Shown here: positions 1 through 64,000 of the stretch, piece by piece
How positions within the stretch are numbered: the first letter of the stretch is position 1
How the letters are laid out: the number at the start of each line of letters is the position of its first letter
NCBI GenBank assembly: GCA_002011615.1
Contig: MTOH01000002.1
Location: 20,711 to 84,710, forward strand
Origin: Candidatus Hydrothermus pacificus
GTDB taxonomy: Bacteria > Hydrothermota > Hydrothermia > Hydrothermales > Hydrothermaceae
Reading direction: 5' to 3'
DNA length: 64,000 nt
Position numbers and translations under genes: made by a program
Notes under the pieces: model-generated
What the model was told of the DNA's origin: nothing
The model's input: the letters and a program-made list of their open reading frames with translations, nothing else
Databases searched by the model: none

Positions 1-2732
1 CCCGGTTCACCTATTGATTGGGCTGCGACAACCCCGACGGGTTCTCCTATTTCAACAAGCCTTCCTGTTGCAAGATTTCTTCCATAGCATTTCATGCATA
101 TACCATGCAGGGACTCACAGGTCAAAACTGACCTTATTTTAACTTTTTCAATACCGACATTTTCTATTTCATGAGCAATGTCTTCTGTTATTTCCTGGCC
201 TGCTTTTACTATAACTTCACCGGTTACAGGATTCCTGACATCTTCGGCAGCGAATCTTCCTGTAATTCTTTCTGAGAGAGGTTCTATAATTGCTTCACCT
301 TCTTTTAAAGCGGTAGCTTCTCTTCCAAGAATTGTTCCACAGTCTTCTTCGTTTATGACAACACCCTGAGCTACATCAACGAGTCTCCTGGTTAGATATC
401 CTGCATCTGCTGTTTTAAGGGCAGTGTCAATCAATCCTTTTCTTGAACCGTGAGTGGATATGAAATATTCAAGAACGGTCATTCCTTCTTTTAGATTTGA
501 TTTAACCGGTGTTTCTATAAATTCTCCTGCAAGACCAATGGTTCTTTTTGGCCTCGCCATGAGGCCTCTCATAGCCGCGAGCTGTTTTATCTGGTCAATA
601 CTTCCCCTTGCTCCGGAGTTCATCATCATAAATATGGAGTTAAATCCATATTTATCCTCTTCCATTCTCTTTTGCATCAGATATGTCACTTTATCTGTAA
701 CTTCAGTCCATATATCCAGAATTATATTGTATCTTTCTCCTCTGGATATTTTACCTTTTAGAAAATCGTTTTCTACCTTTTCAATATTTTTTTCAGCTCT
801 TTCAATAATTTTCTCTTTTTCCTGTGGAATAAGAAGTTCATCTATACCAAATGTTACCCCTCCTTTTGTTGCCCATTTAAATCCAAGGTCTTTTAAATCA
901 TCCAGAAATTTCTCGGTTACAATAGAACCGAACTTTTTGTAACATTCTGTAATTAGATTTCCAAGTTTTTTCTTGTTCATCTCTTCATTGATGAACCTGA
1001 GTGGTAGAGGAACCGCATTGTTGAATATAATTCTTCCAGCAGTTGTTTCAATTATTTTGTCTTTTATAAGTACTTTTATTTTTGCATGTAAACCTATTTT
1101 CCCATTTTCAAAAGCAAGAAGTGCCTCCTCAGGTGAAGAAAATGTAGAACCTTTTCCTTTATCTTTTTCTTTTACCTTTGTTATGTAGTTTATCCCTATT
1201 ATTGTATCCTGTGTTGGCGCTATAAGAGGATTTCCATAAGCAGGAGAGAGGATATTATGTCTTGAAAGCATCAAAAACAGAGATTCAAGTTTTGCTTCCA
1301 TTGAGATAGGAATATAAACACCCATTTGGTCTCCATCAAAATCTGCATTGAAAGGTGGACATACAAGAGGATGAATTCTAATTGCTTTACCTTCTATAAG
1401 TTTTGGTAAGAACGCTTGAATAGACACCCTGTGAAGAGTTGGAGCACGGTTAATAAGGACAGGGTAGTCCTTTGTGATATGTTCTAAAAGTTCCCATACT
1501 TCCTTAGGTTTCTCTCTGAGAAGTTTTCTTGCACTTTTTATTGATTCTGCGAGTCCTGCTTTTTCCATTCTTCTTTCTGCAAAAGGTTTAAACAGTTCCA
1601 GTGCCATCTCTTTGGGTATACCCACTTCATGAAGTTTTAATTCAGGACCAACAACTATTACAGACCTTCCAGAGTAATCAACTCTTTTACCGAGAAGATT
1701 CCTTCTGAATCTTCCCTTTTTGCCCCTGAGAATATCAGAAAGAGATTTTAGAGGATTACCACCTCTTCCCATTATGGGTTTAGACCTTCTTGCATTGTCA
1801 AGGAGTGCATCAACAGCTTCCTGAAGCATTCTTTTTTCATTCCTGAGAATAATTTCAGGCGCACCCATTGCTATCATATTTTTCAATCGGTTATTTCTGG
1901 TTATTACTCTTCTGTACAGGTCATTTAAATCGCTGGTTGCATATCTTCCGCCTTCCAGTGGCACAAGAGGTCTTAAATCGGGTGGTATAACAGGTAGCAC
2001 TTCCAGAATCATCCAGTCTACTTTGTTTCCTGAATTTAGAAAGGCTTCTATAATCTGGTGTTTTTTAAGGAGCTTACCTCTTTTTTCCCTTGCGGTTTCA
2101 TGATGGATTAATGCTCTCGTTGTTGCTGAAAGTTCTTCCATGTCAAGATTCTGGAGGAGTTTTTTGATTGCAGGAGCACCCATCTCTGCGACAAAAGAAT
2201 CTTTTAAATCTTCATTAAGTTTTGCATACTGGGTTTCTGTTAAAACTGACCCGGGGTCCAGCTTTACCGTTTCCTCTTTATCCTTTATCTGTATTATGTG
2301 TTCTTTAACCTCTGATTCAGTGACCACATATAAATCATAATAAAGTATTCTTTCCAGGTCATTGCTTTTTATGTCAAGAAGTAATCCAATTATACTGGGG
2401 GGTATTTTATAATACCATATATGGGCAACAGGAACAGCCAGTTCTATATGACCCATTCTTTCCCTTCTTACAGAAGAGGTTGTAATTTCAACCTGGCATT
2501 TATCACATATCTGCCCCTTGTATCTTCTCCCTTTATATTTACCACAGCTACACTCATAATCTTTTACAGGTCCAAATATTCTCTCACAAAAAAGTCCGTC
2601 TCTTTCTGGCTTCTGTGTTCTATAATTTATTGTTTCGGGAGATTTAACTTCACCGTATGACCAGCTTCTTATTTTTTCCGGTGAAGCCAGCTTTATTGTT
2701 AACGCCTTTAAATCAGTAGGTTTTATTTCCAT
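1..2732 (-). CDS. rpoC: DNA-directed RNA polymerase subunit beta' (partial, C-terminus outside window)
   Basis: Largest subunit of RNA polymerase; it carries the catalytic Mg site. About 910 codons are present and the frame runs off the left edge. Reading the minus strand from ATG at 2732 (ribosome-binding site GGAGG just upstream), the N-terminal zinc site (CxC...CxxC, near residue 60) is seen, followed by the active-site motif NADFDGDQM near residue 462. A second zinc-site segment with CESLHGICMKC lies near residues 873-885, and the visible part ends in the conserved VAAQSIGEPG. It is the last visible gene of the ribosomal/RNA polymerase operon, 16 bases after rpoB. Identity is certain. Confidence 0.98.
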   Translation of the reverse strand, partial: MEIKPTDLKALTIKLASPEKIRSWSYGEVKSPETINYRTQKPERDGLFCERIFGPVKDYECSCGKYKGRRYKGQICDKCQVEITTSSVRRERMGHIELAVPVAHIWYYKIPPSIIGLLLDIKSNDLERILYYDLYVVTESEVKEHIIQIKDKEETVKLDPGSVLTETQYAKLNEDLKDSFVAEMGAPAIKKLLQNLDMEELSATTRALIHHETAREKRGKLLKKHQIIEAFLNSGNKVDWMILEVLPVIPPDLRPLVPLEGGRYATSDLNDLYRRVITRNNRLKNMIAMGAPEIILRNEKRMLQEAVDALLDNARRSKPIMGRGGNPLKSLSDILRGKKGRFRRNLLGKRVDYSGRSVIVVGPELKLHEVGIPKEMALELFKPFAERRMEKAGLAESIKSARKLLREKPKEVWELLEHITKDYPVLINRAPTLHRVSIQAFLPKLIEGKAIRIHPLVCPPFNADFDGDQMGVYIPISMEAKLESLFLMLSRHNILSPAYGNPLIAPTQDTIIGINYITKVKEKDKGKGSTFSSPEEALLAFENGKIGLHAKIKVLIKDKIIETTAGRIIFNNAVPLPLRFINEEMNKKKLGNLITECYKKFGSIVTEKFLDDLKDLGFKWATKGGVTFGIDELLIPQEKEKIIERAEKNIEKVENDFLKGKISRGERYNIILDIWTEVTDKVTYLMQKRMEEDKYGFNSIFMMMNSGARGSIDQIKQLAAMRGLMARPKRTIGLAGEFIETPVKSNLKEGMTVLEYFISTHGSRKGLIDTALKTADAGYLTRRLVDVAQGVVINEEDCGTILGREATALKEGEAIIEPLSERITGRFAAEDVRNPVTGEVIVKAGQEITEDIAHEIENVGIEKVKIRSVLTCESLHGICMKCYGRNLATGRLVEIGEPVGVVAAQSIGEP

Positions 2733-2748
2733 AAACCCTCCTTAAAAA

Positions 2749-5700
2749 TTATATTGTTTCAATATCAACATCAAGGCAAAGCCCCCTGAGTTCGTTCAAA
2801 AGCACATCAAAGGATACAGGCAAAGATGGTTCAGGGGGTTCTTCGCCCTTTATAATTGCCTGATATAATCTGTTTCTTCCTCTTACGTCATCTGACTTAA
2901 CTGTAAGCATTTCCTGTAAGGTATAAGCCGCTCCATAGCCTTCCAGTGCCCAGACTTCCATCTCTCCAAATCTCTGTCCTCCAAACCTTGCCTTACCTCC
3001 GAGGGGTTGCTGTGTGATGAGAGAGTAGGGACCAACAGCTCTTGCATGTATTTTATCTTCTACCATGTGCACCAGTTTCATCATATAAATGTAACCAACC
3101 GTTACCTCATTATCAAGATACTCACCTGTTCTGCCATCTCTTAATTTCGTTCTTCCATTTTCGGGTAAACCTGCTTCTTTTAATTCCCTCTGTATTTCTT
3201 CCAGTGTGAACCCTTCGAATACAGGACATGCATAATATTTGTTAAGTTTTTTGCCTGCCCATCCGAGTAGAGTTTCCAGAATCTGTCCAACATTCATTCT
3301 TGAGGGCACACCCAGAGGGTTAAGAACAATATCAACATGGGTTCCATCGTCCAGGAAAGGCATATCTTCCACAGGAGCGATTTTCGCTATGACTCCTTTG
3401 TTACCATGCCTTCCGGCAAGTTTGTCCCCAACCTCTACCTTTCTTTTCTGAGCTATGTATACCTTTATAAGCATATTTACTCCATGAGGAAGTTCATCAC
3501 CCAGTTCTATTTCCTTTCTTTTTTTCTTAAGATAACTTAAAAGGTTTTCTCTTTTCTCTCTTGCTTCCTGCAGGTAATTTCTTAAAATTTTTTCTGTTCT
3601 CCTATCACTTATAAAACCCTCTGGAAAATCCATTGAGATGATATCTTTCTCAAAAAACTCTTCATTAAACTTTGAACTTTTTCTTATGACGATTTTACCC
3701 TTCTGGGTTTTAACGGTCTTTCCTGCTTTCTTGTTTAGTAGTTTTTCCCTGAATACTTCCTTTATCTTCTGTTCAATTGCTCTGATTTCCATGGTAATCC
3801 TGTTTTCAAGATTAGTAATTCTCCTTCTTATAGTCTTTCGGGCCAATGGGGATGCTTCTATATTTTTGGTAAGAACTTCCACATCGACTACCACACCATT
3901 TACTCCAGGAGGAACCCTCAGAGAGGTATCCTTAACATCTTTCGCCTTTTCCGCAAATATTGCTCTCAAAAGTTTTTCCTCGGGTGTAAGTTCTCTTTCT
4001 CCTCGTGGCGTTATCTTTCCTACGAGTACATCGTCAGGAGCCACTTCTGTTCCAACTCTTACTATACCGTCCTCATCCAGGTGTTTTACCGCATCTTCAG
4101 GAACATTGGGTATATCTCTTGTTATCTCTTCAGGACCCAGTTTGGTTTCTCTTACTGAAATTTCTAATTCCTTGATATGTATTGAAGTAAAGCTGTCTTC
4201 TTTTACAAGTCTTTCACTTATCACTATTGCATCTTCAAAATTATAGCCATACCAGGGGATAAAGGCGACCAAAAGATTTTTACCAAGTGAAAGCTCTCCG
4301 TGGTCAGTGCTGGAATTATCAGCTATGATTTCTCCCTCTTTTACCTTATCTCCCGGTTTCACGATTGGGAATTGATTTAATGTGGTTTCCTGATTCATTT
4401 TCTTAAATTTTATCAACCTGTATTCATCTAAATCCTCACCTATCAGTTTTTTCTTGCTTTTATCAGGTTTAATTATTATTTTATTTCCATCTGCCTCTAT
4501 AACTTTTCCTGACCTTTTTGCCATTACCATTGTGCCTGTATCTGCGGCAATTTTATCTTCAACTCCTGTTCCTACTATTGGTGCTTCAGGTGTAATCAGA
4601 GGAACTGCCTGTCTTTGCATGTTTGAGCCCATAAGAGCCCTGTTAGCATCGTCATGTTCAAGAAAAGGAATGAGTGATGCTGAAGGAGAAACCATCTGTC
4701 TGGGAGAAACATCAATATAATTTATTTCTTCCTTTCTTACAATGGGATATCCCCCTTTATATCTGACTGATAACATTGTTGGGATTATATTGCCTTTATT
4801 ATCTACAGGCGTGTCTGCAGGTGCGATTTTTACATCTTCTTCTTCCACAGGGGTCAGATACTCTATTTTATTGGTGACTTTACCTTTTTTAACTTTTACT
4901 AAAGGAGTGGTAATAAATCCCATCTCGTCTATCTGAGCATAGGTGGTAAGACTTGTGATGAGTCCTATGTTCTGTCCTTCAGGGGTTTCTATAGGGCATA
5001 ATCTTCCATAGTGGGATGGATGCACATCCCTTACTTCAAATCCTGCTGTTTCTCTGGTGAGACCACCCGGCCCAAGTGCAGATAATCTTCTCTTATGGGT
5101 TAGTTCGGAGAGAGGGTTTGTCTGCTCCAGGAATTGGGATAACCTGTTCACTGTAAAGAAAGAGAGGATTGTTGCTGATAGTACTCTGGGATTGATAAGT
5201 TGATGCGGAACAATTTTGCCTTCTCTTTCAAGTAACATTTTTTCCTTTATATTTCTTGCAAGTCTTGTAAAAGCTATTTTGAACTGATTTCCAAGTAACT
5301 CTCCAACCCTTCTTACTCTTCTGTTCGCAAGATGGTCTATATCATCAAGCTCTTCTTCACCCATATATAGTTTCAGGGTTCTTCTTATTATCTCTTCTAA
5401 ATCGTTTATGGTTAACTCTATTTTTCCCTCGGGAATATCAAGTCCCAACCTTGCATTTAATTTATATCTACCTACATTACCCATCTCCATTTTATTTCTT
5501 GAGAATAAGACTTCATTTATATAAAACCTGGCTTCTTCCTCATCTTTTGGAGGGACAAATCTTATTATTCTGTAAATAGATGTGAGGGCATCTGTTTCTG
5601 TTTTCATTCGGTCATGCCTTATTGTCGCAAGCACAACATCTATTCCAGGTGTATCAACAGGATAAACTTCCACTTCTTTTATATTATTTGCCTCCAATTC

Positions 5701-6486
5701 ATCTAAGAGTTTTTCATCAAGTAGTATTCCGGTATCAATTAGTTCCACACCTGTTTCAGGAATTACAACCTCTCCACCCGTATAATAAAGTTCAGGTTCA
5801 AGTTCAGAGACAGCTATTTTTTGAGGTTTTCCAAAGAAAAATCTCAGTATATCTTTATTGGTCCTGTAACCAAGAACTCTTAAAAGTCTTGAAACAGGGA
5901 ATCTCCTTCTTTTAAGAAATGTAACACCAAATATTTTTTGAGCATCTATTGAAAATTCAACCCAGGGACCTCTGTAGGGTACAAGAAGCGATATATACCT
6001 TGTGGTGTCAGCTTTTTCGTCTACATTAAAATATATACCAGGTGACCGATGAAGCTGGTTAACTATTACTCTTTCCACTCCATTAACTATAAAAGTTCCC
6101 TTTGATGTCATAAAAGGAAGCTCGCAGAGGTATACTTCTTCCTCCACAGGACTTCCCACTGTTTCACCGGTATCAGGGTTTTTGCTTACCAATCGAAAGG
6201 TTGCAAATATGGGAACCGAATAAGTTAGATTTTTTCTCTGACATTCTTCCGGGTCATATTTGGGTTCTCCTGCTCTGTACTTTACATACTCCAGAACAAA
6301 TCTTTTATGTATATCTTCCACAGGAAAGGCCTCACTTAAAAGTGCATGCAATCCTTCTTTTGATAGTTCTCTACCTTCCTGTAATTTATCTATCTGTAAA
6401 AATCGCATAAAAGATTGTAATTGAACCTGCAATAGGTCTGGCATACCTGTTATTTCTTTCTTATAACCAACTCTTTTTCTCCCCAT
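2749..6486 (-). CDS. rpoB: DNA-directed RNA polymerase subunit beta
   Basis: Second large subunit of RNA polymerase, 1245 residues, of normal length for bacteria without large lineage insertions. The rifampicin region (about residues 440-510) reads RLSQFLEQTNPLSELTHKRR and then SALGPGGLTRE, so the usual contacts (Q513, F514, H526, R529, S531 in E. coli numbering) are kept, with E in place of D516 and R in place of Q510. C-terminal motifs such as HGNKGVIA and GGKARFGGQRFGEMEVWALE are intact. The start ATG has a clear GGAGG ribosome-binding site. It lies between rplL and rpoC in the canonical order. Confidence 0.99.
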   Translation of the reverse strand: MGRKRVGYKKEITGMPDLLQVQLQSFMRFLQIDKLQEGRELSKEGLHALLSEAFPVEDIHKRFVLEYVKYRAGEPKYDPEECQRKNLTYSVPIFATFRLVSKNPDTGETVGSPVEEEVYLCELPFMTSKGTFIVNGVERVIVNQLHRSPGIYFNVDEKADTTRYISLLVPYRGPWVEFSIDAQKIFGVTFLKRRRFPVSRLLRVLGYRTNKDILRFFFGKPQKIAVSELEPELYYTGGEVVIPETGVELIDTGILLDEKLLDELEANNIKEVEVYPVDTPGIDVVLATIRHDRMKTETDALTSIYRIIRFVPPKDEEEARFYINEVLFSRNKMEMGNVGRYKLNARLGLDIPEGKIELTINDLEEIIRRTLKLYMGEEELDDIDHLANRRVRRVGELLGNQFKIAFTRLARNIKEKMLLEREGKIVPHQLINPRVLSATILSFFTVNRLSQFLEQTNPLSELTHKRRLSALGPGGLTRETAGFEVRDVHPSHYGRLCPIETPEGQNIGLITSLTTYAQIDEMGFITTPLVKVKKGKVTNKIEYLTPVEEEDVKIAPADTPVDNKGNIIPTMLSVRYKGGYPIVRKEEINYIDVSPRQMVSPSASLIPFLEHDDANRALMGSNMQRQAVPLITPEAPIVGTGVEDKIAADTGTMVMAKRSGKVIEADGNKIIIKPDKSKKKLIGEDLDEYRLIKFKKMNQETTLNQFPIVKPGDKVKEGEIIADNSSTDHGELSLGKNLLVAFIPWYGYNFEDAIVISERLVKEDSFTSIHIKELEISVRETKLGPEEITRDIPNVPEDAVKHLDEDGIVRVGTEVAPDDVLVGKITPRGERELTPEEKLLRAIFAEKAKDVKDTSLRVPPGVNGVVVDVEVLTKNIEASPLARKTIRRRITNLENRITMEIRAIEQKIKEVFREKLLNKKAGKTVKTQKGKIVIRKSSKFNEEFFEKDIISMDFPEGFISDRRTEKILRNYLQEAREKRENLLSYLKKKRKEIELGDELPHGVNMLIKVYIAQKRKVEVGDKLAGRHGNKGVIAKIAPVEDMPFLDDGTHVDIVLNPLGVPSRMNVGQILETLLGWAGKKLNKYYACPVFEGFTLEEIQRELKEAGLPENGRTKLRDGRTGEYLDNEVTVGYIYMMKLVHMVEDKIHARAVGPYSLITQQPLGGKARFGGQRFGEMEVWALEGYGAAYTLQEMLTVKSDDVRGRNRLYQAIIKGEEPPEPSLPVSFDVLLNELRGLCLDVDIETI

Positions 6487-6545
6487 ATTAAAACCTCCAT
6501 ATACTTTTTAAATTAATTGATATTTTTATATTTTGTCTCCAAAAA

Positions 6546-6935
6546 TTATTTTACTTCTACCTTTGCGCCCAGTGATTCAAGAGTTTGCTTGATTTTTTCA
6601 GCCTCTTCTTTGGAAACCCCTTCTTTTATGGGTTTGGGTGTTGAGCTTATAAGGTCCTTTGCTTCTTTTAACCCCAATCCCGTGATGGCTCTAAGTTCTT
6701 TTAAAACAGGAATTTTCTTTTCGCCAGGTTCTAAAAGGATTACGTCAAATTCTGTTTTTTCCTCAACTTCGGCAGCCCCACCCGCGGGTGCAGCAGCGGC
6801 TGCCACTCCTGCCACAGGAATCTGTGCGGATACTCCGAACTTTTCTTCCAGTTTTTTTACAAGTTCTGAAAGTTCTAACACTGTAAGGGACTCAATTCCC
6901 TCTATCAGCACATCTACCTTACTTTTTTGTGCCAT
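6546..6935 (-). CDS. rplL: 50S ribosomal protein L7/L12
   Basis: Stalk protein of the large ribosomal subunit that recruits translational GTPases. The 129-residue protein shows an N-terminal dimerisation helix, an Ala/Pro/Gly-rich hinge around residues 40-52 ([10 protein letters not shown]), and the globular C-terminal domain with [20 protein letters not shown]. Length is typical. It starts 16 bases after rplJ, with a strong AGGAGG upstream. Confidence 0.98.
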
Positions 6936-6951
6936 TTTAAAAACCTCCTTT

Positions 6952-7476
6952 TTATAAATTTTTGTTTTTTTCTTCCAAATTTTTTAAAACATACACCAGT
7001 TTTGATAGAACACCTTTCAGATTCCAGACAAGCATTGCTATGGGTGCATTTAGAATCTGTACTGTTTTAGCTCTTAACTCCCCGGTTGAGGGCAATTTTG
7101 CAAGGCTTATAATTTCTTCTTTTGTGTAAATTTTTGCACCCTTTATTATTCCTTCTTTTAATGTTCCCTTTTTCAATTCTTTTAAGAACTCGTATGCTTC
7201 TTTCAAGGGGGCAATTACATCTTCATAGGAAATTAAAAGGGCATTTGGTCCTGTAAGTTTTTCATTAATTTCTTTAAAACCAGCTTCCTCTAAAGCGATT
7301 TTGGCGAGCCTGTTATTTACCACCTTTAAAAGTCCATTTTTACCTTTTACCTTCTGTCTCAATTCAGTAATTTCCGGCACGCTTAAACCGGTAAAATCAA
7401 CTAAATAGACAGCTTTTGCATCCTTAAATATATCTTTTAAACTGGAAACTTTGTTGATTTTTGTTGCGCTGGGCAT
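6952..7476 (-). CDS. rplJ: 50S ribosomal protein L10
   Basis: Base of the ribosomal stalk; it anchors L7/L12 dimers and in many bacteria autoregulates the rplJ-rplL mRNA. The 174-residue sequence has the family N-terminus ([21 protein letters not shown]) and a C-terminal helix for L12 binding ending in a Lys/Asn-rich tail. Its ATG overlaps the rplA stop (TAATG), indicating translational coupling, so the usual long rplJ leader is absent here. Confidence 0.97.
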
Positions 7477-8192
7477 TATTTTTCCCTCTCTTTTAATTTT
7501 TCAAGTAAATTGTTGACATTTACTCTTAAACCGGGTCCCATTGTTGTTGATATGCTAACTTTCTGAATATAGGTTCCTTTAAAAGAGGGTGGTCTGGCGT
7601 TTATAATTTCTTCAACAAAGGTTAAAAAATTGTCTATGAGATGTTCTTCAGGAAATGATGCTTTACCTATGGGAGCATGAATGTTTCCTGTTTTATCTAC
7701 ACGGAATTCTATTCTCCCCTTTTTTAGTTCTCTGACCACTCTTCCGACTTCTTTGGTCACTGTTCCTGTCTTGGGGGATGGCATAAGCCCCCTGGGACCA
7801 AGAATTTTACCGAGTTTGGATACCTCTGGCATTGCATCAGGTGTTGCAACTACGTAATCAAAATCAGTCCATCCTGATTTTATCTTTTCTATAAGGTCAT
7901 TAAATCCCACATAGTCTGCTCCTGCTTCTTTTGCTTCCTTTTCCTCATCTCCTCTTGTGAATACGAGAACTTTCACCTGTTTACCTGTTCCGTGAGGTAG
8001 TATAACTGAACCTCTTACCATCTGGTCAGCTTTTCGTGGGTCAACACCAAGCTTTATGGCAACTTCCATAGTTTCATCAAATTTTGCTGTTGCGGTATCT
8101 TTTGCAAGCTTTATTGCCTCATCTACTGTATATAATTTGTCCGGTTCAATCTTTTGTAATAAAATGCTGTATCTTTTTGAATGTTTACCCAT
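7476..8192 (-). CDS. rplA: 50S ribosomal protein L1
   Basis: L1 stalk protein that contacts E-site tRNA. The 238-residue sequence is full length, with [11 protein letters not shown] (about residues 80-90), [15 protein letters not shown] (about 132-146) and the C-terminal [11 protein letters not shown]. It lies two bases after rplK and overlaps rplJ by one base, so the three are likely translated in a coupled way. Confidence 0.98.
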
Positions 8193-8194
8193 TT

Positions 8195-8635
8195 TTATTC
8201 CTCCACAATTTCAATCCCCATATTTCTTGCAGTTCCTTCTATTATTCTCATAGCAGATTCAATAGATTCTGTGTTTAAATCAGGCATTTTTGTTTTTGCT
8301 ATTTCTTCCACATCTTTTCTTGTTACCTTTCCCACTTTCACCTTGTTTGGTTCTCCTGAACCCTTTGCCAGTCCTGCTTTCTTTTTAAGCAATACAGAAG
8401 CAGGAGGGGTTTTTGTGATGAAGGAAAAGGACCTGTCCTTATAAACATTTATAACTACAGGGATTATCGTTCCTGCCTGATTTTTTGTGGCATCATTAAA
8501 AGCTTTACAGAACTCCATTATGTTAAGACCGTGTTGTCCGAGAGCAGGACCAACCGGAGGAGCAGGGGTTGCCTGTCCAGCAGGTATCTGTAACTTTATT
8601 TGAGTAACCACTTCTTTTTTGCCTTTTGCTTTCAT
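8195..8635 (-). CDS. rplK: 50S ribosomal protein L11
   Basis: Protein of the GTPase-associated centre that binds 23S rRNA with L10. I take the start at 8635, giving 146 residues beginning [20 protein letters not shown]. The open frame reaches further upstream to 8704, but those 23 residues lie inside the nusG 3' end and match nothing in L11. AAAGGG sits at ribosome-binding-site distance from 8635. Conserved [17 protein letters not shown] and the C-terminal RNA-binding domain with GTARNMGI are present. The gene starts one base after the nusG stop. Confidence 0.97.
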
Positions 8636-8636
8636 T

Positions 8637-9182
8637 TTAATAAACCCTTTGAACCTGTGTAAAGTCAAGAACCACAGGAGTGGTTCTTCCAAAAATTGTA
8701 ACAAGCACTTTTAGTTTTCCCCTATCAGGGTATATTTCTTCCACAACACCTGTGAATTCAGAAAAAGGACCTTCAATAATTCTGACTGTTTCGCCCTCTA
8801 TGAAGGGACTCTCTGCTTTCTTTTTTTCTTTCTCTTTTTCAATTTTTCCAAGAATATTCTGAACCTCTTCTTCAGAGAGTGTTATTATTTCTTTTTCTTC
8901 GAGTGAGCTTCCCTTTATGAGCGGTCTTAAAGCACCATAAGCCCTGAAAAAGTCTATTAGTTCAGGGTCAGGGACCATCTCTACCAGTATGTACCCTCTG
9001 AAAAGGGGTTTTTCCTTTACAACTCTTTGCTTTTTTCTAACAGTTACAACTGTTTCTGTTGGTATGAGTATTTTACCTACTTTATCTTCTAATTTTAACT
9101 CTGTGACTATTGTCTCCATAATTTTCTTTACTTTTTTTCCCTTACCTGATAGTGTCCAGAAAACAATCCATTTCTTCTCCAT
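8637..9182 (-). CDS. nusG: transcription termination/antitermination protein NusG
   Basis: Elongation factor that binds RNA polymerase and links it to Rho or the ribosome. The 181-residue protein has the NGN domain ([31 protein letters not shown]) and a C-terminal KOW domain ([21 protein letters not shown]). A Lys/Glu-rich linker of about 15 residues separates the two. The ATG overlaps the secE stop region at 9182. Rho-dependent control may matter here because convergent genes in the window lack visible intrinsic terminators (inference). Confidence 0.97.
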
Positions 9183-9376
9183 TATTTAAGTATCACCCCC
9201 ATTATTCTTGCAATCAGAAAGTCCAGAAGCCCCACAAATAGTGCAACAAGCAGGGAGAAAATTATTACAGCTATTGTTGAGCCCATTGTCGTATTCCAGT
9301 CAGGCCAGGCGGTTCTCTGCATTTCAACCCTGACTTCATCAAAAAAGGATTTGAAAGGAGTTAATATTTTTTTCAT
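9182..9376 (-). CDS. secE: preprotein translocase subunit SecE
   Basis: Small essential membrane subunit of the SecYEG channel. The 64 residues contain the amphipathic segment with the conserved VEMQRTAWPDW, then one membrane helix (about residues 31-53). This is the single-helix form usual outside the Gammaproteobacteria. Its ATG overlaps the rpmG stop as ATGA, and position between rpmG and nusG confirms the call. Confidence 0.96.
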   Translation of the reverse strand: MKKILTPFKSFFDEVRVEMQRTAWPDWNTTMGSTIAVIIFSLLVALFVGLLDFLIARIMGVILK

Positions 9377-9522
9377 TTCACTTCCTTATGTTCAGTATGT
9401 TTTCTGCACCATTTGCAGTATTTTTTTATTGAAAGTTTTACACTTCTTTTTTCTCTTGGTTTTGTTGTGGTATAATTTCTCCTTTTACATTCTGAACATT
9501 GCAAATGCACTGTTATTCTCAT
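9373..9522 (-). CDS. rpmG: 50S ribosomal protein L33
   Basis: Small large-subunit ribosomal protein, 49 residues, beginning MRITVHLQCSECKRRNY and containing YCKWCRKHTEH. It has two CxxC pairs, so it is the zinc-binding (C+) form of L33. The stop overlaps the secE start by four bases (ATGA). The arrangement tRNA-Trp, rpmG, secE, nusG is common in bacteria, which supports this short frame being a real gene. Confidence 0.95.
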   Translation of the reverse strand: MRITVHLQCSECKRRNYTTTKPREKRSVKLSIKKYCKWCRKHTEHKEVK

Positions 9523-9535
9523 TTTTACAAAAATA

Positions 9536-9608
9536 CAGGCCTGGAGGGACTTGAACCCCCAACCACTGGATTTGGAATCCAGCGCTCTCCCAATTGAGCT
9601 ACAGGCCT
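9536..9608 (-). tRNA. tRNA-Trp (anticodon CCA)
   Basis: On the minus strand the acceptor stem AGGCCTG pairs with CAGGCCT. The anticodon arm is CTGGA-TTCCAAA-TCCAG with anticodon CCA, and the T arm contains GTTCAAGT. The discriminator base is G, as expected for tRNA-Trp. The 3' CCA is not encoded. It lies 13 bases upstream of rpmG. Confidence 0.96.
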
Positions 9609-9671
9609 AATTTTAATCTTTATATTAATTTTAAGTGTTATATTTTACAGGAAATTAATATGTAAGTCAAA

Positions 9672-9760
9672 CGGAGGGGGAGGGATTTGAACCCCCGTTC
9701 TCCTTTCGGAGAAATCCCGTTTCGAGCGGGACCCCTTAAACCTGACTCGGGCACCCCTCC
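9672..9760 (-). tRNA. tRNA-Ser (anticodon CGA)
   Basis: Class II tRNA on the minus strand, about 89 nt. The acceptor GGAGGGG pairs with CCCCTCC and the anticodon arm is TCCCG-CTCGAAA-CGGGA, giving anticodon CGA (codon UCG). The long variable arm TTCTCC-GAAA-GGAGAA and the T loop GTTCAAAT are clear. The discriminator is G and CCA is not encoded. It is the first visible gene after the promoter at 9790-9819 and may be cotranscribed with tRNA-Trp and rpmG. Confidence 0.96.
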
Positions 9761-9789
9761 GGGCCCCAGCAGAATCAGGATAGTTTATT

Positions 9790-9819
9790 ATTTTAAATGG
9801 CCGGTTATATTTTTTTCAA
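9790..9819 (-). promoter_or_regulatory. putative promoter for the tRNA/ribosomal/rpo operon
   Basis: Minus strand TTGAAA (9814-9819), 18-bp spacer, TAAAAT (9790-9795). It lies 30 bases upstream of tRNA-Ser and matches the hexamers and spacer length of other candidate promoters in this window. The spacer contains a CCGGCC tract. No experimental support. Confidence 0.5.
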
Positions 9820-9900
9820 TTCACTGGATTATTTTAGCCAGGAGAACGTTACCATGCGAATTTAAAGAAATATTTTAATGGAATATGGCGAGAGTCCTGT

Positions 9901-9930
9901 TTGAAACTTTTTATTAATTACCTTTAACAT
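9901..9930 (+). promoter_or_regulatory. putative leaderless promoter of the surA-like gene
   Basis: TTGAAA (9901-9906), 18-bp spacer, TAACAT (9925-9930), then six bases and the ATG at 9937. There is no Shine-Dalgarno sequence. Transcription would start at or next to the A of the ATG. Confidence 0.6.
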
Positions 9931-9936
9931 TTAATT

Positions 9937-11205
9937 ATGAAAAAGTTTCTGATTTTATTTTTACCTTTGGTGGTTCTTGCGCAATACAGTGACAGAATAG
10001 TTGCTATTGTGGACAATGAACCAGTGCTTCTCTCTGACATAGAGGAAGTCCTCAATTTCTACAGATTACAGATGGGTGGTAACCTGCCTCCTGAACAGGA
10101 AAAAAACATAAAGGACCAGATTCTGAGTGAAATTATCAGGGAAAAACTATTGTATATGGAAGCAAGACAGGATACAAATTTAAAAGTCACTGATGAAGAA
10201 ATTGAAGAGGAACTTGATAGAAAAATAGAGGAGTTAAAAAGCCAGATGGGAGAAGAGAACTTTAAAAAAGAGCTTGAAAGAGAAGGTTTTACAGTGGAGG
10301 AATTGAAGAAAAATTATAGAGAGGATGTGAGAAGGAACATTTTTATTCAGAAATATATTGCTATGTACATTCAACCCAGAGTAATGGTTTCACCGGAAGA
10401 AGTTAAAAGATTTTATGAAGATAAAAAAGATTCTATACCTGAAAGGGAAGAGGGTTTTTACATTTCTCATATTCTCATAAGAATTTTACCCGATAAAAGC
10501 AAGATAAAGGAGGCGAAAGAGAAGGCTGAGAATATACATGAAAAGTTAAAAGGTGGAGCGGATTTTGGCTATATGGCTTTTAAATATTCTGACGACAGAC
10601 AGAGTGCTCTGATGGGTGGAGAAATAGGTTATGTCCAGAGAGGTATTTTACCGCCTTATGTTGAAGAGAAGATATTTACCCTGAAAAAGGGTAATTTTAC
10701 AGAACCCATCGAAAGTGACTATGGTTATTATATATTTAAAATTGTTGATAAGAAAGAGGGTGAAGTCAAACTTGCACAGATTGCAATAGCAGCCTTGCCT
10801 GAAAAAAAAGATACACTTAAAGCCCTTGAAAAAGCGAGAGAGGCAAGGGCTTATGCTCTGGAGAGGGGTTTTGATGAAGCAGTTCAGAAGTATTCAGAGG
10901 ATTTTATTTCAAAAGCAAGAAATGGTAATTTAGGTTTTGTTCCTGCAAAAGGGATGGAAGAGGGTATCAGGAACAGTTTGAAGAAATTAAAGGAGGGAGA
11001 GATATCTGAACCTGTTCCAGGAGCTCTTGGATATCATATTTTTCGTCTTGACAAATATCAAAAAGGTGGAAGACCATCTTTTGAGGAAATTCAGGGTGAC
11101 ATGAAAAACATTCTTCTTCAGAGGAAGATGAAAAAAGAGCTGGATAAGGTTGTTGAAAAAATAAAGAAAAAGGTATTTGTTGAAGTAAGAGATTTTGAGG
11201 ATTGA
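9937..11205 (+). CDS. SurA-like periplasmic peptidyl-prolyl isomerase/chaperone
   Basis: Probable periplasmic chaperone for outer-membrane proteins, 422 residues. A signal peptide (MKKFLILFLPLVVLAQYSD) is followed by the SurA N-terminal segment (DRIVAIVDNEPVLLSDIEE), a long charged helical region, and two parvulin-type (PpiC) domains. The first domain (about 165-270) is well conserved (YISHILIRI; GEIGYVQRG; PIESDYGYYIFKI); the second (about 275-380) is more divergent (GNLGFVPAKG; GALGYHIFRL). Length matches SurA. It is first in a unit with the S4 protein and pdxA; in E. coli too surA precedes pdxA, which supports the name. Confidence 0.9.
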   Translation: MKKFLILFLPLVVLAQYSDRIVAIVDNEPVLLSDIEEVLNFYRLQMGGNLPPEQEKNIKDQILSEIIREKLLYMEARQDTNLKVTDEEIEEELDRKIEELKSQMGEENFKKELEREGFTVEELKKNYREDVRRNIFIQKYIAMYIQPRVMVSPEEVKRFYEDKKDSIPEREEGFYISHILIRILPDKSKIKEAKEKAENIHEKLKGGADFGYMAFKYSDDRQSALMGGEIGYVQRGILPPYVEEKIFTLKKGNFTEPIESDYGYYIFKIVDKKEGEVKLAQIAIAALPEKKDTLKALEKAREARAYALERGFDEAVQKYSEDFISKARNGNLGFVPAKGMEEGIRNSLKKLKEGEISEPVPGALGYHIFRLDKYQKGGRPSFEEIQGDMKNILLQRKMKKELDKVVEKIKKKVFVEVRDFED

Positions 11206-11464
11206 CAGATATCTTAATCTCATAAATATTCTCAAATCACGAACCCTGGCTAAGGAGGCATGTGAGAAAGGTTATGTTTATTTGAACGATGTGAAAGTGA
11301 AGGCAAGCAAGGAGATAAAAGAGGGAGATGAAATTTCTATCAATTTTCCTTTAAGAGAAATTAAAATAAAGGTTTTGAAAATACCTGCGAAGAAAAACAT
11401 ATCAAAAAAAGACAGGAAAAATTATTTTATTATTTTAAAAGATGAGAAAAAAGAGATTATATAA
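11195..11464 (+). CDS. S4-domain RNA-binding protein (RqcP/Hsp15-like)
   Basis: Small RNA-binding protein of 89 residues: an S4 domain (MRIDRYLNLINILKSRTLAK, then GYVYLNDVKVKASKEIKEGD) plus a basic tail rich in Lys. Relatives include RqcP and Hsp15, which act on stalled 50S-peptidyl-tRNA complexes; I cannot separate these from other short S4 proteins. The start is TTG at 11195, overlapping the surA-like 3' end by 11 bases, and the gene's end overlaps pdxA by about 23 bases, so translation is likely coupled. Confidence 0.8.
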   Translation: MRIDRYLNLINILKSRTLAKEACEKGYVYLNDVKVKASKEIKEGDEISINFPLREIKIKVLKIPAKKNISKKDRKNYFIILKDEKKEII

Positions 11465-12407
11465 AATAGGAATTACATCCGGTGACCCCTTTGGTATTGG
11501 TCCTGAAATTATTTTAAAATGCCTTAATTCTTTTAAATCCAGAAATAAAGCCTTTGAATATATCCTTTATGGTGATTCCGGCTACATGGAGAATCTTTCT
11601 CAGAGATTTAAATTAAAAATACCTGATAATCTTGTAATAAAAAATGTTTATAAAGTAAAAAAGATACCGTCAACTCATCCTTCCAAGAAGGGTGGGGAAT
11701 ATGCTTTTAATTCTTTGATTTCAGCTGTTGAAGATTTAAATAAAGGAAATATTTCTGCGTTGATTACTGCACCTTTGAGTAAAAAAGGTGTTGAACTTAA
11801 TGGAATAGAGTTTAAGGGTCACACAGAATTTCTGGCTAAAAAGGCTGGTTTAAAAGAAAGTGATGTTCTGATGAGCTTTTTTTCCAGTAATATCAAAATT
11901 GCGATTCTAACAAACCACATACCTTTGAAAAAGGTTTACAAATTTATAAATAAAGAGTTTATACTGAAAAAAGTAAATATTCTTATAAAATGGCACGAAA
12001 AAATTTTTATCTCCACCCCAAAAGTTGCTTTTCTCTCCTTCAACCCTCATAAAGGAGAAAATGGCGAGGAAGACAGGATTATAGAAGGTATTATAAAGAG
12101 ATTTAATTTTTTAGAAGGCCCTTTTTCTTCAGATTCTTTTTTTGCAAGAGGTCTTCACAGAAATTTTGATTTTGTATTTGCCCTTTATCATGACCAGGGA
12201 CTCATACCTTTTAAAATTATTTCAAAAGGTAAGGGATGTAATGTTACACTCGGATTGCCTTTTTTAAGAGTATCTCCTGACCATGGACCTGCTTATAATA
12301 TTGCGGGTAAAGGAATTGCAGATATAAGTTCAATTAATTTCTGTATAAAATTTATTTCAAGGATACTTAAACTCAAGACAAAAGGTGGTACCTTTCCCGG
12401 GAGTTGA
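11442..12407 (+). CDS. pdxA: 4-hydroxythreonine-4-phosphate dehydrogenase
   Basis: Enzyme of the DXP-dependent pyridoxal-phosphate pathway; it oxidises 4-phosphohydroxy-threonine with NAD(P). The 321 residues carry the family motifs GITSGDPFGIGPEI (N-terminus), ALITAPLSKKGVELNG, FKGHTEFLA with the metal-ligand His, ALYHDQGLIPFK and LRVSPDHGPAYNIAG. Length is typical. It ends inside the 3' end of a convergent histidine kinase gene, a 51-base tail-to-tail overlap. Confidence 0.95.
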   Translation: MRKKRLYKIGITSGDPFGIGPEIILKCLNSFKSRNKAFEYILYGDSGYMENLSQRFKLKIPDNLVIKNVYKVKKIPSTHPSKKGGEYAFNSLISAVEDLNKGNISALITAPLSKKGVELNGIEFKGHTEFLAKKAGLKESDVLMSFFSSNIKIAILTNHIPLKKVYKFINKEFILKKVNILIKWHEKIFISTPKVAFLSFNPHKGENGEEDRIIEGIIKRFNFLEGPFSSDSFFARGLHRNFDFVFALYHDQGLIPFKIISKGKGCNVTLGLPFLRVSPDHGPAYNIAGKGIADISSINFCIKFISRILKLKTKGGTFPGS

Positions 12408-14615
12408 ATTTACTGTGATTTTACCGTCCAGTATTTCTACTGCTTTTTTAACAATAGCAAGACCGATACCGGTTCCTTCAAAATTTTTATCAATCTGAGT
12501 AAATATATTAAAAATTTTGGGCAGATATTCAGGTTCTATACCCATACCATTATCCTCAAAGTATATTTTTATTTTTTCAGGGTCAAATTTATAGTATATT
12601 TTTATTAACAGGTTTTCATTTTTCTTCCTGAATTTTATTGAATTGGATATAAGATTCTGAAAAATCTGGGTTAAAAGTTCAAAATTAGATTTTAAAAGAG
12701 GAAAATTTTCAGGGTATTCAATCTTTGCATTTTCTTTTTCTATTTCTGATTTAAAATTGTTATGTACATAACGCAAAACATCTTTTACATTAACATTCTC
12801 TATCTTTATCTCTGTTTTCCCAAGTTTTGAATATCTGAGAAGGTCTTTTATAAGGTTGGCAGTTCTTTTCGCTGCATTGTTGATGTGCTTGATGTAATCC
12901 CTGACTTCTACTCCGAGATTCTCTCCAAATCGGTTTAAAAGAAGGTGAGAATATCCTTCTATTGCCATAAGAGGAGTTCTCAGGTCATGGGAAACAGAGT
13001 ATATATACTCTTCAAGTTCTTTATTCAATTTTTCTATTTTTTGGGTTCTATCCTTTACCATTTTCTCCAGCTGGGTGGTATATTTTTTTAATTCCTCATA
13101 GAGTTTTGCATTCTGAATGGCAATTCCAATTTGATAACCCATTGCATTGTAAACTTCTTTTTCTCTTTCTGAAAACTTTCTGTTTTGTTTATATATTAAA
13201 TCCATAGCACCTATTATGTTATCTTTTTCATCTCTTATTGGTATTACAATCATAGATTTTAAATATCTTGGTAGAAAATCGTCCTTTATTGCATTGGTGT
13301 CTTTTTCATAATTTTCCACAAAAATGGTGTTTTTTTCTATTACTGCCTTCCCTGTTACAGTGTTCAAGGAAACGACACTGTATCTTTTCACTATGTCTTC
13401 TGGAACATCCAGCACACAGGTCGCTATTAAATTCTTTTTATCTTTATCAAGGAGAAAAATAACCACCCAATCCGCATTTGATATTTCTTTTGCTTTCTCT
13501 ATCGCATATCTGTATGTTGCTTCAAGGTCTGTTATCTGAGCAAATTTTGATACCATTTCTGCTATCATCTTCAAATTTTTTAGATATTCCTGTGTCTCCT
13601 GAAATAAAGAAGTTTTTTCATTCCATAATGAGAAAGTGTCTGCTATTTCTTCCATACTCTTTATGAATTTCTCGTCTATTTTACCTGTTTTTTCAAAACC
13701 ACAGAGGATAAATCCGCTCAGAGACTCATAGGTGAAAAAAGGAACGCAAAAGTAGGAAAATATATTTCTCTTTAAAAGTTTGTCCTCAAATTCTGAAAAT
13801 TCTTTTTTCAAAGGGAGATTTTCTTCTATGAATATCTCCCTTTTAAGAAGTTTATTGATAAAATTTAAATTTTTTTCATCATATATTTCCTTATCATTAG
13901 GCCCTGAAAAAATACTTCCTTTTTTCAAGTATATATCAGCTTTGATTAAATCTTCAATTTTTTCAAATTCTTTTAACAATATTTCTGAAAGTTCTTTAGG
14001 TGAATCTGCGAAATATATATTTTTTGTTAGAAATTGTGTGGTTTCAAGAATCCTGTAGGAATCTTCAATTTTTTTAGATGTTTCAATTAGTTCGGTTATA
14101 TTTAAAAGGGTTACAACATAATTTTTAACCTCTCCCTTTTCATTTTTTATTCCCTTACATCTCATTTCAAAGTATACATCTTTTTCAACCACTTTTATTC
14201 TTATTATTCCATCCCGGGGCACAAAATCTTCTCCAAATCTATTACCTTTTTCATCAGATATTTCAAAGGACAGTGGGGAAAAATATATTTCTTTTTTTCT
14301 ACGGAAATATTTTTCTAAGCCAAGTTCTTCTTCAGCCTTTTTGTTGTATTTTATTATTCTCAACTCTTTGTTTAATATAAGCACTGGTGAATTTATTGTT
14401 TCCAGCATTTCAAATATCTCTTTGCTTTTCTTAAATCTGTAGTTAAGAAAAGAAAATAACAGGATAAAGACTACAAAAGATAGTATGAGTAAAAAAAAGG
14501 AATGGGGAGCGATAAGAGAATGATAGAAGTAAAAGAAATATAACTCTCCTCCTGAAAGCACTATAACACTTGTTAAAAGACTTAACAGGAAATTCTTTTG
14601 ATAAATTTTTTTCAT
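12357..14615 (-). CDS. membrane sensor histidine kinase with PAS and GAF domains
   Basis: 752 residues. Two membrane helices at about 9-29 and 36-57 are followed by a PAS domain (about 62-180), a coiled linker, one or two GAF-type domains (about 190-335 and 345-505; the second is clear, with DWVVIFLLDKD and IVIPIRDEKDNIIGAMDL), and a coiled coil. A HisKA domain follows with the phospho-acceptor His in SVSHDLRTPLMAIEGYSHL, then HATPase_c (NLISNSIKF N-box, DNGMGI G1, GTGIGLAIVKK G2). Ligand unknown. No response regulator is adjacent, so its partner is elsewhere. It has no Shine-Dalgarno sequence, and its 3' end overlaps pdxA tail to tail. Confidence 0.93.
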   Translation of the reverse strand: MKKIYQKNFLLSLLTSVIVLSGGELYFFYFYHSLIAPHSFFLLILSFVVFILLFSFLNYRFKKSKEIFEMLETINSPVLILNKELRIIKYNKKAEEELGLEKYFRRKKEIYFSPLSFEISDEKGNRFGEDFVPRDGIIRIKVVEKDVYFEMRCKGIKNEKGEVKNYVVTLLNITELIETSKKIEDSYRILETTQFLTKNIYFADSPKELSEILLKEFEKIEDLIKADIYLKKGSIFSGPNDKEIYDEKNLNFINKLLKREIFIEENLPLKKEFSEFEDKLLKRNIFSYFCVPFFTYESLSGFILCGFEKTGKIDEKFIKSMEEIADTFSLWNEKTSLFQETQEYLKNLKMIAEMVSKFAQITDLEATYRYAIEKAKEISNADWVVIFLLDKDKKNLIATCVLDVPEDIVKRYSVVSLNTVTGKAVIEKNTIFVENYEKDTNAIKDDFLPRYLKSMIVIPIRDEKDNIIGAMDLIYKQNRKFSEREKEVYNAMGYQIGIAIQNAKLYEELKKYTTQLEKMVKDRTQKIEKLNKELEEYIYSVSHDLRTPLMAIEGYSHLLLNRFGENLGVEVRDYIKHINNAAKRTANLIKDLLRYSKLGKTEIKIENVNVKDVLRYVHNNFKSEIEKENAKIEYPENFPLLKSNFELLTQIFQNLISNSIKFRKKNENLLIKIYYKFDPEKIKIYFEDNGMGIEPEYLPKIFNIFTQIDKNFEGTGIGLAIVKKAVEILDGKITVNSTPGKGTTFCLEFKYP

Positions 14616-14626
14616 TTTAAATTAAT

Positions 14627-14655
14627 ATTATATTCTAAAGCTTTATATAGGTCAA
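14627..14655 (-). promoter_or_regulatory. putative promoter of the histidine kinase gene
   Basis: Minus strand TTGACC (14650-14655), 17-bp spacer, TATAAT (14627-14632), and 11 bases to the ATG at 14615. The predicted leader is only about four bases. The element lies between the DUF401 gene end and the kinase start, overlapping the last codons of the DUF401 gene. Confidence 0.5.
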
Positions 14656-15840
14656 TATAAAATAGTACAGTATTGCAAATCCTGCAACAGGCAGAAGGGT
14701 GGGAATTAATTTTTTATATATTCCTCTCCAGTCTGCTCTGAAATATTCCTTTGTAAGTGTGAGACAGAGATGAGTTGGGGTGGATAGCACTCCTATGAAG
14801 CCAAAGGAATAAACAAGCATCACCCATCTGTAGTCAATATTTCCATTAAAAAGAGAGGCAAGCATCGGAAAAGCCACTCCTGCAAATATCTGATTTATTC
14901 CTGTTAAAAAGCCTATGGTGAAAGAAATCGCTGTAACAATTATATAATTTATTGTCTGAGGTAAAGTAAGTTCATTCTGCAGTTTTCCGAATATATCAGC
15001 AGTTATTATTATTTCCCTGTATATCATTATGAATATTATAAGAGAAATTATGGTGGGATTCATTGCTCTGTAGAATATTCTCGGTAACTCCTTTAACCCG
15101 GTCCTCGTTATAAGAATAGCAATCAATGTTCCTGTAACAAGAGAAATTATAAAGTTTATTTTAAAAAAGAGTGTAAGGATTATTATTGTTATTATTGGAA
15201 GAAGGGGAATAAAGTTCTGGAAGTTAAATTGAGTCCTTTCAGTTTTTTTTTCTTCCTTTAAAAGGGGGAGAGTAAATATGAGTCCGGATATTATGGAAAT
15301 CACTGATAGGGGGAAGAGATATAGCATTATGTTTCTTATGGGCACCTGAAGCACTGCAGATGCCACCAGAAGTCCTGGATACAATGGCCACCAGTATTCC
15401 CATAGATGCCTGAACCAGAAATTTATATAAGTTTTATCAGAGGGTGATAGTTTGAAGTGTTCTGATGCCACCTTCACTGCAGGTGCAGAAACAAGAGCTC
15501 CTCCTGGCATTGGCAAAAGACCTATTATTGATGGAGGTAAAAGAAGTGCCCATTTTTTAGTTTTAAAATTTGAAAGCAGGTTAATCAAACCCGTAAAAAG
15601 TTTTTTTTCTTCCATTATTCCTTCCAGAAAGAGTATAGTAATAATCATTCCCGCAAGTTTGTAGGTAAAAGGTGATAAAAAAGCTTTTATCACAGATGTT
15701 TTAATTTCAGAAGGTGATAGTCCGAAGACCAGTGTTGTTGCCATCAGGAGAAAAAATATGACAACCGCTATGTTTATTTTCAGTCTTATAAGGGCGAGGA
15801 TGAATATGATTAAAAAAGCAAGTTTTAAAAGAGTAATCAT
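14635..15840 (-). CDS. DUF401-family membrane permease
   Basis: Polytopic membrane protein of 401 residues with about 10-11 hydrophobic helices. Family signatures include a conserved Pro/Gly loop (LLPMPGGALVSAPAVK, about residues 107-122), NFWFRHLWEYWWPLYPG, and a second symmetric Gly/Pro segment (GFLTGINQIFAGVAFP). The family is related to GntP/ion-transporter-type carriers and its substrate is unknown. It is not obviously in an operon: 126 bases separate it from the SDR gene upstream and it has its own candidate promoter. Confidence 0.8.
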   Translation of the reverse strand: MITLLKLAFLIIFILALIRLKINIAVVIFFLLMATTLVFGLSPSEIKTSVIKAFLSPFTYKLAGMIITILFLEGIMEEKKLFTGLINLLSNFKTKKWALLLPPSIIGLLPMPGGALVSAPAVKVASEHFKLSPSDKTYINFWFRHLWEYWWPLYPGLLVASAVLQVPIRNIMLYLFPLSVISIISGLIFTLPLLKEEKKTERTQFNFQNFIPLLPIITIIILTLFFKINFIISLVTGTLIAILITRTGLKELPRIFYRAMNPTIISLIIFIMIYREIIITADIFGKLQNELTLPQTINYIIVTAISFTIGFLTGINQIFAGVAFPMLASLFNGNIDYRWVMLVYSFGFIGVLSTPTHLCLTLTKEYFRADWRGIYKKLIPTLLPVAGFAILYYFILTYIKL

Positions 15841-15849
15841 AAGAGGTTA

Positions 15850-15879
15850 ATTATAATATTTAGAAGGAAATTTTTTCAC
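15850..15879 (-). promoter_or_regulatory. putative promoter of the DUF401 gene
   Basis: Minus strand GTGAAA (15874-15879), 18-bp spacer, TATAAT (15850-15855), then nine bases to the ATG at 15840. No Shine-Dalgarno sequence, so the mRNA would be nearly leaderless. The -35 is weaker than in most of the set. Confidence 0.4.
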
Positions 15880-15966
15880 TTACTTTACAAATTTTTTAAT
15901 TCCTTTTTCTATAAGTTTTATACCCACATAAGACCTGCAGATTCCGCACCTCTTTTATGATTATAT

Positions 15967-16755
15967 TCACCTGTAAAACTTCTTGTATAGAAAGTCAATT
16001 AATGATGGATATCTTGAAACAAGAGCAGCAGTGAACCACCATAAGGGTCTTATGAATATATCTCTTTTACCTCGCTCAATACCCTGAATTATTTTACGAG
16101 CGGTGTTTTCTACATTATCCCAGAAGAAGTTTGGCTGATTTTTTTCTTTATGCTCATCCAGTCTTTTTGTCATTTTCTGAAACTCGGTTGGTATTGGTCC
16201 TGGATAAACACCTATAACTTTTATTTTGTAGGGGCTCAACTCCATTCTGAGAGATTCGGTCAGACCTCTTACTGCAAATTTTGACATTGAATATATAGAA
16301 TATAATGGCATACCCACATATCCTCCCAGACTGCTTATATTTACTATAGTTCCACTGTATTGTTGTTTCATTATAGGAACAATTTCTTTTGTCAGTAAAT
16401 ATACTCCCTTCACATTTATATCCATTAGATAATCGTAATTTTCTTCATCAACTTTTTCTATACTGCCTTCAAGTCCAACCCCGGCATTGTTTATAAGAAC
16501 ATCAATTGAGTTAAAACTCTCAAGAGCGGTACCCACAAAATATTTTATACTTTCTTTATTTCGCACATCCAGTTTCACCGGCACTACCTTTACCTTATAT
16601 TGCTGTTCAATTTCTTCTTTTATCTGTAAAAGTTTATCAAATCTCCGTGCCCCTATACAAAGATTTGCATTTTTCTCTGCAGATTTGTAAGCCAGAGCTT
16701 TACCTATTCCTGAGGAGGCTCCTGTTATTAACAAAGTTTTACCTGCAATTTTCAT
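15967..16755 (-). CDS. short-chain dehydrogenase/reductase (SDR)
   Basis: Classical SDR of 262 residues. The Rossmann cofactor motif TGASSGIG (about residues 10-17), NNAG (about 89-92), the catalytic Ser in NISSLGG and the YSMSK catalytic pair (about residues 160-164) are intact; PGPIPTEF follows. The C-terminal end is hydrophobic (WWFTAALVSRYPSLIDFLY), suggesting membrane association. Substrate unknown. It is the third gene after mpgS and the RmlD-like gene, overlapping the latter by four bases, so it probably shares their transcript. Confidence 0.88.
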   Translation of the reverse strand: MKIAGKTLLITGASSGIGKALAYKSAEKNANLCIGARRFDKLLQIKEEIEQQYKVKVVPVKLDVRNKESIKYFVGTALESFNSIDVLINNAGVGLEGSIEKVDEENYDYLMDINVKGVYLLTKEIVPIMKQQYSGTIVNISSLGGYVGMPLYSIYSMSKFAVRGLTESLRMELSPYKIKVIGVYPGPIPTEFQKMTKRLDEHKEKNQPNFFWDNVENTARKIIQGIERGKRDIFIRPLWWFTAALVSRYPSLIDFLYKKFYR

Positions 16756-17603
16756 AAGAATTTCTCCTTTAAAAAATCTTTAAGTGCTTTTTTCCAGTCT
16801 CTTAAAGGGTAAAAACTTGAAGAAAATTTAATGTTTTTTAAAGCAGAGGAAAAAGGTCTTTTCGCCACCCCTCCAAATTCTTCGGCTCTCACAGGTATAA
16901 TTTTTACATTGAGCTTCATTAAATTTTTTATCTCCTCAGCAAACTTAAACCTGCTAACCTTGCCGGTATTCACTATATGATGAATTCCATATCTTTTAGA
17001 ATAAATGAGCGTAATTAATGCGAGAGCAACGTCCTTAGTGTAAGTAGGAGAGCCGTATCTATCAGTTACAACTTTTATATTTTTCTCTGTTTTTACTTTT
17101 TCCACAAACTTAAAAATAAAATTATTTTTACCTTCTCCATAGAGCCAGGATGTTCTGATAATAAAATATTTTTTTAAATTTGAAATTATTTCCTTTTCTG
17201 CAAGATATTTTGTTTTTCCGTAAAAGCAAAGAGGTTGTGGCAGGTCGATTTCTGAATAAATTTCTTTTTTTCCATCAAATACATAGTCACTGCTTATAAA
17301 AATCAATATTCTGTCTTTTTCTGCTGCGTATTTTACAAATTCTTTTGTTGAAAGGAAGTTTGTTTTGAATGCTTTTTCTTTTTCTGATTCTGCCCTGTCC
17401 ACATCAGTATAGGCTCCAGCCAGTATTAAGATGTGTGGTTTGACTTTAGTGCAATATCTGTATATTTTGTCTGTTTTTTCCAGGTCAAGTTCTTCTCTGG
17501 TAGGCGCATATACATTGAACTTTTTGCTCAAAAACTTCAGGATTTCTTTACCGAGCTGTCCTGTACCCCCGGTTAGAAGAATCTCTTTACCTCTTTGCTT
17601 CAA
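16752..17603 (-). CDS. RmlD-like NAD(P)-dependent sugar reductase
   Basis: Extended SDR of the dTDP-4-dehydrorhamnose reductase family, 283 residues. It has the motif LTGGTGQLG near the N-terminus, AYTDVDRAE (typical of RmlD), SSDYVFDG, and the catalytic YGKTK. RfbA/B/C genes are not nearby, so a role in rhamnose synthesis is not shown. Tight overlap with mpgS upstream (four bases) and an SDR downstream hints at a sugar-derivative or compatible-solute pathway (inference). Confidence 0.85.
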
Positions 17604-18784
17604 ATCTCTATATAGGGCTCTAAAATCAGAAGAGTTTCAGAATTGTTTTCTAAATTTTTGAACCATTCATCAGTTTTTATTTTATTTATTGGGGGCAGAT
17701 TGTAAGGCTTTTCAGGTTCCTTTCCCTCCTCAAGGATTTTTCGGGCCTGTAGTTCTTTTAATATCTGTTTTTTCAGGGAAGGAGAACACAATTTGCTGTG
17801 GTAGATTGTTGAAAGGGACATTTTTATCATTTCACCAAGATGTTCATCGCCCTTTTCTTCATGTATATGAGGGTTTAAAGTTTCAATCTGAAATATTTCA
17901 ACCGGTTCTTTTTTAATCTTTTTATTGTTATTTATATTCGCCTGTTCAAGAAGGAATACAATTTGATAAGGCTCAACCGAGTATCCGGTAGAAAATTCAA
18001 TTGAACTTGCAAGACTGGTAGACATAGCATGCTCACCTGCATTTCCTGTTACTATTATATTTGTCTCAAAACCTGTATATTCAGCTATCAGTAAGTTGAA
18101 AAAGCGGTTGGTTATTTCACTTACCCGCCCCCATTTTCTAAAATAAAGCCTCCATTTCCTTACCTTGGGTTTATGTCTCCAGCTCAATCTCACCATTGTG
18201 TTCTCACTTTCACTCATTAAAAATCCTGCTGCATAGTTTTTGACATATTCGTTAACTGAGCCGGGTATATAATTGTCTGCATCTATGAACCCTATAAATT
18301 TTGCTCCGATTGCCTTTGCAAGCAGAGTTCCTATAACCATGCCTTCCCCCTTACCATCTCTCACATTTCCTTCTTTAGTAAGGATATGGTTATAGCCTGA
18401 TTTTTCAAAAGCTTCGCTCAGACCAGCATCCTTCTGATGTATCATAATAATTTTTGTGCGGGTTAATGAATAGAAGTGTTTGACAAGGTCAACTTCTAAT
18501 TTAAAATGGTCAGGGGATTCTCTCCTGCTACCCGATACTATTATTAAAGGGCACTTATGGGGAATTGCTTTAAGAACGCCGTCTAAGAGTTGAAGTTTTT
18601 CATCCTTTAAGGGAATTATCACTGCCATTTCCCCGAGCAGATTGTAGATTTCTTCCCTAGGTATATTTTGAACCAGAGAACTTTTTACTGATGCAGTTTC
18701 AGTATCAATTTTTAAAACCTTCTGAACCTCGTGGAATACAAGGTTTCCAAAAATTTCTTTATAAATTGATGTTTCCAGAAGCAT
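17600..18784 (-). CDS. mpgS: mannosyl-3-phosphoglycerate synthase (GT55)
   Basis: Transfers mannose from GDP-mannose to 3-phosphoglycerate, the first step to the compatible solute mannosylglycerate, typical of thermophiles. The 394 residues show [13 protein letters not shown] near the N-terminus, [29 protein letters not shown], the metal-binding [10 protein letters not shown] and [11 protein letters not shown], all characteristic of MpgS. Length fits. The start has a strong GAGGAGG. The usual next gene, phosphatase mpgP, is absent here; two reductases follow instead. Confidence 0.93.
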
Positions 18785-18810
18785 ACAAAACCTCCTCTTT
18801 TCAGACTTTA

Positions 18811-18840
18811 AAAATAACAGATAACACCCTTTTAAGTCAA
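18811..18840 (-). promoter_or_regulatory. putative mpgS promoter
   Basis: Minus strand TTGACT (18835-18840), 18-bp spacer, TATTTT (18811-18816). A leader with GAGGAGG leads to the ATG at 18784. It is back to back with the macro-domain gene's promoter; the two -35 hexamers are two bases apart. Confidence 0.5.
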
Positions 18841-18842
18841 GT

Positions 18843-18872
18843 TTGTTTTAATTTAATTCTGGAAATTATAAT
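18843..18872 (+). promoter_or_regulatory. putative promoter of the macro-domain gene
   Basis: TTGTTT (18843-18848), 18-bp spacer, TATAAT (18867-18872), ten bases to the ATG at 18883. The predicted leader is about 3-4 bases, without a Shine-Dalgarno sequence. Divergent from the mpgS promoter. Confidence 0.45.
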
Positions 18873-18882
18873 TATAAATCAT

Positions 18883-19428
18883 ATGAAAACTATTAGAATA
18901 AAAGATAAAAAAATAAACATTAAATTGGGAGATATAACAGAGGAGAAAGTGGACGCAATTGTGAATGCTGCAAATTCCAATTTAAAACATGGAGGAGGAG
19001 TTGCAGGTGCGATTGTGAGAAAGGGTGGCAGGATAATTCAGGAAGAAAGTGATAAGATAGGTTATGTGCCCGTAGGCAAAGCTGTGATTACCGTTGCAGG
19101 TAAACTGACCTGCAGGTATGTTATCCATGCGGTTGGTCCTGTATGGGGTGAAGGAGAAGAGGAAAAAAAACTTAAAAATACTGTTCTATCTGTTTTAAAG
19201 CTTGCGACAGAGAGAGGTTTAAAAAATATTTCTATTCCTGCCATCTCTACAGGTATTTTTGGCTTTCCAAAAGAAAAAGGAACAAAGATTATTCTGGACA
19301 CGGTTCAGAACTTTTTAGGAAACGAAGAGACGACTCTTTCAGAAGTAAATCTTGTTAACATAGATGAAGAAACTTATAATTTTTATATAAAAGCTTGCGA
19401 AGAATTGAAAAAAGGGGAAAAGCTTTAG
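18883..19428 (+). CDS. macro-domain (ADP-ribose-binding) protein
   Basis: 181-residue single macro domain, of the class that binds or hydrolyses ADP-ribose and O-acetyl-ADP-ribose. Motifs: [19 protein letters not shown], the glycine-rich [24 protein letters not shown] and the phosphate loop [12 protein letters not shown] chose ATG at 18883; the frame stays open upstream to 18691 but that stretch lies opposite mpgS and has no family match. It ends 12 bases before nadK, whose own promoter begins within its last codons. Confidence 0.92.
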
Positions 19429-19434
19429 TATAAT
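19405..19434 (+). promoter_or_regulatory. putative leaderless promoter of nadK
   Basis: TTGAAA (19405-19410), 18-bp spacer, TATAAT (19429-19434), then six bases and the ATG at 19441. The -35 and spacer lie in the macro gene's last codons and the -10 begins right after its stop. No Shine-Dalgarno sequence. Confidence 0.65.
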
Positions 19435-19440
19435 TAAACT

Positions 19441-20229
19441 ATGAGAATTTTAATTGTGGTAAATCCATTAAAGAGAAGGGGTATTTTACTGGCTGAAAAG
19501 ATTAAAATATATCTGAACAATAAAAGAGTAAAATCAGAAATAGTGATTAATGAAGGAGAAATCAAAGAAGGTGATATTGTTGTTACCATAGGTGGTGATG
19601 GAACTCTTTTAAAAGGATTCCATCTTTTTCCTGAAATTCCTGTATTTGGGATTCATATGGGTAAACTGGGGTTTCTTGCTCATATTGATTATAAGGACTG
19701 GAAAAGAGCGATTGATTCTGTTATTAAACACAGATACAGCATCATGAAAAAAATCCTTGTAGGAATGAAATTAAGAAAAGAGATTTATGTTGCTCTTAAT
19801 GATATAGTTCTTGCTACGAAATTTCCGGGAAGACTTATAGAATACAATGTAATAGTTAATGAACAGAAGTTGAACTTTCTTTCTGATGGACTCATAGTTT
19901 CCACTCCTACAGGCTCTACTGCTTACAACTTTGCCAACTATGGTCCTGTGGTTGACGAAAAAACTGAAAGTATGACTTTAAACCCTCTTGTTCCACATAA
20001 TATATCTTTCAGACCCATAGTGCTTTCAAAAAAGGAGAGGGTTAGACTTTTTCTCGGTAAAAAAACCAGAAAAGCTTCTTTCTGGATTGATGGCCAGAAG
20101 GAAATAGAATTTTTTTATGGAGAAGAGGCAGAGGTTTTTGTCCCTAAGAAAAGGTGTAAATTTCTGGTTCCGGATGGTTTTGAATTCAATCTGATCAAAA
20201 GACTTAAGGAAAAATTGCGATGGGAATAA
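19441..20229 (+). CDS. nadK: NAD kinase
   Basis: Makes NADP from NAD with ATP or polyphosphate. The 262 residues contain the catalytic GGDGT (residues 51-55), the NE/D-type segment YVALNDIVLA, and the glycine-rich DGLIVSTPTGSTAYNFA, followed by NPLVPHNISFRPIV and IDGQ. Length is typical of short bacterial NadK. Its 3' end overlaps recN by ten bases. The nadK-recN pairing is common in bacteria. Confidence 0.96.
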   Translation: MRILIVVNPLKRRGILLAEKIKIYLNNKRVKSEIVINEGEIKEGDIVVTIGGDGTLLKGFHLFPEIPVFGIHMGKLGFLAHIDYKDWKRAIDSVIKHRYSIMKKILVGMKLRKEIYVALNDIVLATKFPGRLIEYNVIVNEQKLNFLSDGLIVSTPTGSTAYNFANYGPVVDEKTESMTLNPLVPHNISFRPIVLSKKERVRLFLGKKTRKASFWIDGQKEIEFFYGEEAEVFVPKKRCKFLVPDGFEFNLIKRLKEKLRWE

Positions 20230-21887
20230 AAGAGCTCAAAATAAATAACTTTTTACTTGTAGATGAACTTAAAGTAGATTTTGGTAAAAATTTTAATGTT
20301 TTTACAGGTGAGACAGGGGCAGGCAAATCAATGATACTTGGTTCTATTCTTTACCTCCTTGGAGAAAGAGTGGATTGGGAACTGTTTAAGGGAAAAGATG
20401 AAACCGAGATAGAAGGGATTTTTGAATGTCCTGATTGTCTTAAATCAAAGTTTGAGGATAAAGATATACCTTTTGACGAAGAACTTTATATTAAGAGAGT
20501 GATTATACCTTCAAAAAAAATATCTCGTGTTTACATGAATGGCATAATGATACCGGTTTCATTACTGAAATGTCTTACAGAAGAACTCTTTGATTTTCAT
20601 GGCCAGCATGAGCATCAATCTCTTTTAAAAGAGGAAACCCATCTCTTTTTCCTTGATTCTTTTGGAGGGCTGATTGAGAGTAGAAACAAGTTGTCTTCCC
20701 TTTTAAAAAAATACAGGGATTTAAAACTTGAATATGAGAAGGAGAACGAGGAATTAAAAAAACTCAAAGAGATGGAAGATTATATAAGATTTCAGATAGA
20801 AGAGGTTGAGAAGTATCAGATAAAGGAAGGTGAAGATAAAGAGCTTGAGCGGGAACTCAGCCTTTTATCCAAAAAAGAGGATGTTTTGAAAAAATTAGCT
20901 TATTCACTTGGTGTTTTATACGAAGATGATTATTCAGTAAGTTTTTATATAAAAGAAGTTTTAAAAAGTCTTTTTGATATTAAGGGGATTGATAAAGATG
21001 TTGAAGATGTATATAAAGTTCTTGAAGATATTGCAGTAAAGATTGATGAAACAGGTAGAATACTTCAGAGTAAAAGAGATAGTTTTGAAATAGATGAAGA
21101 GCAGATAAGGGAAAAAGAAAAGAGACTGAGTATTATAAACCTGCTTAAGAAAAAACACAGCACTGATTTAAAAGGAGTTCTTGAAAACATTAAAAAGTTT
21201 AAAAAAGAGCTTGAGACACTGGCACTGAGGGAGCAAAAACTTAATAAAAAGAAGGATGACATTAGAGAGCTTGAAAAAGAACTTACTAGGGTTGCCGAAG
21301 AGCTCTCCAGAGAACGGAAGAAAATTTCTTCTATTTTTGAAAAAGAAGTTATTAAGGAAATAAAGCCTCTCGGGTTTTCCTATGTAAATTTTAAAGTAGA
21401 ATTTAAAGAAAAGGAAGTTGACGAAAATGGCAAAGATTATGCAAGTTTTTTGATTTCAACCAATAAAGGAGTTGCCCCTTTACCTTTATCAAAAATTGCA
21501 TCCGGCGGTGAGATTTCAAGAATTATGCTTGGAATAAAGTCAATACTTGCAAAGGTGGATAATGTGTCAGGTCTTGTGTTTGATGAGATTGATGTGGGTA
21601 TAGGTGGAAGAGTGGCAGAGGAAGTTGGGAAAAAAATGAAAAAAATAGGCAAGGAGAGGCAGGTCATCTGTGTCACCCACCTTCCTCAGATTGCAATATT
21701 TGCAGATACTCATTTCAAAGTTGAAAAAAAAGAAAGAAAAGATAAACCCTTTATAAGGGTCAGGAAACTTTCAAAAAAGGAGAGAGTAGAGGAGATAGCA
21801 AGGATGATAGCAGGAGAGAGATTGACCAGGACTTCCATAAAGCATGCAGAATCACTTTTAAGAGAAGGAGAAAAAGTATCCCTTTGA
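20220..21887 (+). CDS. recN: DNA repair protein RecN
   Basis: SMC-like ATPase in double-strand-break repair, 555 residues. Walker A GETGAGKS at residues 30-37; HGQHEHQSLL follows the N-terminal lobe, then coiled coils (about 150-350). The C-terminal lobe holds the ABC signature KIASGGEISRIMLGIK, Walker B LVFDEIDVGIGG and the switch CVTHLPQIA. Length is normal. It overlaps nadK by ten bases and its TGA overlaps the pgsA TTG start. Confidence 0.96.
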   Translation: MGIKELKINNFLLVDELKVDFGKNFNVFTGETGAGKSMILGSILYLLGERVDWELFKGKDETEIEGIFECPDCLKSKFEDKDIPFDEELYIKRVIIPSKKISRVYMNGIMIPVSLLKCLTEELFDFHGQHEHQSLLKEETHLFFLDSFGGLIESRNKLSSLLKKYRDLKLEYEKENEELKKLKEMEDYIRFQIEEVEKYQIKEGEDKELERELSLLSKKEDVLKKLAYSLGVLYEDDYSVSFYIKEVLKSLFDIKGIDKDVEDVYKVLEDIAVKIDETGRILQSKRDSFEIDEEQIREKEKRLSIINLLKKKHSTDLKGVLENIKKFKKELETLALREQKLNKKKDDIRELEKELTRVAEELSRERKKISSIFEKEVIKEIKPLGFSYVNFKVEFKEKEVDENGKDYASFLISTNKGVAPLPLSKIASGGEISRIMLGIKSILAKVDNVSGLVFDEIDVGIGGRVAEEVGKKMKKIGKERQVICVTHLPQIAIFADTHFKVEKKERKDKPFIRVRKLSKKERVEEIARMIAGERLTRTSIKHAESLLREGEKVSL

Positions 21888-22402
21888 AGGAAAGACTGAT
21901 TAATGTTCCAAACATTCTTAGCATATCAAGAGTTTTTCTTGTCCCTTTTTTCTCTTACTTTCTTATAAAAGAAAAAGTTATTTTTTCATTTTTAATTCTA
22001 TGTGCCATAGTTTTGACTGATGCCCTTGATGGATTTATAGCAAGATTTTTTTCCTGTGAAACTAAAATAGGTAAAATACTTGACCATGTTATAGACAAGT
22101 TTGTAATTGCGTGGATAATGATAACTTTATCCTATCTAAGAGATTTCCCTTTATGGGGAACATTTCTGATTATAGGAAGAGATTTTTTAAGCCTTGTAGC
22201 AGGATTGTATATTCTCAGAAAAAATAAACTGTTTGGTTCAAATATATTCGGCAAAATATCAGGATTCTTTTTTGCAGTAACAACTCTTTTATTTTTATTC
22301 AATTCAGAAGTAAGATTTATATTCTTTTATCTAACAATAACAAGCTTCCTTGTTGCTTCTATCACATATTTAAGAAAGTTTGTTTATAATTTAAAGTCTT
22401 GA
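21884..22402 (+). CDS. pgsA: CDP-alcohol phosphatidyltransferase (PgsA-like)
   Basis: Membrane enzyme probably making phosphatidylglycerol-phosphate from CDP-diacylglycerol. The 172 residues hold the CDP-alcohol transferase signature D-x2-D-G-x2-A-R-x8-G-x3-D-x3-D with D46, D49, D67 and D71, and about five membrane helices. NVPNILSISRV near the N-terminus is typical of PgsA. The start is TTG, overlapping the recN stop. Other CDP-alcohol transferases are possible, but PgsA fits length and motif best. Confidence 0.87.
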   Translation: MKERLINVPNILSISRVFLVPFFSYFLIKEKVIFSFLILCAIVLTDALDGFIARFFSCETKIGKILDHVIDKFVIAWIMITLSYLRDFPLWGTFLIIGRDFLSLVAGLYILRKNKLFGSNIFGKISGFFFAVTTLLFLFNSEVRFIFFYLTITSFLVASITYLRKFVYNLKS

Positions 22403-22498
22403 GTGCTTAACTGGATTCAAGAAATAATGATTAGCAAAAGATATGAGTTTTGTAGAAGCCAAAATGTGAGAACAAAAGCATTTTAATACTTACATTGT

Positions 22499-22527
22499 TT
22501 GACAATTTTATCTTTATACCTTATAAT
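22499..22527 (+). promoter_or_regulatory. near-consensus promoter of the surface-protein locus
   Basis: TTGACA (22499-22504), 17-bp spacer, TATAAT (22522-22527): both hexamers match the sigma-70 consensus exactly. It lies about 50 bases upstream of the ATG at 22577, so this locus has a normal leader. The strongest promoter match in the window by eye. Confidence 0.7.
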
Positions 22528-22576
22528 AATAATTTATACTTTATGTAAATTATTTTTGAGTATAGGAAAACGATAA

Positions 22577-25498
22577 ATGTGGGGAACGGTAATAATAAAT
22601 ATTTTGACTTATCTGTTTTTCCAGACTGATTGGAGTGGGGGCGGAGGGCAAAGTGCTTTTATTGATACGTCAAAGTTTTATTCATATGATTCTCTGAATT
22701 ATTCTGTAATCGGTGAATTACACTTAATGGGTGGTAGAATTCAGTTTGATACAACTGTTGCACAAATGCAGCAAACGCAGAGTACTTTCTGGGTTTCTGC
22801 TTGTGATTTTCAATTTGTGCCTGAAAATTCTGGAAATTATTTGATTACGGTATATGCCAAACTCGGAACCCAGGGAACAGGGACAAATTTTGCGGAATTC
22901 AGAGTTTTATTTAATGGAACGGAGATAGGTTCTCAGGGAATTTTCAGGATGTTTGATTTTGCAACCCAGGAAATGGCTCCTGCAGGAATTTTTAAAGTAG
23001 AAAGTTTATCTGCGGGAGTGAATAATCTTATCCAGGTTCAATATAGGACAGGTTCGTCTACCTATTACGCATATATTGAAAATATAAAGATTGTGGTAAG
23101 GAGAATAAATGATTTTGAATATGCAGAATTTGAGTCTGTATCCCAGACAAATTCGGTTTCCTATGTAACAAAAGGTGCGCTGAACTTCTCACTTTCCTCT
23201 GCTGAAACGCTTTTAATTTTAACCTGTGCAGAATTTACAGGGGTGAATTCAGGATATCCTAAATATGTGAGAACCGTGCTTGACGGAAACGATATAGGAA
23301 GTGAGAGTTCTAAATATCCGGGAAGTTCTTCAGTCTTTCATCATTATTTTTATTCCAGATATATCCCTATTCCAGGAGGACCTCATAATATTGAAATTCA
23401 ATACAGAACCGATAGAGGCACTGCTATAATGAGAAGGGCGAGAATTCTTTTAATAAAAAAGAGTGAAATTAAAAGTATTTTTTATGCTGAAGACGAATCT
23501 TTATCCTTCACCAATTCAACTTCTTTTCAGGATAAAGTAACTCTAAATTTTAGCGTTTCGGATACTACAGATTTTATTCTTATAAGTAATGCCTACTTTT
23601 CTTCCCAGTGGAGATTATGGTGGTTTTATATTTCCTATCCGGTTGAACTTCAAATTACCCTTGATGGAACTACTGTGTTGGAAAACATACTTTATGGTCC
23701 GGGATTTTCCTTCTTTAATTCAGGCATGGAATTTTATCCATTTTCACTGATTTTACCTCTTAAAATTCCGCCAGGAAGTCATGCCATTACATTGAGATAC
23801 AGGACTACCACATGGAGAGCAAGAGCATATATAAGAAATGCAAGAATTACCCTTGTTGAGGCTCAGAAATTTCAGTTTGCGAACTCAGGAGGTCTTATCT
23901 CTTCTTATTGGGATTCAGGAGAATACGGGGAAACAAGATGGGAAAGGATATACTTTAATGCATTTATACCTCCAGGAGGAAAGATTTTATTTCAGGTTGC
24001 AGGAACTAATGATACTACATCCTGGATTTTTACAGGACCGGATGGGAGTGATACTTCCTATTACAGGACATCAGGAACTCCCCTATGGAGAGGATTATAT
24101 GGAAATCGATATTTCAGATACAGGGTTATTCTGGAAAGAGATACACTTTCCGGTGAAAGTCCGGTTCTCTATAATGTGGGATTTCTTTATTTTAAAGACT
24201 ATTATGTAGATGAGCCTGAAGGAAATGATAATAACTTTGGTAGAAGAAATGAACCTTTCCTAACAATAAATAGGGCTCTTAGTTTAATGAAGGATTCTGA
24301 TGGATGCATTGTAAGAACCGGAAGGTATTTTGAAAATCTCTTTATTTCGCCTTCCTTGACAGGCACTTCGGAATTTCCCACATTTTTCACTGCGGATACC
24401 CTTTCATTTCCCGAAATACTTTCATATGATTATGAATATGCAATCTATGATTCCGGGGCAAATTGGGTGAAAATAAAAGATTTTATAATAAGAAGCGGAT
24501 ATCTCTCAGCAATTTATTTGAAAAATGCTGAACATATATATGCTTATGATAATAAAATATATGTATATGACGGGTCTTATGGTTTTGTCCTTGAGAATAT
24601 AGATTCCTCATTATTACTCAAAGGAAATCTTATGGACGCAGATACGGGCTCCAGTTTTCCCTTTGGAGGAATTCTTATAGATAATTCCTCTTATATAGAT
24701 GTGGATTCAAACATAATAAGAAATATGGAAGATATAGGAACCTCTGCAGGGTTGTGTCAAAACATAACTTATTCCAGAAATTTGATTTATAATATTTACA
24801 CCTCCGCAATTGTGATTCACACAAGCAGTACATGCAGTCTATTAAATAATACAATTGATTCCTGTGAATCCGGGTTCCAGTTTTTCAGGGTTCAAAACGA
24901 GGCTGTTGCCTTAAATAACTCCATAACAAACTGTGAATACGGCTTTTACTGGGCTGATGGTCAGGGAAACATCTTGAGTAACTATAACAATTTATGGAAT
25001 AATCAGAGTAATTATACTTCTCCTGGTGGGTACACAGTACCACAGGGACCAAATGATATATTTGCTGACCCCCTCTATAACCCTGATTATACACTTAGGC
25101 CTGGCAGTCCCAATATAGATGCAGGAGTATATGTTGGATTTCCTTATTACGGTTCTGCTCCTGATATTGGAGCATATGAATTCACGCTTATTTCAAAAAA
25201 AATAATGGACTTCTTAGAAAAAAAAGAAGATAAAAAAGATAAAAAGTTAAAGATATATATGAGAAAAGAAAATGATGGAATAAGATTTTTCTTTGGAGAT
25301 TTTTTAAAAAGCAATGATTTGAAAATAAGTATATTTAATACTACAGGAAGAAAAGTCTATGAAAGATGGGTAAGGCTTCAGAAAAGTAATGAAGGATACT
25401 TTGTTAAAATTAAAGACAATTTACCTGCAGGGTTGTATTTTATAAGATTGAAAAACAGAGATTTCTTTAAAAAATTTAAAATTTTCTTTACGAAGTAA
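22577..25498 (+). CDS. large secreted parallel beta-helix protein with C-terminal sorting domain
   Basis: 973 residues. The N-terminal hydrophobic segment (GTVIINILTYLFF) is probably a signal peptide. Residues about 30-440 are three related beta-sandwich repeats of roughly 135 residues, each with a 'YAEFES/YAEDES' opening and a 'GxHxIxIQYRT' ending. About 540-860 is a pectate-lyase-like right-handed parallel beta-helix, starting with YYVDEPEGNDNNFGRRNEPF and ending ADPLYNPDYTLRPGSPNIDAG, a DUF1565/choice-of-anchor style region. The last 75 residues form a CTD (KISIFNTTGRKVYE; PAGLYFIRLKNRD). Likely surface-exposed or released. It is first in a five-gene unit. Ligand and function unknown. Confidence 0.75.
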   Translation: MWGTVIINILTYLFFQTDWSGGGGQSAFIDTSKFYSYDSLNYSVIGELHLMGGRIQFDTTVAQMQQTQSTFWVSACDFQFVPENSGNYLITVYAKLGTQGTGTNFAEFRVLFNGTEIGSQGIFRMFDFATQEMAPAGIFKVESLSAGVNNLIQVQYRTGSSTYYAYIENIKIVVRRINDFEYAEFESVSQTNSVSYVTKGALNFSLSSAETLLILTCAEFTGVNSGYPKYVRTVLDGNDIGSESSKYPGSSSVFHHYFYSRYIPIPGGPHNIEIQYRTDRGTAIMRRARILLIKKSEIKSIFYAEDESLSFTNSTSFQDKVTLNFSVSDTTDFILISNAYFSSQWRLWWFYISYPVELQITLDGTTVLENILYGPGFSFFNSGMEFYPFSLILPLKIPPGSHAITLRYRTTTWRARAYIRNARITLVEAQKFQFANSGGLISSYWDSGEYGETRWERIYFNAFIPPGGKILFQVAGTNDTTSWIFTGPDGSDTSYYRTSGTPLWRGLYGNRYFRYRVILERDTLSGESPVLYNVGFLYFKDYYVDEPEGNDNNFGRRNEPFLTINRALSLMKDSDGCIVRTGRYFENLFISPSLTGTSEFPTFFTADTLSFPEILSYDYEYAIYDSGANWVKIKDFIIRSGYLSAIYLKNAEHIYAYDNKIYVYDGSYGFVLENIDSSLLLKGNLMDADTGSSFPFGGILIDNSSYIDVDSNIIRNMEDIGTSAGLCQNITYSRNLIYNIYTSAIVIHTSSTCSLLNNTIDSCESGFQFFRVQNEAVALNNSITNCEYGFYWADGQGNILSNYNNLWNNQSNYTSPGGYTVPQGPNDIFADPLYNPDYTLRPGSPNIDAGVYVGFPYYGSAPDIGAYEFTLISKKIMDFLEKKEDKKDKKLKIYMRKENDGIRFFFGDFLKSNDLKISIFNTTGRKVYERWVRLQKSNEGYFVKIKDNLPAGLYFIRLKNRDFFKKFKIFFTK

Positions 25499-25499
25499 A

Positions 25500-25510
25500 A
25501 GGAGGTGATG
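25500..25510 (+). promoter_or_regulatory. strong ribosome-binding site
   Basis: AAGGAGGTGAT immediately upstream of the 25512 gene is nearly fully complementary to the 3' end of 16S rRNA. This suggests high translation of the small secreted protein relative to the flanking genes. Confidence 0.7.
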
Positions 25511-25511
25511 T

Positions 25512-26123
25512 ATGAAAAAGTTGATGGCAATAATGGGGGTAGTCTCTATACTACTAACCTCAGAGGCAGTGCATGCAAATCAGATTATCGGGAATGCAGG
25601 TGACAGGCTGATAGGATTTGCTCCTCAGGATACCCTTGTTATAAATTTGAATGTTACAGTCAGGGTTCCTTCAAGACTGGGATTGTTTGTGGATTCAGAT
25701 ATGGAATTTGACCTCTCTTCACCTGTAGGTCCTTCTACCACATATCCTCCGGCTCAATTCCCGGGTTATTATTATCCAACTACAGCCAGTGGAACTAATC
25801 CCGAGGGTGTTGTTGTTGAAGTTTTTTCTAATTCTCCCACATATACCTGGCATCTGGAGATATACGGTAGCGGAGATTTTACACCAACAATAAGTCTTGA
25901 CCAACTTTATGTTGCTCCTGATGGAACAGTACCTCCTTCAGAAGGAAGCCCTGCCCCTGCACCATGGACAGCACTCTCAACTTCCTCGCAGGAATTAAAT
26001 AACGGTGGAAAAACAACGGGCTGGGAAAATTACGATAAGGATTTTATCTTTCAAGCTCAGATAGATGATGAACCTACTCCAGGAGCGACCGCAACGATTT
26101 CTTTCAGACTCTGGGCTCAATAA
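25512..26123 (+). CDS. small secreted protein, putative pilus/fibre subunit
   Basis: 203 residues with a clear signal peptide (MKKLMAIMGVVSILLTSEAVHANQ). The mature part is beta-rich, with NLNVTVRVPSRLGLFVDSD early, a Tyr/Pro-rich stretch (YPPAQFPGYYYP), LEIYGSGDFTPTISLDQLYV, and a Pro/Ser-rich linker before WTALSTS and FIFQAQIDDE. It ends in ATISFRLWAQ. I recognise no named family. The 26161 protein shows the same order of elements. Its neighbours are a PapD-like chaperone and an outer-membrane barrel, so a structural subunit is likely, but this is inference. Confidence 0.6.
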   Translation: MKKLMAIMGVVSILLTSEAVHANQIIGNAGDRLIGFAPQDTLVINLNVTVRVPSRLGLFVDSDMEFDLSSPVGPSTTYPPAQFPGYYYPTTASGTNPEGVVVEVFSNSPTYTWHLEIYGSGDFTPTISLDQLYVAPDGTVPPSEGSPAPAPWTALSTSSQELNNGGKTTGWENYDKDFIFQAQIDDEPTPGATATISFRLWAQ

Positions 26124-26160
26124 AACTAATATAATTTAAGGAATAAGATAAAGGTAGTAG

Positions 26161-26622
26161 ATGATAAATTTATTTTTATATGCTTTAGCTATTTCCATTT
26201 CAGTATTACCTCCTGTATACTTTGATTTAGGGAAATTTACATATCCCCCGCCTTTTTTCCCATTTTACTACCCTTCTCTTGACTATACCCATATGGTTAA
26301 ACTTGAGTATGAGATAGAGCCTTCAGAAACACTTAAATCCCTTGAAGTTTACATAAGAGGGTATGGTGAACTACCAGAAGGTATGAATTTTTCAAATTTT
26401 TTATTTTCTACTGAAGATTTGCCATTACCTCAGGGTAATGACATATCAGGATGGATACCTCTCTCGTCTTCATGGAAAAAAATAGGCGAATTTCCCTGTA
26501 AAATGAAAAAGGGAGAGGCTATTTTCCCTTTGATTTTCATTTTCAGAGTGAATAGAGAAGATAAATTTTATAATATTGAGAAATTTGATCTGAAATTCCA
26601 GTTCAGGGTAAATGCTAAATAG
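26161..26622 (+). CDS. small secreted protein, second putative subunit related to the upstream gene
   Basis: 153 residues, with an N-terminal signal-like segment (INLFLYALAISISVL). The rest aligns by eye with the 25512 product: PPPFFPFYYP, LEVYIRGYGELPEGMNFSNFLF, GWIPLSSSWKKIG and FIFRVNRED. It is beta-rich, with no catalytic motif. It overlaps the chaperone-like gene by 11 bases. Possibly a minor or tip subunit of the same structure. Homology between the two is an eye-level call and not statistically tested. Confidence 0.5.
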   Translation: MINLFLYALAISISVLPPVYFDLGKFTYPPPFFPFYYPSLDYTHMVKLEYEIEPSETLKSLEVYIRGYGELPEGMNFSNFLFSTEDLPLPQGNDISGWIPLSSSWKKIGEFPCKMKKGEAIFPLIFIFRVNREDKFYNIEKFDLKFQFRVNAK

Positions 26623-27352
26623 TATCCTTTTCTTTTTATTAATCACTCAATCTCCACGAATGTTTGTGGAGCCTGCAAAAGTGGAAAAGTTTTATACAAA
26701 GGGGAAAACATACACAGAGGTTTTTACAGTGGAAATAAGGGATTTTCCCGCACATGTGGAAATTTATGTTGAAGATTTTTTTATTAAAGAAAACGGTGAC
26801 TTTGAATTTAAAAAACAGGGTACTTACAATTTTTCACTTGCACCTTTTATTAGTGTAAATCCAAGAAGCTTTGATATGGAACCGGGTGATAAAAGAGAGG
26901 TAAGAGTTTCTTTTACATTGCCGGATACCATGAAAAGTTATGAGAAGTGGTGTATGCTTATTTTCAAGAGCTACCCAAAAAGAGAAAAAGTCCCTCTTAT
27001 TCAGATTGTAGGAGAAATAGGAACCCCAATTTATGCCATCTTGCCTGAAGGGAATGTTAAAGATGCGAACCTGATTTATATAGGAAAAGAAAATAAAAAG
27101 GTTTATTTTGTTCTGGAAAATTTTTCACCCATTCACTTAAGAACAAGTGGAAAAATCTATTTAATAGATAAATCTGACAGAAAGATATTTGAGAAACAAT
27201 TTTCAAATCTTGTAATTATGCCCTTTAAAAAAAGAAAATATTTTTTTGATATTCCAGAAAACATAAATAAAGGCAAATATAGTTTTTTCTGTGAGGTTGA
27301 TTACGGTGGAGCAGAGATTTTAAAGGGTGAAAAGGAGGTGATATTGCCCTGA
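26612..27352 (+). CDS. PapD-like periplasmic chaperone
   Basis: 246 residues: a short signal-like N-terminus (LNSILFFLLITQSPRMF) then two immunoglobulin-like beta domains. The end of the first domain reads ISVNPRSFDMEPGDKREVRVSF, close to the 'P..F.L.PGe.q.vRv' signature of fimbrial chaperones, followed by WCMLIFKSYPK. The second domain starts near IVGEIGTPIYAILPEG. The PapD active-site Arg/Lys pair cannot be assigned by eye. Downstream is a barrel protein, upstream two small secreted proteins, the expected neighbours of a chaperone-usher system. Confidence 0.6.
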   Translation: MLNSILFFLLITQSPRMFVEPAKVEKFYTKGKTYTEVFTVEIRDFPAHVEIYVEDFFIKENGDFEFKKQGTYNFSLAPFISVNPRSFDMEPGDKREVRVSFTLPDTMKSYEKWCMLIFKSYPKREKVPLIQIVGEIGTPIYAILPEGNVKDANLIYIGKENKKVYFVLENFSPIHLRTSGKIYLIDKSDRKIFEKQFSNLVIMPFKKRKYFFDIPENINKGKYSFFCEVDYGGAEILKGEKEVILP

Positions 27353-29172
27353 AAATATTTATTCCACTGATTTTCTTAAAATATTTTTCCTTCTCCATGT
27401 ATTCTTATAATCAGTTTTTACCCTCTTCGTATTCAAACAGCATCTATTTCTCCACATATTATAAAAAAGATGGATTAAATTTTTCATCAAGACTTGCAAA
27501 AACAAACAATATGTATTACCTTGATAATTTACTTATTACCCTGCCTGTCAAAGATAAAAGCCTTTCTGTTTTTGATATTAGTTTCTATCCTACCTTACCT
27601 TTCTCGAGTTCCTTTTATGCAAGGGGAATTGAATTTGTTGATAAAAAATATAAAATTATTATAGGAAAAGAAAGGGACACAGGTTCCTTACCACCGTCTT
27701 TTAAAGAAAGTGAATATATATCTTCTGGGGAGTGGACTTTTTATAACAGGTTTCCAGTGGAATTTAAAACCTCATTTTTCGCAAAAAAGAACACAGGAAA
27801 ATCACCTGTTTTCCTGTTATCGAATAACTTTGCCTATTCAAGAGATAAAATTAACTTTGAAAAAAGACTGGGATTTTCAATTTTAAATTCTTCCATTGGT
27901 ATTGCAGATGAGATGAGATTATCTTTTTTAAAAGAGGAAAGAGGTTTTAACTTTATATTTCGTGGTAAAACAGAAAATTATTCTCTTTTCTATGAAAGTT
28001 CAAAGCATCATTACATAGGATTATCCGGGGCCGGGTTTTCAAAAATTTCTCCTTATATTAAAGGAATTTCAAGAGCTTATTACTATAATTCGTCCCTTTC
28101 ATGGATGTTTTCCAATGATTATGAGATAAATTTTATATACCCATCTTTCCCTGGAATAAGCATTTCAGGGGGTATTGAGGGAAGCAGGAAATTTGTTTTC
28201 AAAAGAGGAGTTGAATTGTTTTATAATCAGAGATTTGGTTATTTAAGGGTTTCCCACTCCAAGGGACTGAGAGAGATAAATGACATAAGAGTGGAATTCA
28301 GAAAATATCCACTTTCTCTAAGTGCTTACTCTGTTTTTTCAAAAACGAGGGTTTATAAAATTTCTTTTGGTGTTTTGCCCAGAAAATTTATTTCCCTTGA
28401 AGGTTATCTGGGTAGAGAATCAAGAGAGACCAATAGGAATTTCTACGGTTTTAACATAAGGTTTCTAAAACCAGGTATAAACTTTTTGGCTTCTTATTAT
28501 ACAACAAAATTAGGTGAGAGGTTTTACTCCACTCTTTCTTTTTCTCTCTCAGGTACAGTAACCATTCAAAAAATGGGGTTGAGTAAATGTTATGGGTTCA
28601 TATTTATGGATGAAAATGGTAACTTTGAATACGACGCAGGAGAAAAACCTGTTGAAGGAATAAAATTAATACTGGATGGCACAGAAGAAGTTTATACCGA
28701 TAAAAGAGGGAGATTTAATATTTCCTTCCTGCCCGCTGGAAAACATAAACTGGAAATAAAATATGGGGCATTACCCGCTCAGTACGGGAGTGGTTTTGGT
28801 GAAACCTTTGAATTTAATACAGGATTTGTAGATGTTAAAAAATTCTCAATACCTCTTGTTCCTCTTGGCGAGGTTAAGGGAATTGTGTTTATTGATAAAA
28901 ACAGAAATGGGCAAAAAGATGAAGATGAGGAGAGTGTAAAGAATGCCGTTGTTTTAATAAATGGTAGTTCCACAATTACTGACGAAGAAGGGGTATTTTA
29001 TATAACTGCATTACCTCCTGGTATTTATAATGTAGAAATAGGTTCTGTTCCTGTAAAGGGAATAAGGATACCTCCTGTTTTTTCTATTATTGTAAATCCC
29101 GGTGAAAAGATTTATGGGATTAATTTACCTGTCTACTTGCCCGAAAAAAAGGTGAGATATAAGAAATTTTAA
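27349..29172 (+). CDS. outer-membrane beta-barrel with two Cna-B/SdrD-like domains (usher-like)
   Basis: 607 residues if translation starts at CTG 27349, which overlaps the chaperone stop (CTGA), follows an AAGGAGGTG site and adds a signal peptide (KIFIPLIFLKYFSFS). From the first ATG (27397) the 591-residue product would lack a signal. Residues about 20-400 are many alternating aromatic/polar strands, as in an outer-membrane barrel. Two beta-sandwich repeats follow (CYGFIFMDENGNFEYDAGE and KGIVFIDKNRNGQKDEDEE), each ending in a 'LPxGxxxxEI' strand. Such domains occur in some fimbrial ushers, but the barrel is shorter than FimD and no plug domain is evident, so usher function is a hypothesis. 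Confidence 0.6.
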   Translation: MKIFIPLIFLKYFSFSMYSYNQFLPSSYSNSIYFSTYYKKDGLNFSSRLAKTNNMYYLDNLLITLPVKDKSLSVFDISFYPTLPFSSSFYARGIEFVDKKYKIIIGKERDTGSLPPSFKESEYISSGEWTFYNRFPVEFKTSFFAKKNTGKSPVFLLSNNFAYSRDKINFEKRLGFSILNSSIGIADEMRLSFLKEERGFNFIFRGKTENYSLFYESSKHHYIGLSGAGFSKISPYIKGISRAYYYNSSLSWMFSNDYEINFIYPSFPGISISGGIEGSRKFVFKRGVELFYNQRFGYLRVSHSKGLREINDIRVEFRKYPLSLSAYSVFSKTRVYKISFGVLPRKFISLEGYLGRESRETNRNFYGFNIRFLKPGINFLASYYTTKLGERFYSTLSFSLSGTVTIQKMGLSKCYGFIFMDENGNFEYDAGEKPVEGIKLILDGTEEVYTDKRGRFNISFLPAGKHKLEIKYGALPAQYGSGFGETFEFNTGFVDVKKFSIPLVPLGEVKGIVFIDKNRNGQKDEDEESVKNAVVLINGSSTITDEEGVFYITALPPGIYNVEIGSVPVKGIRIPPVFSIIVNPGEKIYGINLPVYLPEKKVRYKKF

Positions 29173-29177
29173 TCTGT

Positions 29178-31028
29178 CTATAATTTTTCAGGAATTAAAA
29201 TTTCTACAGTTGTTCCAAATCCCGGTTTTGAAGAAATTTCTATTTTACCCTGAATGTCCTCAATGAGTTTTTTTACTATAAATAGCCCGAGCCCTGTCCC
29301 CTTTTCTTTTCTGGTGTAAAAAGGAGAAAATATTTTTTCTATTTCATCTTCGGGTATGCCCGTTCCTCTGTCAGAAATATTTATTTTAATTTTGTCATTT
29401 ATTTTTTCTGTGCTTATTTCAATTATTCCACCCTCTTCCTGCGCCTCAATTGAATTTTTAACTATATTATCCAGAATCTTTTTTAACTTTTTATAGTCGG
29501 ATATAACTTTTAACTCCTTTCCTTCTACTTTAAAAATAATTCCATGTTTTTTAAGTAGTTCACTCTTCTCTTTTTCTATTTCCTTAAAAATTTCAGTAAG
29601 GTTGAATTCTTTTTTTTCTATTCCGAAAGGCCTTAAATAAAGAAGGAATTCTTCTACCTTTTCTTTTAAATTTAAATAGGCGCCTTCTATTTTTTTTATC
29701 ACCTTACTGTCTGCGCTTTTTTCCAGTTCTTTTATTGAAAGTGCCATTAAATTAAGAGGATTTTTTATTTCATGAGCAAGACCCGCAAGAAATTCTGTGA
29801 ATCCAGAGAGTTTTTCCTCTCGGTAAGTTTCTTTAATTTCAGTAATATCCGCTAACAAACCAAGGATGAATTTATTTCTACCGTGAATGATAGGGATTGT
29901 TCTCCCTGCAAAAATTCTTTTTCCTATTTTCTCTTCAAATTTTATCTCTCTTTTCTGTTCCATAACTTTTTTAATTTTAAATATATCCAGCTCATCTTTT
30001 TCAAGAATATTTTTGTCCTTTAAGTTACTATCCCCGAGAAAAGATTGGATAGCATGATTTGCAAAGACTATTTTACCATCCTCCCTCACGATAATTAAAA
30101 AGAGGTTGTTTTCTTTTTCAAAAATTTCAATTATTTCATTTTTTTCTCTTGCTTCTGTGTATTTTTTCAAATTATTGAAATAAGCAAAGTACACAATCAA
30201 ATAGAAAAATATTAATACCAGGGTTATAATAAAAAAAACATTAAAACTTTTTACAAATGCCATATATTTATCCATTGAAAACCCCACCCTTAAAATACCT
30301 TCTTTTTCGCCAAAAATTTCAACACTTTTTAAAAATTCAAATACCCTCTTGTTTTTATTCAATATTTCTCTTGTAAGAATACTGTCTGAGTTGAAAGCGT
30401 TTTTTAAAAAGGTATCCTCGTCTATATCCAGCACCCTCTCAGGCAACTTGCTGGAAAATACAACCCCTTCTTTTGATTGAAACAAAAAGAATTCTATTTC
30501 GGGGTCCTTTGAAATTTCATTTAAAAGACTTTTAATACCATACTCTCTTTTTAAAAGTTTTATAGAAGATATATCCTTCAAAATTAACAACTTTCTGTTC
30601 CCTTTTTCTTTATAAAAAAACATTGTATCCCCGTTTATCTCCGTGTTCATACCCTTTATTATCTCTCTCTCATCTATTTTTTCATCCTTCATATGCAGGG
30701 TTGAATTAATAACAATGTTGTTTTTGTCCATTACTGTTATTCCGAATAGGTCGAATTGAACACTGTATTCAAGAAGTTTAGCTTTGTTTACCCTTTCTTC
30801 AAGAAGCACCTCTGACAATAAATTCAGTTCTTTTGAAACATTTCTATCTATTTCAACAGAGAATTTAATAGAATTTATAATTGACGGAGAAATTGTTTCA
30901 ATAAAAGTTCTACCTTTAATTTTTAAAGATTTATCGGATGATTTTAGAGAAGAAAAATAAAGGTAGGGAACAGAAATCACAAAAAACAGGATTGATATGG
31001 TCCATATTATAAATATTATTTTTCTCAT
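29178..31028 (-). CDS. membrane sensor histidine kinase
   Basis: 616 residues: membrane helix (about 5-27), an extracytoplasmic sensor region of about 230 residues, a second helix (about 258-280), a PAS domain (about 300-400), HisKA with LAHEIKNPLNLMALSI, and HATPase_c (DNIVKNSIEAQEEGG; DRGTGIPEDEI; GTGLGLFIVKKL). It belongs to the NtrB/AtoS-like HisKA subclass by its HEIKNPL box. It is last in the unit with the PHP protein (four-base overlap). No response regulator is adjacent. It ends five bases from the convergent barrel gene. Confidence 0.93.
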   Translation of the reverse strand: MRKIIFIIWTISILFFVISVPYLYFSSLKSSDKSLKIKGRTFIETISPSIINSIKFSVEIDRNVSKELNLLSEVLLEERVNKAKLLEYSVQFDLFGITVMDKNNIVINSTLHMKDEKIDEREIIKGMNTEINGDTMFFYKEKGNRKLLILKDISSIKLLKREYGIKSLLNEISKDPEIEFFLFQSKEGVVFSSKLPERVLDIDEDTFLKNAFNSDSILTREILNKNKRVFEFLKSVEIFGEKEGILRVGFSMDKYMAFVKSFNVFFIITLVLIFFYLIVYFAYFNNLKKYTEAREKNEIIEIFEKENNLFLIIVREDGKIVFANHAIQSFLGDSNLKDKNILEKDELDIFKIKKVMEQKREIKFEEKIGKRIFAGRTIPIIHGRNKFILGLLADITEIKETYREEKLSGFTEFLAGLAHEIKNPLNLMALSIKELEKSADSKVIKKIEGAYLNLKEKVEEFLLYLRPFGIEKKEFNLTEIFKEIEKEKSELLKKHGIIFKVEGKELKVISDYKKLKKILDNIVKNSIEAQEEGGIIEISTEKINDKIKINISDRGTGIPEDEIEKIFSPFYTRKEKGTGLGLFIVKKLIEDIQGKIEISSKPGFGTTVEILIPEKL

Positions 31029-32173
31029 TTTATTAAAACAATTTTCTGCCTCTTTTTATCTTTTTTTATAAACAGGATTCCTCTGTGCACCTTTTCTGGA
31101 AATCTAATTTTACTTCCGTTAATTGAGAAAACCGCCATATTTTTATTCTGCAAGTTCAACCTCATATCCTGTTCACTTGTTATAGAAGGATAAATTATAA
31201 ACTTATTTTTTATTAACAGAAAAACAGGTGATATCCATACTCTGTCAAAATCTGCCTGAATAAGTTTTGCAAATACAAAATGTTTGCCTTCTGATATATG
31301 GTATTCCCTCTGAATTTGAATCTGGCTGGAATAGACGAAAATAGAATCGGGTAAAGAGTCTATAAATATGAATATCTTTATAAAGGGAATTTTAGCTCTT
31401 ACATTTAAATTAACCCTTATCAAAGGACTGTTTTTTAAAACATACTTTCCTGAAATTGAATCATCTACTTTTAACTCTGCGAATATGGTGTCCTGGTCAG
31501 GGAAAAGTTCAAAAGCATATGTCTTTCTCTCTCTTAGCGCTTTAAATATATTTTCTCTTGACAAGGAATCAACGATAAAGGCAGTTTGCAGTATTCTTCC
31601 TCTTTTATTTCTTTCAATTCCCCAATTCATTTCATGGTTATCCTGAGAGGCAATAAATCCAAGTTTCCAGCCTTTTGAAAGAGCTTTTATACAGGCTTTT
31701 TCATATACAGAATCCTTGTTCATTATTTCAATACCACAGATAAAATCTTCATACTTCTCTTTAAATTTAAAATTCTTAAAGTGATTTTCCCATGGATGGT
31801 TAAAAACACCGAACAGGTCTTTTCTATATATGTAATCATAAAGGGAATCAAGGTTGTACCAGCACTTCTCAGGTATAACTTCGTTTAGATTTTTCCCATA
31901 GACATTTATATGCCCGAAATAGTTGAGTTTGCCAACTTCCTGTCCGCAGATTGCAACAAAGCCTGTGTTATTGAAAGAGTCTGCCCAGAAAATTGTGTTC
32001 TGCCATTCATTTTCGTCAAGATGATGGGAGTGGTCGGTTAGACCATAGAAGTTCAGATTGTGAAATTTTGCAAATTCATAAGCATCCCGGGGTGTCCCTG
32101 AACCGTCAGAGTATGAAGTATGACCGTGAATATTTCCAAAAACAGGAAAAAAGCATATTAAAAAATTTATCAT
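31025..32173 (-). CDS. secreted PHP-family phosphoesterase with short C-terminal sorting domain
   Basis: 382 residues. A signal peptide (INFLICFFPVFG) is followed by a PHP metal-dependent phosphoesterase domain (about 15-210) with GNIHGHTSYSDGSG, LTDHSHH, GQEVG, NHPWEN and SQDNH, the expected metal-ligand His/Asp/Glu set. A beta-rich region follows (about 215-335). The end (AVFSINGSKI ... RGILFIKKDKKRQKIVLIK) is the shortened CTD seen on other secreted proteins here. An extracytoplasmic PHP enzyme is unusual; substrate unknown. It overlaps ccmE by four bases. Confidence 0.83.
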   Translation of the reverse strand: MINFLICFFPVFGNIHGHTSYSDGSGTPRDAYEFAKFHNLNFYGLTDHSHHLDENEWQNTIFWADSFNNTGFVAICGQEVGKLNYFGHINVYGKNLNEVIPEKCWYNLDSLYDYIYRKDLFGVFNHPWENHFKNFKFKEKYEDFICGIEIMNKDSVYEKACIKALSKGWKLGFIASQDNHEMNWGIERNKRGRILQTAFIVDSLSRENIFKALRERKTYAFELFPDQDTIFAELKVDDSISGKYVLKNSPLIRVNLNVRAKIPFIKIFIFIDSLPDSIFVYSSQIQIQREYHISEGKHFVFAKLIQADFDRVWISPVFLLIKNKFIIYPSITSEQDMRLNLQNKNMAVFSINGSKIRFPEKVHRGILFIKKDKKRQKIVLIK

Positions 32174-32574
32174 TCAGCTTTTTTCTTTTCTGCCTGATAT
32201 TTTGATGGACACTGAGTCATCAGAAATGTTGCATAAAAAGTATTCTCCAGAGGTTTATAGGTGCCTTCTATCACGACCTTTGCACTGTCCTGGTAAATTA
32301 AATCAGGCAGTGCGCCTTTGTAAATTACCTTTAAATTTTTTTCCTGATTACCTACCAGAAAATTTGCTATTCCTTTTTCCACCTTTATTGAATTCGGAAC
32401 TACATTTCCACTGATTCTAACCACCTTTGAATTTATCTCGTTTTTCTTCTGCAAAAATTCGTCAAATGTAAAATAATATACTGAAGTTTTCCGGATTCCT
32501 GTGAAGATTACATAAATGAGCCCTGCAACCAGAAGAGTTGTTATTATTATTATATTTCTTCTTTTTCTTTTCAT
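32170..32574 (-). CDS. ccmE: cytochrome c maturation protein CcmE, Cys-type
   Basis: 134-residue periplasmic haem chaperone: one membrane anchor (about residues 8-26) then an OB-fold (VVRISGNVVPNSIKVEKG; LKVIYKGALPDL). Classical CcmE attaches haem to His in an HxxxY motif. Here the motif is C122-x3-Y126 (TQCPSKYQ), the variant known from archaea and some anaerobes. No CcmA/B/C/F/H genes are adjacent. It overlaps both cinA and the PHP gene by four bases. Confidence 0.9.
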   Translation of the reverse strand: MKRKRRNIIIITTLLVAGLIYVIFTGIRKTSVYYFTFDEFLQKKNEINSKVVRISGNVVPNSIKVEKGIANFLVGNQEKNLKVIYKGALPDLIYQDSAKVVIEGTYKPLENTFYATFLMTQCPSKYQAEKKKAE

Positions 32575-33776
32575 CTTTTCTCCTCCTTAAATTTTTTTCT
32601 CAATTCATTTAAAATAAAACAGACAGCCTGTAATTTTATCTCTTCCCGTGAGCCCTTAAAAATCTCTTTTAAAACAAAGTTTTTATCTTTATATGAAAAC
32701 CCCATGTAAATCAGTCCTACAGGCTTTTCAGGGGTTCCACCCGAAGGACCGGCAATCCCTGTAGTTGAAATCCCTATATCGGTGTTAAAAATCTTTTTTA
32801 CCTTTTCAGCCATCTCCTTTGCAACTTCTCCTGAATATACACTGAATTTTTTTATTGTTTCCTGGTTAACTTTTAAAATATCAGTTTTTATTTTTTCTGA
32901 ATAGGCAATTATGCCACCTTTATAGTAATCAGAACTGCCAGGGACCCTTGTAATTATATCTCCGAGAAGTCCCCCTGTGCAGGACTCAGCAGTTGAGAGG
33001 GTTAGTTTTCTTGTTTTCAAAATTTTACCCACAACTTCCTCAATTCTTTCATCTTCTTCCGTGTAAATAAAATCATTTAATAATTCTTTTAATACAGTAA
33101 TCTTTTCCTCCAGTTCTTTTTCTTTACCATAAAGCACTACCCTGACTTCCTGCATTGCGGGTAATATGCTAAAGGGTTTTAAAAATTCCTCTCTTTGTTT
33201 AATTTTTTGCATAATCTCTATCTCTTTGAGACCAAATGTCTTTATAACTTTTGTCCTATACTCTTTTCCGGTTCTCTTTTCCAGATAGGGGAGTACATGT
33301 TTTTCAACCATCGGGATAAATTCTCTGGGTGGACCCGGTAATAGAAATATAAAAAAGTTATTTTTTTCATACAGATAGCCTCTGGCGATTCCTGTAGGAT
33401 TGTCAAGCAGTCTGGCTCTTTTAAAATTCCATGCATATTTCCCGTGTTTTTCTATATCAAGTTCTGGTTCAATTTTCTTTAACTTCTCCCATAGACCTTT
33501 ATCAAAAAAAGGATTTTCTTTTATAAATTTTGCAAGTCCTTCCCTTGTTCTGTCATCATGGGTTGGTCCTAAACCACCGATTATAACTGCTCCGTCGGTT
33601 TTTCCCCGCAGGAAATCAAGAGCTTCACTTATTCTGTCTTCTCTATCAGGGACAGAAATCTCAAATCTTATTTCCACTCCTTTCTCAAAAACCCTCTGTG
33701 CAAGGTAATTGAAGTTTGTATTTAAAGTTTTTCCCTTTAATATATCATCTCCGGTGGTCACAACACTGATTTTCAC
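32571..33776 (-). CDS. cinA: CinA family nicotinamide-nucleotide amidohydrolase
   Basis: 401 residues with two domains: an N-terminal MoaB/MogA-like domain (about 1-170; TTGDDILKGKTLNTN, GGLGPTHDD, LLPGPPREF) and a C-terminal NMN amidase domain (about 245-401; LSTAESCTGGLLGDIITRVPG, YSEKIK, GIAGPSGGTPEKPVG). Both are intact, so it may act in pyridine-nucleotide recycling as ADP-ribose pyrophosphatase/NMN deamidase. It lies three bases after mglA in the same direction. Confidence 0.94.
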   Translation of the reverse strand: MKISVVTTGDDILKGKTLNTNFNYLAQRVFEKGVEIRFEISVPDREDRISEALDFLRGKTDGAVIIGGLGPTHDDRTREGLAKFIKENPFFDKGLWEKLKKIEPELDIEKHGKYAWNFKRARLLDNPTGIARGYLYEKNNFFIFLLPGPPREFIPMVEKHVLPYLEKRTGKEYRTKVIKTFGLKEIEIMQKIKQREEFLKPFSILPAMQEVRVVLYGKEKELEEKITVLKELLNDFIYTEEDERIEEVVGKILKTRKLTLSTAESCTGGLLGDIITRVPGSSDYYKGGIIAYSEKIKTDILKVNQETIKKFSVYSGEVAKEMAEKVKKIFNTDIGISTTGIAGPSGGTPEKPVGLIYMGFSYKDKNFVLKEIFKGSREEIKLQAVCFILNELRKKFKEEKR

Positions 33777-33779
33777 TTT

Positions 33780-34373
33780 TTATGTGGGAGCTCTTTGAGA
33801 GAGATGTTTCAAAACTTTTAAACTTATTTCTTTCAAAGTTTCAAAAACCCCTTTCCCCTGAGTCGCTATGGATTCAAAATGAGTAACTTTCCAGGGATTC
33901 AGGGCTTCCTGAAGCTCCTCAACCGTTGCTATGTTAGGTAAATCCCTTTTGTTATATTGCATTACAAAAGGTATTTCTGTAAGTTTCATACCATAAAAGG
34001 AAAGGTTTTCCTGCATGTTTTCCAGACTTTCTATATTTTCTTCCATACGGTCTTTCTGAGAATCTGCAACAAAAACAATACCATCAACTCCTTTAAGGAT
34101 GAGTCTTCTTGAAGCATTGTAAAATACCTGTCCTGGAGTTGTATACAAATGGAACCTTGTTCTGAAACCCCGTATTGTTCCCAGGTCCACAGGAAGAAAA
34201 TCAAAAAATAGAGTTCTTTCCTGTTCTGTTGCGAGGGAAACAAGTTTTCCTTTTATACTTGGCGTGAGCTTTTCATAAATGTATTTTATATTCGTTGTCT
34301 TCCCCGAAAGACCAGGACCATAATAAACAATTTTACAGTTTATTTCTCTTGCTGCGTAATTTATAAGTGCCAC
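33780..34373 (-). CDS. mglA: polarity GTPase MglA
   Basis: Small Ras-like GTPase, 197 residues, that sets cell polarity and motility direction in bacteria such as Myxococcus. Motifs: P-loop [12 protein letters not shown] (about residues 17-28), switch region with [14 protein letters not shown] (G3, about 79-82), QYNKRDLP (G4). The TPG-type G3 is typical of MglA. It directly follows mglB, its GAP partner. In this organism it could control type IV pili or gliding; no pilus genes are in the window. Confidence 0.95.
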
Positions 34374-34384
34374 CTTATTTCCTC

Positions 34385-34879
34385 CTATCCGAAAAGTTTG
34401 TCAATTTCTTCTTCAGCTTCTTTTGTAAAGTCTTCATCAAAAGGACCTTTCTCTTCCTTTGAGGGGACTTCCAGTTTTTTGAAGATCCTGTTGAATATAG
34501 CCTCCAGCTCATTTGATGCATGTTTTGTTCTTACTCTTACGAGTCCAAGTGTTGTTCTCTGGTCAAAAAGTATTGCAAGTATAACTCTGTTTGCAACCAT
34601 TGATATGTAAAGACTTTCTCTTTCTCCCTGATGAAACAGTGATGAAAATTCTTTTTCCCCTATCAATTCTGCAAGCTGAGATGTTGCAGCAAAATCAGCA
34701 GCTGATAAAGTTGAGAATGAAAGGGTATCAATATCTCTTATATCTCCAACAGAAGAAATAAGCTGTCCTGCCTTATCTATCAGAAGCACTGCTTTTGAAT
34801 TGCTTGTCTCAAGAAGTTTTTTTAAAATTCCTGTTATTTCTTTAAACTCATTTTCAAAAAGAGCAGTCTCTTCAGGCAT
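34385..34879 (-). CDS. mglB: Roadblock/LC7-domain protein MglB
   Basis: 164 residues. The Roadblock/LC7 domain covers about 10-125 ([54 protein letters not shown]), with an acidic C-terminal tail as in MglB. It is the GTPase-activating partner of MglA encoded 11 bases downstream. It follows the EbfC-like gene in the same direction. Confidence 0.92.
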
Positions 34880-34895
34880 AATTTTCTCCTTAAAA

Positions 34896-35207
34896 TTACT
34901 CTTTTTCCACAGGAAATGAGTCTTTCAGCTTAAAGAGCATACTTTTAAATTTTGACTCTGCTTCCTCCTGGGCTTTTTTCTTTGCTGAATTATACGCAGA
35001 TGCGAGTAAGTCTTCCAGCATTCTTTTATCCCTGAGTGCATCTTCGCTTATTTCAACTTTCAGAACATTTTGCATCCCGTCCATAAATACCTTTACAAGT
35101 CCTGCACCTGCTTCTCCTTTTAGCTCAATCTTTTTTAATTCCTCTTCCATTTCTTTGAGATTTTTTTTAAAAAAACCTACCTCCTTAAAAATTTCGAAAA
35201 ATTTCAT
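34896..35207 (-). CDS. YbaB/EbfC family nucleoid-associated protein
   Basis: 103 residues with the EbfC fold: helix (GFFKKNLKEMEEELKKIELKG), strand pair with GAGLVKVFMDGMQNVLKVEIS, and a helix AYNSAKKKAQEEAESKF. This family binds DNA and often sits beside recR/dnaX; here it heads the mglB-mglA unit. No Shine-Dalgarno sequence is visible; a candidate promoter lies at 35235-35263. Confidence 0.88.
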   Translation of the reverse strand: MKFFEIFKEVGFFKKNLKEMEEELKKIELKGEAGAGLVKVFMDGMQNVLKVEISEDALRDKRMLEDLLASAYNSAKKKAQEEAESKFKSMLFKLKDSFPVEKE

Positions 35208-35234
35208 AGTTTTTTATATAATTTTATGTTTATT

Positions 35235-35263
35235 ATTTTAGGGTTATTTTCCAAATTTGTCAA
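35235..35263 (-). promoter_or_regulatory. putative promoter of the ebfC-mglB-mglA-cinA unit
   Basis: Minus strand TTGACA (35258-35263), 17-bp spacer, TAAAAT (35235-35240). It overlaps the last codons of the DUF4416 gene and lies 27 bases upstream of the ebfC ATG. The leader is AT-rich with no ribosome-binding site. Confidence 0.5.
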
Positions 35264-35783
35264 ACTCGATTTGATTTTTTAGTATTTCCCTTACCTTTAT
35301 AAAAGTTTTAATGTAGCCTTCTGTTCTGTAATCAGGATAGGTATAAGGGAATATGTGAAAGGTCCCCCTTTTAAAAAAAAGTGTTACCTCCGCGTATATT
35401 CCATTACCGAGATATATACGATGAGAGAAATCTTTTGTTGATGCGAGAACTATTTTGGAAAGTCCCAGATAACCCGGGTCAATGTTTATTTGTCTTTTCC
35501 CCTGAATCATGAACTTTTTTTCTATTTCTATTGTTTTAATCTTTATATCCACTATTTTATCGGGTGCAATGAGATTTTTAAAAAAATAAAATATTTTTTT
35601 TAAATTTTTGCCCATTTCTTTTTCATAATAATCGGTATTCTCAAAAGGGAATATCTCACTTTGAAAATCTATGATACCAAATTCCTTTTCAAGAGTTCTT
35701 TTTATATCTTCAAATAAATCTATTCTGGCAGTAAAAACTGCTGTGAAAAGTTTTACAGGTTTTGGAGGTTTTATTTCTGCCAT
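35244..35783 (-). CDS. DUF4416 family protein
   Basis: 179 residues matching the DUF4416 layout: VKLFTAVFTARIDLFEDIKRTLEKEFG at the start, FENTDYYEKEMG in the middle, then NIDPGYLGLSKIVLASTKDFSHRIYLGNGIYAEVTL and a C-terminal FPYTYPDYRTEGYIKTF. The function of the family is unknown. It overlaps the QueG-like gene by 13 bases and must be cotranscribed with it. Confidence 0.85.
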   Translation of the reverse strand: MAEIKPPKPVKLFTAVFTARIDLFEDIKRTLEKEFGIIDFQSEIFPFENTDYYEKEMGKNLKKIFYFFKNLIAPDKIVDIKIKTIEIEKKFMIQGKRQINIDPGYLGLSKIVLASTKDFSHRIYLGNGIYAEVTLFFKRGTFHIFPYTYPDYRTEGYIKTFIKVREILKNQIEFDKFGK

Positions 35784-36472
35784 TCTCTGAATTCTTTTTC
35801 TGCATTACAAACTTTTACACATAAACCACATATGTGCTGGGAACCGAAGCCATATTTTTTAGCAAACTCTCTCAACTTTTCCAGACATCTCTCCATGTTG
35901 TAATCTTCAGGGGTTTCCCCGAGAGCATCTGCGGGACATATCTCAACACATTTCCGGCAGACTGTGCATATTCTGTCAATGGGGGTATCTATTTTTAATG
36001 GCATGTCTGTTAAGATTGTTGCAAGTCTTATTTTTGCGCCTTTTTCAGGATGAACTATGAGGTTATTTCTGCCTATCCAGCCCATACCTGCTTTTTTTGC
36101 AATCATTTTATGAGATAGATGGGCTTTCTGGGTTTTCCAGTCAACAATCTGAGAAGCAGGTATTGGCAGAGCTCGAAATCCCATTTCCTCTATCTTAAAA
36201 GACAATTTTAATGCGACCCTGTCAAGATAATAGTTTAGATTTTTATAATGATGAAGATAGAGTCTTGTGGGATGGTCTTCTATGGTATTCAACACCTCAT
36301 CAAGAACCCTTACAGCTATTGAGATGCCGTGCTTTAAATCTTTTATATTTTCATAGGAAAGATTTTCAAAATGGGGGATTAAATCTTCTATTTCAGTGAC
36401 TTTAAAATCAAAAATTACTTCATCATATGCTATTTTCTTTAGAATTCTATAATTTTGCTCAAAAATTCCCAT
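35771..36472 (-). CDS. short QueG-like double [4Fe-4S] protein
   Basis: 233 residues from ATG 36472. The frame is open to 36511, but a TTGAAA-N18-TATAAT promoter lies across that extension. The core resembles epoxyqueuosine reductase: GMGWIGRNNLIVHPEKGAKIRLATILTD, then two clusters (CTVCRKCVEICP; a single Cys in MERCLEKL; CGLCVKVC), eight Cys in all. True QueG is about 310-390 residues with a C-terminal HEAT region that is lacking here. So it may be an iron-sulfur electron carrier or a minimal reductase. tgt lies 7 kb away on the other strand. Confidence 0.8.
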   Translation of the reverse strand: MGIFEQNYRILKKIAYDEVIFDFKVTEIEDLIPHFENLSYENIKDLKHGISIAVRVLDEVLNTIEDHPTRLYLHHYKNLNYYLDRVALKLSFKIEEMGFRALPIPASQIVDWKTQKAHLSHKMIAKKAGMGWIGRNNLIVHPEKGAKIRLATILTDMPLKIDTPIDRICTVCRKCVEICPADALGETPEDYNMERCLEKLREFAKKYGFGSQHICGLCVKVCNAEKEFREWQK

Positions 36473-36481
36473 AATTATAAA

Positions 36482-36511
36482 ATTATAACTCATAAATTCT
36501 GTGCTTTTCAA
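36482..36511 (-). promoter_or_regulatory. putative promoter of the QueG-like gene
   Basis: Minus strand TTGAAA (36506-36511), 18-bp spacer, TATAAT (36482-36487), nine bases to ATG 36472. The leader would be 2-3 bases. This promoter decides my choice of start for the gene. Confidence 0.55.
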
Positions 36512-36542
36512 TTGGATATTTTGGATTTAATTTCTTTAAAAT
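36512..36542 (+). promoter_or_regulatory. putative leaderless promoter of the 36549 gene
   Basis: TTGGAT (36512-36517), 19-bp spacer, TAAAAT (36537-36542), then six bases and the ATG at 36549. The -35 is weak. The -10 and its distance to the ATG match the other leaderless candidates. It abuts the divergent QueG-like promoter. Confidence 0.45.
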
Positions 36543-36548
36543 TATAAT

Positions 36549-39500
36549 ATGAAGTTATTATATCTCTTTTTGACACTGTTTATAAATATAGGCCCTGAAG
36601 GGGGCATGGTATCCCAGATTGAGATTTCTCCTGTAACAGGCGATGTATATGCAGGTTTTACAGTGGGTGGATTTTATGTTACTCATGATAACGGTAATAC
36701 CTGGGAACCGATCATCAAGTATCCTGATTCTCTTTATTTTAAAGAATTTTCCTTTTTAAAGCCCCATTATTTCAAGCCCGATAGTGTTATGTATCTTATT
36801 GCAAAAGGAGACAATGATAAGTATTCCCGATATTTTACATTGAATCAGGTGGACTGGTATCCTGTGCAGGGCGCTTTGATTGATTCTTCACAGGAACCTG
36901 TGGGTATTGCTGTGGTTGGACCCTATATTCTCTGGGGATTTAAAAATATTATTTACAAAAGCGATTTTTGGGGAGGTGATAGCGGAGTTTTTTTTACACC
37001 AGAGACGCTTTATAATGAATTGACCAACTTTGGTGATACCATTTTAATTTCCGGAGTGGACGGTGCTTTCTTTTCTTACAATTTGGGAGGTACATGGGAT
37101 ACTCTGTATGTGGGACAGAACGTTACAACCTCAATGTTTTTACCTCCGAATCCGGATACTGTAAGTGCAGTGCTCTCTGTTCCCTTGAGTGGTGTTTATT
37201 ACCTTGTAAATAATGCATGGAGAACCAGTAATCTGACCGGCGTTTTTGTTGGGAAATTTCACATATATAATGATGTCCTATTTGCAATAGAGGGTGTTAG
37301 AATATGGCGAAGTTTTGACCATGGCAAAACTTTTGAACCCGTCCCTATACCTGATACCCTGAATTTTATGGTAAATGATGCTGTTTCCATTGCGGACACT
37401 CTTATGCTCGGGACAACAGGTGGTATTTTAATTTCCTATGACAATGGTGATAATTACTATTTTAGGAACGGAAATTTAAAAAAATTTGTTATATTTAATA
37501 TAGATGTCCATCCTTTTATAAAGAGAAATGTTCTTGTTTCTGTTTTTGGCACAGGACCTGTTAGAATTAATAATCTCGGCTCCGACTATAAAATAAATAA
37601 TAGAGGAATGGTTCTTCCCTATGTCTGGCAGTCCGTTTATCATCCACATGCCCCTGAAACTCTTTATACTGTTAATGCCTTTGAAAACAGAATGTACAGG
37701 TTTTCAAACGGTATGTGGGACACATTACCTTTGGACCCACCAAGACCGATCTTATTCATGTATGTTCACCCTGACAGCTCCCTGAAACACTTTTATTATG
37801 CAGGGACAAAAGACGGGATTTACATTTCAAAGGATTATGGCAGTACATGGGTTCAGAGGCTTGCAAATAGAGCTATATGGGACATAGAATTTTTGCCCAT
37901 ACAAGGGGATACAGTTCCTATTATTGTTGGAACATCCAGTAATGGATTTTTTATAAGCAGAGACACAGGGTTTACCTTTACCCAGATTCCCTATTTCCCG
38001 ACTGATTCAAACTTTGTAAGCTTTGATATGAACCCTTTTGACAGAAATGAAATTTACATATTAAATGCATTTGGTAAACTTTACAGAACAATGGATGGAG
38101 GAACCTCGTGGGATACTTTAAGTATTCCCCATTCACCGGAATTGTTCAATTTTTCATCAGTCAAAATATTGCCTTCTTATAAAGGCATATTCTATGTTTC
38201 TCAGGTAGGGGTGGATGGACTCTACCAGTTTTTTGAAAGAGGTGATACCTTTTTCTATTTTCTCAGAGATATCTATCCTCCTGCTGTGGTGAGTCTTGAA
38301 TTTTCAAGGATTCAACCATCAGGAGGGATACTTTATGCAGGAACTTTTGAAGGCACATGGTTTATGGCTGATACGAATATAAATATCAATTTTAACATCT
38401 TTGATGATACAATATTCACTCCGGAAGGTGATGGCATTGATGATTCATTAAGGTTTGAAATCCATATTTTTGATTCTTCAAATATAGGAAGAACAGACCT
38501 TTATGTGACTGATACGCTTGGAAATACTTATGTAAGAGCCAGTTATCCTCCATCAGAGTTTAATTTTGATAAACTAATATGGTATTTTGGATATGACTCC
38601 ACAGGAAAACAGATGCCTCCGGGAAGATATTTATGCAGGGTAAATAGTTTTGATGGATTTGCAAATGAGAAAACCATAGAAATTCCTTTTCATATAGATT
38701 ATATCCCTCTTCAAACGAGAAATCAGGATGCCTTTATGAATTTTAACCAGAGAAAAGTTGCAAAAAACGGTAACACTGTGCACATAGTTTATACATCCTG
38801 GGGAAATAATCCAGAGATTTATTATACCATGAAACAGGACACAACATGGCATTATCCTTTAAATGTATCAAACACGTTCCATGCAAAAAGTTATATGCCA
38901 GCATTATCAGCAGGAAATAAAACAGCGATTGTTTATATTGAGGCAGGAAGCAATTCTCCCCTGAGAATAGCCATTTACAGGAATGATACCCTTTTAAATC
39001 TGATTCCTGTGACCCGTCAAAGAGAGTGCGCTGACCCTGTTATCCTTGAAGATGATTTTGATGATTTTCATATTGTGTGGAGCGAAAAGCCCGCGGGTAT
39101 TTTTAACAGAATAGTTTATATGAAAATAAGAAACGATGGCTCTGTTGCCATTTCTCCTACGGAGATTGCAAATATTTCCTCTGCTGATATACATTCCCTT
39201 TATCTCTGTGAAGACAGCCTGGCGAATCTGTATCTTTTCTTTAAAAATTCTGTAGGTAACAAGATTTATTATAAAAAGGGTGATTTAAACGGTAACTGGC
39301 AACCCGAAGTGCTTGTTTTTGACGGCGAATTTCCCCAGGCGATTTCTGATAATCTTTCCAGAATTTATCTTCTTAGAGTGTTTGATTCAAACCTTTATTT
39401 TAATTATATGGAAGCAGATACCTGGAGTTCTGATTATAGAATAAATGAGTCTCAAAGTGTTAAACGCTATACCTCTTCAATGGACTCTCTTGGTAACCTT

Positions 39501-40301
39501 TATGTTTTATTTGAATCACCTGATTCATCAATTTATTTAAGAGTAAGAGATAATCTTGGCAACTGGGCAGATATTCAATATATGGGTAAGGGTAGTTATC
39601 CCCAGATGCCTGAGAAATTTAATGGATACTTTTATGTTCTTGAACTTGATAGCCTGCCTTTTACTATAAGAGAACGAAGCCTTACCTCTTATGGTGACAC
39701 AATTCCACCTTCTTTTACTTTTAATTTTAATCCTTCAGAACCTGCAATCGGAGAGGTTGATACAATAAAAATTTATTCTTCAGAGATTCTTAGAAGCATC
39801 CCTGAATTTTACATTGTCAGGAGTGATTCTTTTGTCTTTTTAAACATATATGAGGATACAACGACCTCGAGCCCCCTTGATTATATTTCTTATTTTGATT
39901 CCAGGGGATATGAACCTGGAAATGTTGTATTTGAAATTCGAGGGGTTGATGTTGCGGGAAATCTGGGCATAGAAAGAGACACCCTTGTTTTGAGAAAATC
40001 AGGTGAGTTTGTGCCTGAATGGAAGTTTGCAATATACCCCAATCCTGCAAGAAACACCGATGAAGTTCATATATCCTATTATATAAATGAGAATTCTGAC
40101 ATAAAAGTTAAGATATATACAATAACAGGTAGACACCTGAAAACAATAAATGGAAACGCAATTGGTGGTATGAGGAACGAAATTATATGGAAGTTTACAG
40201 ACAATGTACATTCAGGGCTCTACCTTGTTGTTTTTGAAGCAAGGGGGAAAAACACAGGTGATTTTAAAAGAATTATAAAGAGGTTGGGGGTAATAAGATG
40301 A
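36549..40301 (+). CDS. giant secreted propeller-repeat protein with C-terminal sorting domain
   Basis: 1250 residues. A short signal (KLLYLFLTLFINIG) is followed by BNR/YCF48-type repeats (GNTWEPI, GGTWDTL, HGKTFEPV, YGSTWVQR, GGTSWDTL) over about residues 10-620. Then comes a FlgD-like Ig segment (FTPEGDGIDDSLRFEI ... MPPGRYLCRVNSFDG, about 630-720), a second propeller-like region (about 740-1040), and a full CTD (FAIYPNPARNTDEVHISYYI ... VHSGLYLVVFEARG). Likely exported by a type IX-like route and displayed on the surface. It overlaps the PorV-TPR gene by four bases (ATGA), so cargo and a putative secretion component are coexpressed. Confidence 0.8.
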   Translation: MKLLYLFLTLFINIGPEGGMVSQIEISPVTGDVYAGFTVGGFYVTHDNGNTWEPIIKYPDSLYFKEFSFLKPHYFKPDSVMYLIAKGDNDKYSRYFTLNQVDWYPVQGALIDSSQEPVGIAVVGPYILWGFKNIIYKSDFWGGDSGVFFTPETLYNELTNFGDTILISGVDGAFFSYNLGGTWDTLYVGQNVTTSMFLPPNPDTVSAVLSVPLSGVYYLVNNAWRTSNLTGVFVGKFHIYNDVLFAIEGVRIWRSFDHGKTFEPVPIPDTLNFMVNDAVSIADTLMLGTTGGILISYDNGDNYYFRNGNLKKFVIFNIDVHPFIKRNVLVSVFGTGPVRINNLGSDYKINNRGMVLPYVWQSVYHPHAPETLYTVNAFENRMYRFSNGMWDTLPLDPPRPILFMYVHPDSSLKHFYYAGTKDGIYISKDYGSTWVQRLANRAIWDIEFLPIQGDTVPIIVGTSSNGFFISRDTGFTFTQIPYFPTDSNFVSFDMNPFDRNEIYILNAFGKLYRTMDGGTSWDTLSIPHSPELFNFSSVKILPSYKGIFYVSQVGVDGLYQFFERGDTFFYFLRDIYPPAVVSLEFSRIQPSGGILYAGTFEGTWFMADTNININFNIFDDTIFTPEGDGIDDSLRFEIHIFDSSNIGRTDLYVTDTLGNTYVRASYPPSEFNFDKLIWYFGYDSTGKQMPPGRYLCRVNSFDGFANEKTIEIPFHIDYIPLQTRNQDAFMNFNQRKVAKNGNTVHIVYTSWGNNPEIYYTMKQDTTWHYPLNVSNTFHAKSYMPALSAGNKTAIVYIEAGSNSPLRIAIYRNDTLLNLIPVTRQRECADPVILEDDFDDFHIVWSEKPAGIFNRIVYMKIRNDGSVAISPTEIANISSADIHSLYLCEDSLANLYLFFKNSVGNKIYYKKGDLNGNWQPEVLVFDGEFPQAISDNLSRIYLLRVFDSNLYFNYMEADTWSSDYRINESQSVKRYTSSMDSLGNLYVLFESPDSSIYLRVRDNLGNWADIQYMGKGSYPQMPEKFNGYFYVLELDSLPFTIRERSLTSYGDTIPPSFTFNFNPSEPAIGEVDTIKIYSSEILRSIPEFYIVRSDSFVFLNIYEDTTTSSPLDYISYFDSRGYEPGNVVFEIRGVDVAGNLGIERDTLVLRKSGEFVPEWKFAIYPNPARNTDEVHISYYINENSDIKVKIYTITGRHLKTINGNAIGGMRNEIIWKFTDNVHSGLYLVVFEARGKNTGDFKRIIKRLGVIR

Positions 40302-42214
40302 AGAGATATATTTTGATTTTTTTTGTCTTTGAAATTTTGTCTGCATCAGGTGCGGAATTTTTACTCATATACCCGGATGCAAGAGGTTCTGCTATGAGTT
40401 CACTCTTTTCCCTTTCAGAAGGAGTTGAGGGTATATACTGGAATCCTGCAAATCTGTCAAAAGTCAGTTACCCTGAGATTATTATGACTCATAGCGAATG
40501 GTTTTACAATACAAGATTTGATTATTTTGGTATTTCTTTTTATAAAGCGAAAGTCGGTCACATAGGATTTTCTCTCAGAGGTCTCTATTCTACAGGAATT
40601 GAGGTAAGGGAGGATACACTCCCATCCAGTGAAAAATATTCTATTCTTTACACAAATTCAACAGTTTCTTATTCAAAAAGATTAAAAAGTGTACTCCTCG
40701 GGCTGAATCTAAAAGTAATATACGGGAGTATATACAAGAGTTCGGCATTCTCCTTTGCAGGAGACATAGGGTTTAGTTATCCTTATAAACTTTTTAACTT
40801 TTCCTTTACATTAAAAAATCTGGGGCTTCCTATGAAATTTGAGCAAAAAGCAGACCCCCTTCCTCTTCAAATAGGAGGTGGCATAGGATTTTCTACTTAT
40901 TCAAAAAATTTAAAATTTGAGATAGGTGGATTTTATGATATTTCTGATAAGTGGTGGGTTGCAGGAGCCGGAGGAGAATATGTGCTCTGGGATATATTCT
41001 CATTAAGACTGGGATACTCCACGAATATTTATAACATTCCAGAAGGGATGGGTATAACCTATGGTGGGGGAGTTAAGTTCTTTGGGTTAAACTTTGATTA
41101 TTCTTACATACCTTATGGGATACTGGGTCAAACCCATAGATTTACACTCAAATATAATTTTGAGATTTTTCAGAAAAAAAGAAAAGCAGCTATTGAGAAA
41201 ATGCTTGAGATAAAGGCAAGAGAGGAGTTAAGAAAAAAAGAAAAAATGGTTGCTCAGAATTATATAAATTCTGGTAAGGAGAAAATGGATAGAGGAGAGC
41301 TTGATGAAGCAAAGAAGGATTTTGACATAGCACTTATATGGGACCCTGAAAATGAAGAGGCAAGAAGACTTTATATTCTTGCAGAATCAAGAATTCTTAC
41401 AAAGAAAATTACCGAATATTTTTTAAATGTAAGAAAATATATGAGTCAAAAGGACTATGCAAAATCAATGTTTTACATCCAGGAAATTTTAAAAATAGAC
41501 CCTGAAAACCCTGATGCAAAGGCTCTGGAAGACTCTGTTGAGATACTTATAAAGGAGAAAACAGAGGTTGAATTCAGGAAGAAAGAGACAAAAGATTACT
41601 TTGACACCGGACTTAAGTTTTTTAAAAAGGGTGATTACAACAAAGCCAGAAATTATTTTTCAAAAATTTTACAGATTGAACCTGAAAATGTTCAGGCTAA
41701 GAGATATTACGATGAATGTAACACCGGGGTAGAACAGCTCTACTCATTTTACTATCAAAAAGGCAGGCAATTGTATAAGGGTAAAAAGTATATTGAGGCA
41801 AAGAGTATGCTTGAAAGAGCTATGAATTACAAAAGCACAAAAGAACTTCAGGAATTAATTCATGATGTTAAGCTTAAAATCAAGCAAATAGCTGATGATA
41901 ATTACGCAAAAGGGGTTCAACTTTTCAACAAAGGAGAAATAGAAGATGCCTATTTCTACTTTATAAAGGCAAGGACCTATGACTCTGAAAATACAAAGAT
42001 CAACTCATATATAACGAGAATTGAAAGGGATTACAGTGATAAGATTGACGAAGATAAGATATATTTAAAAGGAATTGAAGCTTATGTAGAAAATGATTTT
42101 CAAACTGCGATAAATTGCTGGGTAAAGGTCAGAGAGATAAATCCCGAATACCCCAATGTTGATAAAAATATTCAGAGAGCAAAGTCAAAACTTGAAGAGC
42201 TTAAGAAAGGATGA
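40298..42214 (+). CDS. PorV/PorQ-family outer-membrane protein fused to TPR repeats
   Basis: 638 residues. A signal peptide (RYILIFFVFEILSASG) and a PorV/PorQ (UPF0164) barrel domain fill about 20-295, with PDARGSAMSSLFSLSEGVEGIYWNPANLS at the start and the barrel strands after it. A Lys/Glu-rich helix (about 295-320) leads to five or six tetratricopeptide repeats to the C-terminus (YINSGKEKMDRGELDEAKKD; YFDTGLKFFKKGDYNKARNY; YAKGVQLFNKGEIEDAYFYF; YLKGIEAYVENDFQTAINCW). PorV shuttles type IX cargo in Bacteroidetes; the TPR tail is not part of that family. It overlaps both neighbours by four bases. Confidence 0.82.
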   Translation: MKRYILIFFVFEILSASGAEFLLIYPDARGSAMSSLFSLSEGVEGIYWNPANLSKVSYPEIIMTHSEWFYNTRFDYFGISFYKAKVGHIGFSLRGLYSTGIEVREDTLPSSEKYSILYTNSTVSYSKRLKSVLLGLNLKVIYGSIYKSSAFSFAGDIGFSYPYKLFNFSFTLKNLGLPMKFEQKADPLPLQIGGGIGFSTYSKNLKFEIGGFYDISDKWWVAGAGGEYVLWDIFSLRLGYSTNIYNIPEGMGITYGGGVKFFGLNFDYSYIPYGILGQTHRFTLKYNFEIFQKKRKAAIEKMLEIKAREELRKKEKMVAQNYINSGKEKMDRGELDEAKKDFDIALIWDPENEEARRLYILAESRILTKKITEYFLNVRKYMSQKDYAKSMFYIQEILKIDPENPDAKALEDSVEILIKEKTEVEFRKKETKDYFDTGLKFFKKGDYNKARNYFSKILQIEPENVQAKRYYDECNTGVEQLYSFYYQKGRQLYKGKKYIEAKSMLERAMNYKSTKELQELIHDVKLKIKQIADDNYAKGVQLFNKGEIEDAYFYFIKARTYDSENTKINSYITRIERDYSDKIDEDKIYLKGIEAYVENDFQTAINCWVKVREINPEYPNVDKNIQRAKSKLEELKKG

Positions 42215-43539
42215 GGTTTAAGTTTCCTATAAGATATAAAGTCCTTTTACTGCTTTTGTTTTTGCTCGGATTGACTTCTTTTCTCTTTTACAAATTCATA
42301 GGTGATTTTACAATCAATTCTTTAAAAGATGAAATTAATAAAAGGATGGATTCAGTTGTTCAAAACCTTGTATCTACATGTGAAGACCCTCTGATTGAAA
42401 AGGATGACCTTTTCCTTGCTAAAATCACAAAAGAGGTGAAAGAAAAAGAAGGTCTTGAATATGCAATGGTTCTGGATAAAGACAATATCATATTTGCCCA
42501 CAGTGATTTAAAACACTTCGGTAAAAAATATGAAAAGGAAAAATTCAAAAGCCCTCATATCTTTGTGAAGGAAAAGGAAATATATCTTGCAGGCAAAAAA
42601 TATCTTGGTAAGGTGATAATAGGAATTTCAATAGATGTTATTAAAAAGAAAGTGCGAAGATTGCAGGGCATGGTTCTCCTTATAACCATTTTGATTTTTA
42701 CTCTGGGTTTCCTGTTAACACTTCTAATAACAAAGTTTATCACAGACCCTGTTAATCTACTTAAAAGAGGAACTGTTGAGATAGCAAGGGGAAATTATGA
42801 TTATAGAATAAAAAAATACCCAAAGGATGAGATAGGAGACCTGGCTATTGCATTCAACGAAATGGCAAAGAGTTTGAGAGAAAAAGAGATGATAAAAGAT
42901 GCTTTCAGAAGGTATGTGTCCAAACAGGTGGCAGAAGAAATATTTAAAAATCCGGAAAGGTATTTCCAGAGTTTAAAGGGTGAAAGAAGAAAAGTTGCGG
43001 TTCTGTTTGCTGATATAAGAGGTTTTACGCCTCTTGCTGAAAGATTACCCCCTGAAAAGGTTGTCAATATCCTGAACAATTATTTAACAAAGATGACAGA
43101 AGTGGTCTTTAAATACGAAGGAACCCTTGATAAATTTATAGGTGATTGTATAATGAGTGTTTTTGGCGCTCCCATCTCTCATGGGGATGATGCCTGGAGA
43201 GCGGTTAAAGTTGCATGGGAGATTCAGAGGTATCTGGCAATCCAGAATGAGAACAAAGAGGATGTGGAAAAACTGAAAGTCGGAATAGGTATAAGTTATG
43301 GTGAGGCGGTTGTGGGTAATATAGGTTCAAAAGAAAGGTTGGAATACACAGTTATAGGTGATTCTGTGAATCTCGCTTCGAGGCTTGAATCAATTGCAAA
43401 AGGAGGGGAGATACTCATATCTTCAGAGGTCTATGAAAGTATGAAAGATAAGATTTTAGCTGAGAAATTGCCTCCGACCAAGGTCAAGGGGAAGAAAAGG
43501 GAAGTTGTAATCTACAGGGTAAAAGAAGTTCTTTTCTGA
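42211..43539 (+). CDS. membrane class III adenylate cyclase
   Basis: 442 residues: membrane helix (about 11-28), an extracytoplasmic Cache-like sensor (about 30-145), a second helix (about 149-172), HAMP (about 172-225), then the cyclase domain (about 255-430). Metal Asp residues lie in VLFADIRGF and FIGDC; the adenine-specifying pair is Lys in LDKFIGD and Asp in VIGDSVNLASRLE; the Asn and Arg of NLASR complete the site. The Lys/Asp pair predicts cAMP and not cGMP. A cNMP-binding protein is encoded at 59945. Confidence 0.93.
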   Translation: MRFKFPIRYKVLLLLLFLLGLTSFLFYKFIGDFTINSLKDEINKRMDSVVQNLVSTCEDPLIEKDDLFLAKITKEVKEKEGLEYAMVLDKDNIIFAHSDLKHFGKKYEKEKFKSPHIFVKEKEIYLAGKKYLGKVIIGISIDVIKKKVRRLQGMVLLITILIFTLGFLLTLLITKFITDPVNLLKRGTVEIARGNYDYRIKKYPKDEIGDLAIAFNEMAKSLREKEMIKDAFRRYVSKQVAEEIFKNPERYFQSLKGERRKVAVLFADIRGFTPLAERLPPEKVVNILNNYLTKMTEVVFKYEGTLDKFIGDCIMSVFGAPISHGDDAWRAVKVAWEIQRYLAIQNENKEDVEKLKVGIGISYGEAVVGNIGSKERLEYTVIGDSVNLASRLESIAKGGEILISSEVYESMKDKILAEKLPPTKVKGKKREVVIYRVKEVLF

Positions 43540-43541
43540 AC

Positions 43542-44663
43542 ATGGGATTTAGAATAATTCAAAAAGACGGGAATGCAAGATATGGTATTTTAGATACCAA
43601 ATCAGGAAGTGTTGAAACACCCCTATTTTTACCGGTTGCGTCGCAGGCAACAGTAAAAACAATGCCTCCTGATGTTCTAAAAAAGATAGGTGTGAATGCC
43701 GTAATATCAAACACCTATCATCTACATCTGAGACCCGGAGAAAATATAATAAAAAAGATGGGAGGAATTCACAAGTTTATGAATTTTGATGGCATTATTT
43801 TTACAGATTCAGGTGGCTTTCAGGTCTATTCCCTCTCTGATTTAAAAAAAGTTACAGAAGAAGGCATAGAATTTAAATCTCATATAGATGGTAAAAAGAT
43901 ATTTTTTACACCTGAAAAAGTGATAGAAATACAGAGCGACATAGGGAGTGATGTTATGATGGTTCTGGATGAATGTCCGCCCTATCCTGTTACATACGAG
44001 TATGCAAAAGAGTCTCTCAATCTCACACTGAAATGGGCTGAGAGGTCAAAAAGATTTTTCAATCAGAAATTTAAAGGTAAAAGAGCAAAACCCCTTTTGT
44101 TTGGCATAGGACAGGGTAGTGTTTATATTGATTTGAGGAGAGAAGGTATTGAGAGGTTAAAAGAATTTGATTTTGATGGATATGCAATAGGAGGACTTGC
44201 AGTTGGTGAACCAAAGGATTACAGAGAGCGGGTGGTGAGCGAAATTTTACCCTTTTATCCGGAAGAAAAACCCCGATATTTGATGGGAGTGGGATATCCA
44301 GAAGATATATTTTTCTCTGTTAAAAATGGAGTGGATATATTTGATTGTGTTTTGCCTACGAGGAATGCAAGGACTGGATTGGTTTTTACATCTCGTGGTA
44401 AATTGAGAATAAAAAATGCAAAATATACAGATGATGTCCTGCCCCTTGACCCGGACTGTGAATGTTATGTCTGTACCCATTTTACAAGGGCTTACATAAG
44501 ACATCTTTTCCAGGCAGAGGAGTATCTCTCTTTATACCTTGCCACCTATCACTCCCTTTTTTTCTTTTCCAGGTTGATGGAGAGAATAAGAGAGGCAATA
44601 AGAGAAAAAAGACTTGAGAAATTTGAAAAAGAGTTTTTCAGCAAATACAGTATTCAGGAATGA
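43542..44663 (+). CDS. tgt: tRNA-guanine transglycosylase
   Basis: Exchanges guanine-34 for preQ1 in tRNAs with GUN anticodons (queuosine pathway). The 373 residues contain LPVASQATVKTM, NTYHLHLRPGE, the active-site DSGGFQVYSL, GIGQGS, AIGGLAVGEP, the nucleophile region DIFDCVLPTRNARTG, and the zinc site CECYVCTHFTRAYIRHL with a distal His. Length and motifs are standard for bacterial Tgt. It follows the cyclase by two bases and overlaps the radical-SAM gene by four. Confidence 0.97.
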   Translation: MGFRIIQKDGNARYGILDTKSGSVETPLFLPVASQATVKTMPPDVLKKIGVNAVISNTYHLHLRPGENIIKKMGGIHKFMNFDGIIFTDSGGFQVYSLSDLKKVTEEGIEFKSHIDGKKIFFTPEKVIEIQSDIGSDVMMVLDECPPYPVTYEYAKESLNLTLKWAERSKRFFNQKFKGKRAKPLLFGIGQGSVYIDLRREGIERLKEFDFDGYAIGGLAVGEPKDYRERVVSEILPFYPEEKPRYLMGVGYPEDIFFSVKNGVDIFDCVLPTRNARTGLVFTSRGKLRIKNAKYTDDVLPLDPDCECYVCTHFTRAYIRHLFQAEEYLSLYLATYHSLFFFSRLMERIREAIREKRLEKFEKEFFSKYSIQE

Positions 44664-45592
44664 GTTATCCTTCTTATGTTGAACTCTATCAATCAGGTGA
44701 ACTTGAAAAAAGGGTTAATAAGGCTCTTGAATATTTAAAAAAATGTGTGATATGCCCTAGGAGTTGCAAAGCCGACCGATGGGAGAATGAAAAAGGAGAG
44801 TGTGGAGTAGGCAGATTTGCGGTGGTCTCCTCTTTTGGACCTCATTTTGGTGAGGAACCTCCCCTTGTTGGCAGATATGGTAGCGGGACAGTATTTTTTT
44901 CAGGTTGTAATCTTCACTGTGTATTCTGCCAGAATTATGAGATAAGCCAGCTTCTGGAAGGCAGAAAGGTTGACCCCTTTACCCTTGCTGAGATTTTTCT
45001 TGAAGTCCAAAAAATCGGTTGCCATAACTTAAATCTCGTGAGTCCCACCCATGTTGTTCCTCAGATTCTGGAAGCTCTTTTAATTGCAATTCCAAAAGGC
45101 TTAAGAATTCCTATAGTTTACAATACGGGTGGTTATGATTCTATATTAATGTTAAAGTTACTGAATGGAATTGTTGATATATACATGCCCGATACTAGAT
45201 ATTCTGATTCTGATAAAGGCAAAAAGTATTCTGATATAGATAGTTATTTTGAGGTCTCAAAAAAAATTTTAAAGGAGATGCATACACAGGTTGGAGACCT
45301 TGTTATAAAAAACGGAGTTGCAGTAAAGGGACTTTTAATAAGACATCTTGTTTTACCCGAGAGAATTGCCGGTTCCTTTAAAACCCTTGATTTTATCGCA
45401 AAGGAACTATCTTTAAACTCCTATATAAATATAATGGACCAGTACAGACCCTGTTATAAAGCATATTCTTTCCCCGAACTTTCAAGAAGGATAACACGTC
45501 AGGAATATCAGGAAGTTGTGGGATATGCTAAAAAACTGGGATTTAAAAGGGGTATTCCCTTTGACTATAATAGAAATAGACTGATTTTATAA
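44660..45592 (+). CDS. PflX-like radical SAM protein (COG1313 type)
   Basis: 310 residues. An N-terminal Cys-rich segment (CVICPRSCKADRW, then GECGVG) precedes the radical-SAM motif GCNLHCVFCQNYEIS (CxxxCxxC, about residues 91-105). NLVSPTHVVPQI, YNTGGYDS and MDQYRPCYKA follow. This matches the uncharacterised PflX group, related to pyruvate-formate-lyase activases; no glycyl-radical enzyme is adjacent. It is last in the plus-strand unit, 16 bases from a convergent M23 gene. Confidence 0.9.
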   Translation: MSYPSYVELYQSGELEKRVNKALEYLKKCVICPRSCKADRWENEKGECGVGRFAVVSSFGPHFGEEPPLVGRYGSGTVFFSGCNLHCVFCQNYEISQLLEGRKVDPFTLAEIFLEVQKIGCHNLNLVSPTHVVPQILEALLIAIPKGLRIPIVYNTGGYDSILMLKLLNGIVDIYMPDTRYSDSDKGKKYSDIDSYFEVSKKILKEMHTQVGDLVIKNGVAVKGLLIRHLVLPERIAGSFKTLDFIAKELSLNSYINIMDQYRPCYKAYSFPELSRRITRQEYQEVVGYAKKLGFKRGIPFDYNRNRLIL

Positions 45593-45608
45593 TGGTGTAA
45601 TTTGGCAA

Positions 45609-47279
45609 TTATCTAATTAATATTTTACCTTTTATTCCTACATGATTTCTGGTTCTGTCAGCAATGAAAAGAGAGAATCTGTGTGTTCCCTTTTCAAGTT
45701 GTATTTTCCTGAAAAGTTCAATTCTTCCTTCAGAGGGATAATAAAATACCGGGACAAATTTATCATCAATATAAAATTTTATACTATTTTTGTCAATCCC
45801 GCTTTCATTATCATATATATAAAAACTTATATCAAAAGGATTTTCTGAATAAATCAGACTATCTCCACTAAAAACAGGTGGAATTGTATCCATCGCAATC
45901 TCAAATGTTCCCCCTCTAATCAGGTTTATATATTCTTTGCCCGCAAATTTTCCTTTTGAAGCCCAGTACTCTTTTGCCTGTAAATCCTTTTTAATTTTAA
46001 ATTCCTCAAATACAGAAAAATAGGGCATTATCTTTATCTTATTTTTATAAGTTTTTACATAAAAATAGAATGGGAAAGGGCTTTTATATTTTATATAAAA
46101 ATCATTTATTTTTATGGATTTTAAAGTATTTTCCGAGAACAGGACATAGTATTCTCTTTTTGTTCTTTTATCACTTTCAAAAATGAACTTTACTTTTCCT
46201 TCAAAACCTGAAGGTGGTATCCATTTAAACTCTCTATAATAACCTGCATCAAAGGGCTCTATTTCAAAACTTTTGTTTTCCAATACCGTGTAAATTTTCC
46301 TTGTCCTGTTATCGGTTCTGAATACTATACCATCAAAGGAATAAAAGGCTGATGGAATTTTTACCTTTCTTAATGCCTTTTCAGATATTCTGTTATTTAT
46401 CATGAAAACAAGAGAATCCCTGTTTCCTTTATAGTCCTCTGCAAGACTCTTTATTTTAATATCCCTGTTTACATTTAGGGGTTTGTAAACAGGATGAATC
46501 CAGCTTCTTGAATAGGAATTTTCATCCCTGTAATAGAGATTTATAGCTTTTTTTTGAAGAGGAATTATTATGCTGTCCATCTTAATGGAGAATATAAGAC
46601 TGTCCTCTTTAAAAATTTTGAGTGAATACGGAGCCACGGTATTTTCCTCATTCTGTCTGTCAAAGCATTTGACCCATATTAAAAATTCCCCCTTTGCATA
46701 GACCTCTTTTATATCTCTGGTTATTAATAAAGGAAAGTGAGAGGAGTTTATAACACTTTTACCGAGCGGAATTAGAAGAACTTTTTCTATTAAAGGTTTA
46801 ATTGTGTCATTGACATCTATGAATTTCAAAGGATTTAATGCAATATCCATTCCCTTTCTTATTTCAAAATGGAGATGTGGAATTCTTGTCCCTGAATGTC
46901 CGGTATAACCTGCTATGTTCTGCGGTTTAATTTTTATTCCTCTTTTAAACCAGAGGTCAATCTCATTTGATTTTTCTTTTTTTAATTTCTCAAAAACAAT
47001 TGAGTCAATAAAATTGTTGAATCTCTGGAGATGTGCGAGCACATAAATAAATCCGTTCTTATCCTTCACATAGAGCACCTTTCCATAGCCTGTGAAATTA
47101 ACCTTTACTCTTGCAATTTCTGTCTCAAATGGGAAGAAAAGGGGTGTTCCGTCTTTTTTAGAGGTTGAAAAATCAACCCCCAGGTGATACCTTCCACTTC
47201 TATTTTCTCCAAATGTTGAAGCAATGGGATTTTTAAACAAGGGCAGAAAAAGGATTAATGAAAAAAATAAGTTTATCAA
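45609..47279 (-). CDS. secreted M23-family peptidase/LytM-like protein
   Basis: 556 residues with a signal (INLFFSLILFLPLF). The N-terminal M23 domain holds zinc ligands H32 and D36 (YHLGVDFS) and the HLH at about 135-137 (RIPHLHFEI), plus the auxiliary His near 83 (LAHLQ), so it looks active against peptidoglycan or a related peptide. The long C-terminal part (about 160-556) is beta-rich with Ig-like strands and no recognised family. It follows the lamin-tail/CTD gene by one base. Confidence 0.85.
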   Translation of the reverse strand: MINLFFSLILFLPLFKNPIASTFGENRSGRYHLGVDFSTSKKDGTPLFFPFETEIARVKVNFTGYGKVLYVKDKNGFIYVLAHLQRFNNFIDSIVFEKLKKEKSNEIDLWFKRGIKIKPQNIAGYTGHSGTRIPHLHFEIRKGMDIALNPLKFIDVNDTIKPLIEKVLLIPLGKSVINSSHFPLLITRDIKEVYAKGEFLIWVKCFDRQNEENTVAPYSLKIFKEDSLIFSIKMDSIIIPLQKKAINLYYRDENSYSRSWIHPVYKPLNVNRDIKIKSLAEDYKGNRDSLVFMINNRISEKALRKVKIPSAFYSFDGIVFRTDNRTRKIYTVLENKSFEIEPFDAGYYREFKWIPPSGFEGKVKFIFESDKRTKREYYVLFSENTLKSIKINDFYIKYKSPFPFYFYVKTYKNKIKIMPYFSVFEEFKIKKDLQAKEYWASKGKFAGKEYINLIRGGTFEIAMDTIPPVFSGDSLIYSENPFDISFYIYDNESGIDKNSIKFYIDDKFVPVFYYPSEGRIELFRKIQLEKGTHRFSLFIADRTRNHVGIKGKILIR

Positions 47280-47280
47280 T

Positions 47281-48210
47281 TTATTTTATAAAAATAACCC
47301 TGGCTTTGCTTTTATTTTTCTTTAAAATATAAATACCCTTTAGGGGCAATTCTATTTTTCTTCCCATAATATCAAAAATTTCATATTCTTTTAAAGTTTT
47401 AACTGAATTCTGAAAGGTCATTATCCTTATGCTGCTCTTTCTGTCAAATTTTTTGCTTTCTTTTACTTCAAGGGGAATTAGATAAAAATCTATCCCTGTC
47501 ACAACACTGTCAGGATACACCTGGACAGGTTCCAGATAACACTGAGAATTGTATCCTTCTTTTGAAGCACATACCGTATACATGTCAATCCCAAGCCCGT
47601 AAACAATATAGTATCCTGTGCTATCTGTATGGACGATGTTTTCTCCGAACCCGTTCAAACCTTCTGCATGAACATCGGCTCCTGCAAGTGGTGTTGAATC
47701 CTGTGAAGAGTATACATGCCCTGAAATCCATCCATAGTCGTCATTTGGTTGTCCCGGGGTTGATGTGGAATCTATGTAAAAGTTCAAAAGCACAATCTGG
47801 TTTTGATTTACAGTGTCCAGTACTATATCAAAGAAATTTGAAGCTGAAAAATAGGGTGGAGGAGTTTTTGCGGTATTCCATGAAAAAGAAGATGTATCAG
47901 AATAATATAAAGTATAAAGTTCGTTATTCAGAGAATCCAGCAGCTTAATTGAATCTTCAATGTCATTAAATATTAAGTTACCTGTTATCTCATTTTCTCC
48001 CACAAACATCACACTATCTGTTGTATGTATATTTACAATCGCTGTGTCCTGCGAAGATATAATCTTAATTCCGTATATATCATAGTTCTGTGCCAGTACC
48101 CTGATTTCAAGCCATTCAACAGTATCACCTGGCGACACCTGAACCTCATTTATCACAACATCCGCTGGTAATTGAGTGAGCAGTATAAAGTTCAAAATTA
48201 ATTTTACCAT
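47281..48210 (-). CDS. secreted lamin-tail/carboxypeptidase-regulatory-like protein with short sorting domain
   Basis: 309 residues. A signal (LILNFILLTQLPA) is followed by a lamin-tail-like domain (VVINEVQVSPGDTVEWLEIR, about 18-150) and a carboxypeptidase-regulatory-like beta-sandwich (GWISGHVYSSQDSTPLAGADVHAEG ... YTVCASKEGYNSQ, about 165-250). The last 35 residues are a shortened CTD (YEIFDIMGRKIELPLKGIYIL, basic tail). No catalytic residues. It has a good ribosome-binding site (GGAGG) and its own promoter. Confidence 0.78.
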   Translation of the reverse strand: MVKLILNFILLTQLPADVVINEVQVSPGDTVEWLEIRVLAQNYDIYGIKIISSQDTAIVNIHTTDSVMFVGENEITGNLIFNDIEDSIKLLDSLNNELYTLYYSDTSSFSWNTAKTPPPYFSASNFFDIVLDTVNQNQIVLLNFYIDSTSTPGQPNDDYGWISGHVYSSQDSTPLAGADVHAEGLNGFGENIVHTDSTGYYIVYGLGIDMYTVCASKEGYNSQCYLEPVQVYPDSVVTGIDFYLIPLEVKESKKFDRKSSIRIMTFQNSVKTLKEYEIFDIMGRKIELPLKGIYILKKNKSKARVIFIK

Positions 48211-48234
48211 TTTATTTCCTCCAGATTTGCTTAA

Positions 48235-48264
48235 ATTATATTCTAATTATGAAACTAAATTCAA
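48235..48264 (-). promoter_or_regulatory. putative promoter of the 48210 gene
   Basis: Minus strand TTGAAT (48259-48264), 18-bp spacer, TATAAT (48235-48240). Leader with GGAGG before ATG 48210. Its -35 overlaps the -35 of the divergent promoter on the plus strand. Confidence 0.6.
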
Positions 48265-48289
48265 CTACAAAAGAGGAATGCTTTATAAT
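48260..48289 (+). promoter_or_regulatory. putative leaderless promoter of the 48296 gene
   Basis: TTCAAC (48260-48265), 18-bp spacer, TATAAT (48284-48289), then six bases and ATG 48296. The -35 is weak, but the -10 and spacing match the leaderless set. It supports 48296 over the in-frame ATG at 48278, which lies upstream of the -10. Confidence 0.5.
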
Positions 48290-48295
48290 TTAAAA

Positions 48296-49093
48296 ATGAT
48301 TTCAATCTTTGCGATTACCTATTTCCCACCTCTTATTTTACTTATAGCACTTGCTTTTTTATACTTAATCCAGAAATTTACTGAAAGGGGATTAATTTTA
48401 AGGATTATCTCTGGTTTTCTTATGGTTTTACTTTCTTTTTATACGGGATGTTTTATAAGTCAGATGCTTTCTTGTCCATATGGAGCCGTTGCAACGGGTA
48501 TTTTTCTCGGAAAAATTATCTCTTTTATCGCAATCCTTATAAAGGGAACAGGAATACTCTTTGATTACTTCAAACTCCAGAATTCTCTTAATTATTATTT
48601 TAAAAAAGAAAAAATTTTAACTTCTTTAAATAATTATGTATCAATAAAAAAACTTGCAGAAAATTATCTGATAATGGGCGAATACGATAAGGCTAAAAAA
48701 GTGCTTGAAGATTTACTTAAAAACACAGAAGAAGGATTAATTAAAGAAAAAATAAATATGGAAATTGACAATCTTGAAGCTTTTTTAAAATCCATGCAGG
48801 CAGAAGATAAAAAAATATGTAGATTTTGCAAAAATGAAATACCTGATAACAGTCTAATATGCAATTTCTGCAGGAAAAATCAGTATCCAGTTTTGCCCCT
48901 CGATTTTTTCATTAGAAAATTTAAAATACCTTTATGGGTTTTCCTTGTTTTTCCTGTTTTTTTTCTTTTATTTCTATTCACTTTAAACCTTAACATCGCT
49001 TTTTCATGGCTTTTTGTGTGGTTCACACTCGCGTTTCTGGTTTATGACCCCTTTGAGAGTTTGAAAATACCGTCAAAAGAAAAGTTTGACTGA
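48296..49093 (+). CDS. hypothetical membrane protein with zinc ribbon
   Basis: 265 residues from ATG 48296. Two or three hydrophobic helices lie at about 1-105 (LILLIALAFLYLI; IISGFLMVLLSFYTGCF; GIFLGKIISFIAILI). A soluble helical stretch resembling one TPR pair follows (ENYLIMGEYDKAKKVLEDLL), then a four-Cys zinc ribbon (CRFCKNEIPDNSLICNFCRK) and two more membrane helices near the C-terminus. I do not recognise the family. The frame is open upstream to 48176 but that part would cross the divergent promoter. Confidence 0.6.
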   Translation: MISIFAITYFPPLILLIALAFLYLIQKFTERGLILRIISGFLMVLLSFYTGCFISQMLSCPYGAVATGIFLGKIISFIAILIKGTGILFDYFKLQNSLNYYFKKEKILTSLNNYVSIKKLAENYLIMGEYDKAKKVLEDLLKNTEEGLIKEKINMEIDNLEAFLKSMQAEDKKICRFCKNEIPDNSLICNFCRKNQYPVLPLDFFIRKFKIPLWVFLVFPVFFLLFLFTLNLNIAFSWLFVWFTLAFLVYDPFESLKIPSKEKFD

Positions 49094-49174
49094 AACAAAG
49101 TAAAATATTATATGCCAGGTCCATAATTGCAGGTTAAAGTTGAAAAATCAACAACTTCTCACATCCTTTAAATT

Positions 49175-49226
49175 AAGTCAAAAGTCAAAAGTAAAAAGTT
49201 AAAAGTAAAAAGTTAAAAGTAAGAAG
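49175..49226 (+). repeat. short tandem AT-rich repeat
   Basis: Imperfect repeats of about 7-9 bases with the theme AAAAGTYA, six or so units, all purine-rich on the plus strand. Likely slippage-generated. Confidence 0.6.
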
Positions 49227-49298
49227 ATTTTATCCGGCTTGATGAAAAGATTAATAGATAACCCTCTACCCTTGATTGAGAAATTGCCTGCCAAATTT

Positions 49299-49321
49299 TC
49301 CTCCCCCTTGATGGGGGAGGA
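49299..49321 (+). repeat. REP-like GC hairpin
   Basis: TCCTCCCCC, loop TTGAT, GGGGGAGGA: a perfect 9-bp stem in otherwise AT-rich DNA. Purine-rich G tracts continue on its 3' side. There is no T-run right after the stem, so it is a poor intrinsic terminator. It resembles dispersed intergenic repeats found in many genomes. Confidence 0.55.
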
Positions 49322-49515
49322 TAAAGGAGGGGGTGATAACACTCTGGTATTTACACTCCGAGGTATTAATAAAGGGCTTCTTTTTCTTCTTGATAGAAAA
49401 TTCCTCCCACCCGGGCCCTCTCCCTCCATAGGAAAGCAATTCTCTCATAAACTTTTTTATTTGATACAGAAATTAACTAATACCTCTTTCCATCTTGATG
49501 GAGGGGTAAAAGAAT

Positions 49516-49582
49516 CCTGCAGGCTCATATAAAAATTTAGCTTTTTATTTCAGCTGGATTTTTAATGAGACAACTCGCCTCT
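49516..49582 (+). repeat. shared upstream module, copy 1 (before the M28 peptidase promoter)
   Basis: Begins with CCTGCAGG (palindromic), then TCATATAAAAAT, CTTTTTATTT and GATTTTTAATGAG, ending just before the -35 at 49583. The reverse copy at 57372-57439 has the same order and nearly the same distance (67 versus 68 bases) to its promoter. Confidence 0.6.
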
Positions 49583-49612
49583 TTGAAATAACTTTATCTT
49601 TTAGGGTAAAAT
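49583..49612 (+). promoter_or_regulatory. putative leaderless promoter of the M28 peptidase gene
   Basis: TTGAAA (49583-49588), 18-bp spacer, TAAAAT (49607-49612), six bases, ATG 49619. No Shine-Dalgarno sequence. Confidence 0.62.
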
Positions 49613-49618
49613 AAGGCT

Positions 49619-51064
49619 ATGAAAAAAATAATTTTTATCTTTACAGGAATAGTTCTCTATGCAAAGAGTTATCTTGTTGTGATTGAAAATCCTGTTCCAG
49701 AGGGGATTCCTGTTATAACATCTCTCAAGGATTTTTCATTTTCTATTTTTTCTTATGAAGAACTGAATCAGTTGAAGGATAAAATAAATTATCAGATTAT
49801 TGACGAATATTCCCCGGATAATATATATTATCTTGCAAAGCAAAGATTTGCTGATAAAAAACCCGAAGGTGCCCTTATTCTTTTTAAAAAGAATGGTGAA
49901 TATATTTTAAAAGGAGCTCCTTATAATCTTGATACTAAATCTTTCTTTGTGAAAAAACTCTCTTCTGAAAAAAGATTAAAGAAAAATCCTGAAAAAACGA
50001 AAAATGGTTTAAATTTTATAAATCCCACAATTCAGGAAATTGTTTCAAAAGTTGAAAATGATAGTGTTTTGAACTTTGTCATTACACTTCAAAATTTCGT
50101 AACAAGGAATTCTTACACTCAGGGATGCACTGATGCGGCAAACTGGGCAAAAAATTATATGGAAAATCATGGTCTTGATAGTGTTTATCTCCATTCATAT
50201 CAGAGTAATTATGCTCCTAATGTTGTTGGAATAAAATGGGGACAGACAGATTCCTGTTATATTATAACCGCACATCTTGATGCAACCATAGGTAATCCCT
50301 GGTGGCCTGAGGACACAGCGCCGGGTGCTGATGACAATGGTTCAGGTTCTTCTGCTGTTCTTGAAGCAGTGAGAGTAATGGAAGGATATAACTTCCACTA
50401 TACTGTAAAATATATTTTATTTACAGGTGAAGAACAGGGGCTTGTGGGCTCAGGAGCATGGTGTAATCAGCATTCATCTGACCCGATACTCGGAGATATA
50501 AACCTTGATATGATAGGATATGTGAATTTTTATCCTGAAAGTCTTGACCTTGTTTCTGACAACCCCTCTGAATGGCTTATGGATAGTTTTGTGGTTTACA
50601 CCCAGAATTATATTCCACAGCTTAAAACAAGAACAATGGTTAACCCTAATTTCTGGTACTCAGACCATTCGAGTTTCTGGGACATAGGGAAATCCGCTAT
50701 ACTCGGGATAGAGGATGTGGGTGTTCCAAACCCTTATTATCATTCAAAGGGTGATACTGTTGGGGCAGGTTTTAACAGTATTGATTTTTGCTCCGATGTT
50801 ATAAGGGCTTCTGTTGCAACTCTTTCAGGGCTTGCAAGACCTCTGGTTTCTATTAAAGAAAAACCTGTCCTGGTTGAAAGAAAAATTTTATATAAAAAGG
50901 GTATGATTTATTTTTCAGAACCTGAAAACGGATTTGTTTACAGAGTAACAGGTGAAAAAATTTTTGAGTTTAAAAAGTGCAGAATTATAGATTTAAAACC
51001 ATTTAAAAAGGGTATTTATTTTATTAAATTGAAAAACAAAAGTTGCAGGGTTCTGCTTTTTTAA
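49619..51064 (+). CDS. secreted M28-family metallopeptidase with short C-terminal sorting domain
   Basis: 481 residues: signal peptide (KKIIFIFTGIVLYAKS), a propeptide-like region (about 20-140), and an M28 aminopeptidase domain. The two-zinc site is seen as His in ITAHLDA, Asp in GADDNGSG, Glu pair in FTGEEQGL, Asp in NLDMIGY and His in YYHSKGDT. The last 45 residues (YRVTGEKIFEF ... KKGIYFIKLKNK) are a reduced CTD. Probably a surface or secreted peptidase for scavenging amino acids. It has a leaderless-type promoter and an upstream module shared with the 57330 gene. Confidence 0.9.
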   Translation: MKKIIFIFTGIVLYAKSYLVVIENPVPEGIPVITSLKDFSFSIFSYEELNQLKDKINYQIIDEYSPDNIYYLAKQRFADKKPEGALILFKKNGEYILKGAPYNLDTKSFFVKKLSSEKRLKKNPEKTKNGLNFINPTIQEIVSKVENDSVLNFVITLQNFVTRNSYTQGCTDAANWAKNYMENHGLDSVYLHSYQSNYAPNVVGIKWGQTDSCYIITAHLDATIGNPWWPEDTAPGADDNGSGSSAVLEAVRVMEGYNFHYTVKYILFTGEEQGLVGSGAWCNQHSSDPILGDINLDMIGYVNFYPESLDLVSDNPSEWLMDSFVVYTQNYIPQLKTRTMVNPNFWYSDHSSFWDIGKSAILGIEDVGVPNPYYHSKGDTVGAGFNSIDFCSDVIRASVATLSGLARPLVSIKEKPVLVERKILYKKGMIYFSEPENGFVYRVTGEKIFEFKKCRIIDLKPFKKGIYFIKLKNKSCRVLLF

Positions 51065-51070
51065 AATTTA

Positions 51071-52132
51071 ATGTCAAAAAGGTATCTCTTTCTTGACCTT
51101 TTAAAGGCTATAGCCCTTGTTGAAATGATTCACGGGCATACCCTTGATGCCCTTTTATCTCCACTTCAGAAATTATCGGATTTCTGGATTTTCTGGCAGA
51201 ATGTAAGGGGTTTTACAGCACCGCTTTTTCTTTTTGCCTCTGGCATTGCCTTTGCAATTTCAACTCTAAAAAGAAAGGAATATTTTTATATTTCAAAAAA
51301 GTTTTTAAACAGGATAAGAAGGATAATTTTTATAATAACTCTTGGCTATGTTTTACACCTTCCCTATTTTTCTCTGAGAAAAACCCTTTTTAAAAGCACG
51401 CTCAGTGATTTGAACAGTTTTTTTAATGTTGATATTCTTCAATGCATAGGGGTGAGTATCCTGATTTTACAGATTGTTTATTTTATTTCAAGGGATGAGA
51501 AAAGATTTTTAAAAATTCTGGGATTTCTATTTATAAATTTTTATTTTTTAAGTATCTATGTAAGCCAGACAGATTTAAATTTGCCCCTTTTCTTTTTTAA
51601 ATATTTCAAAAATTCTCTTTTTCCTTTAACCCCCTATGCTCTTTACCTTTTTGCAGGGTGTGTTTCGGGATATGTTTTTTTTAAGTATAATAAAAGCAGT
51701 GTCTTTATTTTAATTGGTTTAATCTCTTTAGTCATTTTTTCGATTCTTAAAATATTTTCCCTGGAATTTGAAATTCTTTTTTTCAGGATTTCTGTTTTAT
51801 CTTTTATCTCTTTTTTGCTTCTGATGTTTGAAAACAGTAAAAATAAATTTTTCAAAATCCTTCAGATTTTTGGCAAAGAATCCCTTTTTGTTTACTTTTT
51901 TCATCTGCCTTTAATCTACGGTTCCGCCTTTAATAAAGGTTTAAGATTTTATATTTCAGGAAAACTTGAATTTTACCAGGTGTATCTTATTTTTTTGACC
52001 CTTCTTTTTTCCTTTTTTGTTTTTGCCTTTGTGTGGAATTATTTAAAGGAAAATGAAAGAGATAAAGCTTATAAGATAAAATACCTGCTTTATATTTTCT
52101 TTTTAACCGCATTTGTTTTAAAACCCTATTGA
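51071..52132 (+). CDS. heparan-alpha-glucosaminide acetyltransferase-like (DUF1624) membrane protein
   Basis: 353 residues, about ten membrane helices. The N-terminus (RYLFLDLLKAIALVEMIHGH) with the conserved His, and RGFTAPLFLFASGIAFA, match the DUF1624/acyltransferase-3-like membrane acyltransferases that transfer acyl groups across the membrane to sugars. ESLFVYFFHLPLIYGS near residue 275 is also typical. Substrate unknown. It lies seven bases after the M28 gene and 11 before the transporter, likely one transcript. Confidence 0.75.
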   Translation: MSKRYLFLDLLKAIALVEMIHGHTLDALLSPLQKLSDFWIFWQNVRGFTAPLFLFASGIAFAISTLKRKEYFYISKKFLNRIRRIIFIITLGYVLHLPYFSLRKTLFKSTLSDLNSFFNVDILQCIGVSILILQIVYFISRDEKRFLKILGFLFINFYFLSIYVSQTDLNLPLFFFKYFKNSLFPLTPYALYLFAGCVSGYVFFKYNKSSVFILIGLISLVIFSILKIFSLEFEILFFRISVLSFISFLLLMFENSKNKFFKILQIFGKESLFVYFFHLPLIYGSAFNKGLRFYISGKLEFYQVYLIFLTLLFSFFVFAFVWNYLKENERDKAYKIKYLLYIFFLTAFVLKPY

Positions 52133-52143
52133 TTTAGGAGTAT

Positions 52144-53031
52144 ATGAAGGAAAAAACTTTTAAATACGATGCAATTCTCCTTCTTGCCTCCTGTATATGG
52201 GGATTTGCCTTTGTGGCTCAGAAAGCAGGAATGGAGCATATAGGGCCTTTTCTTTTCAATAGTATTCGTTTTGCCCTTGGTTCTTTTGTTCTTATTCCCT
52301 TTATTTTATATTTGAGAAAACCCTTTTTAAAAAGGAAAAGTATTTTTAAAAACAGGAAGTTTGTTTTTCCGGGAATTATTGCGGGTTTGCTTGTGTTCGG
52401 TGGTGCATCCCTGCAGCAGATAGGGATAGTCTATACAACAGCGGGAAAGGCAGGTTTTATAACAGGTCTTTATGTCATAATAGTTCCTATTATGGGACTT
52501 ATCTGGAAAGAAAAAACACATCCTTTAACCTGGGTGGGTTCATTTCTTGCAATTCTCGGTCTGTACTTTTTAAGTGTAAGGGGTGATTTCAGTGTAAATA
52601 AGGGTGATTTTATTGTTCTTCTTGGTGCCTTTGTATGGGCAGGACATGTTCATTTTATAGGAAAGTTTTCTCCTCTGATGAATCCCTTTGAACTTTCCTT
52701 TTTACAGTTTGCAACCTGTTCTGTTTTAAGTCTTCTTTTTTCTTTATTTTTTGAGCAAATTTATCTTAAAAATATACTCAGTGCATCAATTCCCATCCTG
52801 TATGCAGGTGTCCTTTCAGTGGGGGTTGCCTATACCTTGCAGGTTCTCGGTCAGCAGAAAACCCATCCCTCCCATGCAGCAATCATTCTCAGCCTTGAGG
52901 GTGTTTTTGCGGTTCTTGGAGGAACGGTTGTGCTTGGAGAAATTTTATCCTTAAGAGAAATTTCAGGATGTGTGCTTATGCTTGGGGGTATGATAATCTC
53001 CCAGATTTCTTATGTAAAACCAGAAAAGTAA
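52144..53031 (+). CDS. EamA/DMT-superfamily transporter
   Basis: 295 residues with ten hydrophobic helices in two EamA repeats (about 9-140 and 150-290). Family marks: ASCIWGFAFVAQKAGMEHIGP at the start of repeat one, WKEKTHPLTWVGSFLAILGLYFLS at its end, and ILSLEGVFAVLGGTVVLGEILS at the end of repeat two. Probably exports or imports a small metabolite; substrate cannot be read from sequence. It ends nine bases from the convergent phosphorylase gene. Confidence 0.88.
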   Translation: MKEKTFKYDAILLLASCIWGFAFVAQKAGMEHIGPFLFNSIRFALGSFVLIPFILYLRKPFLKRKSIFKNRKFVFPGIIAGLLVFGGASLQQIGIVYTTAGKAGFITGLYVIIVPIMGLIWKEKTHPLTWVGSFLAILGLYFLSVRGDFSVNKGDFIVLLGAFVWAGHVHFIGKFSPLMNPFELSFLQFATCSVLSLLFSLFFEQIYLKNILSASIPILYAGVLSVGVAYTLQVLGQQKTHPSHAAIILSLEGVFAVLGGTVVLGEILSLREISGCVLMLGGMIISQISYVKPEK

Positions 53032-53039
53032 AGAATTTC

Positions 53040-54341
53040 TTATTTAATTATCCCGAGAATAAGTTTTCTTTTTTTAAATTTTTTACCTATTTTAAAAGAC
53101 TCCTTTGCAAGTTCATACGCCTTTTCAAGCCTTTTTCTATCCTCTGTCTGAATTTTTAAAACTATATCTCCCTTTTTAACCTTTTCTCCTTGTTTTTTAT
53201 AAATTACAACTCCTGCGAGGGGCAGTATTTTATCCTCTTTTTTAAATCTTCCTGCACCCAGTTCCCTTGCACATAAACCTATTTTATATGCATCAATTTC
53301 CTCAACATATCCTTCTTTATCGGCTTTAATATATTTATAATAAGGTGCTTCTTTTAAAACTTCAGGATTTTCAAATATTTTAATATCCCCACCGTGTGCC
53401 TTTACCATTTCCTTTAATTTTAAAATTCCCTTGCCCTCTCTCCATACCTTTTCCATCATAACCATACCTTCATCAATTCCTTTTACCTTTTTACCGAGAT
53501 AAAGCATATATGCTCCGAGAGTAAAAGTTAACTCTTTCAAGTCCTTTATCTCTTCCCCTTCAAGAAATTTAATGCACTCGTAAATTTCAAGGGAGTTTCC
53601 AGCATATCTGCCAAGAGGGGTATTCATATCGGTTAAAAGGGCAATTGTTTTAACACCGTATTTTTTTCCTACCCACACCATTTCCTCTGCGAGATTTTCC
53701 GCATCCTTCTTTTTCTTCATAAAAGCACCCTTTCCTGTTTTTACATCAAGCACAAGACCTTCTATTCCTTCAGCAAGTTTTTTACTCATTATGGATGCTG
53801 TTATCAATGGAATGCTCTCAACGGTTCCTGTGGCATCCCTTAAAGAATAAAAAATCTTATCAGCGGGTGCAATTTCATCTGTCTGGGAAATTATACTGCA
53901 TCCTGTTTTTTTAATTATATTCTTCCATTTTTTAATACTTAAATCTGCCTTATATCCTGGTATTGATTCAAGTTTATCAATTGTTCCACCAGTGTGCCCC
54001 AGAGCCCTTCCTGCAATCATGGGAACTTTAACACCGAGAGAAGCAACAATTGGAACCAGGATTATGGATATCTTATCACCAACTCCGCCTGTAGAGTGTT
54101 TGTCTATTTTGGGCCCCGAAATATCCGATAAATCTATTTTCCTTCCTGTTTCTATCATCCATTTTGTTAAATAAAAGGTCTCCTTTTTTGAAAGTCCCTG
54201 AATAAAAAAAGCCATTAAAAGGGCTGAGATCTGGTAATCAGGAAGCCTTTTTCTAACTATTTCCTCTATGCAAAATCTTATCTCCTCTTCACTGAGGAAT
54301 TTACCGTCCCTTTTCTTTTCAATTATTTTTATTATTTCCAG
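53040..54341 (-). CDS. pyrimidine-nucleoside phosphorylase
   Basis: Splits thymidine/uridine with phosphate. KHSTGGVGDKIS, IAGRALGHTGGT and KLESIPGYKAD form the phosphate and nucleoside site; a C-terminal alpha/beta domain follows (YKKQGEKVKKGDIVLKIQT). I start it at the CTG at 54341, giving 433 residues (a usual family length) beginning EIIKIIEKKRDGK after Met. The nearest upstream ATG (54398) would add 19 residues that are just the neighbouring repeat read in another frame. The gene overlaps the lipoprotein's 3' end and is likely translated by coupling. No clear ribosome-binding site. Confidence 0.88.
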   Translation of the reverse strand: MEIIKIIEKKRDGKFLSEEEIRFCIEEIVRKRLPDYQISALLMAFFIQGLSKKETFYLTKWMIETGRKIDLSDISGPKIDKHSTGGVGDKISIILVPIVASLGVKVPMIAGRALGHTGGTIDKLESIPGYKADLSIKKWKNIIKKTGCSIISQTDEIAPADKIFYSLRDATGTVESIPLITASIMSKKLAEGIEGLVLDVKTGKGAFMKKKKDAENLAEEMVWVGKKYGVKTIALLTDMNTPLGRYAGNSLEIYECIKFLEGEEIKDLKELTFTLGAYMLYLGKKVKGIDEGMVMMEKVWREGKGILKLKEMVKAHGGDIKIFENPEVLKEAPYYKYIKADKEGYVEEIDAYKIGLCARELGAGRFKKEDKILPLAGVVIYKKQGEKVKKGDIVLKIQTEDRKRLEKAYELAKESFKIGKKFKKRKLILGIIK

Positions 54342-54619
54342 TGTCCCGGTACCCAGACCCAGCCTCCTCTTGCTCTTTTCCAGTGTCCTGGAACCCATAC
54401 TGCGTGTTTTTTGGGCTTTTTAGCCCAGTGTCCAGGAACCCATACCCATGTTCCTGCTTTCCATGCCCAGTGTCCTGGAACCCATACATAATTATGACCC
54501 GGAGGCGATGGTTTCACCTCAACCTTTGGCGGGGGTGGCTGTTTTTTAACCACCACTGTTCTTGTAACACAGGACATCATGAACATTCCAGCAATTAAAG
54601 TGACAATTAACTTTTTCAT
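54332..54619 (-). CDS. lipoprotein with WVPGHW repeats
   Basis: 95 residues. A lipobox (GMFMMSC, Cys17) is followed by a Lys/Pro-rich linker and four copies of a [VW]WVPGHW motif separated by 5-10 basic residues (WAWKAGT, AKKPKKHA, KRARGG). YxWxPGHW-type repeats occur in small outer-membrane or periplasmic proteins of unknown role. Strong ribosome-binding site AAAGGAGG. The repeat DNA runs into the start of the phosphorylase gene. Confidence 0.8.
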   Translation of the reverse strand: MKKLIVTLIAGMFMMSCVTRTVVVKKQPPPPKVEVKPSPPGHNYVWVPGHWAWKAGTWVWVPGHWAKKPKKHAVWVPGHWKRARGGWVWVPGHWK

Positions 54620-54722
54620 GTTTGACCTCCTTTTTAATAATTTAGACTCAAAAAAAACATTTTCGGTTCAAATTAAATTTAATTATAATTAAACTGTATC
54701 CCTGATTTCAAAACATCCCTGT

Positions 54723-54752
54723 TTGACTTTTACACTCCCTTTGTTTTATTTT
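54723..54752 (+). promoter_or_regulatory. putative hemL promoter
   Basis: TTGACT (54723-54728), 18-bp spacer, TATTTT (54747-54752); same layout as the mpgS promoter. The leader of about 30 bases contains AAGGGAG before ATG 54789. Confidence 0.5.
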
Positions 54753-54788
54753 TAATCTCTTGGTTTGAATTTTAAAAGGGAGAGTTTA

Positions 54789-56066
54789 ATGGAAAAGTCA
54801 AAAGAACTTTATGCAAGGGCAAAAGAGGTTATGCCGGGTGGTGTTTCTTCACCTGTGAGAGCATTTAAGGCGGTTGAACTACCTCCGATTTTTGTTGAAA
54901 GAGGAGAGGGTGCTTATATCTATGATGTTGATGGAAAAAAGTATGTTGACTTTGTCCTTTCATGGGGACCTTTGATTTTAGGGCATGCTCATCCCGAAGT
55001 GGTAAAGGAAGTTAAAAGAGTCTGTGAAAGGGGTTTTTCCTACGGTATGTCAACAGAAAAAGAGGTTTTGCTTGCCGAAAAGATAAAAAAAGCATTTCCC
55101 TTTGTGGATGGAATAAGATTTGTGAACTCAGGAACAGAAGCAACAATGAGCGCTCTGAGAGTTGCAAGAGCCTTTACCAAAAGAAATAAGGTGATAAAGT
55201 TTGAGGGGTGTTATCACGGTCATTCTGATTCTTTTCTTGTAAAGGCAGGCTCAGGAGGTTTAACTTTTGGTGTCCCTTCTTCTCCTGGAGTTCCTGAAAG
55301 CGTTACAAAGGACACTGTTCTTTTACCCTATAACGATATTGAAGGTGTGAAGGAGATTTTCAAAAAGCAGGGAGAGGAGATTGCCTGTGTTATTGTTGAA
55401 CCGATTGCAGGAAATATGGGTGTTGTATTGCCTGAAAATGAATTTCTTCAAGGTTTGAGGGAGGTAACCCAAAAATACGGCGCCCTTTTGATTTTCGACG
55501 AGGTTATAACAGGCTTCAGGGTTGAATTCGGGGGTGTGAGCACCAGGAAAAGGATAATACCCGATTTAATAACTCTTGGCAAGGTTATAGGTGGTGGGTT
55601 TCCTGTGGGTGCTTATGGTGGTAGAAAAGAAATTATGGAACTTGTCTCTCCTGAAGGTCCGGTTTATCAGGCAGGAACCCTCTCAGGAAACCCAATTGCA
55701 ATGACTGCAGGACTTAAAACCCTTGAAATTCTTGAAAAGGAAAATCCTTATTCTTATATTAAAGAAAATCTTGAATTCTTTACTCAGAATTTGAAAGATA
55801 TATTTTATAAAAATGGAATTCCTGTGAGTATACCCAGATCTACCACCTTTTTTTCAATATTTTTCTCTGAAAAACCTCCGAGAAATCTTAATGAAGTTCA
55901 GGAAACCGATAAAAAAATTTTTATCAGGTTATTTAAAAAGGCTCTTGAAAAGGGAATTTTATTGCCCCCTTCACCCTTTGAAGCAATGTTTTTGTCAGTA
56001 TTTCATGATAAGAATGTACTCTCACAGATTCTTGAAATCTTTGAAAACATTATTTTAAAAGAATAA
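54789..56066 (+). CDS. hemL: glutamate-1-semialdehyde 2,1-aminomutase
   Basis: PLP enzyme making 5-aminolevulinate for tetrapyrroles from glutamate semialdehyde. 425 residues from ATG 54789, chosen because AAGGGAG lies just upstream and the protein then begins MEKSKELYARAKEVMPGG. A TTG at 54765 would add eight residues without a ribosome-binding site. Motifs: PGGVSSPVRAF, NSGTEATMSALRVAR, YHGHSDSFL, FDEVITGFR and the PLP-lysine segment LGKVIGGGFPVGAYGG. No other haem genes are nearby. Its 3' end overlaps a convergent gene by 17 bases. Confidence 0.96.
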   Translation: MEKSKELYARAKEVMPGGVSSPVRAFKAVELPPIFVERGEGAYIYDVDGKKYVDFVLSWGPLILGHAHPEVVKEVKRVCERGFSYGMSTEKEVLLAEKIKKAFPFVDGIRFVNSGTEATMSALRVARAFTKRNKVIKFEGCYHGHSDSFLVKAGSGGLTFGVPSSPGVPESVTKDTVLLPYNDIEGVKEIFKKQGEEIACVIVEPIAGNMGVVLPENEFLQGLREVTQKYGALLIFDEVITGFRVEFGGVSTRKRIIPDLITLGKVIGGGFPVGAYGGRKEIMELVSPEGPVYQAGTLSGNPIAMTAGLKTLEILEKENPYSYIKENLEFFTQNLKDIFYKNGIPVSIPRSTTFFSIFFSEKPPRNLNEVQETDKKIFIRLFKKALEKGILLPPSPFEAMFLSVFHDKNVLSQILEIFENIILKE

Positions 56067-57330
56067 TTTTAAGTTTTTGTTTTTCTTTTTTTAAAAAGTA
56101 TATCCCATTGGTCTTAATGCCTTTAATTTTTCTTCCTGTAAAACCAAGTATCTCGTAATTTTTGAACCTTTTGAGGTTATATATCACAGGAAAGCTTATC
56201 CTGACCTTGTAAGGATAATTCTTTTCTTCCACCTTTATATCTTTTTGCACTTTTATCATATATACATCATCACCACCTGCACCAAAAGAACTGGTTTTTC
56301 CGACAATTATATAGCATGAATCCATTCCCTGTTTCACAAAATGACCTGTGTCAAATCCGTTTCCTCCGTAAAATTCTGACCAGAGCGGATTTCCTGTTGA
56401 ATCGGTTTTTAAAAGCCATACAAGAGTTCCGAAGTTTCCTGTAATAATATATCCGTTATCAAATGCCTCGTTAATACACCATGAAGTGTCATTACTCAGA
56501 CTCCCATTATATTTAGTCCATATCTGTTCTCCTCTCTCGGTTATTTTCATATAGCATATTTCATACCCCAGAAACACCCAGTGAGAAGAACCACAGAGTA
56601 TATAATTTCCATCGTTTGTTCCTGAGATGTGGAATGCCATATCATCATCTCCTGGTCTGCCGTATTGTTTTATCCATAGGGTATCGCCATTTTCTTCTAT
56701 TCCCACAAGATATATATCTGCATCTGAAGGACCCGAAGAATATGTATAACCTGTGGATATATATCCATTGTTTGATTTGCAGATAGAATAACCGTAGTCA
56801 TCATAGTTACCACCATATCTTCTTTCCCATATCAGGTTTCCTGTTGTATCAATTTTTGCAAAATAGAGGTCAAGGTCTCCTGCAGGAGATTCTTTATATC
56901 CTGTAATTATAAAATTACTATCAACGGTTATCTCAAAATCCCTTGCATATTCGTGGAGCGTATCACCCATTGTTATTTCCCATATTAAATTTCCTTCAGA
57001 ATCAATTTTTACAATGTATATGTCCGAATCAAGAGGTGATAAACTATAACCCAGAATCACATAGCCGTTCCTGTGCTCTTTTATAGAAAAGGCGAACTCA
57101 TCATTAACCCCACCATAGTATTTTGTCCATACAGTATCCCCGTTTATATCTATCTTTAAAACATAAAAATCAGAGCCTCCATTACCAAAGGAGTAAGTGT
57201 TGCCTGCAACAATATAGCAGGAATCAGGGGTTTCTAAAAAACAGAATCCCGCGTCATCCTGTGTTCCGCCATATGTTTTTTCCCATAAAATACCATGATA
57301 TAATATTAAAAATACAATCAGCAGGTTCAT
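56050..57330 (-). CDS. secreted repeat (delta-60-like) protein with short sorting domain
   Basis: 426 residues: a signal (NLLIVFLILYHGIL), then about seven repeats of roughly 52 residues with the theme 'YGGxxDDxxxxxxxxxDxxYIxxGxTxSxGxGxxDxYxxKID', typical of beta-propeller proteins in uncultured phyla. The last 35-40 residues are a shortened CTD (YEILGFTGRKIKGIKTNGIYFL, basic tail). Function unknown. The promoter and the ~68-bp module at 57372-57439 lie upstream. Confidence 0.8.
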   Translation of the reverse strand: MNLLIVFLILYHGILWEKTYGGTQDDAGFCFLETPDSCYIVAGNTYSFGNGGSDFYVLKIDINGDTVWTKYYGGVNDEFAFSIKEHRNGYVILGYSLSPLDSDIYIVKIDSEGNLIWEITMGDTLHEYARDFEITVDSNFIITGYKESPAGDLDLYFAKIDTTGNLIWERRYGGNYDDYGYSICKSNNGYISTGYTYSSGPSDADIYLVGIEENGDTLWIKQYGRPGDDDMAFHISGTNDGNYILCGSSHWVFLGYEICYMKITERGEQIWTKYNGSLSNDTSWCINEAFDNGYIITGNFGTLVWLLKTDSTGNPLWSEFYGGNGFDTGHFVKQGMDSCYIIVGKTSSFGAGGDDVYMIKVQKDIKVEEKNYPYKVRISFPVIYNLKRFKNYEILGFTGRKIKGIKTNGIYFLKKEKQKLKIILLK

Positions 57331-57341
57331 TTTCCAGAATT

Positions 57342-57371
57342 ATTTTAAAGTAACACCACTTTAAAATTCAA
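57342..57371 (-). promoter_or_regulatory. putative promoter of the 57330 gene
   Basis: Minus strand TTGAAT (57366-57371), 18-bp spacer, TAAAAT (57342-57347), 11 bases to ATG 57330. No clear Shine-Dalgarno sequence. The shared module adjoins it on the upstream side. Confidence 0.58.
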
Positions 57372-57439
57372 GAGTTCAGATCACCTCATCAAAAATCTGA
57401 CCCAGATAAAAAAGTTGGATTTTTATATGAACCTGCAGG
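57372..57439 (-). repeat. shared upstream module, copy 2 (before the 57330 gene promoter)
   Basis: Reverse-strand counterpart of 49516-49582. On the minus strand it runs CCTGCAGG, TCATATAAAAAT, CTTTTTTAT, GATTTTTGATGAG, then the TTGAAT -35. It may also form the 3' trailer of the upstream aminotransferase gene. Confidence 0.6.
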
Positions 57440-57463
57440 GTGTTTTAATCCATATTTTTTAAA

Positions 57464-58711
57464 TTATTTTCCAAAAACTTTTCTAAAGGCTTTCAGGATT
57501 ATTTCTACCTCTTTTTCACCTATGATTAAAGGAGGTGTTATCCTCAGAGTGTATTTATGAGTGTCCTTTGTGATGGTTCCCTCTTTTAGAAGTTCCATAG
57601 CAAATTTCATTCCTTCTCCGTATTTCTTTTTAATCTCAACTCCTATCAAAAGCCCTTTACCCCTTACTTCTTTAATTATATCACTCTCTATTTCCCTTAA
57701 TCCCTTCATTATCTTCTCACCCATTTTTCTCGCATTTTCGTGGAGTTTTAATCTTTCCATTTCGCAGATTGCCTCAATTGCTATTCTTACGCCCAGAGGA
57801 TTGCCTCCAAAAGTGCTCCCATGAGAGCCGGGGTCAAACACCTCCATAACTTCTTTTTTGCCTGCAACCGCAGATACAGGGAAAAGACCTCCCCCGAGTG
57901 CTTTACCAAGGGTTATCAAATCAGGTTTTGCATTTTCCCATTGCCATGCAAACCTCTTTCCTGTTCTTCCAAAACCTGTCTGAATTTCGTCAAATATTAA
58001 AAGGACATTCTCCTTATCACATATTTCTCTGACATCTTTTAAATAACCTTCATAGGGAATTATAACACCTCCTTCTGCCTGAATTGGTTCCACAAGGAAG
58101 GCAACCGTATTTTTTGTTATCGCTTTTTTAAGTGCTTCGGGGTCACCGTAGGGTATCAATTTAAATCCCGGAGTAAAAGGACCAAATCCCCTTCTATAAT
58201 CAGGGTCAGAAGAGAACCCGACGATTGTTGTGGTTCTCCCGTGGAAGTTATGTTCGCATGCAATTATCTCTGCTTTATCTTCTTTAACCTTCTTTTTCAT
58301 ATATCCCCATCTTCTCGCAGCCTTTATTGCAGTTTCAACTGCTTCGGCTCCTGTATTCATTGGTAAAATCATATCCATCTTTGTGTATTCTGCAAGAACC
58401 CTGCAGAAAAGAGCAAGTTCCTCTGTGTATACGGGTCTTCCGGTAAGGGTAAGTTTTCTCATCTGTTTTATTGCAGAATTTATAATGTTTTTGTTTAAAT
58501 GTCCGTGGGAAACAGCAGAATAGCATCCTATGCAGTCAAGATACTTTTTACCTTCTTTGTCCCATACCCATATTCCCTTACCTTTTGTTATGACAACTGG
58601 AAGGGGTTTGTAGTTGTGGGCACCGTATTTTTCCGTAAGCCTTATTGTATCCTTTGAAGAAAGACTTTCAAGGACTTTTTCCACTCCTTTTTCCATGATA
58701 TCTTTGAGCAT
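57464..58711 (-). CDS. ornithine aminotransferase-like PLP enzyme
   Basis: 415 residues, class III aminotransferase. YGAHNYKPLPVVITKGKGIWVWD, DCIGCYSAVSHGH, MNTGAEAVETAIKAARRWGY and HNFHGRTTTIVGFS follow the ornithine-delta-aminotransferase pattern (RocD) rather than ArgD. The PLP lysine lies in LITLGKALGGG. It would convert ornithine and 2-oxoglutarate to glutamate-semialdehyde and glutamate. A glutamate-dehydrogenase-like gene is divergent from it. AGGAG precedes the ATG. Confidence 0.87.
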   Translation of the reverse strand: MLKDIMEKGVEKVLESLSSKDTIRLTEKYGAHNYKPLPVVITKGKGIWVWDKEGKKYLDCIGCYSAVSHGHLNKNIINSAIKQMRKLTLTGRPVYTEELALFCRVLAEYTKMDMILPMNTGAEAVETAIKAARRWGYMKKKVKEDKAEIIACEHNFHGRTTTIVGFSSDPDYRRGFGPFTPGFKLIPYGDPEALKKAITKNTVAFLVEPIQAEGGVIIPYEGYLKDVREICDKENVLLIFDEIQTGFGRTGKRFAWQWENAKPDLITLGKALGGGLFPVSAVAGKKEVMEVFDPGSHGSTFGGNPLGVRIAIEAICEMERLKLHENARKMGEKIMKGLREIESDIIKEVRGKGLLIGVEIKKKYGEGMKFAMELLKEGTITKDTHKYTLRITPPLIIGEKEVEIILKAFRKVFGK

Positions 58712-58735
58712 CTTTCACTCCTTTTTTGATTTAGT

Positions 58736-58765
58736 TTGAAGATTTCTATTATATTGCTTTAAAAT
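58736..58765 (+). promoter_or_regulatory. putative leaderless promoter of the 58772 gene
   Basis: TTGAAG (58736-58741), 18-bp spacer, TAAAAT (58760-58765), six bases, ATG 58772. No ribosome-binding site. Confidence 0.6.
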
Positions 58766-58771
58766 TTTAAA

Positions 58772-59944
58772 ATGAAAAAAGAAGTTCTTGATTTTTATCT
58801 GAAAGTAGGTGCAAAAAATCTCAATATATCAGAGAAACTTGTTGAGTTTCTGGAAAAGGGTGATGCACATCTTGAATTTTTCATGCCTTTTGAAAAGAAA
58901 AAAGGCGAACTGGTTAAAATCCCCTGTGAATTTTTTTATGCATCCCGGGTCAGAGGTCCTTATTTTGGAGAGCTACATATGAGAGAAGATGTAAGTTCTA
59001 ATGATATGCAATCTCTTGCTTTTCTGAATGTCTTCACAAATGCATTTTTTGATATACCTTTTGGAGGAATGTGTTCTAAAATAGGAATTGATGAAGACGA
59101 TTACACAGTGTGGGATAAAAGGATTATCTTAAGAGAAGTAATTGGTAAAATTCTCGGAACAGAAGAGTTTGGAAATTTTGTTATTTTGCCAGGAAAAGGA
59201 ATGACTATTGAAACTGTTGCAATTATATATGATGAGTTTCTAAAGCAAGTCCAGACTCCTTTTGAATGCATACTTGGCAAGCCTCCTGAAATACACGGTA
59301 TTGAAGATTTTAGTGATATGTTTTCAGAACTTGTCATTTTTGCAATAGAGACAATGTTAGAGGATTCAGGGGAAAGCCTGAAGGGCAAAAAGATAACCTT
59401 TTATGGATTTGATGAATATTCCGATACTATAATGGAAAAAATGTATGCAAGGGGAATCAAAAATTTTATTGTTAGCTTTGAAGATGCAAACTTTTTTAAA
59501 GTTCCAGAGGAAGTCAGGTCAAAAATTTTAACTATTTCCGAAGAGGAACTTGTATCCTATGAAACTGATATTTTTATAATATCAGAAACTGCAAAGGAAA
59601 TAACAAAAGAAAAAGCCAATTTCCTTAATTCTGCTCATGTGCTTGAATTAAAACCTTTTTCTATGCTACCTGAGGCAGAGGAGATTATTTCCCGTAGAAA
59701 CCTTAATTTGTTGCCCGACATTTTCACAAGAGGAATTCTAAATTTAATTTATTTTGAGGAATACCTTAAAGGTAAAAATAGATGTAAAACAGGAGATATA
59801 ATGGTGGAGATTAAAAGGAAATTTATAGATGTATACAGGGACACACTCGGGATAGGGATTGCCAAAAACCTGTCAATTAAAAAAACTGCCTATATGATAG
59901 CACTGGGCAAAATTATGAAATTAATATCTGTTAAGGGGGTGTAA
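58772..59944 (+). CDS. glutamate dehydrogenase-like protein, probably catalytically inactive
   Basis: 390 residues with the layout of Glu/Leu/Phe/Val dehydrogenases: RGPYFGELHMREDVSSNDMQ aligns to the substrate-domain 'RGPxKGGxRf...', and FFDIPFGGMCSKIGID to 'IPYGGgKGGixxdP'. The three conserved lysines (of KGG, MTWK and the catalytic GGxKGG) are not at their positions, and the Rossmann glycine motif is degenerate (FYGFDEYSDTI). The C-terminal helices are kept. It may be a structural or regulatory pseudoenzyme. The next gene, one codon-step away, encodes a cNMP-binding domain. Confidence 0.75.
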   Translation: MKKEVLDFYLKVGAKNLNISEKLVEFLEKGDAHLEFFMPFEKKKGELVKIPCEFFYASRVRGPYFGELHMREDVSSNDMQSLAFLNVFTNAFFDIPFGGMCSKIGIDEDDYTVWDKRIILREVIGKILGTEEFGNFVILPGKGMTIETVAIIYDEFLKQVQTPFECILGKPPEIHGIEDFSDMFSELVIFAIETMLEDSGESLKGKKITFYGFDEYSDTIMEKMYARGIKNFIVSFEDANFFKVPEEVRSKILTISEEELVSYETDIFIISETAKEITKEKANFLNSAHVLELKPFSMLPEAEEIISRRNLNLLPDIFTRGILNLIYFEEYLKGKNRCKTGDIMVEIKRKFIDVYRDTLGIGIAKNLSIKKTAYMIALGKIMKLISVKGV

Positions 59945-60460
59945 ATGAATAGAACCGAGTTGCTCAAAACCTTTCCATTTTTTAAAAACTTTGATGAACC
60001 GGTGCTCAAAGAGTTTTCAGAATTTTCATTTCCTTTGAAAATAAATAAAGGTGAGATTTTATTTGAAGAAGGCTCCTATGGTGCTGACCTTTACATTGTG
60101 AAAAAGGGTAAAGGTGAGGTCGTGAAAAAAGGAAAAGAAACAGGAGAGGAGTTTAAAATAGCAGAGGTAGAAGAAGGGAATATTGTTGGTGAAATTGCCT
60201 GGATTCTCGGGAAAGAAAGAACAGCAACTTTCAAAGCCCTTACCAATATGGAGGTTTTGAGAATTGATGGAGATATATTAAAGAAAAAAATAGGCGAGGG
60301 TAGTAAGGGCGCTCTGAGTTTTCTCTTTGAACTTTTGAAACTGGAGGCTGAAAGGTTATTTCTTACATCAACCGAACTCCTGAAATTTCTTGAAAGAATG
60401 ATTTCAAAAGACGAAATCACTCGCTTAAGAGAAACTATATCAAAAACAATTGCCTTTTAA
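59945..60460 (+). CDS. stand-alone cyclic-nucleotide-binding domain protein
   Basis: 171 residues: a Crp-type cNMP-binding barrel (about 10-125) with the phosphate-binding cassette GEIAWILGKERTATFKAL, in which the Glu and Arg that contact the cyclic phosphate and ribose are intact, so cAMP binding is plausible. A helical tail follows but no helix-turn-helix, so it is not a Crp-like DNA-binding factor. It starts directly after the GDH-like stop, suggesting a paired role. It ends four bases from the convergent reductase gene. Confidence 0.87.
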   Translation: MNRTELLKTFPFFKNFDEPVLKEFSEFSFPLKINKGEILFEEGSYGADLYIVKKGKGEVVKKGKETGEEFKIAEVEEGNIVGEIAWILGKERTATFKALTNMEVLRIDGDILKKKIGEGSKGALSFLFELLKLEAERLFLTSTELLKFLERMISKDEITRLRETISKTIAF

Positions 60461-60464
60461 AGAA

Positions 60465-61409
60465 TCAGTTGTCGGTTATATATGTTATTTTTAAGTTTTT
60501 ACTTTCTTGATCAAGTTTTTTTATAATATTTTCGTCAAGCTTCCAGCCCATTGCACCTGCATTATCTTCTGCCTGTTTTTTGTTCTTTGCCCCTGGTATC
60601 GCAACAACCCCATTTTTCTCTATGAGCCACCTGAGAGCTACCTGTGCAGGGGTTTTCCCGAGACTTTGAGCAAATTTTTTCAAAACCTCAACAAAGTTTA
60701 GAATCTGAGTGAAATTTGGTTCTTTAAAAAGGGGATGGTCTTTTCTCAGGTCATCAGAGGGTTTGTTATCATGCGAAAATTTTCCGGCGAGAAGTCCCTG
60801 TGCAATTGGTGAGTAAGCAATTACAGATATATTCTGCTCCATGCAATAGGGTAGTATCTTTTTTTCTATATCCCTTGAGATTAAGTTGTATCTGACCTGG
60901 TTTGAGACAATAAATGTATTTTTAAGAGATTTCTGTGCTTCTTTAATCAAAGGAACAGGAAAGTTTGAAAGTCCTATATACCGCACTTTACCATCTTCCA
61001 CCAGTTTTTCAAGTGCTGTCATGGTTTCTTCCACAGGAACATATGAATTTGGCCAGTGGAACTGATACAGGTCAATGTAATCGGTCTTGAGTCTTTTTAA
61101 ACTTCCTTCACAGGCTTTTATCACATCATCATACCTTGCGTGAGTGCCTGCAACTTTTGTAGCAATTATTAAATTCTTTCTTCTCTTTCCAAGAACCTTA
61201 CCAAGTAGTTCCTCTGAAAATCCGTTTCCATAAACTTCTGCAGTATCTATCCAGTTTATACCCTTTTCAAGACTTACCTCAATTGCTTCAATTGCGTCTT
61301 TCTCTCCAAAATCTTTGCCCCATCCCCACCATTCTGTTCCGAACTGCCATGCTCCTAAACCTATTTTTGTGACATTCAAATCACTTTTTCCCAGTATTTC
61401 ATACTCCAT
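60465..61409 (-). CDS. aldo/keto reductase
   Basis: 314 residues with a TIM-barrel layout. Catalytic residues: Asp in WIDTAEVYGNG, Tyr in the same segment, Lys in IIATKVAG, His in YQFHWPN. NADP-binding elements near the C-terminus include AIPGAKNKKQAEDN. Nearest to the AKR group of YajO/YdjG-like reductases; substrate unknown. GGGAG precedes the ATG. Confidence 0.92.
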   Translation of the reverse strand: MEYEILGKSDLNVTKIGLGAWQFGTEWWGWGKDFGEKDAIEAIEVSLEKGINWIDTAEVYGNGFSEELLGKVLGKRRKNLIIATKVAGTHARYDDVIKACEGSLKRLKTDYIDLYQFHWPNSYVPVEETMTALEKLVEDGKVRYIGLSNFPVPLIKEAQKSLKNTFIVSNQVRYNLISRDIEKKILPYCMEQNISVIAYSPIAQGLLAGKFSHDNKPSDDLRKDHPLFKEPNFTQILNFVEVLKKFAQSLGKTPAQVALRWLIEKNGVVAIPGAKNKKQAEDNAGAMGWKLDENIIKKLDQESKNLKITYITDN

Positions 61410-61502
61410 TTTACTCTCCCTTTTAAAAATTAGAAATTTATTATAAGGTAAAAATACACTGAAAGAACCAGAAACCTATTGCAACTGATCATTTACCCCG
61501 GT

Positions 61503-62828
61503 TTATCTTATGATAAGGGGAATCTTTTCTACACACCTCTTTTTTCCTGATTTAAAAAGAACATAATAAATCCCCTGTTTTTTGACAGGATAAAAGAATT
61601 CTCCTTTAAAGAATTCTCTTTTATAAAGAACTCTGCCACTTATATCAAGTATTTTTAAACTAACAGGTTCGCGGGAATCAAGATAAATTCCATCCCTTGA
61701 AGGAAATACTTTTACACAGTTTTTGTATGTAAAATTATTTTCATGAATGGCTGTATAGGGTGCGTATCTGAAGACCGAAAGTCTTGTTCCACCTGCAAAA
61801 CCCCAGTTTCTGGATGCCATATCAAGACATACAGGAGATGCTCCCCATGGTGCATTTTCGTAAATAACAGTGTCAACATCCCATGTATTACCACCATCAT
61901 TTGTCTTTAAGAATACCGCAAAATAAGAACCGCTTGTATTCCACCTTGAACCTGCCCCTGCTGCAAAGCCCGTAAACTCATCAATAAATTCAATTCCATA
62001 AATTCCGTAGGGACCGAGGGAAACTTCCGGTGCCATTATGAGATTCCATGTATTTCCTCCATCTTCTGTTTTTAATATAAGACCCGGTGAAACAGAGTCC
62101 TTATAACCGCATGCCCATCCCTTTTGAGAGTTTATAAAGAAAACATCCCACAACTGAAATGGTGCACTGTCTATCTGAACTTCCCATGTGTTCCCGCCGT
62201 TTACTGTATGGAGTATAACCCCGTTTTTACCTTCACCCGTAAGGGTGTCATAATCTCCTCCTGCAATCCATCCTTCATTCTGGTTCAGAAAATAAACAGC
62301 CTTTAATGAATAGGATGTATCAGGAGCATTTTGAGAATCCCAGTTATTTCCTCCATCCGATGTATGAAGTATATCACTTTTATATCCAACAACCCAGCCG
62401 TTATTATAATCAACGAAGAAAACATCTTCCCATAACCTGTTCAGAAAACCTATGTCACCCCCGTAAATTGTATTCCATGTACTTCCGCCATCAGTTGTTT
62501 TTAAAAGACAGGCAACGGGGAAAAGACTGAAAACAATTCCTATTGAGGTCACATAACCGGTATTTAAGTCAAGGAACTGGATGGAAAAGGTGAAAAATGC
62601 CTCTTCAATTGACCAGGGTTGAATTTCCTGCCAGTTAACACCTCCATCCTGTGTTTTATAAATTATACCTCCAACACCGTCTCTTATACCAACGAGCCAC
62701 GCATTCATTGAGTCAACCGCGGATACATCCATAAATCCATTATCCGTGAGTTCATAATGAAGAAGTTCCCATCTTGAAGCAGAAAACAATACCCCTGTTA
62801 TTACCAGACTTATACATAATATTTTCAT
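61503..62828 (-). CDS. secreted YCF48/BNR-repeat protein with C-terminal sorting domain
   Basis: 441 residues from ATG 62828, chosen because GGGGG lies upstream and the product then starts with a signal peptide (MKILCISLVITGVLFSAS); the frame is open to 62927. About six repeats with the theme DGGxxW (DGGVNWQEI, DGGSTWNTI, DGGNNWDSQ, NGGNTWEVQ, DGGNTWNLI, DGGNTWDVD) make a beta-propeller. The last 70 residues are a CTD (VSLKILDISGRVLYKREF ... KQGIYYVLFKSGKK). Likely surface-displayed. Confidence 0.85.
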   Translation of the reverse strand: MKILCISLVITGVLFSASRWELLHYELTDNGFMDVSAVDSMNAWLVGIRDGVGGIIYKTQDGGVNWQEIQPWSIEEAFFTFSIQFLDLNTGYVTSIGIVFSLFPVACLLKTTDGGSTWNTIYGGDIGFLNRLWEDVFFVDYNNGWVVGYKSDILHTSDGGNNWDSQNAPDTSYSLKAVYFLNQNEGWIAGGDYDTLTGEGKNGVILHTVNGGNTWEVQIDSAPFQLWDVFFINSQKGWACGYKDSVSPGLILKTEDGGNTWNLIMAPEVSLGPYGIYGIEFIDEFTGFAAGAGSRWNTSGSYFAVFLKTNDGGNTWDVDTVIYENAPWGASPVCLDMASRNWGFAGGTRLSVFRYAPYTAIHENNFTYKNCVKVFPSRDGIYLDSREPVSLKILDISGRVLYKREFFKGEFFYPVKKQGIYYVLFKSGKKRCVEKIPLIIR

Positions 62829-62851
62829 AACACCCCCTTTTTGATTGAAAT

Positions 62852-62881
62852 ATAATAGCATAAAGGTGAGTAAAAAATCAA
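62852..62881 (-). promoter_or_regulatory. putative promoter of the 62828 gene
   Basis: Minus strand TTGATT (62876-62881), 18-bp spacer, TATTAT (62852-62857), followed by a leader with GGGGGTG before ATG 62828. Confidence 0.5.
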
Positions 62882-62891
62882 TATAAAATTC

Positions 62892-62920
62892 TTGAAAATT
62901 TATCAAAATTTTTGTATTAT
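62892..62920 (+). promoter_or_regulatory. putative promoter before the decayed ParB-like gene
   Basis: TTGAAA (62892-62897), 17-bp spacer, TATTAT (62915-62920). It sits only one base from the ATG at 62922, so transcription would start inside the old reading frame. It may be a chance match. Confidence 0.3.
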
Positions 62921-62921
62921 A

Positions 62922-63247
62922 ATGCATTATAGAGGAAGCATCGGAAAAATAAAGGAACTGATAGAAAGGGTAAAGAAAGACAGAGGAGAGGCTCTTGCAC
63001 TGTATCAGGAGCCTTGTGCAGGTGAAAGACAGTTATTTGTAAAATTACCCCTTGAGTTTATCAAACCGATACCCTGTCAGAGCCCCATGTCGAAAGGTTG
63101 AGAGTCCTGATTGAGACGGTTGGGAAGCATCTTGACCCTATAATACCTGTGAAAACAAAGGATTGTGAATACCGGACACCAAATAGAAACCACATCTTGT
63201 TTTATAAATCACATAAAATGTGCGGGATAGGAGCTTTAAATTTTTAA
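62922..63247 (+). pseudogene. frameshifted remnant of a ParB/Srx-fold (ParB N-terminal domain-like) gene
   Basis: Frame 1 (62922-63101) encodes GSIGKIKELIERVKKDRGE, LYQEPCAGERQLFVKLPLEF. After about 63056 the -1 frame continues as YQTDTLSEPHVERLRVLIE, VGKHLDPIIPVKTKD and TPNRNH, up to a stop at 63245-63247. Joined, the order resembles a ParB-like domain family in which 'PLE...PxPYQRDLSEPHVKRL' and 'FLDPIIxV...TPNGNHR' occur. The pieces suggest a small deletion with frameshift, plus loss of the usual GNHR site and C-terminus. The 3' end overlaps the DUF151 gene. Family assignment is from memory of the pattern. Confidence 0.45.
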
Positions 63248-63706
63248 ACCACCTTTCTTTTTCTTCTTTTCTTTTTCTATTTCAATTCCCATTTTATCAA
63301 AAACCTCTTTTTCAACAAATATTTTCACCTTTTTTCTTATTGCAATGTTAATTGCGTCCGAGGGTCTTGAATCAATTACTATTTTTTTTCTTCCCTGTTT
63401 TAAGTGTATTTTTGCATAAAAGATACCATCTTCAATTTTATCAATAACGATTTTATCAATTTTAGCTCCCAGGTCTTCTATTATTCTGTTCGTAAGTTCA
63501 TAGGTCATTGGTCTGGGGGTCTCAATATCCTGAAGTTCTCTTATAATTGATATTCCCTCATTATCACCTATACCTATTGGAAGATAGTTTTCAGAATCAA
63601 TCTGTTTTAAAAGCAAGAGAAATCCGCCTTCTTTCTGAGGAAGAACATCAAAAACCTGCACTTCCAGTGTTTTAGCAAAAAGATAAAATATCATTAGAAT
63701 TTTCAT
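63236..63706 (-). CDS. bifunctional nuclease family (DUF151) protein
   Basis: 156 residues from ATG 63706, chosen for AAAGGAGG upstream; the frame is open to 63766. The BFN/DUF151 fold is visible as LEVQVFDVLPQKEG, YLPIGIGDNEGISIIRELQDIETPRPMTYEL and the signature IDSRPSDAINIAIRKKV, with a Lys-rich tail. The first 14 residues are hydrophobic (ILMIFYLFAK), possibly a signal. The family has nuclease activity in plants and is widespread in bacteria; cellular role unclear. Confidence 0.88.
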   Translation of the reverse strand: MKILMIFYLFAKTLEVQVFDVLPQKEGGFLLLLKQIDSENYLPIGIGDNEGISIIRELQDIETPRPMTYELTNRIIEDLGAKIDKIVIDKIEDGIFYAKIHLKQGRKKIVIDSRPSDAINIAIRKKVKIFVEKEVFDKMGIEIEKEKKKKKGGLKI

Positions 63707-63750
63707 TTTGCCTCCTTTAAACTTTAAATTTTTCAAAATTATAAAGGAAT

Positions 63751-63780
63751 TTGTTTTAAAATGCAAAGATGATATATAAT
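63751..63780 (+). promoter_or_regulatory. putative promoter upstream of the ABC ATPase gene
   Basis: TTGTTT (63751-63756), 18-bp spacer, TATAAT (63775-63780). About 140 bases of untranslated leader separate it from ATG 63923. Nothing else is seen in the 63781-63922 leader. Confidence 0.4.
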
Positions 63781-63922
63781 ATTTAATTCACTTAAAAGTG
63801 GGTGTGAAATGAGAGGGATTTATGAGTAAAATTGTGTGACTTAAAGTTTTCACCTTCCTGCTGATTTTAATTTCCCTGTGAGATAAAAATTTTAAAACCA
63901 CTTAATTAACCGTGAGGTAAAG

Positions 63923-64000
63923 ATGATTATAGAAGTGAAAAATCTTGTAAAAATATATAAAAGACCTGTAAAAGAAAAAGGATTAAAAGGCAGTGTTAAG
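63923..64000 (+). CDS. ABC transporter ATP-binding protein (5' end only)
   Basis: 26 codons before the window edge, starting IIEVKNLVKIYKRPVKEKG and ending GSVK. This N-terminus is typical of ABC-2 export ATPases ('...Y+RPVKExGLxGS...LF'). GAGGTAAAG lies at ribosome-binding-site distance. No Walker motif is inside the window, so the call rests on the first strand only. Confidence 0.65.
   Translation, partial: MIIEVKNLVKIYKRPVKEKGLKGSVK

Follow-up and report, generated by a model that had tools for sequence, protein, structure and literature searches.

Chaperone-usher systems, among them the Fim, Pap and Caf types, the archaic Csu and the alternative Ecp, build surface fibres in which the N-terminal extension of a subunit is the strand given to its neighbour. 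In their textbook form, the N-terminal domain of the usher recruits the subunits and the plug gates the pore. A proline is invariant across the chaperone superfamily, and CsuC, for which a structure has been solved, completes the beta-sandwich of its partner (PMC4654587). The same is predicted for WxLIP, a protein of the Gram-positive WxL clusters (DUF916-DUF3324) (PMC10599100). Here we describe a four-gene cassette from an uncultured WOR-3 bacterium (positions 25512-29172, plus strand, of the analyzed stretch of 64,000 nucleotides, hereafter the window) that encodes two small secreted proteins, a chaperone and an outer-membrane barrel. Read from its genes alone, we propose with a probability of roughly 0.6 that it is a chaperone-assembled surface fibre system, and probably a variant in which chaperone-built fibres are exported through a reduced barrel and not through a recognisable usher. 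A literature search, which covered subscription journals thinly, returned no account of such a system.

Gene organization of the cassette

The first gene (25512..26123, +) encodes a 203-aa protein with a signal peptide at approximately residues 1-22 and relatives at nearly all loci; it is the candidate main fibre subunit, of a kind that we call long-N. The second (26161..26622, +; 153 aa) encodes a short-N subunit, the candidate tip subunit, a homologous gene of which adjoins the chaperone gene in several families. They are followed by a two-domain periplasmic chaperone of the PapD/WxLIP type (26612..27352, +; 246 aa) and by an outer-membrane barrel that carries two beta-sandwich domains at its C-terminus (27349..29172, +; 607 aa), the candidate exit pore and assembly platform. 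With a 37-nt gap and then overlaps of 11 and 4 nt, the genes are packed as the initial annotation had described them, overlapping or less than 40 bases apart. The mechanical open reading frame of the barrel opens at ATG 27397, and an upstream CTG at 27349 stands behind AAGGAGGTGAT. This CTG is most likely the translation start, since it comes with a signal peptide and a good ribosome-binding site, and since the barrel gene of the nearest relative (L016) overlaps the chaperone gene by the identical 4 nt.

The cassette had also been placed behind a consensus promoter. A perfect site does exist (TTGACA-17-TATAAT, 12/12 consensus positions with a 17-nt spacer; 22499..22527, +), the sole 12/12 sigma-70 promoter-like site within 22300-29400, but it precedes the upstream gene at 22577..25498 (+) and not position 25512. 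The product of this upstream gene is a secreted beta-helix protein of 973 aa that bears a T9SS type A sorting tail. Only 13 nt separate the gene from position 25512, and the cassette is therefore probably the tail of a five-gene unit headed by it. We considered an operon start with its own promoter at 25512 and rejected it, given the position of the strong promoter before 22577. The beta-helix gene is not conserved together with the cassette. The host genome carries an SprA homologue (377.6 bits, for a cut-off of 200) and more than 60 T9SS tails, and a T9SS is therefore probably present in this WOR-3 bacterium.

Conservation among WOR-3 genomes

We surveyed 147 WOR-3 genomes, first with the window chaperone as query and next with a profile built from 13 relatives (A1), and found single-length chaperones in about 30 of them. 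In almost all of these the order small secreted subunit(s), chaperone, barrel is kept, except at contig ends and for a single orphan copy of the chaperone (L025). This recurrence shows that the cassette is no product of chance, and it bears out the pilus-type gene order proposed by the initial annotation. A profile built on the barrel part alone, with the C-terminal domains removed (A9), detected the barrel in 23 of the 147 genomes, each time as a single copy. The linkage to the chaperone is strict: by coordinates, all 23 barrel genes lie on the same strand and at most 45 nt downstream of a chaperone gene, in several families and with stop and start codons that often overlap, and at the sensitivity of this profile no barrel without chaperone was found among the 147 genomes. 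Subunit genes are present beside the pair wherever the contig extends far enough. SdrD_B and Ig domains are individually common, as would be expected if unconnected surface proteins had become neighbours by accident, but such tight pairing across several families makes this explanation very hard to credit. No relatives were found in the viral contigs that were scanned.

In one family (L017, L018, L059, L060 and L066), genes for NtrC-type response regulators and for a conserved small protein of 123-127 aa flank the cassette, joined in some members by a histidine kinase, which suggests a dedicated control of the fibre cassette there. Remote WOR-3 versions lie at L076:6190-7392 and L077:2879-7626. 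The subunits of the former have YWKLY or YWKLY-like C-terminal tails, and one of them has two W-x-L motifs (SWEL and YWKL); the outer-membrane protein of the latter comprises 940 aa, with Ig-like domains at the N-terminus.

The chaperone

The AlphaFold2 model of the chaperone (two-sequence alignment, pLDDT 73.8) consists of two Ig domains. Foldseek matched it to WxLIP (2e-10), Caf1M (1.8e-9), FimC (2.6e-9), CfaA (1.2e-8) and EcpB (3e-8), with TM-scores of only 0.4-0.6 that leave the domain orientation uncertain. The superfamily-invariant proline is kept in 30 of 30 distinct chaperone sequences. This two-Ig fold, the Foldseek values of 1e-9 to 1e-10 for WxLIP and the classical pilus chaperones, and the proline together support the PapD-like two-domain chaperone of the initial annotation. 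When sequence profiles were compared with PDB entries, WxLIP came out best (9i25, E 4.5e-4), CsuC reaching 0.58. Among 13 chaperone relatives, the Pfam family PapD_N matched four (best E 1.4e-5), WxLIP_PGBD three (best E 2.3e-6) and DUF916 (PF06030) three, the window chaperone being unmatched by DUF916. Sequence profiles thus place the chaperone between Gram-positive WxLIP and the pilus chaperones.

The G1 strand (26999..27031, +; residues 130-140, or 134-143 in the model) alternates in hydrophobicity across 30 unique sequences, positions 130, 132, 136, 138 and 140 being hydrophobic in 90-100% and positions 131, 135, 137 and 139 mostly polar or small. In the sequence alignment, the position corresponding to Arg8 of PapD is basic in 93%, and two further anchors for the subunit carboxylate are not conserved: Gly or Val stands at the position of the classical Lys112, and Ser or Gly at the position of the archaic Arg89. 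The window chaperone ends in ...EILKGEKEVILP and has no C-terminal transmembrane helix. A tandem chaperone-like protein made of two PapD/WxLIP units, with WxLIP_PGBD above its curated cut-off, is encoded at L027:38-1576, directly followed by a secretin (L027:1573-2886; PF00263, 1.4e-43); long tandem proteins resembling this one occur in several further WOR-3 genomes.

Two kinds of subunits

The small secreted proteins had been described as alike, and they are indeed homologous: in L015, a WOR-3 MAG and the closest named relative, the two counterparts share 42% identity, and a single profile covers both window proteins. Searches of Pfam, NCBIfam and PDB profiles assigned the window-type subunits to no family, whether known pilin, SCPU or WxL, and hhalign against EcpA gave nothing useful. 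A donor strand at the subunit N-termini, for which the initial annotation advised looking, has its counterpart in the 27 long-N subunits examined. Counted from an invariant proline, positions -11, -7, -5, -3 and -1 are hydrophobic (0.85-1.0; n=27) with mostly polar residues between, and the strand and proline are followed by a second strand and an FDL motif. The candidate donor strand of the first window subunit is TLVINLNVTVRV (residues 41-52; 25632..25667, +), with the invariant proline next to it. Short-N subunits, including the second window protein, have no first strand and begin directly at the second. A subunit of this kind could therefore only be the last one, and we infer that it forms the tip of the fibre. 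In some families, a small protein related to the subunits, SUBB, is found instead (profile match of 94.9%), and no short-N gene was seen there. The first window subunit contains one W-x-L motif (TWHLEI) and the second none, neither of them showing a dual motif, and W-x-[LV] is found in 13/13 SUBB proteins.

These motifs bear on the main rival of the fibre reading, a non-polymerising surface complex of the WxL/WxLIP kind, in which the two-domain protein would stay on its Ig-like partners and the barrel would anchor or export the complex. Besides the motifs in the first subunit and SUBB, the rank of WxLIP as best match of the chaperone by both sequence and fold and the matches of WxLIP_PGBD speak for it, and in WxL clusters, too, a single WxLIP goes with both small and large partners (PMC10599100). 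Yet the window chaperone has no C-terminal transmembrane helix, Pfam gives no WxL match, and the extra alternating strand of the long-N subunits would be needless in a partner that does not polymerise. The WOR-3 loci moreover include a barrel wherever the contig is long enough to show one. We consider this complex unlikely.

The outer-membrane barrel

The barrel region (27397..28572, +; residues 17-408) has about 20-24 alternating strands by count and is followed by two SdrD_B/prealbumin-type domains (28579..29148, +; residues ~411-503 and ~507-600), which Pfam and the model confirm as the SdrD-like domains seen initially. Between 19 and 24 alternating strands were counted in the barrel region of 10 of 12 members, with a calibration in which 22 of the 24 real strands of the FimD barrel were found. 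The alternation exceeds shuffled controls in 10/12 members, with the clearest signal in L015, L022 and L028; it is like that of FimD's barrel and unlike that of cytosolic controls taken from the window. For the N-terminal ~390 residues we found no Pfam or PDB relative, and comparisons of the barrel sequence with FimD and EcpC (hhalign) and with PDB chains revealed no relation. The AlphaFold2 model (two sequences) reaches a pLDDT of 42.5 overall and is unreliable in most of the barrel (~20-36). The two C-terminal domains, which are of SdrD_B type, are modelled better (~60-87). Nearly all members have a conserved C-terminal tail that is rich in basic residues, with Phe in the last or penultimate position (29146-29169 in the window). 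This tail resembles an outer-membrane sorting signal, yet follows the C-terminal domains and not the last barrel strand.

What defines an usher was looked for in several ways. The usher family PF00577 is found in none of the 147 WOR-3 genomes, in a search that detected the E. coli usher as positive control. The N-terminal chaperone-binding domain is absent, with no Pfam match to it in the barrel protein, and there is no room for it, since the alternating strands set in within ~20-30 residues of the signal peptide and continue without any long strand-free gap. In a scan made on sequence, the model being unreliable here, no such gap exceeds 45 residues in the 12 barrel members, and a plug is not apparent. 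The usher-like reading of the initial annotation thus holds for the chaperone, the donor strand and the gene order, and not for the barrel, where usher N-terminal domain, matches to PF00577, FimD or EcpC, and evidence of a plug are missing.

Could the cassette nevertheless be a true chaperone-usher system that has diverged extremely, its barrel being derived from an usher through loss of the N-terminal domain and the plug? The gene order is the same, two beta-sandwich domains come after the barrel as they do in FimD, and the 50 best fold matches include no outer-membrane barrels other than FimD and PapC, a weak indication from an unreliable barrel model. Domains of the SdrD_B/CarboxypepD type are, however, common in unrelated proteins, and the C-terminal domains are therefore weak evidence of kinship with the usher; together with 0/147 genomes for PF00577 and no barrel match to FimD or EcpC by hhalign, this makes such a descent quite improbable.

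Related loci in other lineages

Outside WOR-3, we sampled 30 genomes that matched the chaperone profile and inspected 20 loci (L083-L102). Two of the 30 genomes have PF00577 ushers, both directly beside the chaperone match, which validates the chaperone profile; the other 28 have none. At 15 of the 20 loci, an outer-membrane protein of 813-1070 aa with two C-terminal SdrD_B/CarboxypepD-type domains occupies the position of the usher, in one case after one intervening gene. Several of these proteins have Ig-like (NEW3/FixG_C) or Cu_amine_oxidN1-type domains at the N-terminus, and PF00577 is missing from all that were scanned. By hhalign, their barrel parts show no detectable similarity to the WOR-3 barrel. 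The initial annotation had held that without the usher parts the proteins would be just a set of surface proteins. The N-terminal domain is missing and no plug was seen, yet this conclusion does not follow, because of the 23/23 linkage, the accompanying subunit genes and the larger, same-tailed protein found at the same position elsewhere.

A tentative extension, to which we give somewhat less than even odds, is that all these loci belong to a separate and widespread class of fibre systems with SdrD_B-tailed barrels in place of the usher, of which the WOR-3 barrels are the smallest. With a chaperone between PapD and WxLIP, pilus assembly in diderms and WxL complexes in monoderms might then share one strand-donating ancestor.

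A model for fibre assembly

In the fibre system that we favour, Sec would carry the subunits into the periplasm, each of them predicted to be an Ig-like fold without its last strand, and the G1 strand of the chaperone would cap the resulting groove. The barrel protein may take up the chaperone-subunit complex at the outer membrane, probably via its two C-terminal domains. There, the next long-N subunit would displace the chaperone strand with its own N-terminal donor strand, and the growing chain would be threaded through the barrel to the outside. The short-N subunit, which could accept a donor strand and has none to give, would sit at the tip. A barrel that does the usher's job without the N-terminal domain, and perhaps without a plug, would reveal which parts of the usher are dispensable, and chaperone-built fibres would extend to a candidate phylum that is invisible to searches based on PF00577.

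Comparison with known systems

The outer-membrane proteins of the loci outside WOR-3 resemble the WOR-3 barrel in their position after the chaperone, in their two C-terminal domains and in having no PF00577 where scanned; they differ in their greater length, in the N-terminal domains of several of them and in barrel sequences that are not detectably similar. Compared to chaperone-usher systems, the cassette lacks a PF00577 usher and the usher N-terminal domain, no plug was found, the barrel protein is much smaller than known pilus ushers, the Lys112 and Arg89 anchors are missing, the subunits have no match among the pilin families, and the chaperone is also near WxLIP. By the tests that define the usher, the cassette is no member of this pathway. 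Still, it would work like a chaperone-usher system: it shares with the latter the gene order, the two-Ig chaperone with its invariant proline and alternating G1 strand, a donor-like N-terminal strand, seen as a pattern in 27 subunits, and two beta-sandwich domains behind an outer-membrane barrel. From the WxL/WxLIP clusters it is set apart by the outer-membrane barrel, the N-terminal donor-like strand, a chaperone without C-terminal membrane helix and window subunits without dual WxL motif. At the same time, WxLIP is the closest solved structure to its chaperone in sequence and fold, in both cases a donated strand is predicted to complete the partner, and a W-x-L motif is present in some cassette subunits. 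The cassette would thus tie pilus chaperones in a concrete way to the WxL system of Gram-positive bacteria.
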